DNA of 45,659 nt from an uncultured Verrucomicrobiota bacterium. GTDB taxonomy: Bacteria > Verrucomicrobiota > Verrucomicrobiia > Chthoniobacterales > JACTMZ01. Numbering within the stretch: position 1 is the first letter of the stretch; each line of letters starts with the position of its first letter. The DNA is taken from the NCBI GenBank assembly GCA_903953565.1, contig CAJBKE010000044.1:1-45659 (forward strand), read 5' to 3'. The notes below the pieces were generated by a model that saw nothing but the letters and a program-made list of their open reading frames with translations, was not told where the DNA came from and ran no database searches. Position numbers and translations under genes: made by a program. This document shows, in pieces, positions 1 to 45,659 of the stretch.

Positions 1-20
1 ATGATCGTCCGGCTTGGTCA
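1..20 (+). rRNA. 3' end of 23S rRNA (partial)
   Basis: The first bases, GATCGTCCGGCTTGGTCA followed by a T-run, look like the conserved 3' terminus of bacterial 23S rRNA (the strand that closes the terminal helix), just after the usual ACTAAT. A 5S gene lies 180 bases downstream on the same strand, as expected for an rRNA operon. Only about 20 bases are inside the window, so the call rests on this short match and the context. The 21-200 spacer holds no tRNA that I can recognise. Confidence 0.6.
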
Positions 21-200
21 TTTTTTTCCTCTGAGGGTCCTTCGGGGCCGCTCAAGAAACTTATGACTTTACTAACCTGTTGGTAGTTGTGCCTCTATGC
101 AGATGTGAAGGAACACGACGTTTGTCGCGGTTCTTCTTTGACATTTTTTGGTAATGATTGGGATCGGCAGAAGCCGGCCCGCGCACTGCGCGGATCGTGT

Positions 201-315
201 TCTGGTGATCCTAGCGCAGTGGTCCCACCCGTTCCCATCCCGAACACGGAAGTGAAACGCTGCAGCCCCGATGGTAGTGCTTCTATAGGTTGCGCGAGAG
301 TAGGACGTTGCCAGA
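201..315 (+). rRNA. rrf: 5S ribosomal RNA
   Basis: About 115 bases with the hallmarks of bacterial 5S rRNA. The 5' end TCTGGTGATC pairs with the 3' end GTTGCCAGA to form helix I. The core CCCGTTCCCATCCCGAACACGG is followed by GAAGTGAAACGC and by GATGGTAGTGCTTCTATAGG, then GCGAGAGTAGGACG. It follows the 23S end and precedes an intrinsic terminator, so it is the last gene of an rRNA operon. The ends are set by the terminal helix and may be off by one or two bases. Confidence 0.97.
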
Positions 316-320
316 ATCCA

Positions 321-354
321 CCCTCCCCATGGTTTTCCATGGGGAGGGTTTTTT
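321..354 (+). terminator. rho-independent terminator of the rRNA operon
   Basis: A perfect 12-bp stem (CCCTCCCCATGG, loop TTTT, CCATGGGGAGGG) is followed by six T, five bases after the 5S 3' end. This is a textbook intrinsic terminator. Confidence 0.95.
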
Positions 355-404
355 GTTTTTCAAGGTCCGTGCTTGCGCCACGTCCGCGGAGTGCGCAGAG
401 CCTT

Positions 405-430
405 TGTAGCGGCGCGTCTATGACCGCCGG
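405..430 (+). repeat. interspersed palindrome, family A (single copy)
   Basis: TGTAGCGGCG, then CGTCTATGA, then CCGCCGG. It matches copies near 3305-3367, 24729-24797, 30886-30911 and 45628. The GCGG and CCGC arms are mutually complementary. It is the only feature I see in the 178-base gap between the rRNA terminator and the DoxX remnant, apart from a GCCCGCGC hairpin (512-530) next to the remnant's stop codon. Confidence 0.7.
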
Positions 431-532
431 TCTCTACTCCTCCAACACGGACGGCTGGCTCAAATTGGCCGTTTGCTAACTCGGCCTATTGCCAACTGAA
501 AACCGGTGACCGCCCGCGCCTCGCGCGGGCTC

Positions 533-831
533 CTACTTCGCGAAGATCGTCTTGAGGTAGCTCCTCTGTCCGATGAGGACGACGAGGGCCAAGACAGCGA
601 TGACGACCGAAAGTGCGTGGTCCGACTGCTTGATCATCACGTGGAAGAGCAGAATGTTCACCACGATAGGTCCGAGAAGGGTGAGCGCGAGATTGATATA
701 GCGTCCGGAGAGCAGGAGCAAAGCTGAGACAAGCTCGAGCACCTTCACCAACGTGAGATAACCCGATCCGTAAATGGCGCCCATGAATCCCGCCCGAGAA
801 GAATCCGGGCCGCAGTGAAGACGTGTTTCAT
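533..831 (-). pseudogene. DoxX-family membrane protein, internally deleted and frameshifted
   Basis: Read from the ATG at 831, the first 13 codons give MKHVFTAARILLG, the typical start of small DoxX-like proteins. The homology then resumes in a different frame at FMGAIYGSGYLTLVKVLEL (ATG at 784) and runs through two or three hydrophobic segments to the stop at 533. About 30 residues that normally lie between these blocks (rest of TM1 and the FGLNGF-type loop) are absent, so the gene has lost roughly 100 bases. An open frame does extend upstream to 886, but its N-terminal 33 residues (many His, Ser, Pro) look like out-of-frame translation. An 83-residue product from 784 is conceivable, but an intact DoxX protein is about 125 residues. 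DoxX proteins are inner-membrane proteins linked to thiol and oxidative stress. Family recognition is from memory of conserved blocks. Confidence 0.72.
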
Positions 832-901
832 GGTGTTGGGAGGGTGGGTTGTGAAGGGCGCTAAGGTTCGTCTGATCAGAGGCCATCAGTAAAGTCCCGT
901 A

Positions 902-1552
902 TTATCCCCCGCTGGCCAGCGCGATGGCGCGGGAGAGGGTGAGAGCGACGAGGTCGAGCATCATGATGCCGTGGATGATGAAGAGGGTTTTCATTGTTTT
1001 CGAAACGGCGCTGGCTCCGGAGGGCTCGAACTGGAGCAGGGTTCTTGTCGCGATGTGAAAGTAGTCGAAGACCGAGGGCGAATCATCATCCTCGGCGAAA
1101 CGGATCTGTCGCTCGCCGCGCGCCCGCGACGCGGCGTCGAGGCGCCAATAGAGCCATCCAAAACTCAGGGTGATGACGGGAAGAAAAAGAATCAGCTGGG
1201 TAAGAAGCAACGCACCGGCACGCAGTTGGCTGAGAAGAAGGAGATTGAGCAGGATGAAAATTACGAAGCAGCGCAGCAAGAGAAGTCCGCCGAGGATGTC
1301 GATGCCCCATTGCACCGTCTTTCCGCGCCATAATCTGTAGACGAGGAACACGAGGAATAAGGCCATGAACGGAGAGAGTGTGGTGACGGTGAGATTGAAG
1401 AGGAAATAGAAGCTGCGCGCGACTTTGGCGGCAAAGGGGTCGGCGATCCCGTCGAGCCCTGCCCCGAGATTCCGCATGAAAAAACTGGCGAAAACATGGC
1501 CGCAGACCACGAGGACGAGGGCTACGCCCGGACTGAGGGGGGATCTTTGCAT
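902..1552 (-). CDS. integral membrane protein of unknown function
   Basis: A 216-residue protein read from the ATG at 1552. Longer starts would run into the 3' end of the PEP-CTERM gene. It has five or six hydrophobic segments: a first helix at about residues 8-26 (VALVLVVCGHVFASFF), then about 45-70, 80-115, 120-140 and a C-terminal helix (LFIIHGIMMLDLVALTLSRAIALA). Between the last two lies a charged loop with FDYFHIATRTL. The layout 'YF..aT.TL..., loop, helix' resembles the pore module of two-TM ion channels, but the selectivity filter (TVGYG) is absent, so this is only a resemblance. I do not recognise the family. It lies 59 bases downstream of the PEP-CTERM gene on the same strand. Confidence 0.65.
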   Translation of the reverse strand: MQRSPLSPGVALVLVVCGHVFASFFMRNLGAGLDGIADPFAAKVARSFYFLFNLTVTTLSPFMALFLVFLVYRLWRGKTVQWGIDILGGLLLLRCFVIFILLNLLLLSQLRAGALLLTQLILFLPVITLSFGWLYWRLDAASRARGERQIRFAEDDDSPSVFDYFHIATRTLLQFEPSGASAVSKTMKTLFIIHGIMMLDLVALTLSRAIALASGG

Positions 1553-1611
1553 GCGGCCATCTTTACCGTAGCAAGGCGCGCGTGCAATATCACGCACACA
1601 ACTGGATGGCG

Positions 1612-2811
1612 TTAGCGCCGCCGACGAAAAAAGGCCAAAGCCGCGGCCGACACGGCGAGCAATGCCCATGTACGCGGCTCGGGCACCGGTTCGAAACCGA
1701 TCTGCCCGTCGTGCAGGTTGTAGATCACGTCGTATTGCTGGAAGAGGGCGATGCCGGAGTTGAGATAAAACATATTGGAGTTTCCGGGCTTGTTGTTCTG
1801 GATGGTCACTTGGTTTTCGGCAGTGACGAACTGGAAGAAATCGGCGTTGGTTCCGCCCAGGGTGAGGCCGGACAGTTCAAAGACGGCACCGGGAACGATG
1901 TGGATCTTGTCTTTGCTGTTGGTGATCAGGAGTTCACCAGGGACGCCGCCGAGATCGGCGTTGTGGATCGTCGTGCTCGCGCCGGTATCAGTGGTGATGC
2001 CGAGATTCGCCGTGAAGTTAGTCGTGGCGTTTCTGATCGTCATGTTCGCGTTGAACACCTGCTCGGAATAAAAGAGAGATCCGCTGTTGGTGAAAGTCGC
2101 TCCGGGCGGCGCGTTGGTATTGGTGTTCATGCCGAAGTAGAAGGCGGACGCGCTTGTCGTGTCGGCAGCCGTGAGGCCGATCTGCAGGAAAGGACCGTTG
2201 CTGTGGCCCCGGACCCGGAATCCGGGGATAATGCCGTTGCTGAAGCTGAGTTGCGCGATGAGATTGACGATTCCCTTGCTGGCGTAATTGAGGCTCATGC
2301 CAAAGTCGCCGTAGAACACGCCGTCGACGGGGGGCTGTCCGCTGGGTCCCACACCTTCGGGCGTCCAGAGCACTTCGCCGCCGTTGGTGTTGGCGATATT
2401 GGTCATTTGTCCGACGAGCAGGTTGCCCGGTGTGGTGACGAGCGGTGTGCCGCCGTGGTGATCAGCGAAAAGCGAAACGGCGGCCGCGACGATGGGACCT
2501 TGGTATTGGATGCCGCTGTCGTAGGTGTTGGTGACAGAATTCGTCGTAGTGGTGAAACCGGCGCCCCACCATGGGGAGTTGGTGTTGGTGGCATACGCGG
2601 CATACAAACCGGCGCCTCCGGTATCAAACTCGAAAATTTGCGGAGTCGTGCCGCCGCCGATCGTGGCGTAGATCCCGAGTTTTTGTCCGCCCGATCCGAT
2701 GGTGCGGTAATGCAGGGGGACGTTGATTGTTTCGGTAATGATCGACTCGGCTCCGGCGCAAAGCGGAAGGGCCGGGAGGGCGAGCAGAAGCAGGCGACGC
2801 AGGGATTTCAC
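1612..2811 (-). CDS. PEP-CTERM surface protein resembling a pepsin-type aspartic protease
   Basis: A 399-residue secreted protein. The GTG start at 2811 gives a clean signal peptide (VKSLRRLLLLALPALPLCAGAES); upstream frame has no secretory character. The C-terminus is a PEP-CTERM sorting signal: VPEPRTWA, a hydrophobic helix, and RRRR, which is recognised by an exosortase. The body has the landmarks of bilobal aspartic proteases. These are FDTGG with Asp63, a flap-like SGIQYQGPI (99-107), a DGVFYGDFG segment (163-171) like the pepsin DGILGLG, a second TDTGAS with Asp275, and a C-terminal block at 351-375 (SGIALFQQYDVIYNLHDGQIGFEP) like the pepsin end 'lG..flr.yy.vfD..n..iGfa'. Both catalytic Asp residues are therefore present. 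The first-lobe DTGG in place of DTGS/T is unusual. Asn/Thr-rich stretches fit an extracellular protein. The peptidase role is an inference from these motifs; the PEP-CTERM call is firm. Confidence 0.85.
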   Translation of the reverse strand: MKSLRRLLLLALPALPLCAGAESIITETINVPLHYRTIGSGGQKLGIYATIGGGTTPQIFEFDTGGAGLYAAYATNTNSPWWGAGFTTTTNSVTNTYDSGIQYQGPIVAAAVSLFADHHGGTPLVTTPGNLLVGQMTNIANTNGGEVLWTPEGVGPSGQPPVDGVFYGDFGMSLNYASKGIVNLIAQLSFSNGIIPGFRVRGHSNGPFLQIGLTAADTTSASAFYFGMNTNTNAPPGATFTNSGSLFYSEQVFNANMTIRNATTNFTANLGITTDTGASTTIHNADLGGVPGELLITNSKDKIHIVPGAVFELSGLTLGGTNADFFQFVTAENQVTIQNNKPGNSNMFYLNSGIALFQQYDVIYNLHDGQIGFEPVPEPRTWALLAVSAAALAFFRRRR

Positions 2812-2945
2812 GCGGCGCCAATGTAGCGCGGAGTGCCGGGTTTTCCAGACGGAGATGCAACTGTGCGGGCCTTGGGGCTGAAGCCGACGAAGGATCCTTC
2901 CTGCCGTGGGCAGGAAAAGCGAAGACCTCTGCGCGCGGGATGCGC

Positions 2946-3080
2946 TCAGGTGTGGCGGAGCCACGTGAAAGCCAATATGGCCACGACGAACCAGAAGGTC
3001 GCCGCAGCAGCGGGAATGGCTGTCCACACGAGGATCCGAGCGAGGGGATGGTCTCTTGTTTGGTCTGGTGTTACGCTCAT
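2946..3080 (-). CDS. small single-pass membrane protein (44 aa)
   Basis: ATG at 3080 to TGA at 2946. About 15 polar residues (MSVTPDQTRDHPLARI) are followed by one hydrophobic helix (about residues 17-40, rich in Ala, Val, Phe, Trp) and a short WLRHT tail. That composition is what a genuine small membrane protein looks like and is unlikely by chance in this GC-rich DNA. No family is recognised and no clear ribosome binding site is visible. The roughly 300 bases upstream (3081-3380) contain only degenerate palindromes and no convincing gene. Confidence 0.5.
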   Translation of the reverse strand: MSVTPDQTRDHPLARILVWTAIPAAAATFWFVVAILAFTWLRHT

Positions 3081-3304
3081 GAGGGAGAGGGAGAAGCTTG
3101 CACTGTCGCACGAGGTATCACTCCCCGAAATGGGGTCAATACCTTATTTCCGCAGTTTTGCATTCGTTGCTCCGGTTGTTTTGGCATGGCGGCGTTGGAA
3201 AGTTCCGAATTTTGGCCGACCAACAACAACATCCATTCGAAACGCTGCCGGTTCCCTTGGAGATTCCCGCGCGGTTTGGGGAGGCGGAAAATGGCCAGAT
3301 GTAA

Positions 3305-3367
3305 CCGGTCTATGACTGTCGGTGGCCTTTGTATTCAAGTTTCCGGCGGTCATGGACCGCCACTACA
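3305..3367. repeat. degenerate inverted pair of palindrome family A
   Basis: CCGGTCTATGACTGTCGG (3305 onward) and, in the opposite orientation, CCGGCGGTCATGGACCGCC followed by ACTACA (3342-3367), whose complement reads TGTAGTGGCGG. This matches the paired layout at 24729-24797 with more base changes, which suggests an older copy. It lies just downstream of the SDR stop codon. Confidence 0.6.
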
Positions 3368-3380
3368 AGAAAGACTTAGG

Positions 3381-4085
3381 TTACACCAACTGATGGCTCT
3401 CCGGCTGGAGGACGACTTCGGCCAGCACGAGATGTGGCGGGGCGTCGATCGCCTGGAGGATGAGGTCGGCGGCGGTCGAGACGGGGATCATTTTGTCGCG
3501 CTGCACGGCCATGTTGATGCCATCCCAGAACGGCGAGTCGACGCCGCCGAGGAAGAAGAGACAAAAGCGAATACCGCTGCGCTGGTATTCTTGGGCGAAG
3601 GTCTTGATGAGTCCGGTCACACCGAACTTGCTCGCGATGTAGGCCGCGGCATTTTTCATCACGGCTTTGCCGAGAATGCCCGGAAGGGTGATGAAAAGTC
3701 CGTGTTTCTGTGCGGCCATGACTTTGCACGCGGCCTGCGCGACGAGGAAGGTGCCGCGCAAGTTGGTGTTCACGATCTTGCTGAACTCGGCGTCGGTTGT
3801 ATCGGCGGCAGGTTTGATCAATCCGATCCCGGCGCAATGGATGACGCAATCGATCCCGCCCATGGATTCGTTGGCTGTGACCACGAGGGCCTCGGCGGCA
3901 TGCGGGGCTGTGAGGTCCGAGGCGATACTTTCGATGGAGGCGGCTCCGGAGCAGGCAGCCGCGACTTCGGCGAGTTTCGATTCGGTGCGTCCGTGGAGAG
4001 TGAGTTTGGCACCGCGGGCCGAGAGGCGGATGGCGACTTCGCGGCCTATGCCGCTGGAGGCGCCGGTGATGAGGAATTTGTCCAT
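3381..4085 (-). CDS. short-chain dehydrogenase/reductase lacking the catalytic Ser
   Basis: A 234-residue Rossmann-fold SDR. It has the N-terminal cofactor motif TGASSGIG (7-14), the HGRTE segment after beta-2 (an Arg there favours NADPH), CAGIG (84-88) in place of NNAG, NTNLRG with Asn108, and the active-site YxxxK as Y149-IAS-K153. The catalytic Ser normally found 13 residues before the Tyr is Gly136 (ITLPGILG), so the usual Ser-Tyr-Lys triad is incomplete. The total length is typical of classical SDRs. The substrate is unknown. It is the next gene downstream of acs on the same strand but is separated from it by a 161-bp structured element, so co-transcription is uncertain. Confidence 0.92.
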   Translation of the reverse strand: MDKFLITGASSGIGREVAIRLSARGAKLTLHGRTESKLAEVAAACSGAASIESIASDLTAPHAAEALVVTANESMGGIDCVIHCAGIGLIKPAADTTDAEFSKIVNTNLRGTFLVAQAACKVMAAQKHGLFITLPGILGKAVMKNAAAYIASKFGVTGLIKTFAQEYQRSGIRFCLFFLGGVDSPFWDGINMAVQRDKMIPVSTAADLILQAIDAPPHLVLAEVVLQPESHQLV

Positions 4086-4126
4086 GGTTTGAGATTAACG
4101 TCTACTTGCGGGAATTGGAGACAGGA

Positions 4127-4287
4127 AAAGACAGGCCACGGATAACAGAGGATAAACGGCGAGGATAAGACCTGATCGCGTTGACACGCGATCAGGTCAA
4201 TACGTTCCATAAGACTCTGTTTTGTGCCGGTGTCAGCCGGCGCAAAACTTATCTTCTTTCATCTTCTTCTATCCGTGGCCTGTCTTT
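4127..4287. repeat. 161-bp three-stem palindromic element (MITE-like or structured RNA)
   Basis: The ends are a perfect 18-bp inverted repeat: AAAGACAGGCCACGGATA (4127-4144) and its complement at 4270-4287, the latter ending exactly at the acs stop codon (4288-4290). The arms continue as an imperfect purine/pyrimidine helix (4145-4168 with 4249-4269). Inside are two hairpins: a perfect 13-bp stem GACCTGATCGCGT/ACGCGATCAGGTC (4169-4198, loop TGAC), and a 12-bp stem GTTTTGTGCCGG/CCGGCGCAAAAC (4219-4248) with one T.G pair. Together they make a three-way junction. The non-Watson-Crick positions in the helices are mostly G.T when read on the plus strand, which an RNA from that strand would tolerate. 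It could be a miniature transposon, a processed RNA or an elaborate terminator. Confidence 0.75.
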
Positions 4288-6234
4288 CTACGAATCCTGC
4301 AGTTTGAGTTTCGAGAGGATGCTGAAGTCTTCGAGCGTGGTGGTGTCGCCTTTGACGTCTTTTCCGCTAGCGATTTCTTTGAGGATGCGGCGCATGATTT
4401 TTCCGCTGCGGGTTTTGGGAAGCGCTTCGGCGAAATGGATATCGTCCGGTTTGGCGATGGCGCCGATGGCGTTTCCGACGTGCTTGCGCAATTTGTCGCG
4501 CAATTCAGGGCTGGGCTTTTCGCCCTGTTTCAAGGTGACGAAGGCCACGACGCCTTGACCTTTGATTTCGTCGGGACGTCCGACCACGGCGGCTTCGGCC
4601 ACCGAGTGGTGCGCGACAAGCGCGCTTTCGATTTCCGCGGTGCCGAGGCGATGGCCGGCCACGTTAAGGACGTCGTCGATGCGGCCGACGATCCAGAAAT
4701 ATCCGTCCTTGTCGCGACGGGCACCGTCACCGGTGAAGTAGAATCCCGGGATTTCACTCCAATAGGTTTTCTTATACCGCGCGCGGTCGCCATAGATGGT
4801 GCGGAGCATGGACGGCCACGGTTTGCGCACGACGAGTTTGCCGCCGACGTTGGGTCCGACTTCCTTACCGTTGTCGTCGACGATCGCCGCATCGATGCCG
4901 AAAAACGGCAGCGTGGCCGTGCCAGGCTTGGTCGGCGTGGCGCCGGGGAGCGGGGAAATCATGATGGCGCCGGTTTCTGTCTGCCACCACGTGTCGACAA
5001 TCGGACAGCGTCCGCCGCCGATCTTTTGGTGATACCACATCCAGGCCTCGGGATTGATCGGTTCGCCCACCGTGCCGAGAAGGCGGAGCGAGGAGAGGTT
5101 GTGTTTGTCGACCCATTCGTCGCCCCATTTGATGAAAGCGCGGATGGCAGTGGGCGCGGTGTAGAGAACAGTCACACCGTAGTTCTCGATGATGCGCCAG
5201 AAGCGGTCCGGGTCGGGCCAGTTCGGTGCGCCTTCATACATGAGGCAGGTCGCGCCATTGGCCAGTGGACCGTAAACGAGATAGCTGTGGCCGGTGATCC
5301 AACCGACATCGGCCGTGCACCAATAGATATCGTCCTCGCGCAGGTCAAAAACGTATTTCGTGGTGGCTGCGGTTTGCGTGAGGTAGCCCCCGCTCGTGTG
5401 GAGGATACCCTTGGGTTTTCCGGTCGAGCCGCTGGTGTAGAGGATGAAGAGCGGGTGCTCGCTGTCGTGGTGGACAACAGGACAGTCGGCATTGACGTAT
5501 TCCAGTTCGCGGTGCCACCAGACATCGCGTCCTTCCTGGATGTGGATCTCGTTGTTGGCCCGCTTGAGAACGATGACCTTCTTGATCGTGGTTTCGCCGG
5601 CCAGTGCGGCGTCGACATTGTGTTTGAGCGGGACGATGGCGCCGCGGCGGAATCCGCCGTCGGCCGTGACCACGCAGGTCGCGCCGCAGTCGGCGATGCG
5701 GTCGCGGATACTGTCCGCGCTGAATCCGCCGAAGATAACCGAATGCACGGCGCCGATGCGTGCGCAGGCCAGCATGGCAATGGCGGCTTCGGGGACGAGC
5801 GGCATGTAGATGATGACACGGTCGCCTTTTTTGACGCCGTTGCGTTTTAGAACATTGGCGAAGAGGCAGACTTCGCGGTGGAGCTGTCCGTAGGTCAGCG
5901 TGCGTTTTTCGCCGGGTTCGCCTTCCCAGATGATGGCAGCTTTATTTTTGCGGTTGCTGGTTGCATGGCGGTCGACGCAATTTTCGGCGACATTGATTGT
6001 CCCGCCGTCGAACCAGCGGGCGAAGGGGGCTTTCCATTGCAGGACGGATTTCCACTTGCGGCCCCATTGGAGTTCGGCGGCTTCTTTGGCCCAGAATTTC
6101 TGCGGGTTTTTGACCGAGGCGGCGTGCAGGCGTTTGTAGTCCGCCATGCTTTGGAAGCGCGCTTTTTTGCTGAATTCGCGCGGGGGTTTGATGATCCGCT
6201 TTTCGACGAGGTGGGATTCGATGTTCTGGCTCAT
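4288..6234 (-). CDS. acs: acetyl-CoA synthetase (AMP-forming)
   Basis: A 648-residue cytoplasmic enzyme that joins acetate, ATP and CoA to acetyl-CoA through acetyl-AMP. It has full family length and colinear motifs. The phosphate-binding loop [11 protein letters not shown] lies near residue 265, WWQTETG near 415, and TGDGARRD followed by the hinge [13 protein letters not shown] in the last quarter. The C-terminal [11 protein letters not shown] carries the Lys (about 611) that is acetylated to switch the enzyme off in other bacteria. The N-terminal [18 protein letters not shown] matches the usual start. The neighbours do not add to its role. Confidence 0.98.
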
Positions 6235-6280
6235 GGGAATGATCGGGGGGAAGCAGAGTGTGCCGAACGCTTGCGGCGAC

Positions 6281-6883
6281 TCACAACCGAAAAAGCTCCG
6301 GTTGCTGCAGGATATTTCCGCTGAGCAAAGGGGCGGGCCCGGTCACAAAGCGGAAATCGCGGTCGTAACGGCCGCCGGAGTGGGTGCGGCAGCAGGAGAG
6401 ACAGGCTTCGGCGCGCCGGAACGGACGCACGCGCCGCACTTCGCGGCGGCACTGCGGACAATGATAAACGTGTTTGCGTTCCACGCGTCGCGGCGCGGCA
6501 AGTGGAAGGGTGTGGCAGCGTTTTTCGTCCGGCAACCCGAGGTCACGGCAGGCTTGGCGCCATTCGGATCCGTGCGGGTCTATCATGCGCCGCGGGTTGC
6601 GGGCGTGGGCCACCAGGTGGGCGAGTTCATGGAGAAAAGTGCGGGTCAGTTCCTGCGGGAAGGCAAGCAGGCGGGGATTAAGCAGGATGACCGCGCAATC
6701 GAGTCGGGCCAGACCGGCCGTGGTGCGCAGGCGGGCGTGCCAGCGCAGGGTGACTCGGGCGGACAATCTCGGCAGTTGGAATCGATCGGCCCATCCGCGT
6801 GCTTCGACCTCCATGTGCCTCAGCACCTCGGCCGGATGGAGGGCGCCGGATTGGAGGGCGCGGGCGTGTGGAGTCGGGTTCAT
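6281..6883 (-). CDS. SprT-like zinc metalloprotein
   Basis: 200 residues from the ATG at 6883. A helical N-terminal part leads to a zincin motif HELAHLVAH (H85, E86, H89) with a third ligand candidate in DPHGSEW (H104). A zinc ribbon follows (HCPQC at C142/C145 and CLSC at C161/C164). This is the SprT/Spartan-like arrangement, whose eukaryotic relatives cleave DNA-protein crosslinks; the bacterial role is poorly known. An open frame extends further upstream to 7084, but that part crosses the divergent promoter and shows no conserved character. The last roughly 20 residues (from about 181) are non-conserved. It starts about 200 bases from, and diverges from, the copper-monooxygenase gene. Confidence 0.85.
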
Positions 6884-6991
6884 GCGCAATAAAGGGACAC
6901 AGTCGGAGTTAAGGGAGGCCTCATCACATAGCAACGAATCTTGCGGCGCGCATCGCGATTTTACGGTGGGTTGGCGAGCGGGCAACGCCGT

Positions 6992-7019
6992 TTGACTTCG
7001 CCGCCCGCCCCCAGATAAT
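6992..7019 (+). promoter_or_regulatory. sigma70-type promoter for the redoxin/monooxygenase operon
   Basis: TTGACT (6992-6997), a 16-base spacer, and GATAAT (7014-7019). Transcription would begin near 7026, leaving a leader of about 60 bases before the ATG at 7085. That position argues against the ATG at 7025 as the start. Confidence 0.6.
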
Positions 7020-7084
7020 TTGGGATGTTGCGATCGGCCCAACTGTGCGTTTCGGAGCCATGCGCACTCCGATTCGCCTCCCAT

Positions 7085-9268
7085 ATGACGCCCAAACCCC
7101 GAAATTCATTTGCCGCGCAGGCAGGCGTTCGGGTCACTCTGCTGGTTTTTGTTTTTCTTTTTTCGCGCGTTACGGCTTCTGCCGAGATTCCCGCGGTGAA
7201 AGAGGGGGTGGGGGCCCCGAACTCGCAGCAGGGGGATCTGCCCCCCTTGCCGGAAGCCGCCCTCCCCATGGATGCCATCAGCGTCAGCGACGCCTCGGGC
7301 GCGAGCCGATCCCTTGCGGAATACGCCGGAAAGTCGGCCACGGTCGTCGTGTTTCTTTATGAAGCTTGCCCCATGTGCAAAAAGGCAGCTCCAATCTTGG
7401 AAGATCTTTGGCGGAGCGAGCGGGGTCGCGGAGCGCAAGTTCTGGGCGTGTTCATCGACGGAACATCGTTCGCGGAGCTTGAGAACTTCCAAAAGGAATA
7501 CGGCTTAACTTTTCCCTTGCTCATGGATACCGGCGGCAAGCTCGCGCCCGCCCTCTCCGCGACCGTCGTGCCGGAGGCGTTTGTTTTGGATCAGGGAAAC
7601 AAGGTCCGATACTTGGGCCGCATCAACGACTCCTACCAAGTCCGGGGCGAGTCGAGCCAAACCCCGGTCCGGGAGGATTTGAAGGAAGCGCTGAGCGATG
7701 TTCTCGCGGGATCGAAGGTCAGACTGCCCCGCACGCTCGCCGTGGGTTGCGCTTTGGGTTTGGTTGGTAACAAAAAGAACGTCCCGCCTCAACCGGCTCC
7801 AGCCGTGGAAAGAACGGTCACCTACCATCAGGACGTGGCGCCGATTCTGCGCAAGCATTGCATGTCGTGCCACAGTCCGGGAAACGCCGGGCCGTTCTCC
7901 CTCACAAGCTACGATGACGCCGTCGACATGTTGCAGATGGGTCTGCAGGAGATCAAGGCGCGGCGCATGCCTCCCGCCCAGGCCGAAAGCGATTTGGAAA
8001 TTATCCGGCCCAACACGATGGCGCCGGAGGAGGTGGAGACACTTCGTGCCTGGGTCAAGGGAGGCGAAGAAGAGGGCGATCCGGCTACCGCCGCACCCTT
8101 GGCGCCCTTGCACGATCTGAAGAATTTCCAAGCGGAGCTCGGGCCGCCCGACATCATCATCGAACAGAGCGAACCGTTCCACCTCGGTCCGGTGGGAAGC
8201 GATGTCTACCGGCATCTGGTTTTTCCGATTAACAGCGATAAGGACTTGAGGGTTCGGGCTGTCCAAATGCTACCTTCGGAGCACTCGATTGTGCATCATG
8301 CGCTCATTGGCTATATGCCGCACTCCGAGGCGCAAAACGCGCTGCGGGAATACGGCGGACCTGGTCCCACCTACGCGGAGGGCGATTCCGGCCCGGGATT
8401 TTGGGCCCATCACGGAATCGGGTTCCGCCTCCTTCCGCCGCGGGCCGACGGGATGCCGCGCTTCAGCTTCCTCAGCGCGTATGTCCCGGGAACGGAAGCC
8501 TACGTTGCGCCGAGCGATGCCGATTACATAATTCCCGCCGGATCCGACATCGTCGTGCAGATGCACTACCACCGCAACGGGAAGCAGTCGCAGGATTCCA
8601 CCCGTATGGGGCTCTGGCTACGCAAGGACGGCAAGGTTCCCCCGAAATTAGCCAGTATGCTTTTTATCCACGGTGAGCTGGTGGTGATTCCCGCCGGGAT
8701 CAAAAACATGAGAGTTACCGGCCAATGGACAGTTCCCGAGGACTGCACGATCGCGGGGCTCGGTCCCCATGCGCACATGCTGGCCCGGTCTTTGGAAGTC
8801 ACCGCTGACATTCCGGGGCGGGGCCGCGTGTTGCTCATCAAGGTTCCGCGTTGGGATTACGACTGGCAACAGCCTTATTTTTTCAAGGAGCCATTTTTCC
8901 TGCCGAAGGGAACCACGCTCACGGGCACGGGAATTTTCGACAACAGCGAGGATAATCCGAGAAATCCTTTCAACCCGCCGCAGCCCGTTTTTCTCGGCGA
9001 GGCGACAACCGACGAAATGCTCCTTCCCATGCTGGTGCTCACCTCCGAAAAGCAGATCGATCCGCACGCGGGCAGTTTCACCCGGTTTGGTGCTTCGGTG
9101 GCGCGGGCGAACTTCCTGCGCGACATCTACAATGACCGCCTGTCTTTCGAGGTGCAGCCCGACGGGACGCTCTTGCGTGTTGCCTACACGACCACCGACG
9201 GCGTGCTCCATCGGTTAAAGAAACCCGTCGACCCCACGACGTCTCCCGCCGAGTACGAAAAAGACTGA
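7085..9268 (+). CDS. secreted redoxin / cytochrome c / copper type II monooxygenase-like fusion
   Basis: 727 residues from the ATG at 7085, which gives a signal peptide (hydrophobic VTLLVFVFLFSRVTASA). Domain 1 (about 60-210) is a thioredoxin-like redoxin with C95-PM-C98. Domain 2 (about 245-330) is a small c-type cytochrome with CMSCH (259-263) and distal MPP. Domain 3 (about 340-700) resembles the peptidylglycine/dopamine monooxygenase fold. It has VHHAL (H404, H405), MHYH (H494/H496), PHAH (H562, H564) and TDEMLLPM (Met645 or nearby), which line up with the two copper sites. So thiol, haem and copper centres sit in one exported chain. The cytochrome could feed electrons to the copper domain in place of ascorbate; that is inference. 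The substrate is unknown. The next gene, an ABC transporter, starts two bases after the stop. Confidence 0.9.
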   Translation: MTPKPRNSFAAQAGVRVTLLVFVFLFSRVTASAEIPAVKEGVGAPNSQQGDLPPLPEAALPMDAISVSDASGASRSLAEYAGKSATVVVFLYEACPMCKKAAPILEDLWRSERGRGAQVLGVFIDGTSFAELENFQKEYGLTFPLLMDTGGKLAPALSATVVPEAFVLDQGNKVRYLGRINDSYQVRGESSQTPVREDLKEALSDVLAGSKVRLPRTLAVGCALGLVGNKKNVPPQPAPAVERTVTYHQDVAPILRKHCMSCHSPGNAGPFSLTSYDDAVDMLQMGLQEIKARRMPPAQAESDLEIIRPNTMAPEEVETLRAWVKGGEEEGDPATAAPLAPLHDLKNFQAELGPPDIIIEQSEPFHLGPVGSDVYRHLVFPINSDKDLRVRAVQMLPSEHSIVHHALIGYMPHSEAQNALREYGGPGPTYAEGDSGPGFWAHHGIGFRLLPPRADGMPRFSFLSAYVPGTEAYVAPSDADYIIPAGSDIVVQMHYHRNGKQSQDSTRMGLWLRKDGKVPPKLASMLFIHGELVVIPAGIKNMRVTGQWTVPEDCTIAGLGPHAHMLARSLEVTADIPGRGRVLLIKVPRWDYDWQQPYFFKEPFFLPKGTTLTGTGIFDNSEDNPRNPFNPPQPVFLGEATTDEMLLPMLVLTSEKQIDPHAGSFTRFGASVARANFLRDIYNDRLSFEVQPDGTLLRVAYTTTDGVLHRLKKPVDPTTSPAEYEKD

Positions 9269-9270
9269 CC

Positions 9271-11268
9271 ATGACATCCGAGCCGAACCAATCACCCGGG
9301 CCATCAACCCTGACGAGTTTCCTCCTCCAAGTGGACAAGCTTGGCGTGACCGCCGGCGATTCCGGACGCGAGTTGCTCTCCGAGATCACGCTTTCGGTTA
9401 TGCCCGGGGAGTTCGTCTGTGTGCTTGGTCCGAGCGGTGCGGGCAAGACCACGTTGGTGCGCACTCTTCTGGGTCAACTGACGCCGGACCGGGGTGAAAT
9501 CCGTTTCGGTTCGCTCCGCGTGAGCGGGGATACCCGCGTATTGAGCGGGCTTGTCGGCTATGTGCCGCAAAAAGAAATCGTGCACGACGCGCTGCCGGTC
9601 GGTCGGGCCCTGCATTATGCAGCCAAGTTGCGGTTGCCTCCTTCGCTGGACAACAAGGAGGTCGCGCAGCGCATCGACACCATCGCGGGCGACGTGGGAA
9701 TTTTGCACCGGCTCGCCACGCCGGTGGCAAAATTGTCTGGAGGAGAATCGAAGCGTGTCAGCCTCGCTGTGGAGTTGCTCGCGCTCCCGCGCCTCCTGAT
9801 CGTCGATGAAGCGACCAGCAGCCTGGATCCGGCCAGTGATGCGAGAATCATGCAATTGCTGTCGGAATATGCGAAGTCGCACAACATCACGGTGCTTTGC
9901 GTCACGCACCATTTGGAAAACGCCAAACTCGCCGACCGTCTGGTCTTGCTGGCCTCCGGGCGTTTGGTCTGGTCCGGCGGTGCCCGTGACGCGCTCGATC
10001 ACTTCGGAGCCCGGAGCCTCTCGGAAATCTATGTGTTGCTCGAGGATCTTCCCGTCGAGCAGTGGGTCGGACTTCACAAAATCTTTCAGCATCAGCAGGA
10101 GGAAAACGCGCGTGAGCAGCCGAAGTCCGCGCCAACGGAAATGGGCCAACCCCCGAGGTTGGCCGCCAGGCCGAGCTGGTTCCGCCAATTCAAGGCACTA
10201 CTGCTGAGAGGATTGGAGGTTCTCGTCTGCGACCGCGGCTCCATGGCTTTCATTGTGGGTGTGCCCCTTTTGATGGTGGCATTGGCTTACGGCGATTTTT
10301 CCGATGAAGACTTCGGCGACAAGGCTTACCTGACGAGGCCGCTCGAGCCGCGGGAAATCCAGTTGGCCGGCCAGTTATGGGGTCACACCTTGGATGCCCT
10401 TGCCATGTCCAACGGCACGAAGGCCGAATCGATGAGCGTCCCCGCACAAATCCGCGTTTTCTTGGACAAGGAACCGAAAATGAAGGAAAGGCTGGGTTCT
10501 CCGGAGACAGCCGAGCTGGTTAAAAAAGCACTGGCCGGTGATTTGTCCGTTGTTCCTGACAAGGAAATCACCAATCCGTGGCCGACCTGGAAGTTCCGAT
10601 TCACCGTCATGTTCGGAATTTTGATCCTCGGTTTCCTCGCCGGGTTGACGGAGATCGTGAAAGAGCGACCGATTTTGGAAAGGGAGTCGGCCAACGGAGT
10701 CGCAACCAGCGCCTACATTGCCTCGAAGTTTTGCCTGTTGGGTATCGTGCTGGCCGTGCAGGTCGTGCCGGCGGTCTGCTTGCTGCAGGTCGCTTTCCGC
10801 ATGCCCGAGGTGCTGAGTGCGTCGGCGCCATGGAGCACGCTTTTCCAAGCAGGTGCGCAACTCGGCGAGCTGGGACCTTTTCTTTTGATCAGCTGGTTGG
10901 CTGCCATGGTTTGCGCCGGCATCGGTTTGGTCTTTTCCGGATTGGTAAAGAGCCGAGAGCGGGTCTTGCTCGTTCTTCCTTTGCTCATTCTGCCCCAGCT
11001 TTTGCTCGGCGGTATGTTGATCAGGTTGAAGGGTGGAATGCTGACGACTGTGGCCGAGATTTTTGTGCCCGCGTTTTGGGCCTTTCGAGGCACCATCGAT
11101 TACGTGGTCGTCAATCCGCCTGTTCCGCTTTACGACATCGGCGAAGCCTTCACGCGATGGCAGGCGGCTGGCGTGCTCGCGCTGCAAATGGTTGCCATAT
11201 GGCTGATCGCCTATTTCGCGCTGGTATTCAGTCTGCGCCGTTTCTCGGCACCGCCGAAAAGGGGATGA
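9271..11268 (+). CDS. ABCG-like ABC transporter (ATPase fused to ABC-2 permease)
   Basis: 665 residues. The N-terminal ATPase has Walker A GPSGAGKTT (53-61), signature LSGGESKR (about 156), Walker B LLIVDEATSSLDP and switch His in CVTHH. The C-terminal part is an ABC-2-type permease with an anchor helix near 320-340 and about five hydrophobic helices from about 445 to the end. One ATPase plus one permease in this order is the ABCG half-transporter layout, which works as a dimer. A 100-residue polar insert (about 345-440) follows the first helix and is probably periplasmic. It starts two bases after the monooxygenase stop, so the two are almost certainly co-transcribed; it may export a substrate or product of that enzyme (inference). 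Confidence 0.93.
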   Translation: MTSEPNQSPGPSTLTSFLLQVDKLGVTAGDSGRELLSEITLSVMPGEFVCVLGPSGAGKTTLVRTLLGQLTPDRGEIRFGSLRVSGDTRVLSGLVGYVPQKEIVHDALPVGRALHYAAKLRLPPSLDNKEVAQRIDTIAGDVGILHRLATPVAKLSGGESKRVSLAVELLALPRLLIVDEATSSLDPASDARIMQLLSEYAKSHNITVLCVTHHLENAKLADRLVLLASGRLVWSGGARDALDHFGARSLSEIYVLLEDLPVEQWVGLHKIFQHQQEENAREQPKSAPTEMGQPPRLAARPSWFRQFKALLLRGLEVLVCDRGSMAFIVGVPLLMVALAYGDFSDEDFGDKAYLTRPLEPREIQLAGQLWGHTLDALAMSNGTKAESMSVPAQIRVFLDKEPKMKERLGSPETAELVKKALAGDLSVVPDKEITNPWPTWKFRFTVMFGILILGFLAGLTEIVKERPILERESANGVATSAYIASKFCLLGIVLAVQVVPAVCLLQVAFRMPEVLSASAPWSTLFQAGAQLGELGPFLLISWLAAMVCAGIGLVFSGLVKSRERVLLVLPLLILPQLLLGGMLIRLKGGMLTTVAEIFVPAFWAFRGTIDYVVVNPPVPLYDIGEAFTRWQAAGVLALQMVAIWLIAYFALVFSLRRFSAPPKRG

Positions 11269-11293
11269 CGTTCGTCTCCGCGCCGACCGGACC

Positions 11294-12052
11294 GTGATCG
11301 AAGCGATGGACAAAATTAGCGATGCGCATGGCAACCGTGCGCGCTCCGCGGCTTTCTTCGATCTCGACAACACTTTGATCCGCGGATCCTCGCTCTTTCA
11401 TCTCGGCTGGGGCGGATTCAAAAGAGGAATGTTTTCCACGCGCGAGGCGTTGAGGTTTTCGCTGGCCCAATTCCACTTTCGCCTCACACGCAAAGAACGG
11501 GCCGACGCTCCCCGAACGTGGGGCAACTTCGCTGCTGCGTTCGTCAAAGGGGCTGAAGTTGCCGAATTGGTGCGTATCGGAAGAGAAATCATCGACGATT
11601 CGATCAAACCGGCCCTGCGCGGGCCAGTGCTGGAAACAGCCCGACGCCATCTCTCCGCGGGAGAAGAGGTTTGGATCGTGACAGCCTCGCCACACGAGTT
11701 GTCGCAAATGCTCGCGGCGAGCCTCGGCTTTACCGGAGGCATCGGGACGCGTGCGGAAGTGGCCGACGGCCGCTACACCGGTCGCATTCCGGCGGGTATT
11801 CTTCATGGCCCGCTCAAAGCGAAAGCCGTTGTGGCCATGGCCGACCAACGCGGAATCGACCTTGCTGGCTCGAGCGCCTACAGCGACAGCATCAACGACA
11901 TTCACCTGCTACGTGCGGTCGGATTTCCCCAGGCCGTCGCGCCTGATCGGCAACTCGCTCGCGTGGCGCGTCGGCACGGATGGCCGATTCACCAAGCTCG
12001 AAATTACCAAGGTTTGCTCAGCCGCGCGAAACGGCGCTGGTTAGCCGACTGA
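11294..12052 (+). CDS. HAD-IB family phosphatase (SerB/PSP-like)
   Basis: About 252 residues from a GTG at 11294; the ATG at 11306 is an equally good start. HAD motif I is FDLDNTLIRGSS (nucleophile Asp23, acid Asp25), motif II is the VTASPHEL Thr/Ser, motif III has Lys in LKAKAV and motif IV is YSDSINDIHLL. The helical cap between I and II fits subclass IB, which includes phosphoserine phosphatase and lysophosphatidic-acid phosphatase-like proteins. It lies 25 bases after the ABC transporter and its 3' end overlaps the convergent PlsC-like gene by 12 bases. In several bacteria this HAD-IB type is fused to or paired with PlsC, so a phospholipid-related role is more likely than serine synthesis (inference). 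Confidence 0.9.
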   Translation: MIEAMDKISDAHGNRARSAAFFDLDNTLIRGSSLFHLGWGGFKRGMFSTREALRFSLAQFHFRLTRKERADAPRTWGNFAAAFVKGAEVAELVRIGREIIDDSIKPALRGPVLETARRHLSAGEEVWIVTASPHELSQMLAASLGFTGGIGTRAEVADGRYTGRIPAGILHGPLKAKAVVAMADQRGIDLAGSSAYSDSINDIHLLRAVGFPQAVAPDRQLARVARRHGWPIHQARNYQGLLSRAKRRWLAD

Positions 12053-12883
12053 ACCGACGCTGCTCGCGGCGGAATTTTCGACGGCGCCGTCGAGCAATCT
12101 CTCCACAGCATCGCGTGCTTTTGCAGCCAACTCGAAGCGGTCGCTCTGCTTCAGGCCGCATGTCGAAATCGGATTGCCGATCCGAACTTGGATTTTCGAA
12201 GGTCGGACGCGAAAGCCGCCTTTCGAAAGCATGCGTCCGCTTCCGGCGATGGCGACGGGCAGGATATCCACATTCTCCGCGATTGCTGCGGCGAGCGAAC
12301 CGGTGGCAAATTGTCCGACAACTCCGTCTATAGATCGCGTGCCTTCGGGAAAGACAACTGTCCACTCGCCTCGCCTCAATGCCGCCTTGAGTTCCCGAAC
12401 GGCGCGGGCTGCGCGCTGCGGGTTGGAGCGGTCGATAAAAACCATCCCAAGGGACCGGATGAATCTTCCGATCAACGGCAACCGGTCCAGTTCCTTCTTG
12501 GCCGTGAATCTCAGCGGCACGGGAAGCGCGCGGTAGAGAATGGGAACATCCGCGTAAGATTTGTGGTTCGACACAACGAGGGCCGGCCTGCCGGGCGACA
12601 CGTTTTCCTGTCCGGTGACGGACAAGCGGGACAGGCCTCCCGCAATAATCATGGGTGCCCAGATATTTCTCGCCATCCAAAGCGCCGGCTTCGAGTTTCC
12701 GGAATACCTTTGCGCGGCAAGAGCAACGGGGATCACGGTTCCGCACAGTATGGCCAGACTCACGGCTTGAACGAAGTTGACGGGCGACCAGAGCAAAGCT
12801 GTCAAAAGGCCTTCTTCCGCGCCTGCCGGGGATTTTCGAACCGGAGCGGTCGCTGGAAAATGGTCTGAGCGAAGGGTATCCAT
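12041..12883 (-). CDS. 1-acyl-sn-glycerol-3-phosphate acyltransferase (PlsC-like)
   Basis: 280 residues. After a hydrophobic helix (about 30-57) come the acyltransferase motifs: NHKSYAD (H107, D112; the HX4D catalytic pair), KKELDRLPLIG (130-139) and FPEGTRS (179-185), followed by LPVAIAGS. This enzyme moves an acyl group onto lysophosphatidic acid at the inner membrane in phospholipid synthesis. The N-terminal 25 residues are low in conserved features, so a later start is possible. It converges on the HAD-IB gene with a 12-base tail-to-tail overlap. Confidence 0.93.
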   Translation of the reverse strand: MDTLRSDHFPATAPVRKSPAGAEEGLLTALLWSPVNFVQAVSLAILCGTVIPVALAAQRYSGNSKPALWMARNIWAPMIIAGGLSRLSVTGQENVSPGRPALVVSNHKSYADVPILYRALPVPLRFTAKKELDRLPLIGRFIRSLGMVFIDRSNPQRAARAVRELKAALRRGEWTVVFPEGTRSIDGVVGQFATGSLAAAIAENVDILPVAIAGSGRMLSKGGFRVRPSKIQVRIGNPISTCGLKQSDRFELAAKARDAVERLLDGAVENSAASSVGSVG

Positions 12884-12989
12884 CAGCCTCCCAACAATAC
12901 TTGATCAGCTTTGGACGAAAACGGAAAACCCGCGGGCTTGAAGTGAGACCGGATTCCTGTGGCCGTATCCTTTTTGTCCGCCACAAAGC

Positions 12990-14213
12990 TTGGTAGGATA
13001 TTTTCCAACTTTACGTTCTCCTTTGCCTGCTTCCGCGCCACGCATACTTCTCATGGCCACCGCCGACGCGCGTGGTCATTTGATGCGCGGTCAGCTGCTC
13101 TATCATGCGCTCCGCGCCCGCGGAGCAGAGGTGTCCGTGTTGACCACCTCCGACGAAGGCCACCGTTTTCTTGCCGAGTTCGGCGTTCCCTCGCAAGTTT
13201 TGTCGCGGCATTACGCCGTGGTTTTCGACTCGCGCCAAAAGATGCGCACGGTTGCGACGGATCTTCGTGTGACCACCTATTTTTTCTTACCTTGGCACAT
13301 GCTGCGGGATATCCGCCGCTTGGCACGGCATTTTTCCGGAGTGGACTTGATCGTGAACGATTCGCTCCACCCTGCGTTCCTGCTGATGGGAGGTCTGGAT
13401 CCTTGGCGCGATCGCGCCGTGCACATCTACGGGTGGAGTCTTCGCGAATCTCTGGAGGAAAACTTCATCGGGCGCTTGTGGGGGCCCGTCGCGCGTTTCT
13501 TCCGTTGGTGGGTGCGGTTCGGTTTGTCGCGCGCACGCGGCAGGTTGGTCCACGACTTCGCTTTCCCTTTGCCGGAGAGTTACGATCCCGCACTGCCTGA
13601 ACACGAATTGCCCACACCGCTCGCCTTGGTGGACCCGGGTCCGGGCACCGTTTACCCCGCCCGCACAGCAGCAGTCTACCTCAACCCCCATTTTTCCGAT
13701 CCCGTCTTGGCGGAAGCACTAGAGACAGCCCTGGGACAAACCCGAAGCGTTGAAGGGCTGGACGACGGGGGAGTTTTCTTTCTCGGCGAGGGCTACGCAC
13801 AACGCCCGGGTTGGCAGTCTTATGCCAAGGACTGGATCGACATCGCCGCGCGCGCTGAACTGCTAGTTTCTGCTCCCGGCATGGCAGCGCTGGCCACGGC
13901 CCAAGCGTTGGATAAACCGGTGATCCTCATCGTCACGGCTCAGCCCGAACAGCAAAGGAATGCGGAACGCGCAGCCGCGTTGGGTCTGCGCCATCGTGTT
14001 GTTCCGTGGAATAAACATTCGACGAAGGAGCAATTCGCCCAGGATTTCACCGAAGCCCATCGCGATCTGATGCGCGAAAATGCGGCATATCAAGAACGCC
14101 GCGAAAGTGAGGACCATGCGCACCGCACTCTGCGGGAGCGCTTGGATCGGTGGGTGGATATCCTGATGGCTTGGGCTTCAGACAAAGGCGGACAAACTCG
14201 CACCGCGCATTGA
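12990..14213 (+). CDS. GT-B glycosyltransferase (MGT/GT28-like)
   Basis: About 407 residues from a TTG at 12990; a second TTG at 13023 (LPASAPRILL) is also possible. There is no ATG before the first beta strand PRILLMATADARGHLMRG, which is typical of the glycine-rich N-terminal domain of GT-B enzymes that act on lipid or natural-product acceptors. The donor side carries ELLVSAPGMAALATAQALDKPVILI, which matches the 'sH.G..t..Eal..g.P.l..P' region, with Pro in place of the usual GG and no clear His. A pair of aromatic-rich segments around residue 175 could be membrane-associated. The acceptor is not predictable. It is divergent from PlsC and convergent with the ankyrin acyltransferase. Confidence 0.78.
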   Translation: MVGYFPTLRSPLPASAPRILLMATADARGHLMRGQLLYHALRARGAEVSVLTTSDEGHRFLAEFGVPSQVLSRHYAVVFDSRQKMRTVATDLRVTTYFFLPWHMLRDIRRLARHFSGVDLIVNDSLHPAFLLMGGLDPWRDRAVHIYGWSLRESLEENFIGRLWGPVARFFRWWVRFGLSRARGRLVHDFAFPLPESYDPALPEHELPTPLALVDPGPGTVYPARTAAVYLNPHFSDPVLAEALETALGQTRSVEGLDDGGVFFLGEGYAQRPGWQSYAKDWIDIAARAELLVSAPGMAALATAQALDKPVILIVTAQPEQQRNAERAAALGLRHRVVPWNKHSTKEQFAQDFTEAHRDLMRENAAYQERRESEDHAHRTLRERLDRWVDILMAWASDKGGQTRTAH

Positions 14214-14234
14214 AACGCCGCAGCGTTCGGCATG

Positions 14235-15905
14235 TCAGCCTGACGTCTGCGGTTTCCTTGGCCCGTTGAGCAAAGTGCCGATCCACGTGTAACGCACCAT
14301 CCAACGGTAAGAGGCAAACAAGAGCGCGGTCGCGGTCGTGAATACTAGCAGGAACTTCAGCGAGGCAGGCCACTCGAGCGGGAGCACGGCGATTTGCAGG
14401 GCGAGAACGAGCGGCAGATGCGCCAGATAAATCCAATAAGCGGAATCGGAAAACCAGCGCGCGCGATACCCGAGATGGCGGAAGCAGTGCGCAAAGAGGC
14501 CCATCATGCCAAGCGAGAGGAACCACGCATACGCGCACTGGACGAGGGAATCACTAGCCCTGACGTCCAGGAGGAGTATCGATGCCGGGAAAAGCACCAA
14601 TAGCCCGACTGGAAGGAGAATTCTCCAGCGCGACCCCAACGACGTCCCGAGTCCGTCCTTGGCAAACACCGCGGCACCGAACCAAAAGAAAAGACCATAA
14701 TAGACGAGGAGATGCGGCGGGGGAACCAGCGGACCCAGCCATACATCCGGACCGAATACGGCTCCCATCATGGCCTGCGGGAAAAAAGTAAGAAGCGGCA
14801 GGAACCACAAAAACCTTCCCGTCGGCGCGAAGCCCAGTCGCACAGCGACAGCCAGAAACACAACGAACAAAAAGAGCACCCAAAGAAACCAAAGGTGATC
14901 GAGTAGAGTCTCGTCGAAGAAGTGGGCGGACTGTCCGCCTAAGCCGACGAGCAATGTGTCGGAATAAAGAAACGTCCGGTAGCGCGTGGAGAGGTTGGTC
15001 AGGAATGATGACAGCGTTTGAGGTTCACGGCTCTCGGCGTCCAACAACATCCTCGACGACAAGGCGATTCCGCGCCGCACAGTCGCTTCCTGAGGGTGGG
15101 CCAAATTCAGCCTGCGGGCATAGGCTTGTTTGTAGTCGAACGAACCAATGCATGAGGCAGATGCTCTCTGCCCCGCTTTGTCGCGCGCCAAAGGATCCGC
15201 CCCGCGGTCGAGCAGAAGACGCACAGCAGAGGTCCGCCCGAAGTAGGACGCGTGGTGAAGCGGCGTGCTTCCCGCGCCATCCGTTGCGCCGATGTCTGCT
15301 CCCCGATCGAGCAGGAGTGTGATTATCGCGGTGTCTCCCGTGAGCGAAGCCCAACCCAACGGAGTCAGCCCGAATGTGGGATCGGCCCGGTTGGCCATGG
15401 CCTCCGCATCGAGAAGCCGTGCGACGGTCGCGGTATCTCCGGCCACGACGGCATCGGCCAGTGCGCCACGTTGCTTCGGTGTTGCCGCCTCCACTTTCAC
15501 CGCCTCGTGGCGAAGCAGATTGCTGACCGGAACGATGGTGATCAGCGCGAGCAGCAGGGGCAGAAGGACTCTCCGGGTGCGGTGCCGAAGCATCCCGCGA
15601 AGGCCCTGCTTCCGCAGAATGAACATGGCGAAAAACCCGCTGAGCAGGAAAAACAGCGGCATGCGGAACATGTGGATGGCGGCCACCGGGATGAAGAAGA
15701 GATCGTTCTGCCTGCTGTCTTGCACAGGCCACGGGCCAGGCATGAAACTCATGAAGGAGTGCAAAACTATCCCGAGGAGCATGGCGACCCCTCGCAGCAC
15801 GTCGAGATCAGTGCGCCTCGGGTCCGCAGTGTTGCGGTCAACCGGCTTTTGTCTATTGGAGACCGTAAAGCCCGGTGTGCGGGCCTTGTCCTGTGGGTCA
15901 GTCAT
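14235..15905 (-). CDS. acyltransferase-3 membrane protein with inserted ankyrin repeats
   Basis: 556 residues. The start has the acyltransferase_3/OpgC-type motif RTDLDVLRGVAMLLGIVLHS (helix 1, with the conserved Arg38 and His49), then FRMPLFFLLSGFF and RRVLLPLL. After the fourth helix (about 112-130) lies a soluble block (about 140-290). Its first 110 residues are at least three ankyrin repeats: TPLGWASLTGDTAIITLLLDRGAD and STPLHHASYFGRTSAVRLLLDRGAD are near-consensus, and a weaker one precedes them. Helices resume at about 325 (HLWFLWVLFLFVVFLAVAV) for six more segments to the C-terminus. The enzyme would transfer acyl groups to a surface carbohydrate or lipid; the repeats would bind a partner protein. 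Acceptor and partner are unknown. Confidence 0.9.
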   Translation of the reverse strand: MTDPQDKARTPGFTVSNRQKPVDRNTADPRRTDLDVLRGVAMLLGIVLHSFMSFMPGPWPVQDSRQNDLFFIPVAAIHMFRMPLFFLLSGFFAMFILRKQGLRGMLRHRTRRVLLPLLLALITIVPVSNLLRHEAVKVEAATPKQRGALADAVVAGDTATVARLLDAEAMANRADPTFGLTPLGWASLTGDTAIITLLLDRGADIGATDGAGSTPLHHASYFGRTSAVRLLLDRGADPLARDKAGQRASASCIGSFDYKQAYARRLNLAHPQEATVRRGIALSSRMLLDAESREPQTLSSFLTNLSTRYRTFLYSDTLLVGLGGQSAHFFDETLLDHLWFLWVLFLFVVFLAVAVRLGFAPTGRFLWFLPLLTFFPQAMMGAVFGPDVWLGPLVPPPHLLVYYGLFFWFGAAVFAKDGLGTSLGSRWRILLPVGLLVLFPASILLLDVRASDSLVQCAYAWFLSLGMMGLFAHCFRHLGYRARWFSDSAYWIYLAHLPLVLALQIAVLPLEWPASLKFLLVFTTATALLFASYRWMVRYTWIGTLLNGPRKPQTSG

Positions 15906-16020
15906 GGGCGGGAACTCTTTCCACCCTAGTCACCGGGGGCCGGTTGAGCCAGTTATCCTGTGGGATTCCCGCGTGCGCAGGTCATTTCAAGATGCCTTGC
16001 TCCTGCGGGATCCGCACGTT

Positions 16021-16464
16021 ATGCACACAACAATGAACACACGCTTCTGCCGCACATGTCTGTTTGCTCTCGTCGTTCTCTGCGTTTCCGCATCGGTCCG
16101 GGCCGAGAGTCCGCTCGGAGAGCAGATGGACGTCATGAAAAACGCTTTCCGCAGCCTCAAGACGGCGATGGAAGCGCCGGTTGATGCCGACAAAGACAAA
16201 TATGTCGCCTCCGCGGACGAACTGAGATCGGCGGCCATCAAAGCCAAGGAGTTCGATCCCAAAAAAGTCGGCGAAATCCCGGAGGGCGATCGCGAACAAT
16301 TTCTGGCCGATTACCGGCAGTCCATCGACCAACTGGTCGCCCTAATCGATCAGCTCAAAACCCAGCTCGCCGCGGGCGATTGGGATTCGGCGCGCGCGCA
16401 GATGAGACTGATCAACCGGGCGCAAGGCGACGGGCACGAAAAATTCCGGAGCGAGGAGTCTTGA
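16021..16464 (+). CDS. cytochrome b562-like periplasmic protein
   Basis: 147 residues from the ATG at 16021; the ATG at 16033 gives a tighter signal peptide (MNTRFCRTCLFALVVLCVSASVRA). The mature part is an all-alpha four-helix-bundle-like sequence. Aligned by eye to cytochrome b562, Met36 in LGEQMDVMK falls at the axial Met near the N-terminus and His139 in GDGHEKFR at the axial His near the C-terminus, so both haem ligands could be present. The overall length matches the family. It would be a soluble electron carrier. Its stop codon overlaps the TTG start of the next haem protein, so the two are made together. Confidence 0.78.
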   Translation: MHTTMNTRFCRTCLFALVVLCVSASVRAESPLGEQMDVMKNAFRSLKTAMEAPVDADKDKYVASADELRSAAIKAKEFDPKKVGEIPEGDREQFLADYRQSIDQLVALIDQLKTQLAAGDWDSARAQMRLINRAQGDGHEKFRSEES

Positions 16465-16871
16465 AGCGCCTGCTTCTCTGGCTCGGCGGTGCCGCCATCG
16501 CATTGTTCGCCGCCATCCAATTTGTTCCGTCTGCACACACCAATCCGCCGGTCGAGTTCGACGCCGAGTGGGATTCCCCGCGCACGCGTGATCTGTTTTA
16601 CCGGGCCTGCGCCGACTGCCACAGCCATGAAACGAAGTGGCCTTGGTACAGCAAAGTCGCCCCGGTCTCGTGGCTGGTTGCCAACCACGTGCGCGAGGGG
16701 CGTCGCGACATGAATGTTTCGGTGCCGGATGAAGTCGATGTCACCGAGGCCGTGGCGCAAATCCGCGACGGGCGGATGCCGCCTGCCGACTACCGGTTGA
16801 TGCACCCGGAGGCGCGGCTCGATGAAGCCGAAAAAGCCGACCTTAGTTCCGGGTTGAAAAAAACATTTTGA
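16461..16871 (+). CDS. haem-binding domain protein (c-type, CxxCH)
   Basis: 136 residues from a TTG at 16461 that overlaps the previous stop (TTGA). The TTG is chosen because it is preceded by GAGGAG and gives an N-terminal membrane anchor/signal (LKRLLLWLGGAAIALFAAIQF). The mature part has C50-AD-C53-H54 followed by SHETKWPWYSKVAPVSWLVANHV and a MPPADY motif. This is the pattern of the small 'haem-binding domain' family found as anchored periplasmic c-type proteins. It probably takes or gives electrons to the b562-like partner (inference). Confidence 0.88.
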   Translation: MKRLLLWLGGAAIALFAAIQFVPSAHTNPPVEFDAEWDSPRTRDLFYRACADCHSHETKWPWYSKVAPVSWLVANHVREGRRDMNVSVPDEVDVTEAVAQIRDGRMPPADYRLMHPEARLDEAEKADLSSGLKKTF

Positions 16872-17007
16872 TGCACAACGCACGCGCAAGTGCCGCGTCG
16901 ATCATGTTTCCACTGGTTCACGACGGCGATCGGCAGCAAGCACCGACGAATGTCGTCGCTCCATCCTTGCATCCCGTGACCGCGGTGTTGATGGTTTTGC
17001 TTTATCC

Positions 17008-18150
17008 ATGATCGGTCTGACCCGCCTTGCGTTTCTCATGCTTTACCGCGACCGGGCGAAATATCTAGCGCTCGTCGGTGGATTGGCCTTCTGCACTTTC
17101 CTCATTGCCCAGCAGGCGGGGGTTTTTTGCGGCGTGATGTTGCTGACAACATCCACGCTGCGCAACGTGGGAGCCACCATCTGGGTGGCCGACAGCCGCA
17201 CGGAGCAAATCAACAGCCCTGTGCCCATGCGCGACATCGAGGTCAATCGGGTGCGCAGTTTGCCGGGTGTCGCTTGGGCCGTCCCGGTGTTCTTGGGTGT
17301 CCTTCCAGCGAAACTTCCGGACGGCTCCGTGCAAAATCTGCAGATAGTGGGAGTCGACGCCGGATCTTTTGTCGGTGCACCCAAGGTGATGGTCGAAGGC
17401 GATATTCAAAGCCTGCTCCTTCCCGAAGCGGTGATCATGGATCAGGTCGCGTTGGAAAAGTTCGCAAGCCGCGGTGTTCAACTCCGCATCGGCAGCCGCT
17501 TTGAGATCAACGACCAGGAGGCCAGCGTCGTCGGCTTTTGCCACACAAAGCGAATTTTCAGCGGATTCCCCCACGCATTCACGACTTACGAGAGGGCGTT
17601 GCAATGGGTTCCCCCGCAAAGGAAACTGCTCTCGTTCATACTCGTCCAGCCGAAGCCCGGCGAATCTGAGGAGACTTTGGTTGCACGGATCAATCAGTTG
17701 TCCGGCCTTGAAGCCTTTACCACCAATGGCTTCAGGCTTGAGACGATGCGTTGGTTTTTCCGCAACACCGGCATTCCCGTCGCCTTCAGCGTGGTTGTTT
17801 TGATCGGGGCTGTGTTCGGTCTTTGGGTGACCGGTCAGGCTTTCTTTCTCTTTGTGCACGACAATCTGCGGCACCTCGCTTCGATGGCCGCGATGGGAGC
17901 TACCCAAGGGAGGCTTGCCGTCATGGTCATGTTTCAGGCGTTCTTCGCCGGCGCTGTCGGCTACGGCATCGGCCTCGGCCTGACCGCGGGCTTCGGGTTT
18001 CTTGTCTTACCGGCCGAAGTGCCTGCGTTCTACTTGCCGTGGCAACTCCCTGTGACCGTTGGCCTGCTTGTCGCCGTGATCTGCTTTTTCGCCGGCGGCT
18101 TGGGAGTATGGAAATTGCGCACCGCCGAACCGGCTATGGTTTTCAAATGA
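17008..18150 (+). CDS. ABC exporter permease (DevC/MacB-like, FtsX family)
   Basis: 380 residues. One N-terminal helix (about 20-45), a large periplasmic domain (about 50-255) with beta-rich sequence, and three C-terminal helices (about 258-285, 305-335, 345-372) make the FtsX-type permease topology. LRNVGATIWVADSRTEQINSPVPM after helix 1 is typical of the DevC group. It is the first gene of a three-gene exporter; its stop overlaps the ATPase start (ATGA). The 136 bases upstream (16872-17007) hold a small CGACGA/TCGTCG hairpin and no recognisable gene. Confidence 0.93.
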   Translation: MIGLTRLAFLMLYRDRAKYLALVGGLAFCTFLIAQQAGVFCGVMLLTTSTLRNVGATIWVADSRTEQINSPVPMRDIEVNRVRSLPGVAWAVPVFLGVLPAKLPDGSVQNLQIVGVDAGSFVGAPKVMVEGDIQSLLLPEAVIMDQVALEKFASRGVQLRIGSRFEINDQEASVVGFCHTKRIFSGFPHAFTTYERALQWVPPQRKLLSFILVQPKPGESEETLVARINQLSGLEAFTTNGFRLETMRWFFRNTGIPVAFSVVVLIGAVFGLWVTGQAFFLFVHDNLRHLASMAAMGATQGRLAVMVMFQAFFAGAVGYGIGLGLTAGFGFLVLPAEVPAFYLPWQLPVTVGLLVAVICFFAGGLGVWKLRTAEPAMVFK

Positions 18151-18878
18151 CTGCCGCCGCCGCCATCCGTTGCACGGGTTTGTCCAAGTCCTACGGCTCG
18201 GGAGAAACTTCCGTTCTCGCGCTCCGCGGCGTGGACCTCGAGGCCTACACGGGCGAGATGCTCATCATTTCCGGCCCTTCGGGCTGCGGAAAAACGACGC
18301 TCCTGAGCATCGCTTGCGGCACACTCAGACCGGACGCCGGACGCATCGAGTTGTTCGGGCAAGACCTGGGCGGACTCGGCCCCGATGAACTGGCCGCTCT
18401 CCGCCGCAAAGACGTGGGATTCATCTTCCAGCAATTCAACCTTGTGCCGACTTTCCGCGCCCGGGAAAACGTCGCTGTTCCGCTCATCATCGCCGGCATG
18501 AACTACGGCAAAGCTTTGCGCAAGGCCGACGAAATGCTGGCCACTCTCGGACTGGCCGACAGGACGCGCCATTTTCCCGCGCAGCTGTCGGGCGGACAGC
18601 AGCAACGCGTGGCCATCTCGCGCGCTCTGGTTCACCAGCCCCGGTTGATCATTTGCGACGAACCTACTTCATCACTGGACGCCGCCGCCGGGCACGCGGC
18701 CATGCAGATTTTGAGGGACTCCGCTCTCGCCAAAGACCGCTGTGTGGTGGTAGTCACCCATGATCCGCGCGTCTTCGGTTTTGCCGATCGAGTCGTCACC
18801 ATGGAGGACGGGCGGATCACCCAAGTGAAGTCGCAGGTCGCCTCCAAAGACGGTCCCACACCGGAACACACGCCATGA
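18147..18878 (+). CDS. ABC exporter ATPase (DevA/LolD/MacB-type)
   Basis: 243 residues from the ATG at 18147, which overlaps the permease stop by four bases. Walker A is GPSGCGKTT, the Q-loop is in FIFQQFNLVPTF, the signature is LSGGQQQRVAISRAL, Walker B is LIICDEPTSSLD and the switch His is in VVTHD. Single-domain ATPases of this type power permeases of the FtsX family. It is the middle gene of the exporter operon. Confidence 0.96.
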   Translation: MTAAAAIRCTGLSKSYGSGETSVLALRGVDLEAYTGEMLIISGPSGCGKTTLLSIACGTLRPDAGRIELFGQDLGGLGPDELAALRRKDVGFIFQQFNLVPTFRARENVAVPLIIAGMNYGKALRKADEMLATLGLADRTRHFPAQLSGGQQQRVAISRALVHQPRLIICDEPTSSLDAAAGHAAMQILRDSALAKDRCVVVVTHDPRVFGFADRVVTMEDGRITQVKSQVASKDGPTPEHTP

Positions 18879-19834
18879 TACGTTTGTTAACGCTTATTGC
18901 CGCCATCCTCGGTGTGGTCGCTTATTTGGCATTTTCATTCCGCATGGAAAAATCCATGGAGGACAGCGCCGTGGTGCCTTCGCCGCCGCCTTCTTCGCCT
19001 TTCAAAGCAACAGTGGGAGCGGGCGGCCTCGTCGAGGCCCTCGGTGAGAACGTCAACGTTGCGTCCATCGTTTCCGGCGTGGTCGAGAAAGTGTTTGTCG
19101 CTGTCGGCGACACCGTGAAGAAGGGCGATCCGCTGTTCCAAGTTGTATCCAGCCAAGAGAGCACGGCACTTGCTTCCAGCAAGAAGGAATTGGCGGTGCT
19201 AGAGGCTGCCGTCGAAGTCGCCGCCAAAGAATTGGAACAAAGGCAGGATATCTACGACCGGACGGAAAAATTGCTCATCAAGAACGTGAGCAGCGCTGAA
19301 GAGGGGGTGCAGGCCGTCTTGGTACTCGGGCAAGTCACGGCGCAACTGGCCAAAGCGCAAGCCGATCTAGAATTGGGCAAAGCCCGCGTGATCGAGGCCG
19401 AAGCTGCGCTTGACCGGACCTTGGTCAAGGCGCCCCGCGACGGCGAAATTCTGCGCATCAACGTTCGTGAAGGCGAATACGCCCAGCCATTTCTCGGGGA
19501 TGGTGCGCTCGTTCTTGGTGATACCAAGCGCCTGCAGGTCCGTGTCGACATCGACGAATACAATGCCCAGCGGGTCCGTTCCGCCGCCGCAGCCGTCGCT
19601 TATCCAAAAGGAGACCGCACAAAATCCATTCCGCTCAGCTTCTCCCGCTTCGAACCGCTTGTCGTCCCCAAGGAGTCGCTCACCGGTGCGCCGGTCGAGC
19701 GTGTCGATACGCGCGTCCTACAGGTGATCTACAGTTTCGAGTGTCCCGATTGGCCAATTTACGTCGGGCAGCAGTTGGACGTTTTCATCGACGCCGGTGA
19801 CTCCGGACCATCGCCGTCGCCTGCGGGCAAGTAA
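18875..19834 (+). CDS. HlyD-family membrane-fusion (adaptor) protein of the exporter
   Basis: 319 residues; the ATG at 18875 overlaps the ATPase stop (ATGA). An N-terminal membrane anchor is followed by the half-lipoyl segment VEKVFVAVGDTVKKGDPLFQV, a long coiled coil (about 90-180, rich in Ala, Glu, Lys), the second half-lipoyl LVKAPRDGEILRINVREGEY and a beta-barrel domain. This adaptor would link the inner-membrane pair to an outer-membrane channel. No TolC gene is in this operon; the only one in the window is at 42345. Confidence 0.94.
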   Translation: MIRLLTLIAAILGVVAYLAFSFRMEKSMEDSAVVPSPPPSSPFKATVGAGGLVEALGENVNVASIVSGVVEKVFVAVGDTVKKGDPLFQVVSSQESTALASSKKELAVLEAAVEVAAKELEQRQDIYDRTEKLLIKNVSSAEEGVQAVLVLGQVTAQLAKAQADLELGKARVIEAEAALDRTLVKAPRDGEILRINVREGEYAQPFLGDGALVLGDTKRLQVRVDIDEYNAQRVRSAAAAVAYPKGDRTKSIPLSFSRFEPLVVPKESLTGAPVERVDTRVLQVIYSFECPDWPIYVGQQLDVFIDAGDSGPSPSPAGK

Positions 19835-19864
19835 ATCCTTCCAGTCCGGTGGACCAATCGCCGA

Positions 19865-20353
19865 TTACGCTGCGCGCGGAAACGAGAGATCGCGCAGCAC
19901 GGACAGCAGCAGGGCGATCGATGCGAGGGCGAGCGGAAGATTGATCAATGCCTGCCCCAGGTGGATCAGCGCGTGGTTGCCTTCAAGGACCTTCGTGACT
20001 TGGTTGACCATCTCGATGGCCAAGCCGAACACCACGATGAATGTGCCTTTGGCCGCGCAGGCCTCCGCCGATCGATGGATGTCCGCGAGCGCTTCCGGCG
20101 ACAGACGAGGAGCAGCTTTTCTCGCCAAAACTTCGAAAGACTCGAACAACACGCCGACGGCAACAAGGATAGCGGCGATGGTGTCCTCCTGAATTTCCAG
20201 CGCCGGGTTGTGGTGGCCGACAGTAAGGCAGGCCCAGCAAGCGGCAATTTGACGGTAGTCGCTGTAGGCGAGCAGCAGGCAGATTCCGGCCACGCACAGG
20301 ATGAGAATTCGCAGGAAGACACGGTTCAGCAGGATCGACGCAAGGAGGGGCAT
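19865..20353 (-). CDS. membrane protein of unknown function
   Basis: 162 residues with four hydrophobic segments: about 8-30 (LNRVFLRILILCVAGICLLLAY), 55-73 (TIAAILVAVGVLFESF), 100-118 (GTFIVVFGLAIEMVNQV) and 133-152 (INLPLALASIALLLSVL). A CWAC pair (38-41) followed by GHH lies in the first loop and could bind metal or form a disulfide. I do not recognise the family. It converges with the exporter operon and lies 20 bases downstream of the propeller gene on the same strand. Confidence 0.7.
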   Translation of the reverse strand: MPLLASILLNRVFLRILILCVAGICLLLAYSDYRQIAACWACLTVGHHNPALEIQEDTIAAILVAVGVLFESFEVLARKAAPRLSPEALADIHRSAEACAAKGTFIVVFGLAIEMVNQVTKVLEGNHALIHLGQALINLPLALASIALLLSVLRDLSFPRAA

Positions 20354-20373
20354 AAGTTTTTCCGTATTGTTTC

Positions 20374-21969
20374 TCAGGGCGATGATACAGCCATCCCCGT
20401 AGGCGAGGCAAAGCGCAGCAATTCGCTCGTGACTTGAACGGATTGTATAAGATCTAGGTCGCCCGTCGCCGAGTTGCTTGTGACTTGGAATACCTCGACC
20501 AAAGGATACGGATGCGGATTAGTCGGCGAACCGTCGTTGTTGAAGGCGCGAAGCCGGTAAAGAAAGCGGCCATCTCCGCTCACACCGATGTCGAGCGCGC
20601 CCGGACCACTATCGCTCGCAGGCGGCTCGTAAGCTCCTAGTCTCGTCAGCGCGCCATCGGCCGCGATCGAATAGAGCGTCAGCGAGCGCGGCAGGAAATT
20701 GGAGGTCCACAAACGAAAGCCGCCGGTATCTGTCGTCGCCCAGCACGGGTCTTGGTCGGCCGCCGCCGGGAGTTGTGAAACGATAGAAAGGGTGCTTTCC
20801 GCGCTGAAAGAAACCACGGACGCTGCGCCCGGGTCCTCAACGACTGTGGCGAAGCCGCACCATGGCAGTCGCGCGTTGGACGCTCCGCCCACCGGCTGGC
20901 TTCCCACCCCGATAGTCTGCGGGTTGCCGAGACTTCCCGACGCACCGATTTCATAGCTGCGCACGGAGTTTGCGCCAGTGCACATCACGGCTAGGCGCTG
21001 GCCGTTGCCTGTGAAGATAACGTCAGCCGGAGCATCACCTGCTGACAAGGAAACACCGGCCCCTGTCGCGGCCACCGGAATGCCGTCCGCACCGATGGTG
21101 AACGGCGATACTCCAGCGTCGACGGGTCCCTCCTGCTCGCTGGCGGGGATTCCCTGATTGAGCACGTAAAGCAGATTTCCGTGGATCGCGATGCTGACAG
21201 GGCGCGTCCCGCCGGAGGAGGTTGTGGCGACAAGACTTAGTTGTCCGTCTTGGCCGATGCGGAACGTGGAAAAATTTCCGCTCCCCGAGTTGACCGCGTA
21301 AACATACGGGCCGCTGGCCATCACGGCGTGCGCTTGGGCACCTTGGATGGCGGTTGTTCCGTTGCCCCCGGAGGTGAAAGATCCGAGATAAGTGAGCAGC
21401 CCGGTGGAAAGATCCCTCGTCAGCGCGACGACGGAATTCGTGCCGTCCGGATTCGAAGCGAAATAAACCGCCCCGTAGTCCGGCGTAGCGCGCACGCGGT
21501 AGAACTTTCGGGCGCCTGCGAATGGAACAGTGAATTGGAGGCGATGGTATTGCGAGGGAAGGAGAATTCCGTCCGGACTGCCCGTGACCAAGGTGACGTT
21601 GGTGTCGTCGGAAAAACCTGTGTTCAAACTCGTAGTGCTCTGCACTTGGTAGGCCGCACCTGCAGGATCGGTGTTTCGTGCGGCGAAACTCACCACCGTG
21701 TTGCTGCTCGAACTTGCGTAGCCAAGGAGCGCGGCGGTGGGGACCATGGGATTGCCGTCAAACGCAAACTCGGCGTTGTTCGCGTAACCGTCGCCATCGG
21801 GGTCCGCAGAGAGGCCCGAGACGGTGCTAAAATTCGGATTCAGCGCGGTCCAGTAGGCAACCCAGTCCTCATAAGGCGCATTCGTGAGGGTAGCTGCACC
21901 AAGCCATGTTCCCAGAAACGCAGTCAGAACCGACGCGCATAGAGTAATCCGGAGAAGCCTTCCCCGCAT
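20374..21969 (-). CDS. secreted beta-propeller (lactonase-like) protein with calcium-binding motif
   Basis: About 531 residues from the ATG at 21969; a GTG at 21993 gives eight more. The ATG is preferred because it begins the signal peptide (MRGRLLRITLCASVLTAFLG) and leaves room for a leader behind the promoter at 22012-22041. Residues about 55-75 hold DPDGDGYANNAEFAFDGNP, a thrombospondin type-3/dockerin-like Ca-binding motif common in secreted proteins of this group. From about residue 165 on, repeated blocks such as YVYAVNSGSGNFSTFRIGQDGQLS and GRFLYRLRAFNNDG fit the 6-phosphogluconolactonase-type seven-bladed propeller. Catalysis is not shown; such proteins often act as binding or structural surface proteins. 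Confidence 0.82.
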   Translation of the reverse strand: MRGRLLRITLCASVLTAFLGTWLGAATLTNAPYEDWVAYWTALNPNFSTVSGLSADPDGDGYANNAEFAFDGNPMVPTAALLGYASSSSNTVVSFAARNTDPAGAAYQVQSTTSLNTGFSDDTNVTLVTGSPDGILLPSQYHRLQFTVPFAGARKFYRVRATPDYGAVYFASNPDGTNSVVALTRDLSTGLLTYLGSFTSGGNGTTAIQGAQAHAVMASGPYVYAVNSGSGNFSTFRIGQDGQLSLVATTSSGGTRPVSIAIHGNLLYVLNQGIPASEQEGPVDAGVSPFTIGADGIPVAATGAGVSLSAGDAPADVIFTGNGQRLAVMCTGANSVRSYEIGASGSLGNPQTIGVGSQPVGGASNARLPWCGFATVVEDPGAASVVSFSAESTLSIVSQLPAAADQDPCWATTDTGGFRLWTSNFLPRSLTLYSIAADGALTRLGAYEPPASDSGPGALDIGVSGDGRFLYRLRAFNNDGSPTNPHPYPLVEVFQVTSNSATGDLDLIQSVQVTSELLRFASPTGMAVSSP

Positions 21970-22011
21970 CCGAGGTTGTGGATGTGTTTTCACGCGCTAA
22001 CTCACGCAATC

Positions 22012-22041
22012 AATATGCAACCAGCCCGCTTCGCCAGTCAA
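22012..22041 (-). promoter_or_regulatory. probable sigma70-type promoter for the propeller gene
   Basis: On the minus strand: TTGACT (complement of 22036-22041), an 18-base spacer and CATATT (complement of 22012-22017). Transcription would begin near 22005, about 36 bases before the ATG at 21969. The rest of the 22042-22261 gap shows a TTGACA followed by a T-run on the other strand but no matching -10, and no gene. Confidence 0.45.
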
Positions 22042-22261
22042 AAGGCGGAGCCGTATTGACATTTTTTTGTGGTCAGCGAAGCGTGCCGTCATCACAAAAC
22101 CGTTCGTGCTTTGATCAAACATCACCTGTTGCTCAGCGAATCGCATCTGCCTGTCGTTAGCAGTGCTGGTAAAACCAATTTTCACGAGATCCGGATCTTA
22201 CTCTGGCAACTGGCTCTGCTTTTGAATTGGGCCTCGGTGGGGCGATTGGAAGTGCCACGGG

Positions 22262-23032
22262 TTAAAGCAAGCCAGCTACCAAACGAATGACTTCGAATGC
22301 GAGCACGGCAAGGAGGAGGCGGAAGACCCATTTAGCCGCATGAGGGGAGAGAGCCAAACGCACGCCTGCCAGGGAGCCTAGTATGCTGCCAATCGAAAGC
22401 GGAATGGCCCAAGCCCATTCGACTTGGCCATGCCATCCGAAGATCAAAAGCGAGACCGCCACTGCGGTCCCTATGGCCAGAGCCTTGATGGCGTTGGCTT
22501 GGCGGATCGAGTAGTGGGCCGCAAGAACGAGGACAGCAAGCGTGTAGGTCCCCGAGTCGAGGACAACGAGTCCCGTCCAGATGCCGACCAGGAACATGAG
22601 AAACATGACAAACGGTCCGGTCTCGCGCGGTAGGTGAGTATGGTCGGCGCGAAGCCAGCGGGCGGGATTCACGCATAGCACAGCGAGCGCCATGATTACG
22701 GCCGCAGTGACCACCAAGGATGTGTTGTAGTCGTCGATGGCTGCGGCGGCGATGGCTCCGATGACGGCACCGGCAACCATGACGAGCGTGAACCTAGTGC
22801 CTTCGCGCCACGGCATTTCTCCTGCGCGGTGGAATTTCCAGATTGCAACGGCGAAACCGATCAGCACCGGCACGCGGTTCGTGGTGTTGGCCAGCATGGG
22901 GTGCAGGCCAAGCGCGATGAGAGCCGGCAGAGTCACCGCCGATCCGCTTGAGGCCGCTGTGTTCAGAAATCCACCGACCGCTCCAGCCAACAACAGAAGC
23001 GCAATAATTTGCAGCGTGTGGAGGTCAACCAC
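22262..23032 (-). CDS. TauE/SafE-family membrane exporter
   Basis: 256 residues from a GTG at 23032, with about eight hydrophobic segments in two similar halves. The first half has GGFLNTAASSGSAVTLPALIALG, the family's GxxNTxxxxGG-like start, and ANTTNRVPVLIG; the second has GIWTGLVVLDSGTYTLAVLV and NAIKALAIG. Members export sulfite, sulfoacetate or other organosulfur anions. The next gene along is a serine acetyltransferase, which fits a sulfur theme but is 118 bases away; shared transcription is unproven. A GGGTTGAG...CTCAACAACCC hairpin (23093-23123) lies in that gap. Confidence 0.9.
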   Translation of the reverse strand: MVDLHTLQIIALLLLAGAVGGFLNTAASSGSAVTLPALIALGLHPMLANTTNRVPVLIGFAVAIWKFHRAGEMPWREGTRFTLVMVAGAVIGAIAAAAIDDYNTSLVVTAAVIMALAVLCVNPARWLRADHTHLPRETGPFVMFLMFLVGIWTGLVVLDSGTYTLAVLVLAAHYSIRQANAIKALAIGTAVAVSLLIFGWHGQVEWAWAIPLSIGSILGSLAGVRLALSPHAAKWVFRLLLAVLAFEVIRLVAGLL

Positions 23033-23150
23033 GAGGAAAAAGACTGCGGGGATGGCGCCAGTAAAGCGACAGAATTCTCTGCTCCTTTGATCGGGTTGAG
23101 CTGATTTACAGACTCAACAACCCTTTGGTGACCGGCGCCGCGTGCCGCGT

Positions 23151-24050
<900 letters not shown>

Positions 24051-24160
24051 GAAGGCGCATCATGATGGACGACTCTCCCTCTGTCCAGACACGAGCGCGG
24101 CCGTCATCAGCCGCGAATTATATTGCCGGTTCAGCGGCATTATAGAAACTGGGTTTTGCT

Positions 24161-24655
24161 ATGTTGACATTGAATACATCCACACTACGTCGCGCGCTCG
24201 ATCTCCAAGAGCGCATCGAAGGTTTGCAGCGCGAGTTGTCCCGCCTGCTCGGCAAAAACGTTTCACTCTCCGGCTTGGTCAGCGAAGCGGTGAGCGTTTC
24301 CGCGCCGCGCCGCGGACGCAAACCCGGCCGCCCCGCGAAAAAAGCAGCCAAGAGCGGACGCAAGCCCGGTCGTCCAGCCAAGAAATCGGCCAAGCCCGGA
24401 CGCGGCAAGAAGCGCACTTCCCCGTTCAAGGGCAGGAAGCGTCCATCCTCGCCGAGCGGTCCGCTGGCGCCCGCCGTGCACAAGGTGCTCAAGCGCTCCG
24501 GCGGTCCGATGAATGTCGACGCGATTCTGCAGGGTTTGAAGCAGGACAAATACGTTTGGAAAGTTTCCAACCCGAAAGCCAACCTCGCGGCGCGTGTTTA
24601 CACGATGCCCGGCCTAAAGAAGACTGGTCCGGGGATGTTTGCGTTGAAGAAATAA
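24161..24655 (+). CDS. small basic DNA-binding protein with two AT-hooks and a C-terminal winged-helix-like domain
   Basis: 164 residues, strongly basic. Residues 1-45 form an amphipathic helix (ALDLQERIEGLQRELSRLL) that could dimerise. Residues 50-76 carry two AT-hook cores, RGRKPGRPAKK and SGRKPGRPAKK, followed by a Lys/Arg/Ser/Pro linker. Residues about 99-164 (GPLAPAVHKVLKRSGGPMNVDAILQGL ... GMFALKK) look like a short helix-turn-helix/winged-helix of the HARE type. This suggests a nucleoid-associated or histone-like protein. The lysine-rich linker recalls chlamydial histone-like proteins, but homology is not claimed. It is a single gene with its own terminator. Confidence 0.82.
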   Translation: MLTLNTSTLRRALDLQERIEGLQRELSRLLGKNVSLSGLVSEAVSVSAPRRGRKPGRPAKKAAKSGRKPGRPAKKSAKPGRGKKRTSPFKGRKRPSSPSGPLAPAVHKVLKRSGGPMNVDAILQGLKQDKYVWKVSNPKANLAARVYTMPGLKKTGPGMFALKK

Positions 24656-24678
24656 CGCGCAGACACAACGAATTCACG

Positions 24679-24709
24679 AAGGGCGGGGAGGGTTCTCCCC
24701 GCCCTTTTT
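24679..24709 (+). terminator. rho-independent terminator of the AT-hook gene
   Basis: Perfect 12-bp stem AAGGGCGGGGAG, loop GGTT, CTCCCCGCCCTT, then TTT, 23 bases after the stop codon. The AA/TT ends let it work in both directions, so it may also serve the convergent metB-like gene. Confidence 0.92.
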
Positions 24710-24728
24710 GTTTGAGGAATCGAGGAAA

Positions 24729-24797
24729 TGTAGCGGCGGACTATGTCCGCCGGAGCATAAGCGGGGAATGCACCGACGGACATAGTCCGCCGCTACA
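24729..24797. repeat. inverted pair of palindrome family A
   Basis: TGTAGCGGCGGACTATGTCC (24729-24748) with GCCGG, 20 spacer bases, then the inverse ending in CCGCCGCTACA (to 24797). The arms form a 25-bp near-perfect stem. It occupies the gap between two convergent genes. It is the best-preserved copy in the window. Confidence 0.88.
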
Positions 24798-24805
24798 AAT
24801 TCACG

Positions 24806-26242
24806 CTACGCAAGCGCCGAAGCAAAGCGCTGCTTCAATTCCTCCCATGGCTCGGTGCCGACGGCGACGCGGAGGAGATGCGGGTCGATGCCGCATTCCT
24901 TGGCCCAAGCGAGTTCGTGGTAGTGGGCAAGTTGCACGTAGGGGCAGACGAGGGAGTATTTCGTGCCGAGGCTGATGCCGTGGCTGAGACGGAGATGTTC
25001 GAAGATGCGCGGGGTGTTCTTCGCCGCATCATGCGGGAGGAACGACATGACCGCGCCGTAGCCGCCCTGCGGTTTTCGCAGTTGGTCGTAGACCGGCGAA
25101 GGGTTGAGTCCGGGATACCAGACATGGTCGATGGCCGGATGCGCAGCGAGCAAGCGGGCCAACTCGAGAGCATTGCGATTGGCGATTTGCATGCGCTCGG
25201 GAAAGTCGCGGCAGTTTTTTTCGAGGACTTCGAGATCCCGGGCGTAGATCCCGCCTGGAGCGGTGGAGGGGAGGTCATCGGCAAAGAGTCCGCGCGGATT
25301 GACGGTGAGGGCCCCCGCCATGACATCACCTTCGCCCGAAATCGCTTTGGTCAGACTTGTGGCGACGAAATCGACATGCGGTAAAACATCAACGTTGAAG
25401 AATGTGCCGATGGTGTCGTCCACCACCACAGGAACACCGTGTGCACTTGCCATTTCGTGCAGTGCCGGGAGATCCGGAACATTGAGCAGAGGGTTGCTGG
25501 GAAATTCGCAGAAAATACCGGCGATCTCCTCCTCGCCGAGCAATCCGGCGAGCGTCGACAAGTCCTTTGCATCGCCGCGCGGGAAGAACTCCACCCCGGC
25601 GCCGAATTTCGAAAGAATCTTCAGCGTATCGGTGTAGGGGAAACCGAACATGACCGTGCGTTTGCCCGGACGCCTCGCAGTGACCGCCTCGAAGGCGGTG
25701 TAGATGGCCGCCATGCCGCTCGGATGGAAGCTGATGTTTGCGGCCGGAGAACCCGACCATCCGGCGAGGCGATCGCGCAGGGCTTGCTCGAGCTTCGCAT
25801 CGGGGGAGGCGAGTGTGCGTGCGGTCAACCAATCCTCCGCGGCGCGCGAGGAGAGGATTCGTCCAGCGTGCTGCCAGTAGGCGCGTGCCGCCGGAAGATA
25901 CGCGGAGGGGAAGCAAGCCGCCCAGAGTCCTTCGACTCGCACCGCTCTTCCCTCGGCGAGCGCGGCGCACTGCTTGGCGGATTGTTCGTCGGCAAAGGGC
26001 AACACGTCGCGTCCGGATTTCGGTTCGAGGACCGCGCGGACTTTTTGGACAAGCGGGTGGAAAAAGAAACGCGGGTAGCCCGTGCGCAGGCGGTCCATGA
26101 CGCGCGGTTCTTTTTCTTCGTAGCCGATGATGTCGGACCAAGTCGGAAGGCAGACCGAGACGGCGTGGGGTGAATCGGGGATGGGCGCGCCGAGATCTTC
26201 TGGGCGGCAGAGCGGTGCGCGATGGAGAGGGTGGGGTGTCAT
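24806..26242 (-). CDS. cystathionine gamma-synthase-like PLP enzyme (long, Str2-like type)
   Basis: 478 residues, about 80-100 longer than the usual bacterial MetB. The fold-type I PLP core starts near residue 150: SFHPSGMAAIYTAF, the PLP-binding Asp in VPVVVDDTIGTFF and the Schiff-base Lys in VATSLTKAISGEGDVMAG (about residue 299). The SLTK.(I/F)SGE..VM.G version and the N-terminal extension with YPRFFFHPLV resemble the fungal Str2-type cystathionine gamma-synthases more than enteric MetB. The predicted reaction joins cysteine to an activated homoserine to give cystathionine. The PatB-like lyase just upstream would take cystathionine to homocysteine, so the pair makes a short transsulfuration route (inference). 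Confidence 0.87.
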   Translation of the reverse strand: MTPHPLHRAPLCRPEDLGAPIPDSPHAVSVCLPTWSDIIGYEEKEPRVMDRLRTGYPRFFFHPLVQKVRAVLEPKSGRDVLPFADEQSAKQCAALAEGRAVRVEGLWAACFPSAYLPAARAYWQHAGRILSSRAAEDWLTARTLASPDAKLEQALRDRLAGWSGSPAANISFHPSGMAAIYTAFEAVTARRPGKRTVMFGFPYTDTLKILSKFGAGVEFFPRGDAKDLSTLAGLLGEEEIAGIFCEFPSNPLLNVPDLPALHEMASAHGVPVVVDDTIGTFFNVDVLPHVDFVATSLTKAISGEGDVMAGALTVNPRGLFADDLPSTAPGGIYARDLEVLEKNCRDFPERMQIANRNALELARLLAAHPAIDHVWYPGLNPSPVYDQLRKPQGGYGAVMSFLPHDAAKNTPRIFEHLRLSHGISLGTKYSLVCPYVQLAHYHELAWAKECGIDPHLLRVAVGTEPWEELKQRFASALA

Positions 26243-26257
26243 GCGATCCTCGAATAA

Positions 26258-26319
26258 TGGAGGGCGGCCGACCTCGGCTGCCGCAGGAGGGAGCGGCTCG
26301 CGGGGACGCTCGCCCTCCA
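26258..26319. repeat. interspersed palindrome, family C
   Basis: Ends TGGAGGGCG (26258-26266) and CGCCCTCCA (26311-26319) are exact complements; inside are GCCGACCTCGGCTGC and AGCGGCTCGCGGGGACGCTC, each able to fold. It lies in the 103-base gap between the PatB-like and Str2-like genes, so a transcript covering both would carry it. One copy only was found here, but the layout mirrors families A and B. Confidence 0.6.
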
Positions 26320-26345
26320 GAGAATGGTCTGGCGGCAGGGCATGG

Positions 26346-27491
26346 TTATTGTGAAGACAGGGCTCGCACCATGCGGCTCAATGCCTCGTCGAGTTGCGCG
26401 CGGGGGCAACCGAAGTTCAGACGGAGAAATCCTGGTGCGGCGCCGAAGGGCACGCCATCGGACAAGCCGACGCCGTGCTCCTCGAAGAATTTGCATGCGT
26501 TCGGCAAACCGAGAGCGCGCGCATCGAGCCATGCGAGGTAGGTGGCTTCGACATGCCAGGTGAAGATGCCGGGAAGCGACGATGCGATGAAGCTTTCCAA
26601 GTGATCGCGGTTGGCGCGCAAGACGCCAAGGAGTTCATCTCGCCAAGGCCATCCGTGCCGCAAGGCGGCCTCGCATCCAGTGTAGCCGAAGGCGTTGATC
26701 TCGGTTATGAGCCCGCGCGCGGCGCGTTGGAAGGTGCGGCGTGTTGTCGCGTCGGGAATAACCAGAAAAGCGCAGGCCAGTCCGGCAAGATTGAAGGTTT
26801 TGCTCGGGGCAAACATCGCGACCATTGGTGGTCCGTCGGGTCCGGCGAATTTCAGTCCGCTGGTGTGCGGTAGATCATCGAGCACAAGGTCGCAGTGGAT
26901 TTCGTCGGAGATGAGGATCAACTGGTGACGACGGCAGAACTCGACGAGGCGCGCAACGGTTGCTTCCGGGAAAACGCGTCCGACCGGATTGTGCGGGTTG
27001 CAGAGGATGAAAAGTTTCGTTTGCGGCGTGACCGCGTTCTCCAGCGCGTCGAAGTCGATGTTCCAAACACCGTCTTTTTCCGCGAGGTCGACTGTGCGGA
27101 GCCCGACGCCGGCGAATTCCGGGGCGCTGAGGAACGGCGGATAGACCGGCGTGCAGGTGAGGACTTCCTCGCCGGATTGGACAAAGGCGCGGCAGGCGAG
27201 GTTGAGAGCCGGGACGAGTCCGGGGAACCAGACGATTTGCTCTGGCGTAGCGGCGTAACCATGGTGCGTCTGCAGGTAATCGAGCGCGGCATCGACGGTC
27301 GATTTCGGCGGGACGGTGTAGCCGAAGACGCCGTGGGCGGCGCGTTGCTGCAATGCGTTGAGGATTTCCGGCGCGGAAACAAAATCCATATCCGCGACCC
27401 ACATGGGCACGGTGTCGCGCCCGGGGTAGCGCTCCCATTTGAGCGAGCCGGTGCCGCGGCGGTCGGGGCAGGTGTTGAAATCGTAAGTCAC
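26346..27491 (-). CDS. PatB/MalY-type aminotransferase (probable cystathionine beta-lyase)
   Basis: 381 residues from a GTG at 27491, which yields the family's usual opening 'YDFNTCPDRRGTGSLKWERYPGRDTVPMWVADMDF'-like sequence; no ATG is near and upstream frame overlaps the Nramp gene. Class I/II PLP aminotransferase fold: NPHNPVGRVF, SDEIHCDL with the PLP Asp, FAPSKTFNLAGL with the Schiff-base Lys (about 230) and a C-terminal RLNFGCPR carrying the carboxylate-binding Arg. PatB/MalY enzymes split cystathionine or other C-S compounds. Its place next to the cystathionine gamma-synthase-like gene supports a methionine role. Confidence 0.92.
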   Translation of the reverse strand: MTYDFNTCPDRRGTGSLKWERYPGRDTVPMWVADMDFVSAPEILNALQQRAAHGVFGYTVPPKSTVDAALDYLQTHHGYAATPEQIVWFPGLVPALNLACRAFVQSGEEVLTCTPVYPPFLSAPEFAGVGLRTVDLAEKDGVWNIDFDALENAVTPQTKLFILCNPHNPVGRVFPEATVARLVEFCRRHQLILISDEIHCDLVLDDLPHTSGLKFAGPDGPPMVAMFAPSKTFNLAGLACAFLVIPDATTRRTFQRAARGLITEINAFGYTGCEAALRHGWPWRDELLGVLRANRDHLESFIASSLPGIFTWHVEATYLAWLDARALGLPNACKFFEEHGVGLSDGVPFGAAPGFLRLNFGCPRAQLDEALSRMVRALSSQ

Positions 27492-27541
27492 TGGACGTGA
27501 GAGAATGTCATTCCCGACGCGCGGGGCAAGACGGATGCGCG

Positions 27542-28882
27542 TCAGGCGGCCGACGGGCCGAACTTGAACCAAAGGAAATAGAGCGCGAAGGCGGCCTGCA
27601 GAACGATGGCAATCCAACTCCATGTGGTCATACCGGCCCCGGGTTGCTGGTCCTTCGGCACTTCCGCGGCATGGATAGCGCGGTGATTGAAATAGGAAAG
27701 GACCGGCGCGGTGAGGAAGGAAAGCGTGGTGGCCAGGTCGACCAGCGCGGTGAAGCTCGACATGCCCCAGATAAGGATGGCGAGCGCGCCTGCGCAGAGA
27801 ACGGCGAAGGAGGCGCGGTAGACGCGGCGATCGCCCTCGGGCGGAAAGGAATCACCGGCCGTCGATTGTGGAGAAAAAGCGAGACGCATTTGGACGACAA
27901 GCGCGGCAAGAACGCGTGGGAACGCATCGACCACCGTGACCACGGTCGAGAGCATGACGAGGAACGCGGCGGTTCCGATGACTGGCCGGGCCCAGCCGCC
28001 GAGACTTGTCGTGTAGAGGTCGATGACCTGCGCGGCGAATTTCGAAGCGCTGTTTTCGAAGGTCAGTCCCTGTCCGTGCATCAGTCCTGTGCCGAGCAGG
28101 ACGAAAGCGAGGGCAAGGAGCAGCGTGCCAAGGTAGCCGACATCAAAATCGAGCAACACATTGCGCGGTTCGGGTTTGGTTCCGGAATGGTCGGCGCGCG
28201 CCAGCGTCCACAGCGAACTCCACACGGATATGTCGATGGCCGAGGGCATCCAGCCGATGAGCGCGACGCAGAAGGCGATGCCGGCAAGATCGAAGACCGC
28301 ACCCGAGGGAATGAGCGCGTCCCACGACCAGTTGATGTTGTGCCATTGCGTGATCATAGCCAACACGGTGCAGATGGAGAGGGCGGGCATGACCACCTTG
28401 ATGAAGCGATCCAGCCAGACGTAGCCTCCGCAAGAGAGCAGCGTCGCGCCGACCGCGAGGATAACGGCCGAAACCACGACCGGGCCGTTGGCCGCGCCGA
28501 CGGTCGAGGCGAGCAGGGGATCGAGTCCGAGCCAGGCAGTGGTCACGCCTGCGCTCACCAGGGTTACGACCGCTGTGATGGTGAACATCGTGCCCAGCGT
28601 GAGCAGCGCGAAGACGACCAGCGTCCATCGTCCTTGTCGGCGGTAACCGTCAAGCAGGGAGTGTCCGGTGGCAGCGGCGTATTGCGGTCCGAAACGGAAC
28701 GCGGGGAATTTGACGACATTGGCAAGGACAACGACGAGGAGCATCGACAATCCGAACATCGCGCCGGCGCGCGTCGATTGGACAAGGTGGGAGACGCCGA
28801 CTGCCGCGCCGGCGAAGAGGAGCCCGGGGCCGAAGGCCGCCCAGAAAGACCGGGAGGAGGCGGTTGCTGGTTCGGAATTCAC
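27542..28882 (-). CDS. divergent Nramp-family transporter
   Basis: 446 residues with about 11 hydrophobic helices. GPGLLFAGAAVGVSHLVQSTRAGAMFG opens helix 1 in the Nramp/divalent-metal position, but the metal-binding DPGN is replaced by GVSH. In helix 6 the usual MPH is MPSAID (IGWMPSAIDISVW). The later YLGTLLLAL and the C-terminal half keep the family pattern. With the canonical Asp/Asn/Met metal ligands changed, the cargo is unlikely to be plain Mn/Fe. It is 51 bases upstream of, and on the same strand as, the PatB-like gene, which could place it in the sulfur unit. Confidence 0.85.
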   Translation of the reverse strand: MNSEPATASSRSFWAAFGPGLLFAGAAVGVSHLVQSTRAGAMFGLSMLLVVVLANVVKFPAFRFGPQYAAATGHSLLDGYRRQGRWTLVVFALLTLGTMFTITAVVTLVSAGVTTAWLGLDPLLASTVGAANGPVVVSAVILAVGATLLSCGGYVWLDRFIKVVMPALSICTVLAMITQWHNINWSWDALIPSGAVFDLAGIAFCVALIGWMPSAIDISVWSSLWTLARADHSGTKPEPRNVLLDFDVGYLGTLLLALAFVLLGTGLMHGQGLTFENSASKFAAQVIDLYTTSLGGWARPVIGTAAFLVMLSTVVTVVDAFPRVLAALVVQMRLAFSPQSTAGDSFPPEGDRRVYRASFAVLCAGALAILIWGMSSFTALVDLATTLSFLTAPVLSYFNHRAIHAAEVPKDQQPGAGMTTWSWIAIVLQAAFALYFLWFKFGPSAA

Positions 28883-28952
28883 GCGCGGGGAGGTTGATAG
28901 AATGCGGGTGTGTACGCCGGCGAGGAGAAAGGGATCCGCAGAGTGCGGAGGA

Positions 28953-29025
28953 TAAGGTGGATCGCGCCCTCCGGGCGCGATGAGGTTTGGGGATTATCGC
29001 GATGGGGACATCGCGATCCACCTTA
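28953..29025. repeat. interspersed palindrome, family B (copy 1)
   Basis: Perfect 14-bp ends TAAGGTGGATCGCG (28953-28966) and CGCGATCCACCTTA (29012-29025). Inside, ATCGCGCCC/GGGCGCGAT and ATCGCGAT/ATCGCGAT can form competing hairpins. The right end overlaps the GNAT gene's stop codon: its TTA (29023-29025) is the TAA read on the minus strand. The second copy is at 36974-37046. Confidence 0.85.
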
Positions 29026-29694
29026 ACTGGTCGACTCGGCGAGGATGCCGTCGTCGAGGTCTTTGATCACGGTGCAGAGGTAAACAGGTTCGTCGCGGTG
29101 GGCGCGGTATTTGGTGATTTCCTTTTTTTCCACGACACGGAAACCGAAGCGTTCGAAAACTTTGGCGCCGCGGCGTTCTTCGAAGGTCACCACTTGTCCG
29201 AAGACTTTCTTTTCTCCGTGGGCCCGGAGGTGGTGGAGGAATTGGACGAGCAATTCGCGCGAGCGGACGAGGCCCTGGACTTCGGGGAGGAGATTGAAAT
29301 GAAAATGGGGCACGCGGCGCGGAGCGGCGGGGACTTCGCGCCAGGCATTGAGGAGAATCCAGCGGACGAATGCTTTCGAGGCTTTGTTGTAGCGGGGATA
29401 GCGGAAAGCTCCTCGGGCGAAGAGTGAGAGATTGTGGAAGAAATTGTAAAACTGCTGCAGGAAGGGGCGGCGCGATCCCATGAGGTAGCCCTTCAATTCG
29501 CCGTCCTGCTCGAGCACGAAAGTCGATTCGGGCTCCCAGTCGGTGTAAAATTTCGTGAGGTAATCGGCGAAAAGTTCGCGGTCCTGAAAAACAGGATCGA
29601 TCGCTTTGCCCAGGTAACCAGTTTCGCAACAAAGCCGGCGCACGGCTGCGCGATCGGAAGATTGATACGGCCTGATGACGGCAGCGGATGGCAT
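29023..29694 (-). CDS. GNAT-family N-acetyltransferase
   Basis: 223 residues from the ATG at 29694; the open frame extends upstream but those codons cover the glycosyltransferase gene. It begins IRPYQSSDRAAVRRLCCETGY, a standard GNAT first strand and helix; the acetyl-CoA core is in the second half (HFHFNLLPEVQGLVRSRELLVQFLHHLRAHGEKKVFGQV ... GAKVFERFGFRVVEKKEI). The 'FERFGF.VV' ending of the fold is clear. The substrate is unknown. It starts 14 bases after the glycosyltransferase stop, so the two are co-transcribed. Its stop codon lies inside palindrome B. Confidence 0.85.
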   Translation of the reverse strand: MPSAAVIRPYQSSDRAAVRRLCCETGYLGKAIDPVFQDRELFADYLTKFYTDWEPESTFVLEQDGELKGYLMGSRRPFLQQFYNFFHNLSLFARGAFRYPRYNKASKAFVRWILLNAWREVPAAPRRVPHFHFNLLPEVQGLVRSRELLVQFLHHLRAHGEKKVFGQVVTFEERRGAKVFERFGFRVVEKKEITKYRAHRDEPVYLCTVIKDLDDGILAESTS

Positions 29695-29708
29695 AGCGTC
29701 AGCGACTC

Positions 29709-30869
29709 TTAACGGCGCGCCACCTCGGCGTAAACCCCGAAAAGCCTCTCGAACACACGGTCCCATCCGTAGGACTGGTGCACGCGGGCGGCGGCTGCCT
29801 GCCCTTCGGTCTTCAGATCGCGTCCGGCCATGGCGCGAATGGCATCGGCTAGGGCCGCGGGGGAGTTTTCCGCGGCCCAGTGTATCTGGTCGGTGAAGAT
29901 GATGCGGTCCATGTAACTGCCGCGGATGCCGACCACGGGAGTTCCGCTCGCTTGGCTCTCGAGCGCGACGAGACCGAAGGTTTCCTGCAAGCTCGGGTGC
30001 ACGAAAAGATCGGCCGCCCGGTAGATGCGCGCGAGTTGCTGCCCGTCGCCCTGGTAGGGCAGCCAATGGACGCCGGGGTTGCGCTCGCGGAGGCGCGAGA
30101 GGTGGCGCCGCTCGGTGCCGTCGCCGACGACCACCAGCGCAAAACGCGCACCGTCCAGTTTTTCAAAAGCTTCAAAAAGCGTGACGACGTTTTTTTCCGG
30201 CGCGAGTCGCCCGACGTAGAGGAGCAGAATTTTGTCGTCGGCGATGTCGAGGGCTTCGCGCACCTGCCGGCGTTCATCGGGGGCGGGCTGCGCGTGGAAA
30301 AGTTTCGTGTCCACCCCCAGCTCGCCCAAGCGTGTGTTGCGAACACCCCAGTCCGCCAGAACTTGCGCGAGGGCCGGCGAGGGGACGATGGTCGCGGCGA
30401 AGCGGTTGTAAAGTTCGCGCACATAGCGCCGCGCGATATCGCGCGTGATATCGACGGCGATATGTCCGAAAAATTTGTCCACCGTGCGCAGGTAGGCCTC
30501 GGGGAAATGCGAGTGGTAAAAAGCGACCACGGGAATGCCGAGCGCGTCGCCCGAGGCGAGCCCCTTCCATGCCACCTGATAAGGATCGCCGGACTCGATG
30601 ACGTCGGGACGCTCCTTCTCGAGGACTTCCTCGACGGCAGTGAGATTGAGCAGCACGCGATAGCGTGCGGTGCGCGAAACGAGAGGCGACTTGATGGTGT
30701 AGACGCGCGACGACCCGTCCTCGCGGCAGGCCGTTTCGGCACCGGGAATAACCAGAACGTGCTTGTCGTCCGGCCGGGCGCGGCGGATCCAGGCGATTTT
30801 TTCCGAAACGTAGCGCCTCACCCCGCCGCCGACCGGCGAGTAGAATTGGGTGAGATCGCAGATTTTCAT
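29709..30869 (-). CDS. GT4 family glycosyltransferase
   Basis: 386 residues, GT-B fold. The N-terminus has DLTQFYSPVGGGVRRYVSEK with the glycine-rich acceptor loop; HSHFPEAY carries an active-site-like His; the donor half has LLYVGRLAPEKNV and the retaining E-x7-E motif in ETFGLVALESQASGTPVV. GT4 enzymes add hexoses to lipids or polysaccharides at the membrane. Its partner in the operon is the GNAT protein; an acetylated glycoconjugate is possible but not shown. Confidence 0.94.
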   Translation of the reverse strand: MKICDLTQFYSPVGGGVRRYVSEKIAWIRRARPDDKHVLVIPGAETACREDGSSRVYTIKSPLVSRTARYRVLLNLTAVEEVLEKERPDVIESGDPYQVAWKGLASGDALGIPVVAFYHSHFPEAYLRTVDKFFGHIAVDITRDIARRYVRELYNRFAATIVPSPALAQVLADWGVRNTRLGELGVDTKLFHAQPAPDERRQVREALDIADDKILLLYVGRLAPEKNVVTLFEAFEKLDGARFALVVVGDGTERRHLSRLRERNPGVHWLPYQGDGQQLARIYRAADLFVHPSLQETFGLVALESQASGTPVVGIRGSYMDRIIFTDQIHWAAENSPAALADAIRAMAGRDLKTEGQAAAARVHQSYGWDRVFERLFGVYAEVARR

Positions 30870-30885
30870 GCAGGCCCGCGGAGGG

Positions 30886-30911
30886 CCGGCGGCGGGGACG
30901 CCGCCGCTACA
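30886..30911 (-). repeat. interspersed palindrome, family A variant
   Basis: Read on the minus strand: TGTAGCGGCGG, CGTCCCC, GCCGCCGG. It fills the 48-base gap between trxB and the glycosyltransferase gene and so would be carried in a shared transcript. Confidence 0.65.
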
Positions 30912-30917
30912 GGAGGA

Positions 30918-31838
30918 TCATTCGCGTGCGGCGAGGAAGCGCTCGGCCTCGATGGCGGCGGCGCAGCCTTGGCCGGCGGCGGTGATGGCTTGGCGGTAAA
31001 CATGGTCGGCCACATCGCCGGCCGCGTAGACACCGGCAACGTTTGTTTTCGTGCCGTCGTGCTGGATGAGATAGCCGTTCTCGTCCGTGTCGAGTTTGCC
31101 GCGGAACGGTGCGGTGTTCGGCGCGTGTCCGATGGCGACGAAGACGCATTTGACCTCCAGTTCCGAGCGGGCGCCGTTTTGCGTGTCCTCGAGGACGATA
31201 CCGCGGACGTGGCCTTCGTTGTCGACGAGATATTCGACCGGTTTGCGGTTCCAGAGGACTTCGACCTTCGGATTGGAGAGGGCGCGGTCGGCCATGATTT
31301 TCGAGGCGCGCAGGGAGTCGCGGCGGTGGATGAGATAAACCTTCGAGGCGAAGCGGGTGAGGAAAGTGGCTTCTTCGCAGGCGGAGTCGCCGCCGCCTAT
31401 GACACAGACCGGAACATCGCGGTAAAACGCGCCGTCGCATGTGGCGCAGGAGGTGAGTCCGTGGCCGATGAGTTTCTTCTCGTCCGGAAGATCGAGCCAT
31501 CGTGCGGCGGCTCCGCTGGCCACGATGAGGGTTTCGGTGTCGATCCAGTCGCCGTCGATCTTGACGCGGTGGTTCCTGTCGCCGGGCTCGAATTCCTCGA
31601 GCGTTCCGAATTGGAACCGCGCGCCGAATTTTTCGGCCTGTGCCTGCATGCGCATGATGAGGTCGGGGCCGTCGACGCCCTCGGGGAAGCCGGGGAAATT
31701 TTCCACTGCGGTGGTGGTGGTGAGTTGTCCACCGGGTTGTTTGCCTTGCAGCACGAGGGGCGAGAGCGAAGCGCGCCCGGTGTAAATGGCCGCGGTGAGT
31801 CCGGCGCAGCCGGTGCCGACGATGACAACTTTTTCCAT
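30918..31838 (-). CDS. trxB: thioredoxin-disulfide reductase
   Basis: 306 residues, full family length. It transfers electrons from NADPH via FAD to thioredoxin. The FAD-binding GTGCAGLTAA (7-16), the redox pair CATC in SCATCDGAFYRD (near 132), the NADPH-binding GGGDSACEE and the C-terminal GVYAAGDVADHVYRQAITAAGQGC are all in place. It starts 83 bases downstream of the DUF1802 gene stop. It is the only thioredoxin-system gene here. Confidence 0.98.
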   Translation of the reverse strand: MEKVVIVGTGCAGLTAAIYTGRASLSPLVLQGKQPGGQLTTTTAVENFPGFPEGVDGPDLIMRMQAQAEKFGARFQFGTLEEFEPGDRNHRVKIDGDWIDTETLIVASGAAARWLDLPDEKKLIGHGLTSCATCDGAFYRDVPVCVIGGGDSACEEATFLTRFASKVYLIHRRDSLRASKIMADRALSNPKVEVLWNRKPVEYLVDNEGHVRGIVLEDTQNGARSELEVKCVFVAIGHAPNTAPFRGKLDTDENGYLIQHDGTKTNVAGVYAAGDVADHVYRQAITAAGQGCAAAIEAERFLAARE

Positions 31839-31880
31839 GGGGTGGGGAGATTAAGGGAATCGGCGCGGCGGGGCCAAGCT

Positions 31881-31911
<31 letters not shown>

Positions 31912-31921
31912 GAACGAAAAA

Positions 31922-32476
31922 TCAATCCAAGATGGCGCGCAATTCGTGCTCCAACTCGGCGAAACGTTCGTCGCTCAGGACGGAAACGCGCGAGCAGGAT
32001 TCGAGGTCGGCGTCCATTTCGGCCCACGAGCGGCAACCCCCGAACGATTTCTGCCAGGCAACGCGTTGTGGCGGGTCGAGACGGTAGACGCGGAGCAGCG
32101 CGACCTGCACGCCAGGCTCGGGCTTTTGGTTGAACCGGGCCTCGACCTCCTCCGGGGTGAGGATGTGGTAGGTTTGCAAGCGTGCAAGGGCTACCCGGTC
32201 GGTGACCACTTTATGCCAGACCAGCGTGGCAGCGTGGCGGATTTCCACCGGGTCCTGATCGCCCTCCGCCCCGCTTTGGCGCGCCGAGAAGGCCGCCTCG
32301 GGCACGACGCGTTCGGCCTGTTGATGGAAGAAAGTGGGCAAAAGGACGAACTCCCCGTGTTCGAAACGGAGCCCGTCCTTTCCTTCGGCGATGCCGCCCT
32401 TGCGGATGACAATGACCTGCCGCCCGGAGCCTAGGGCCTCGCAGACAACGTCCCATTCTTTCAGCGCAGGCAACAT
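31922..32476 (-). CDS. DUF1802 family protein
   Basis: About 184 residues from the ATG at 32476. That start begins MLPALKEWDVV, which is where DUF1802 homology begins (ALKEW, then GRQVIVIRKGGIAEG and FEHGEFVLLPTFFHQ). A longer start at 32548 exists but adds 24 unrelated residues and runs close to the bamA leader. The function of the family is unknown; no catalytic motif is evident. It is the first gene of the minus-strand run DUF1802-trxB-GT4-GNAT and is divergent from bamA. Confidence 0.85.
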   Translation of the reverse strand: MLPALKEWDVVCEALGSGRQVIVIRKGGIAEGKDGLRFEHGEFVLLPTFFHQQAERVVPEAAFSARQSGAEGDQDPVEIRHAATLVWHKVVTDRVALARLQTYHILTPEEVEARFNQKPEPGVQVALLRVYRLDPPQRVAWQKSFGGCRSWAEMDADLESCSRVSVLSDERFAELEHELRAILD

Positions 32477-32612
32477 GGGTTCTATATAGCCGCCTTCGTC
32501 CACGGGGCCAAGCCGCTCGATGATGAGGGGATTCCGGCTTGACCTCATCTTCGGCTTCCCCCACTAAGAACAGGTTCGCCCCATCCAGAAAGCCCACCAA
32601 ATCCGCATCTTC

Positions 32613-34946
32613 ATGAGACCTCGCTTCCTCGCCGCCCTTTTGCTGTTTTTTGCTTTGTTGCCCGATCTTTTCGCGCAGATGGCGCCGCCGGCCGGCCCGC
32701 CCGCTGGTCCAGTTGTTCGCTCGGTCGTGGTGCAATACGTCGGTCCTGAAACGATCAGCCGCCAGCGCGTCATGGCCAACCTCAAGACCAAAGTCGGCGA
32801 TCTTTATTCCGAGCGGGCCGCCGAAGATGACGTCAAGACCCTGTTCGCCACCGGCGATGTCAACAACGTCCGCATTTTCGCCGAGCCGCAGGGCGACGGA
32901 GTGAAGGTGATCATTCTCGTCCAAGGCCGCGCCGTGGTCAGTGAGATCCTCATCGAGGGACCGGTGGAAATTTCGCCCAATCGCTTGCGCAAAGAGCTGA
33001 CCTTCAAAGTCGGCGACCGGCTCAGCGAAGAGCAGGTGGAGAAATCGCGCCAAGCCATGGTCGAGCTTTACCAGGACCGCAACTTCAGCGGCGTGAACGT
33101 CACCACCCGCGTCGACACCAATGACCGCACCGGCGATTCGCGTGTCGTTTTCCAGGTCGACGAGGGTTTCAAACAGGTGGTCAAGCGTATCGATTTCGTG
33201 GGCAACGACTCCATGTTGGCCAAAGACCTGCGCAAGGCCATGAAGACCAAGACGAAGAACCTTCTCTCGTTCCTCAACAAGAGCGGACGTCTCGTGCCTT
33301 CCCAGTTGCAGGAAGACAAGGATGCCATCCGTCTGGCTTACCAGAATGAAGGTTTCGCCGATGCGCAGGTCACCAACGTCGAGGTTGTCCCGCTCACCGG
33401 CAACAGCGTCGAACTGATCTTCACCGTCCGCGAAGGAATCCAATACAGCGTCAACCGCCTCCGCCTCGATGGCGTCAATGTCACTTCGGCCGATGAATTG
33501 ATGGGCCGCCTGAAAATGGTCGACGGCTCGCTCTACACTCCGGACGGTCTTGGCGCCGACCTCAAGGCCCTGCAGGAATTCTACGGTTCGCAGGGCTACA
33601 TCGATTCCCTCATTGTTCCCGAGATCTCGCCGGCCGGCCAGGGTCTGGTCAACGTGACCTACCGCATCGACGAGGGCGCGCAGTCCTACCTCAATCTCGT
33701 CAACGTCCAGGGCAACACGCGGACCAAAGACAAGGTGATCCGCCGCGAATTGGCGGTCAAACCCGGCGACGTCTATGACACGGTCTTGGTCGACGCGAGC
33801 CGCCAGCGTCTCGAAAACCTGAACTATTTTTCGCAAGTCCAAACCGTGCCGACGGACACCATGATCCCGGGCCGCAAGGATCTGAATGTCATCGTCGAGG
33901 AAAAGCGCACCGGTTCGTTCAACTTCGGCGCCGGCTTCAGCACGATCGACAGCCTGGTCGGTTTTGCCGAATTGCAGCAGACGAACTTCGACATATTCGG
34001 CTGGCCTAATTTTGTCGGCGGCGGTCAGCGCCTGCGTATCCGCGGGCAATACGGTATCGAGCGCGCCGATGCCGAGATCTCGTTCACCGAACCCTACTTC
34101 CTCGGCTACAGACTGTCGTTCGGTGCGGAAGCCTTTTACCGCAATGCGACGTTTCTCAGTCCGTATTACGACCAGTCGAACTACGGTGGTGCCCTGCAGC
34201 TTCGTTATCCGGTCAACGACTTCATCGCGGTCAACGCGGAATTCAAGACTGAGGGAATCAGCATCTACGATGTCTCCACAAGCATCCCGCAGATCGCCGG
34301 CGGGACATTCAACGGAGCCACCCTTCCTAACCAGGAGGGCAGCTATTTCCGCAACGCCCTGAGCGGCGGTATCAACTTCGACAATCGTGACAACCTCTTC
34401 CTCACCCGCAAGGGAACCTACGTTGCCTTGAATATGTTCCTCGCCAGCATCACCGGACAGCAGGACGTCGATGACTACGGCATCTCGCTGGAAGGTTCCC
34501 AGCACTTCTCCTTGCCGTGGGATCTCATCTTCCTCGCCAAGGGCCAGTTGGCCACGGTGGATACCGTCGATGGCAGCGGAGATGTGCCCATTTTCGACCG
34601 TCTTTTCCTCGGCGGCGCCAACAACTTGCGCGGCTTCCAGTTCCGCGAAGTCGGCCCCAACAACGGCGGTGTCTATTACGGTGGCAATTCGCTCGGCTAC
34701 GGCACCCTGGAAATGACCTTCCCCGTCATCACCCGCGTCCGCGGCGCATTCTTTGTCGATGCCGGTTATGTCAACCAGAACTCCTGGGACTTCAACGGCT
34801 CCGACTACAATGCCGACTACGGCTTCGGCGTCCGCCTGGACCTGCCGATCGGCCCCATCCGCATCGACTACGGTATCCCCTTTGTCAGCGACCAATACAA
34901 CGGGGGCGGCGGCCAGATTCAGTTCAACATCGGCTACCAATTTTGA
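32613..34946 (+). CDS. bamA: outer-membrane protein assembly factor BamA
   Basis: 777 residues. A signal peptide (MRPRFLAALLLFFALLPDLFA) is followed by five POTRA repeats (about 35-420), recognisable by phrases such as IRKELAVKPGDVYD and YFSQVQTVP. A 16-strand barrel follows (about 440-777). The Omp85 loop-6 motif appears as LRGF in FLGGANNLRGFQF, and the chain ends in a C-terminal aromatic (FNIGYQF), the beta-signal. It inserts beta-barrel proteins into the outer membrane. It is the first gene of bamA-skp-lpxD, the usual order in Gram-negatives. TTGACC at 32539 could be part of its promoter but no good -10 follows. Confidence 0.98.
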   Translation: MRPRFLAALLLFFALLPDLFAQMAPPAGPPAGPVVRSVVVQYVGPETISRQRVMANLKTKVGDLYSERAAEDDVKTLFATGDVNNVRIFAEPQGDGVKVIILVQGRAVVSEILIEGPVEISPNRLRKELTFKVGDRLSEEQVEKSRQAMVELYQDRNFSGVNVTTRVDTNDRTGDSRVVFQVDEGFKQVVKRIDFVGNDSMLAKDLRKAMKTKTKNLLSFLNKSGRLVPSQLQEDKDAIRLAYQNEGFADAQVTNVEVVPLTGNSVELIFTVREGIQYSVNRLRLDGVNVTSADELMGRLKMVDGSLYTPDGLGADLKALQEFYGSQGYIDSLIVPEISPAGQGLVNVTYRIDEGAQSYLNLVNVQGNTRTKDKVIRRELAVKPGDVYDTVLVDASRQRLENLNYFSQVQTVPTDTMIPGRKDLNVIVEEKRTGSFNFGAGFSTIDSLVGFAELQQTNFDIFGWPNFVGGGQRLRIRGQYGIERADAEISFTEPYFLGYRLSFGAEAFYRNATFLSPYYDQSNYGGALQLRYPVNDFIAVNAEFKTEGISIYDVSTSIPQIAGGTFNGATLPNQEGSYFRNALSGGINFDNRDNLFLTRKGTYVALNMFLASITGQQDVDDYGISLEGSQHFSLPWDLIFLAKGQLATVDTVDGSGDVPIFDRLFLGGANNLRGFQFREVGPNNGGVYYGGNSLGYGTLEMTFPVITRVRGAFFVDAGYVNQNSWDFNGSDYNADYGFGVRLDLPIGPIRIDYGIPFVSDQYNGGGGQIQFNIGYQF

Positions 34947-35021
34947 ACGTTTCCCCCGCCCTTCGCGTCTGATCAAAAGGCTTTACTTGCCACCTCATCC
35001 ATCCAATATCCCGATTCACCT

Positions 35022-35609
35022 ATGAAACAACTGATCGTCTCCCTGTCCGTCGCCACGGCCCTCTGCTCCTTCGCCAGCTCATCCGCGCTGGCCCAGATGA
35101 AGGTCGGCATCGTGGACATGAACAAAGTTTTCACCAGCTACTACAAAACCAAGGACGCGGAAGCCCGTCTCAATGACGCCCGCGCCCAAGCCAAGACGGA
35201 TCTCGACGGCCGTCTCGAGACGCTCAAGTCCAACATGGAGGCGATCAACAAACTCGAAGCCGATGCCAAAAAGCCCGAGCTGACTCCCGACAAGCAGCAG
35301 GCAGCCATCCGCACCCGCGATGAGAAAATCAACGAAGTCCGCAACCTCGACCGCGAAATCGGCGAATTCCGCCAGACTCGCGAGCGCCAATTGCAGGAGC
35401 AATTCATGCGCATGCGCGGCGACATCGTGCAGGACATCATGAAAATCGTGGACGCCAAGGTCAAAGCCGAGGGCTTTGAACTCGTCTTCGACAAGTCTGG
35501 TCAAGGCATCAGCCAAGTTCCGGTTGTCCTCTTCTCCGCGCCTTCCATGGATTTCAGCGACAGTCTCATCACCGAGCTGAACAAGAACGCGCCGGCCAAG
35601 AAAAACTGA
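35022..35609 (+). CDS. skp: OmpH/Skp-family periplasmic chaperone
   Basis: 195 residues. A signal peptide ending at SALAQ, then MKVGIVDMNKVFTSYYKT, the conserved first strand of the family, and a long charged coiled coil (about 45-140). The terminal beta part (GFELVFDKSGQGISQVPVVLF) is also typical. It carries unfolded outer-membrane proteins to BamA. It lies 75 bases after bamA and 35 bases before lpxD. Confidence 0.95.
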   Translation: MKQLIVSLSVATALCSFASSSALAQMKVGIVDMNKVFTSYYKTKDAEARLNDARAQAKTDLDGRLETLKSNMEAINKLEADAKKPELTPDKQQAAIRTRDEKINEVRNLDREIGEFRQTRERQLQEQFMRMRGDIVQDIMKIVDAKVKAEGFELVFDKSGQGISQVPVVLFSAPSMDFSDSLITELNKNAPAKKN

Positions 35610-35611
35610 CC

Positions 35612-35638
35612 GGCCACGGGCGCGTTTCTGCGCCGGCC
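35612..35638 (+). other. GC hairpin between skp and lpxD
   Basis: GGCC, bulge ACG, GGCGC, loop GTTTCT, GCGCC, GGCC. There is no following T-run, so it is not an intrinsic terminator. It ends seven bases before the lpxD ATG, so it could affect translation or RNA stability of that gene. Confidence 0.4.
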
Positions 35639-35644
35639 TGATTC

Positions 35645-36658
35645 ATGCCGACCGTTTCCGAACTGGCCGCCCTCGTGGGCGGCCAATTTCTTTCGGAGTC
35701 CGGCTCCGTTCCAATCACCGGCCCGGCCGGCCTGGCCGAGGCGCACGCCGGCGAAATATCATTTTTCGGCCATCCACGCTACGCAGCCGACCTGCAAACG
35801 ACCAAGGCGTCGGCCGTCCTTGTTCCGCGCGATTTCCAAGGCGAAACCGCAGCGGCCTGCATTCGCGTCGACAATCCGTCTTCCGCCTTCACGGTCATCA
35901 CGCAGCAGTTCCTTCCGCCGCCCTCCGCCCCGCCGCCCGGCGTGCATCCCTCGGCGGTTGTCGATCCGTCGGCCCGCATCGCATCGGATGCCGCCATCCA
36001 GGCCCAAGCGGTCATCGAAGCGGATGCCGTCATCGGCGCCGGATCGGTTGTTGGTGCCGGGTGTTTCATCGGCCGGGGCGCGGCCATCGGTGCGGGTTGT
36101 TTTCTGCACCCGCATGTCACTGTGCGCGAAGCGTGTGTCCTTGGTGACCGGGTGATCCTGCACAGCGGAGTCGTCGTCGGATCGGATGGGTTCGGCTATG
36201 ACACCAAAAACGGTCGTCACGAAAAAATCCCGCAGAGTGGCATCGTCTTGGTCGGCAATGATGTAGAGATCGGAGCCAATACGACGATCGATCGTGCCCG
36301 TTTCGGTCGCACCGTGATCGGAGAGGGGACCAAGATCGACAACCTCGTCATGATCGCCCACAACGTGGTCATCGGGCGCCATTGCATCATCTGCGCGCAG
36401 GTCGGTATTTCGGGCAGCACGCAGGTTGGTGATTATGTTGTTCTCGCCGGACAGGCGGGGATTGTCGGTCATATCAAGATCGGTGACGGCGCCATCGTCG
36501 GCGCGCAGAGCGGACTGAGCAACGATCTCGAACCCAAAGCCATTGTGGTCGGCAGCCCGCCGCGTCCGATTGGGGAATGGAAGCGATCGATCGTGCGCAT
36601 TGACCGACTCGGTCAGCTTTACGACCGCGTGAAGAAACTCGAAGAACGCGCCGGCTGA
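35645..36658 (+). CDS. lpxD: UDP-3-O-(3-hydroxymyristoyl)glucosamine N-acyltransferase
   Basis: 337 residues. The third enzyme of lipid A synthesis, adding the second acyl chain in the cytoplasm. The N-terminal UDP-binding part (1-100, [13 protein letters not shown]) leads into a hexapeptide-repeat left-handed beta helix ([19 protein letters not shown] ... [22 protein letters not shown]). The catalytic His is His239 in MIAHNVVIG, the same position as in E. coli. [13 protein letters not shown] and the C-terminal helix ([18 protein letters not shown]) are standard. The start ATG is 35 bases after skp. Its presence implies an LPS-bearing outer membrane. Confidence 0.97.
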
Positions 36659-36661
36659 TCA

Positions 36662-36976
36662 ATGGTCCTGCTGGTTTTCTGCACCTTTCCCGACGCGGAC
36701 ACGGCGGCCGCGGTGACCAAGACCTTGGTCGGGGAAAAGCTCGTCGCTTGCGGCACGATCCTGCCCGGTGTCCGTTCGATCTACGAGTGGGAGGGCAAAA
36801 TGGAGGACGCGTCCGAGGTGCTCGTGCTTTTCAAGACAGCCGGCCCGGCTTACGCCAAGCTGGAGAAGCGCCTGCTCAAACTGCATCCCTACGACATGCC
36901 GGAGATCGTGGCCCTCGAAGCCGGCGCCGCCTCGAAAGGCTACGCCGCATGGGTTGCCTCGGCTGTTAATGGATAA
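36662..36976 (+). CDS. cutA: divalent-cation tolerance protein CutA
   Basis: 104 residues, typical length. ACGTILPGVRSIYEWEGKMEDASEVLVLFKT and HPYDMPEIVALEA are the diagnostic blocks. CutA forms stable trimers; its metal role is debated. It starts three bases after the lpxD stop, so it is translated from the same transcript. The TAA stop (36974-36976) is the first three bases of palindrome B. Confidence 0.95.
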   Translation: MVLLVFCTFPDADTAAAVTKTLVGEKLVACGTILPGVRSIYEWEGKMEDASEVLVLFKTAGPAYAKLEKRLLKLHPYDMPEIVALEAGAASKGYAAWVASAVNG

Positions 36977-37046
36977 GGTGGATCGCGCCGTCCTGGCGCG
37001 ATATTTCCTTTGAAGAAATCGCAATCGGGACATCGCGATCCACCTT
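36974..37046. repeat. interspersed palindrome, family B (copy 2)
   Basis: TAAGGTGGATCGCG (36974-36987) and CGCGATCCACCTT (37034-37046). The internal ATCGCGCC/GGCGCGAT hairpin is retained, while the central part differs from copy 1. The left end supplies the cutA stop codon. It fills most of the 103-base gap to trpC. Confidence 0.85.
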
Positions 37047-37079
37047 CCGCTGGCGGCCATTCCGCAGTAGATTTCGGAC

Positions 37080-37907
37080 ATGACCATTCTTGATCGCATT
37101 CTGCCCGATGTGCGGCGGGAGCTGGATGAGGCACGGGCCGTCATGCCGCTGGATGAAGTGCGCCGCCTCGCCGCGGCAGCCCGCCCGCCGCGGGATTTTG
37201 CCCATGCGCTCACGGCCCGCGGCTTCGGCTTGATCGCCGAGATCAAGCGCCGGTCGCCCAGCGTGGGGGAAATGTCCGCGGCGAACGTGGCGGACGCCGC
37301 GGCGGCCTACGAAGAGAGTCCGATTGTCCATGCTGTTTCGGTGCTGACCAACCAAACCCATTTCGGCATGGGAGTGGCGGACTTGGAGAAATTCGCCGCG
37401 GCTGCGACCAAACCGGTTCTGCGCAAGGATTTCATCCTCGACCCGTATCAGATCTACGCGGCGCGCGCTGCCGGCGCGGATGCGGTGCTGCTCATGGCTA
37501 ATGTGTTATCCGCCGACCAACTCCGCGATTTCCACAACTTGATTCTGGAACTGGGGATGGAAGCCCTCTTCGAAGTGCACGAGGAGCATGAAATTGACGC
37601 GTTGCCCGCCACCGCGCGGGTGGTGGGCATCAACAGCCGGAAATTCAAATCTCGCGAGGGCTTTGTTCCCGCCGGCCACTCGGCCGAGGAGGATTTCACC
37701 CTTGATTTCGCCGCTTTTGAACTGGCCGAAAGCCTGCCGGCCGGGTGCGTACGCGTGGCCGAAAGCGGGGTCACCCCCCAGACCGTGGCTCCTCTCGCCC
37801 GCCATTTCGATGCCGCTCTGGTCGGCACCTCGCTCCTGCGCGATCCGCGCGGCGTGCGCGCGGCTTTGCAGGATTTTGTCCGCGCTCTTGCCGTGGTGGG
37901 TGACTGA
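37080..37907 (+). CDS. trpC: indole-3-glycerol-phosphate synthase
   Basis: 275 residues, (beta/alpha)8 barrel enzyme of tryptophan synthesis. Conserved points: LIAEIKRRSPS with the catalytic Lys/Glu, PVLRKDFILDPYQIYAARAAGADAVLLM with the catalytic Lys, VVGINSRKFKS (usual NNRDL is changed to NSRKF) and RVAESGV. No other trp gene is in the window; it is placed alone between cutA and ruvB. The gap to ruvB is 18 bases, so they are likely co-transcribed. Confidence 0.97.
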   Translation: MTILDRILPDVRRELDEARAVMPLDEVRRLAAAARPPRDFAHALTARGFGLIAEIKRRSPSVGEMSAANVADAAAAYEESPIVHAVSVLTNQTHFGMGVADLEKFAAAATKPVLRKDFILDPYQIYAARAAGADAVLLMANVLSADQLRDFHNLILELGMEALFEVHEEHEIDALPATARVVGINSRKFKSREGFVPAGHSAEEDFTLDFAAFELAESLPAGCVRVAESGVTPQTVAPLARHFDAALVGTSLLRDPRGVRAALQDFVRALAVVGD

Positions 37908-37925
37908 AGTCCATCCTGCGTGGCT

Positions 37926-38957
37926 ATGTCCGGCAAAGATTTCCTGCGCGAAGCCGTCGAGGCGCCCGAGACGCCTCTCGACGTTTCGCTGCGTCCGCCC
38001 ATGTTCGCGGAATTCGCCGGACAGGCGCGCGTGGTCGAGCGCCTGCAACTCATGGTCGACGCGGCGACGAAGCGTGGCGACGCGCTGCAGCACATTCTGC
38101 TCTCAGGTCCGCCCGGGCTCGGCAAGACGACCCTTGCGCTCATCCTCGGCAATGCCATGGGTGCGGAAGTCAAATGCACGAGCGGTCCGACCATCGAGAA
38201 GGCCGGCGATCTGGCCGGCCTTCTCACCACGCTTCCCGAGGGTGCGATTCTTTTCATCGATGAGATCCATCGCTTGCAGCCGGCGATCGAGGAATACCTT
38301 TATCCCGCGATGGAAGACTACAAGGTCGACATCATCATCGACGCGGGACCGAACGCGCGCAGCGTGCGGCTCAACCTGCCGAAATTCACCCTCGTCGGCG
38401 CGACCACGCGTTCGGGCATGATCAGCGCGCCCTTGCGCTCGCGCTTCGGCATGACTTGCCGTCTCGATTATTACGAGGCGGACGAACTCGTCCGGATCGT
38501 CGAGCGCAGTGCCGGTCTGCTCAATGTCGAGATCGATCCCGGCGGCTCGCGCGAAATTGCGAACCGCGCCCGCGGAACACCGCGCATCGCCAACAATCTT
38601 CTGCAATGGTGCCGCGATTACGCGCAGGTGCGGGCCGGCGGTCTCATCACCGCGGAATCCGCGTCGGCTGCTTTGGCCATGCTCGATATCGACGGGGACG
38701 GGCTCGATGAAATGGACAAGCGGATCCTCGAAACAATCGTCCATCGTTTCGGCGGCGGTCCGGTCGGGCTGAATTCCCTCGCTGTCGCGGTCGGCGAGGA
38801 ATCTGGCACGCTCGAGGAAGTGCACGAACCGTTCCTCATCATGCGCGGCTATCTGCATCGCACGCCCCAGGGCCGCGCCGCCATGCCTGCCGCGTACACC
38901 AAACTCGGACTGTCTGCGCCGTCTCGCGCGGGGCAGCAGGAGCTGTTCGGGGCCTGA
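37926..38957 (+). CDS. ruvB: Holliday junction branch-migration ATPase RuvB
   Basis: 343 residues from the ATG at 37926; an upstream GTG (37920) adds two. Walker [12 protein letters not shown], Walker [10 protein letters not shown], the sensor-1 [10 protein letters not shown] and the C-terminal winged-helix part ([33 protein letters not shown]) are complete. RuvB drives branch migration with RuvA. No ruvA or ruvC is in the window. Confidence 0.98.
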
Positions 38958-38972
38958 GGAACCGGCAACTTT

Positions 38973-40754
38973 ATGGGAGTCTACCGCCGCACGCTTTCCT
39001 ACTACCGCCCGTTCTGGGTGGAGACATCACTCGCGCTTTTGCTCAGTCTCGGCGTGACCGCGCTGAATCTGCTCAAGCCTTGGCCGTTCAAATACATCGT
39101 GGACGGGATCCTTTCGCCGGTGAACGAGGCCACGCGCCCGGCGCACGAGCAATTGCAGCAATGGTTCGGCGCCATGCCCGGATCGCAGGTCATCTTCATT
39201 CTCTGCCTTTCCATGGTCCTCATCACGTTCGTGGCTGGGCTGATCAATCTTTTCTCGAACTACATGCTCATCGGCGTGGGTTTGAAGGCTCTCCTGCGTA
39301 TCCGCACCGAGCTTTACGCCTACCTGCAGTCGCTTTCGCTCAAGTTTCACGACACGCGCCGCAGCAGCGACTCGAGTTTTCGCGTGGCCTACGATTCGCA
39401 GTCCATCCAAACGATCTACAACCGCGGATTCACCAATATTTTTTCTTCGGGCCTCATGCTGGTGGCCACGTTCGTCATCATGGTGAAAATCGATGCGCGG
39501 CTCACTATGCTGTCGCTCGCGGTCGTGCCGGTCATTGTTTTCCTCATTCACTACTACGCGAAAAAAGTCCGGACCCAGAGCACCACGATCAAGGAGCGCG
39601 AGAGTGATCTGCTGGCCACGGTGCAGGAAGGACTCGCCTCGATCCGTTTGGTCCACGCTTTCGGGCGTGAGGATTATGAAGTCGGCCAATTCAGGCGCCG
39701 CGCCGCAGAGAGTCTTGCCGCCAACATGCAAATGACCATGACGTCGGTAGTCAGCGCGCTGGTGGTCGGGACGCTGATGGCGGCGGGCACCGCGGTCCTT
39801 TATTACGCAGGCTCGTTGCACGTCATGGAGCAAAAGCTTTCGCTCGGGGATCTCTTGGTCTTTGCCTCCTACCTGCTCATGCTTTACTCGCCGCTCGAGC
39901 AATTGACGCACACGGCGTGGGCCATGGAGGGTGCGGCGGCGGGCGCGCGCCGGTGCTTCGATATTCTCGACCGGCCCGACGAGGTGCCCGAGGCCCCTGA
40001 TGCCAAGCCATTGCGTCAGGCAAAGGGAGACATCGAATTCCGCGACGTCGACTTCGGCTACTCCAATGAGCGCCTCATTCTCAACGGCATCCAGCTCCAC
40101 ATCCGCGCCGGCGAGCGTGTTGCTTTGGCGGGTGGCACCGGGGCGGGCAAGAGCACGCTGCTCAGTTTGGTTCCGAGGTTCTACGATCCGACACGCGGGA
40201 CGGTGTCGATCGACGGGCACAATCTGCGCGAGGTGACCAAGAAATCCCTGCGCTCGCACATCAGCATGGTGCTGCAGGACACGGTGCTTCTTTCCACCAC
40301 GGTGCGCGAAAACATCGCTTATGGTCGTCCGGGTGCCACCGAAGAGGAAATCATGGAAGCCGCCCGCCGTGCCCAAGCTTATGACTTTATCATGGCGATG
40401 CCCGAAGGGTTCGCCAGCCAGGTGGGCGAGCGGGGTGGGCACCTCAGTGTCGGCCAGCGGCAGCGCATCGGCATCGCGCGCGCTTTCCTCAAAGATGCCC
40501 CGATCCTTCTCCTCGACGAGCCGACGTCCGCCCTCGACGGGGCGACCGAGCAGGCCGTCATGGCGGTCGTCACGGAGCTCATGCGCGGCCGCACGACTTT
40601 GATCATCACCCACCGTCTGGCCACGGTGCACGGGCTCGACCGCATTGTCGTGCTCGAGCACGGGCATGTCGCGGAAGACGGAACAGGGCCGGAACTTCTG
40701 GCCAAAAACGGCCCCTACGCGAAAATGTTCCGCGCTGGTCAGCACGAAGCGTGA
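38973..40754 (+). CDS. MsbA-like ABC exporter (TM + ATPase)
   Basis: 593 residues. The N-terminal six-helix exporter domain is followed by an ATPase from about 345: Walker A GGTGAGKST, Walker B ILLLDEPTSAL and His in ITHRLATV. The signature reads LSVGQRQRIGIARA, a Val in place of the usual second Gly (LSGGQ). Such exporters flip lipid A-core, lipids or glycolipids. It sits 15 bases after ruvB and its stop overlaps the next glycosyltransferase start (GTGA), and lpxD is nearby, which suggests a lipid or LPS cargo; the cargo is not provable from sequence. Confidence 0.95.
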   Translation: MGVYRRTLSYYRPFWVETSLALLLSLGVTALNLLKPWPFKYIVDGILSPVNEATRPAHEQLQQWFGAMPGSQVIFILCLSMVLITFVAGLINLFSNYMLIGVGLKALLRIRTELYAYLQSLSLKFHDTRRSSDSSFRVAYDSQSIQTIYNRGFTNIFSSGLMLVATFVIMVKIDARLTMLSLAVVPVIVFLIHYYAKKVRTQSTTIKERESDLLATVQEGLASIRLVHAFGREDYEVGQFRRRAAESLAANMQMTMTSVVSALVVGTLMAAGTAVLYYAGSLHVMEQKLSLGDLLVFASYLLMLYSPLEQLTHTAWAMEGAAAGARRCFDILDRPDEVPEAPDAKPLRQAKGDIEFRDVDFGYSNERLILNGIQLHIRAGERVALAGGTGAGKSTLLSLVPRFYDPTRGTVSIDGHNLREVTKKSLRSHISMVLQDTVLLSTTVRENIAYGRPGATEEEIMEAARRAQAYDFIMAMPEGFASQVGERGGHLSVGQRQRIGIARAFLKDAPILLLDEPTSALDGATEQAVMAVVTELMRGRTTLIITHRLATVHGLDRIVVLEHGHVAEDGTGPELLAKNGPYAKMFRAGQHEA

Positions 40755-41923
40755 AAAAGAAACGTCTCATTGTCCTCGGTTTCATGGGCGGATGCCCGGT
40801 GGCGGGAGTCATCTGGCAACACCTGCATTACATCATCGGGCTGCAGCGGCTCGGCCACGAGGTATGGTATGTAGAAGACGGATCCCGTTACCCTTATGAT
40901 CCGGAGGCCTTCACTATCACGGAGGATTTCTCCTACGCGTCCCGCATGTTGGAGCGCTTGTCGCGTGAATACGGCTTTGAAAATCGCTGGTGCTTCTGCG
41001 CGCGCTATGGTGACGAGCCGCGGACGGCGGGTTTGGGATTGTCGAGCTTGCGCGATCTTTATCGGACGTGCGATGCCGCGTTGAATGTTTGCGGTAGTCA
41101 CGAACTGAACGACGACCTGCGTGCCATTCGCCGGCTCATCTATGTCGAGAGCGATCCGGGCGTCGAGCAGATCAAGATCGACCTCGGGGAGAAGGCGACG
41201 CGCGATTATCTCGAGGAGCACCATGTGCTCTTCACCTTCGGTGAAGCCGTGGGGACGGACCGGTTTCCCGTGCCGCGGCACGGCTTGGAATGGTTGCCCA
41301 CGCGACAGCCGATCGTCACGGATTTGTGGTATTCCGAAAAAGCGCCTTCCCCGGACGCGGTTTACACATCGATTTGCAACTGGTCGACGAGCGGGAAGAA
41401 GGACATCGAGTGGCGGGGGAGCAACTACCTTTGGAGCAAGTCGCTTGAATTCCTCAAGTTCGTCGAAGCGCCGCGCCGCTGTGGCGAGACCTTCGAACTG
41501 GCCACCGATATCAAGGATGCGGGCGAGAAGAGTCTGTTCGAATCCAACCAATGGCGTCTGGTCGATCCGCATGCCCTGAGCATCGACTGGGACGGATACC
41601 GCGATTATATCCGCGCCTCCAAAGGCGAATTCACGGTGGCCAAGGACCAATACACGCGCCTGCATACCGGATGGTTCAGCGACCGGTCGGCGTGTTACTT
41701 GGCATCCGGGCGTCCGGTCATCACACAAGAAACGGGATTCACCGAATACTACGGCGGGCGCGAAGGACTGCTCTCGTTCCGCTCGATGGACGATGTGGTT
41801 GCGGCGGCTGCGGCCATCCGTTCCGACTACGCCCGGCATTCGCGCGCCGCCATCGAGATTGCCCGCGATTATTTCGAGGCGACAAAGGTGCTCGGTTCGC
41901 TTTTGGACCGCGCCGGATTGTAG
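40751..41923 (+). CDS. glycosyltransferase-like protein
   Basis: 390 residues from a GTG that overlaps the ABC stop. The N-terminal LIVLGFMGGCPVAGVIWQHLHYIIGLQRLGHEVWYVED looks like the acceptor side of a GT-B enzyme. The C-terminal half has SDRSACYLASGRPVITQETGF, similar to the donor-binding end of CgeB-like transferases, with FRSMDDVVAAAAAI after it. No E-x7-E pair is clear. It is coupled to the ABC exporter, so the sugar may go onto the exported lipid (inference). The exact family is uncertain. Confidence 0.75.
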   Translation: MKKKRLIVLGFMGGCPVAGVIWQHLHYIIGLQRLGHEVWYVEDGSRYPYDPEAFTITEDFSYASRMLERLSREYGFENRWCFCARYGDEPRTAGLGLSSLRDLYRTCDAALNVCGSHELNDDLRAIRRLIYVESDPGVEQIKIDLGEKATRDYLEEHHVLFTFGEAVGTDRFPVPRHGLEWLPTRQPIVTDLWYSEKAPSPDAVYTSICNWSTSGKKDIEWRGSNYLWSKSLEFLKFVEAPRRCGETFELATDIKDAGEKSLFESNQWRLVDPHALSIDWDGYRDYIRASKGEFTVAKDQYTRLHTGWFSDRSACYLASGRPVITQETGFTEYYGGREGLLSFRSMDDVVAAAAAIRSDYARHSRAAIEIARDYFEATKVLGSLLDRAGL

Positions 41924-41928
41924 GGACG

Positions 41929-42297
41929 GTGAAGACACGTCTTCGGGCCCTTCTCCTCGGCGCCGCGTTGTGCGGAGTTTCCGGGTGTGCGCATTTCGGA
42001 CCGAAGAAGCCGGAAGTGCCGGAGGCAACGCTTCCGACGTGGCTCGGGCGGGTGGTTATGGTCGACAGCCTGCACCGGTTCGTGCTGGTCGATGCCGGCT
42101 CGGCCAGCGCCCCGGCGGCCGGACGCGACGTGGTCACATTGCGCGACAAGCGACGGACCGCGCTGTTGCGGGTCACGGCCGAGACGCGTCCTCCTTACGT
42201 GGCCATGGACATTCTGGAGGGCGAGCCGGCCTTGGGGGACCAGGCTGCCTTGGAAGAAAGTCGGGAACCGCCGGCCGAAGCCCCGGATGCGCCCTGA
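41929..42297 (+). CDS. small lipoprotein of unknown function
   Basis: 122 residues from the GTG at 41929, five bases after the previous stop. The N-terminus is a lipoprotein signal: KTRLRALLLGAALCGVSGC with Cys as the lipidated residue. The mature part is about 100 residues with a short beta-rich core (LGRVVMVDSLHRFVLVDAG ... DVVTLRDKRRTALLRVTAE) and an acidic, Pro-rich tail. The core resembles small OB-like domains in which the 'VV.VD...FVLVD.G' pattern recurs. No name can be given. It probably sits in the outer or inner membrane facing the periplasm. Confidence 0.82.
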   Translation: MKTRLRALLLGAALCGVSGCAHFGPKKPEVPEATLPTWLGRVVMVDSLHRFVLVDAGSASAPAAGRDVVTLRDKRRTALLRVTAETRPPYVAMDILEGEPALGDQAALEESREPPAEAPDAP

Positions 42298-42344
42298 AAG
42301 GCTTTGCGCCGCGCAGGGGGGCGGGGTTTAATACCGGACGCTTT

Positions 42345-44249
42345 ATGAGGTTCCCTTTGGCCGTCTGGATTTTGGTTTTTCTCCTCGCGGCAGGCCGGAG
42401 TGAGCGGCTTGCCGCCCAGACGCCCGCGTCCACCCCCGCTTCTCCCGACGTGAGCGCAATCATGAAGGAGAGTTTCCCCACCGCGGAGCAACTCTCCTCT
42501 CCGAGGCCGACGCCTGCTCAAGTTCCCGCCGCAGCCGCGGCAATCGAACAACCTTCACCGCTCGCTCCCATGCCCGCCGGTATGCCGACGCCCATGCCGA
42601 GTCCCACCGCCGCACCTGTCACGACGCTGACCAATCCCGCGTCCTTATCGCTCGGCCTTGATGGCCCCGTGGAGCAGGGGATCCCCGATCCCATGCAGAT
42701 GACTTTTCCGACCGAGCCGGAAATCCCCGCACCGTCGGTGCAGCAGTCGCCCAATCCGGTCACCACGATCAAGCTGCCGCCGGCCAGTTCCCTCGAATTG
42801 CGTCTGACCCCCGATGCCAAGCGCCTCGGGATCGACGATGCGGTCAGCACGGCTTTGCAAAAAAATCCCGAGATCCTCGCGGCGATCCAGCAGATCCGCC
42901 TTACCCGCGGGCAAATGGTGCAGGTGCGCGCCGCGCTTTTGCCGACCTTGCAGGTCGATCCGGGCTACACTGTGCAGTCCGACACTCTGGCCAATCCCGG
43001 CTTCGACTTCGGTCTGGTCAACAACAACCAAGCATGGAATGTGGCCATCCAAATCAACCAGAACATCTGGTCCGGATGGAAAAACCAGGCGAACTTTTCC
43101 GCGGCGCGTCTGGCCAATGACAGCGCGTTTTACTCGCTGCGCCAAACCATCGACAAGGTGGTGGCCGACACCAAAAAACTTTTCTACGACGTCATCTTCA
43201 ATCGTGCGCTGATCCGCGTGCGCGAGGAGTCGGTTGCTGTTCTGCAGTCGCAATTGCAGGACCAGCAGAGCCGTTTCGAGGTCGGCACCGTGCCGCGCTT
43301 CAATGTCCTCCAAGCCGAAGTCGCGTTGGCCAATGCCATCCCGCCAGTCATTCAGGCGCGCAACGCTCTGCGAATTTCGCAATTTGCCTTGGTCAAACAG
43401 CTCGGACTCGATTACCCGAGCGATCCGGCGCTCGTGCCGATCGATGTGCTCGGACAACTGGATTACGACCCGATCAAGATCGATCTGGCCAAATCCGTGT
43501 TTACGGCGCTAACCCGGAATCCATCGCTCAAAGTGCAGCGCCAGAACATTCTCATCGGCAACGAACAGCTCAAGGCGGCGCTCTCCGGTTTCCAGCCCAC
43601 CCTCAACGCAACCGCGGGCTACCAGGCCTTTAACGTTCCCACTTCCTCCAGTCTCGATGATGCGGTCAACGGGCTTTTCTTTGGAGTGACCGGCAGCTGG
43701 AACATTTTCGACGGCTTGGCCACGGTCGGCGCGACGCAAGCCGCGCGCGCCTCTTTGCAGCAGTCCATGATCAACTATGACAATGGCGCCCGCGGCATCG
43801 AACTCGATGTGCAGCGCGCGGTCTCCAATCTCATCGAGGCACAGGAAGTGATCGACAGCCAGCGCGCCAACGTGGTCCAGGCCACCGAAGCCCTGCGGCT
43901 TTCTCGCGAGCGACTCGACGCCGGGGCGGGCACCCAACTGGATGTCCTCAATGCCCAGGTCTCCCTTCTGCAGGCGCAGACCACCGAATTGGAAGGGCGC
44001 TTTCGTTACATCACCGCACTGGCCGAATACAACCGCGTGCTCTCTCTGGATACGGTCTATGCCGACACCTATGACGATCCCATGCTGACAACCAAGGAAC
44101 GCACGCGCAACGATCTGCTCAATTCGACCGACAATCCCAATCCCGGTGTTCTCAATGGTGCCATGCCCAACAAACGCGACACCTTGCCCGTGCGCAAGGC
44201 CAAGCCGGCGCCCACTCCGGCGACAGGCAAAAGGAGCGTTAATCGCTGA
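42345..44249 (+). CDS. TolC-family outer-membrane efflux protein with Pro-rich N-terminal extension
   Basis: 634 residues from the ATG at 42345; the open frame upstream covers the lipoprotein gene in another frame. Signal peptide 1-25. Residues about 26-155 are rich in Pro, Ala, Ser and Thr (APMPAGMPTPMPSP and similar) and are probably an unfolded linker. The outer-membrane-efflux domain follows with two repeats (about 160-380 and 385-600), marked by DAVSTALQKNPEILAAIQQI, QSQLQDQQSRFEVGTVPRFNVLQAEV and LSRERLDAGAGTQLDVLNAQVSLLQAQ. A basic tail ends the chain. It is the only TolC-like gene in the window and could serve the DevBCA-like exporter or another system. Confidence 0.92.
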   Translation: MRFPLAVWILVFLLAAGRSERLAAQTPASTPASPDVSAIMKESFPTAEQLSSPRPTPAQVPAAAAAIEQPSPLAPMPAGMPTPMPSPTAAPVTTLTNPASLSLGLDGPVEQGIPDPMQMTFPTEPEIPAPSVQQSPNPVTTIKLPPASSLELRLTPDAKRLGIDDAVSTALQKNPEILAAIQQIRLTRGQMVQVRAALLPTLQVDPGYTVQSDTLANPGFDFGLVNNNQAWNVAIQINQNIWSGWKNQANFSAARLANDSAFYSLRQTIDKVVADTKKLFYDVIFNRALIRVREESVAVLQSQLQDQQSRFEVGTVPRFNVLQAEVALANAIPPVIQARNALRISQFALVKQLGLDYPSDPALVPIDVLGQLDYDPIKIDLAKSVFTALTRNPSLKVQRQNILIGNEQLKAALSGFQPTLNATAGYQAFNVPTSSSLDDAVNGLFFGVTGSWNIFDGLATVGATQAARASLQQSMINYDNGARGIELDVQRAVSNLIEAQEVIDSQRANVVQATEALRLSRERLDAGAGTQLDVLNAQVSLLQAQTTELEGRFRYITALAEYNRVLSLDTVYADTYDDPMLTTKERTRNDLLNSTDNPNPGVLNGAMPNKRDTLPVRKAKPAPTPATGKRSVNR

Positions 44250-44251
44250 CC

Positions 44252-44896
44252 GTGGCGGCGCCGGATGTGTTCCAACCGCTCGACGCACTGACCCGCGTGC
44301 GCGCGCTCTTCTTGCCGCGGATCGAAGGTATCGACGTCGCTACCGACCGCGAAACGGCATTGCAACGTCTGGCTCCGGCCCATCGTGAGGCGCTGCGCGC
44401 TTCAGGATTCGATCCGGACTTCATGGCTACCGCGGAGCAGGTTCACGGCGGCGATGCTGCGGTGGTGAGCGCGGCGGGAAAAACTTCCGGTGTCGATGCC
44501 CTGGTCACGGCCACGCCACATCTGACCCTGGGTATTTACGTGGCCGATTGCGCGGCTGTCTATGTGGCGGACCGGAAGGGCCGCGCCATTGCGCTCCTTC
44601 ATTCCGGTCGTGCCGGCACCGAAGCGAATATCACCGGTCGCACGATCCGTCTCATGACGGAAGAATTCGGGATCGGACCCGCCGATCTCGCGGTGCACAT
44701 CAGTCCGTGTATCCGCCCCCCGCTTTACGAGACGGATTTTGCCGCGGCCATTCTGCGCCAAGCGCGCGAGGCCGGCGTCGGCGGGGTGGTCGACGATGGC
44801 ATTTGCACCGGGAAAAATGTGGCGCGCTATTATTCCTACCGCGTGGAACGTGGTCGCACCGGAAGAATGCTGGCTGCGCTGAAGCTCGTGCCATGA
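44252..44896 (+). CDS. pgeF: peptidoglycan editing factor / polyphenol oxidase family (PgeF/YfiH)
   Basis: 214 residues from a GTG two bases after the TolC stop. The family's Cu/Zn-type ligands are found: His65 in EQVHGGDA, Cys100 in YVADCAAV and His117 in LLHSGRAGT, although the usual HAGWRGT is changed to HSGRAGT. SPCIRPPLYE near residue 150 is also typical. PgeF removes wrongly attached residues (L-Ser at the peptide's first position) from cell-wall precursors. The stop overlaps the next gene's start (ATGA). Confidence 0.9.
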   Translation: MAAPDVFQPLDALTRVRALFLPRIEGIDVATDRETALQRLAPAHREALRASGFDPDFMATAEQVHGGDAAVVSAAGKTSGVDALVTATPHLTLGIYVADCAAVYVADRKGRAIALLHSGRAGTEANITGRTIRLMTEEFGIGPADLAVHISPCIRPPLYETDFAAAILRQAREAGVGGVVDDGICTGKNVARYYSYRVERGRTGRMLAALKLVP

Positions 44897-45603
44897 TCCG
44901 TCGCTTCCAGGAAGACCGACCTGAATGGATGGACGTGGTGGAAACGGCTACTCCCGAGTTGGAGGCCGATCTGGCCAATCTCGAATCGCTCAACCATCGG
45001 TTCGGAGCGCACCGCCTGGTGCTCGATTATCTCGGTCCGGTCATCGCGCGCCGTCAACCATTGCGTGTCCTCGATCTCGGCACGGGCGGCGCGGATATTC
45101 CGCGGGCCCTCGTCTTGCGTGCACGCGAAGCCGGTTGCCCCATCCTGGTGACGGCGGTCGATCGCCAGCAGCCAACCCTGGAAATCGCGGAGAAATTTTC
45201 CGCCGGGTTTCCCGAGATACGATTTGTTCGCGCCAACTTTCTCGATTTCGCCGAAGGCACGCTTTATGACGTTGTGCTCTGCAATCTCGTGCTGCACCAT
45301 CTGGATGAAACCGACGCCATCCGTTTGCTCCGCCGGTGTCGCGAGTTGACCCGCGGTGTGACTCTGGTCACCGATTTGCGCCGCTCGCGTCTTGCCCAAG
45401 CGGGTATTTTTGCGGTGACCGAACTGATTTATCGCGATCCGATGACCCGGCACGATGCGCGCCTTTCCGCTGAGCGGGCTTTTTCTTTCCCCGAGCTGCG
45501 CAAGCTGGCTATCGCCGCCGGTTGGTGGGGCTTCCGGCACCGCCGCGCACCGTTCTTCCGTCAGGCGCTCTGGATGGACGTGGCCGCGCGGATGCGGCGC
45601 TGA
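44893..45603 (+). CDS. class I SAM-dependent methyltransferase
   Basis: 236 residues from the ATG at 44893, which overlaps the pgeF stop. Motif I is VLDLGTGGADIPRAL (near 59-73), the acidic end of beta-2 is VTAVDRQQ, and LYDVVLCNLVLHHLDETDAIRLLR is motif IV/V with the HHLD pattern of UbiE-like and related small-molecule methyltransferases. The C-terminal part (ERAFSFPELRKLAIAAGW) is the usual lid. The substrate is not known. It is the last gene of the long plus-strand run. Confidence 0.88.
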   Translation: MIRRFQEDRPEWMDVVETATPELEADLANLESLNHRFGAHRLVLDYLGPVIARRQPLRVLDLGTGGADIPRALVLRAREAGCPILVTAVDRQQPTLEIAEKFSAGFPEIRFVRANFLDFAEGTLYDVVLCNLVLHHLDETDAIRLLRRCRELTRGVTLVTDLRRSRLAQAGIFAVTELIYRDPMTRHDARLSAERAFSFPELRKLAIAAGWWGFRHRRAPFFRQALWMDVAARMRR

Positions 45604-45627
45604 ACTGGATTTCGAGGTAGTGCGAGT

Positions 45628-45659
45628 TGTAGCGGCGGTCTATGACCGTCGGAACACAT
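45628..45659 (+). repeat. interspersed palindrome, family A (cut by window end)
   Basis: TGTAGCGGCGG, TCTATGA, CCGTCGG, 24 bases after the methyltransferase stop. An inverted partner may lie beyond the window edge, as at 24729-24797. Confidence 0.7.

Follow-up and report, generated by a model that had tools for sequence, protein, structure and literature searches.

The window, that is, the whole 45,659-nt stretch of DNA analysed here, carries a 161-bp palindromic element between the genes for acetyl-CoA synthetase (acs) and a short-chain dehydrogenase/reductase (SDR) (Table 1). Its presence was confirmed from the sequence and by a repeat search, and both bear out the perfect 18-bp ends and the imperfect helix that had been described in a sequence-only reading of this DNA: AAAGACAGGCCACGGATA at 4127–4144 pairs perfectly with 4270–4287, and in the repeat search the arms 4127–4156 and 4258–4287 were 87% complementary over 30 nt. 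The two strong hairpins of that reading, one of 13 perfect base pairs and one of 12 bp with a single T.G pair, were recovered by folding, and the palindrome is indeed adjoined by the acs stop codon. The arms consist of GCCACNGAT micro-repeats in inverted orientation, directly inside each of which sits a hairpin with a TGAC or CTGACA loop. The element folds with −92.3 kcal/mol on the plus strand and −86.4 kcal/mol on the minus strand (z = −12.3 and −12.6, respectively; 0 of 200 shuffles as low). The spacer between the hairpins measures 20 bp and holds no gene; the element is therefore classed as a gene-less derivative rather than as a full element.

Table 1. Features of the palindromic element and its flanking genes (positions in the window)
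Feature	Position	Strand	Basis or remark
Whole palindromic element	4127..4287	none	Sequence, folding, repeat search, orthologues in four sister genomes
Left terminal inverted repeat, 18 bp perfect, AAAGACAGGCCACGGATA	4127..4144	+	Sequence, repeat search
Right terminal inverted repeat, 18 bp perfect	4270..4287	-	Sequence, repeat search
Left arm, micro-repeat GCCACGGAT..AGAGGAT..GCGAGGATAAG	4135..4169	+	Alignable with left arm of gene-bearing L219
Hairpin 1, 13 bp perfect, loop TGAC	4169..4198	+	Folding; compensatory T-A to C-G in G008
Spacer between hairpins	4199..4218	none	Site of the GxxExxY gene in the complete relative L219
Hairpin 2, 12 bp with one T.G, loop TGTCAG (reverse complement CTGACA)	4219..4248	-	Folding
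Right arm, reverse complement GCCACGGATAGAAGAAGATGAAAGAAGATAAG	4248..4279	-	Sequence, collected termini
Flanking gene acs, stop codon adjoins element, outside element	4288..6234	-	
Flanking gene SDR, outside element	3381..4085	-	

The palindrome beside acs belongs to a family of some 30 related copies of a small DNA element that is apparently mobile. A sequence search of its own genome (2.86 Mb in 70 contigs) returned 28 further matches, some of which are the two arms of a single copy; many copies are present, one half of what the sequence-only reading had asked of a MITE, the other half being flanking target duplications. The terminal word GCCACGGAT occurs 86 times in this genome as compared with 24 times for the reversed control, and the pattern GCCACGGATN{2,8}GGAT 27 times as compared with none in the control. 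A hairpin with a stem of 8–14 bp follows the arm in 33 of 37 collected termini, 22 of which outscore the best shuffled control. The loops are mostly TGAC, CTGACA or GTGACC and the hairpin foot is GGATAAG or similar, while the stem sequences differ widely; the family includes several full palindromes and several halves. The window element is short, non-coding, multi-copy and bounded by terminal inverted repeats, and in these respects it is MITE-like. At the acs site of G009 (L107) as well as at L009, L018, L021 and L101, ATTTGCCTKCGGCTGTCTCGCAGACTCGGCTGTGGC or a comparable longer end stands in place of the terminal ATCCGTGGC, which may represent either a nested repeat or a second type of end.

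Five of the eleven genomes of the genus, the window's own included, have the element between acs and SDR. It is oriented one way in G000 (the window's genome), G004 and G008, and inverted in G007 and G009; the G000 and G007 copies align with a score of 33 directly and of 121.5 when one is inverted. Since G008, with the forward copy, is the sister of G007, with the inverted copy, in the tree of the flanking genes, at least two flips are implied. G010 and G005 lack the element and contain other palindromic repeats in the acs–SDR gap. When the joined flanks of five loci were used to search for empty sites, unoccupied sites were found, their flanks being too diverged for an exact junction or a target duplication to be read.

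Palindromy of the stems is maintained. In the copies that G000 and G010 have at the L073 site, arms and stems are kept and a T-A pair has become G-C by a double change, while the spacer between the hairpins has diverged. In orthologous hairpins from three sites, with stems entered by hand, 193 pair cells contained four compensatory, five one-sided and four broken changes. Kept palindromy is predicted both by selection and by template-switch correction of quasi-palindromes. The compensatory changes that the sequence-only reading had named as support for an RNA do occur, but they do not establish one, since template-switch correction of palindromes also gives covariation and the copies show no strand bias. 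The same reading had taken the G.T pairs on the plus strand to imply an RNA made from that strand. This strand-specific view is not supported: full copies other than the window element, on which the comparison rests, show no consistent strand preference, and the element is inverted in G007 and G009.

Half-copies also lie in frame within three glycosyltransferase-like ORFs of contig C33 of the same genome (1127–2662, 5177–6313 and 6603–8096 of locus L071). Two of these ORFs were compared with homologues from the genus, which are without the insert; both hold nearly the same peptide, HGLTRIKGRISPGGCADRTG, within a larger insertion. The glycosyltransferase half-copies thus display the in-frame insertion into protein genes that is a trait of the Rickettsia palindromic elements (RPE), the window copy itself being intergenic. 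An integron/attC reading of the clustered copies in C33, which share one orientation, was dropped because several of them lie within genes.

The main result comes from outside the window: within the genus, the GxxExxY genes L031, L209, L219 and L220 adjoin the same arm-plus-hairpin type of end. L219, the sole complete gene-bearing element of the GGAT type, consists of arm, hairpin 1, CAATAGCGCCATG, GxxExxY gene, stop codon, hairpin 2 and arm, an order that the other three show in part. The window element has the plan of L219 minus the gene. The left side of L219 aligns with it over 68 nt, comprising the arm, hairpin 1 and the first spacer bases (score 61; shuffle maximum 23), while the right arms, scoring 32 against 31, are at the edge of chance. 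L031, a TIGR04256 gene in the window's own genome, shares its AAAGACAGGCCACGGAT end with the window copy and aligns with it at a score of 69 against 26; because another, complete palindrome comes after the stop codon of L031, the right end of L031 is ambiguous. The GxxExxY family (PF13366/TIGR04256) shows a D..ExK nuclease motif in the genes of the genus, and D..ExK..Q is conserved in the protein, a pattern expected of a PD-(D/E)XK nuclease, which the family is predicted to be from this motif. A sequence search of the PDB with GxxExxY gave no match to any solved structure. Matches to the terminal motif are most numerous in G000 (27) and G004 (12), both of which contain a GGAT-type GxxExxY gene. 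G003, however, has such a gene yet only 4 matches, and no GGAT-type GxxExxY was found in the assemblies of G009 (9 matches) and G010 (7), so that the tie between the gene and copy number is at most a trend.

Across the phylum, too, GxxExxY nearly always has palindromic ends built of repeats. In a sample of 145 genomes from the phylum, 69 have GxxExxY, and 25 of the 27 genes from loci with enough flank lie between inverted repeats built of a 9–10-nt micro-repeat; at these 25, the inverted repeats outscore every distant control of the same loci (median 41 versus 18). A first regular expression for GGAT ends gave almost no matches at the phylum's GxxExxY genes because every locus has its own letters, and the ends were found by reading the flanks. 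Most of them fit one template, TTWARCCRC-GAN, with a periodicity of 9–10 nt, the letters varying by locus (CACAGAG, CACGGAG, CACGAAA, CGCCAAGG, CATGATT and others), and many of the elements start at or beside a stop codon. With end-letter classes assigned by eye, the letters require 11 changes on the protein tree as compared with a shuffle mean of 21 and a minimum of 17 in 5000 shuffles; once near-duplicates were removed, the values were 12 versus 15.6, with 1 of 5000 shuffles as low. The GGAT-type clade has a support of 0.997. The end letters thus follow the GxxExxY protein tree, although joint inheritance of ends and gene would also produce such a match, which is therefore no proof of recognition. 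As read from the flanks, four of the 27 elements (L179, L181, L187 and L204) lie between gatA and gatB; they belong to different genomes and differ in their end letters, which makes this a recurrent or long-kept site.

Taken together, the multi-copy family, the common arm–hairpin–(gene)–hairpin–arm plan, the association of end type with GxxExxY lineage, the repeated inversion in place, the kept stem pairing and the in-frame halves make it probable (roughly 0.68) that the acs–SDR gap of the window holds a MITE-like, non-autonomous derivative of a palindromic element whose full form has GxxExxY between the hairpins and would be mobilised by this nuclease. Against this, neither a target-site duplication nor an excision nor a fresh insertion was observed. 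The GxxExxY nuclease may recognise the micro-repeat arms and hairpins of its own element, perhaps when these are extruded as hairpins or cruciforms, and might then move gene-bearing copies and, in trans, gene-less ones to new sites, which would often lie just behind stop codons in operons. Flipping could result from recombination or strand switching between near-identical arms. Of the two possibilities that the sequence-only reading had offered, a structured RNA or a transcribed miniature transposable element, the latter is supported by the many copies, the orthologues in sister species, the in-frame copies and the gene-bearing relatives, while an RNA is not established.

Selection on RNA could nevertheless have kept the stems if the folded transcript terminates the acs mRNA, stabilises it or undergoes RNase III cleavage. 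The very stable fold, the compensatory stem changes and the location straight after the acs stop codon would all suit such a 3′-UTR element, as would the other palindromes in the acs–SDR gap of the two element-free sister genomes and the fact that the RNA of the Coxiella 23S rRNA intervening sequence (IVS), with its terminal-repeat stem, is an RNase III substrate (PMC4990558). We nevertheless regard this as unlikely in view of the many copies at unrelated sites, some of them within coding sequence, which have no strand preference, and of an orientation that differs between species; moreover, the element has no Rfam match at the gathering threshold, 5S rRNA being the sole match in a search of the whole window. 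Alternatively, a classical transposase of an unseen DDE transposon or IS may move the copies as ordinary MITEs, with GxxExxY as a passenger that has the same ends (AAAGACAGGCCACGGAT or TTTAGCCACGGAT). Size, inverted ends and copy number are all MITE-like, and no autonomous element is proven active. However, the letters of the ends track the phylogeny of GxxExxY, the gene of L219 lies between the hairpins instead of beside the element, and the same plan recurs in GxxExxY elements with quite different ends; we consider this explanation quite improbable. Least credible, and indeed very improbable, is that a RAYT (Y1 HUH transposase) moves the element as two inverted units paired in the manner of REP/BIME: the paired inverted hairpins, the single half-units and the intergenic location recall such repeats, but the hairpin foot is without a GTAG or CGTC tag, and the window's own genome, which is 95.7% complete, contains no Y1_Tnp (PF01797) gene.

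The nuclease-bearing palindromic element favoured here shares features with several known systems. Like prokaryotic MITEs, including QMITE2 of Coxiella (PMC10969869; PMC5896051), the family has a size of 100–400 bp, terminal inverted repeats, many gene-less copies, a stable fold, and intergenic and 3′-UTR sites. In contrast to them, the gene-bearing relative has a gene that is nuclease-like by its motif and not a transposase, the arms are tandem micro-repeats, two internal hairpins have conserved loops, and no target duplication was seen. RPE (PMC10969869) are likewise palindromic repeats found in frame within protein genes and elsewhere; compared by description, they differ in that a candidate autonomous gene-bearing element is visible here and most copies are intergenic. 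The 23S rRNA intervening sequences that carry the S23p/IVP gene likewise enclose a single small gene in a stem of terminal repeats and have short tandem repeats next to it, which in Coxiella are heptamers beside S23p (PMC4990558), and IVP genes of the present phylum, like GxxExxY, lie between repeat-built ends. Unlike those sequences, the elements described here are found in operons between protein genes (acs and SDR for the window copy) rather than in a 23S rRNA helix, and their gene is GxxExxY. Finally, REP/RAYT systems and RAYT genes with flanking TIRs (‘TIRtrons’; PMC3733652) also pair a dedicated gene, set between inverted repeats, with copies elsewhere that have no gene, but the present family has no Y1 transposase and no GTAG or CGTC tag, and its gene is, by motif, of the PD-(D/E)XK type.

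What is novel in the family of the window element is the nuclease-bearing relative and the micro-repeat ends. A literature search, with most subscription journals outside its coverage, found no paper on the element or its repeats, which could be explained by the fact that MITE finders typically filter out low-complexity ends (PMC10969869). It is tempting to speculate, though we hold this as a tentative view with somewhat less than even odds, that a class of palindromic mobile elements does without a transposase and has GxxExxY proteins as its dedicated nucleases; the ends of such elements would be tandem micro-repeats read by the cognate protein, their copies may be gene-less, like the window element, in-frame coding or flipping, and they would insert behind operon stop codons. 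GxxExxY is a common family without known function, and a testable role follows for it from its position within palindromic elements whose ends match it; the elements also offer a source for the repeat-built palindromes scattered in these genomes. Should the nuclease move the copies, the family would count as a mobile element that has no classical transposase.

Other repeats were encountered in the course of the analysis. Genes for 23S_rRNA_IVP (PF05635, a four-helix bundle), at L034–L040 in the window's own genome and at L241–L269, are likewise enclosed by inverted repeats made up of short tandem units, which are often 7 nt long, and at 25 of 34 IVP loci these repeats score above the distant control. 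A second palindromic repeat family in the window, TGTAGCGGCGG..CCGCCGCTACA at 24729–24797 and 45627–45652, resembles GTAG-type REPs, despite the lack of a Y1 transposase gene in the genome, and similar repeats occupy the acs–SDR gap in G010 and G005. Another two-hairpin palindrome, GGATAAGGTGGATCGCG..CGCGATCCACCTTA, has two copies in the window, at 28950–29024 and 36971–37046. An exact pattern scan of named genomes for the element beside acs gave only four matches (L171–L174), from Planctomycetaceae, Chthoniobacterales, Nitrosomonadales and Gallionella. All are related short palindromes in intergenic DNA, with arms nearly identical to those of the element but no internal hairpins, and their distribution suggests spread between phyla.
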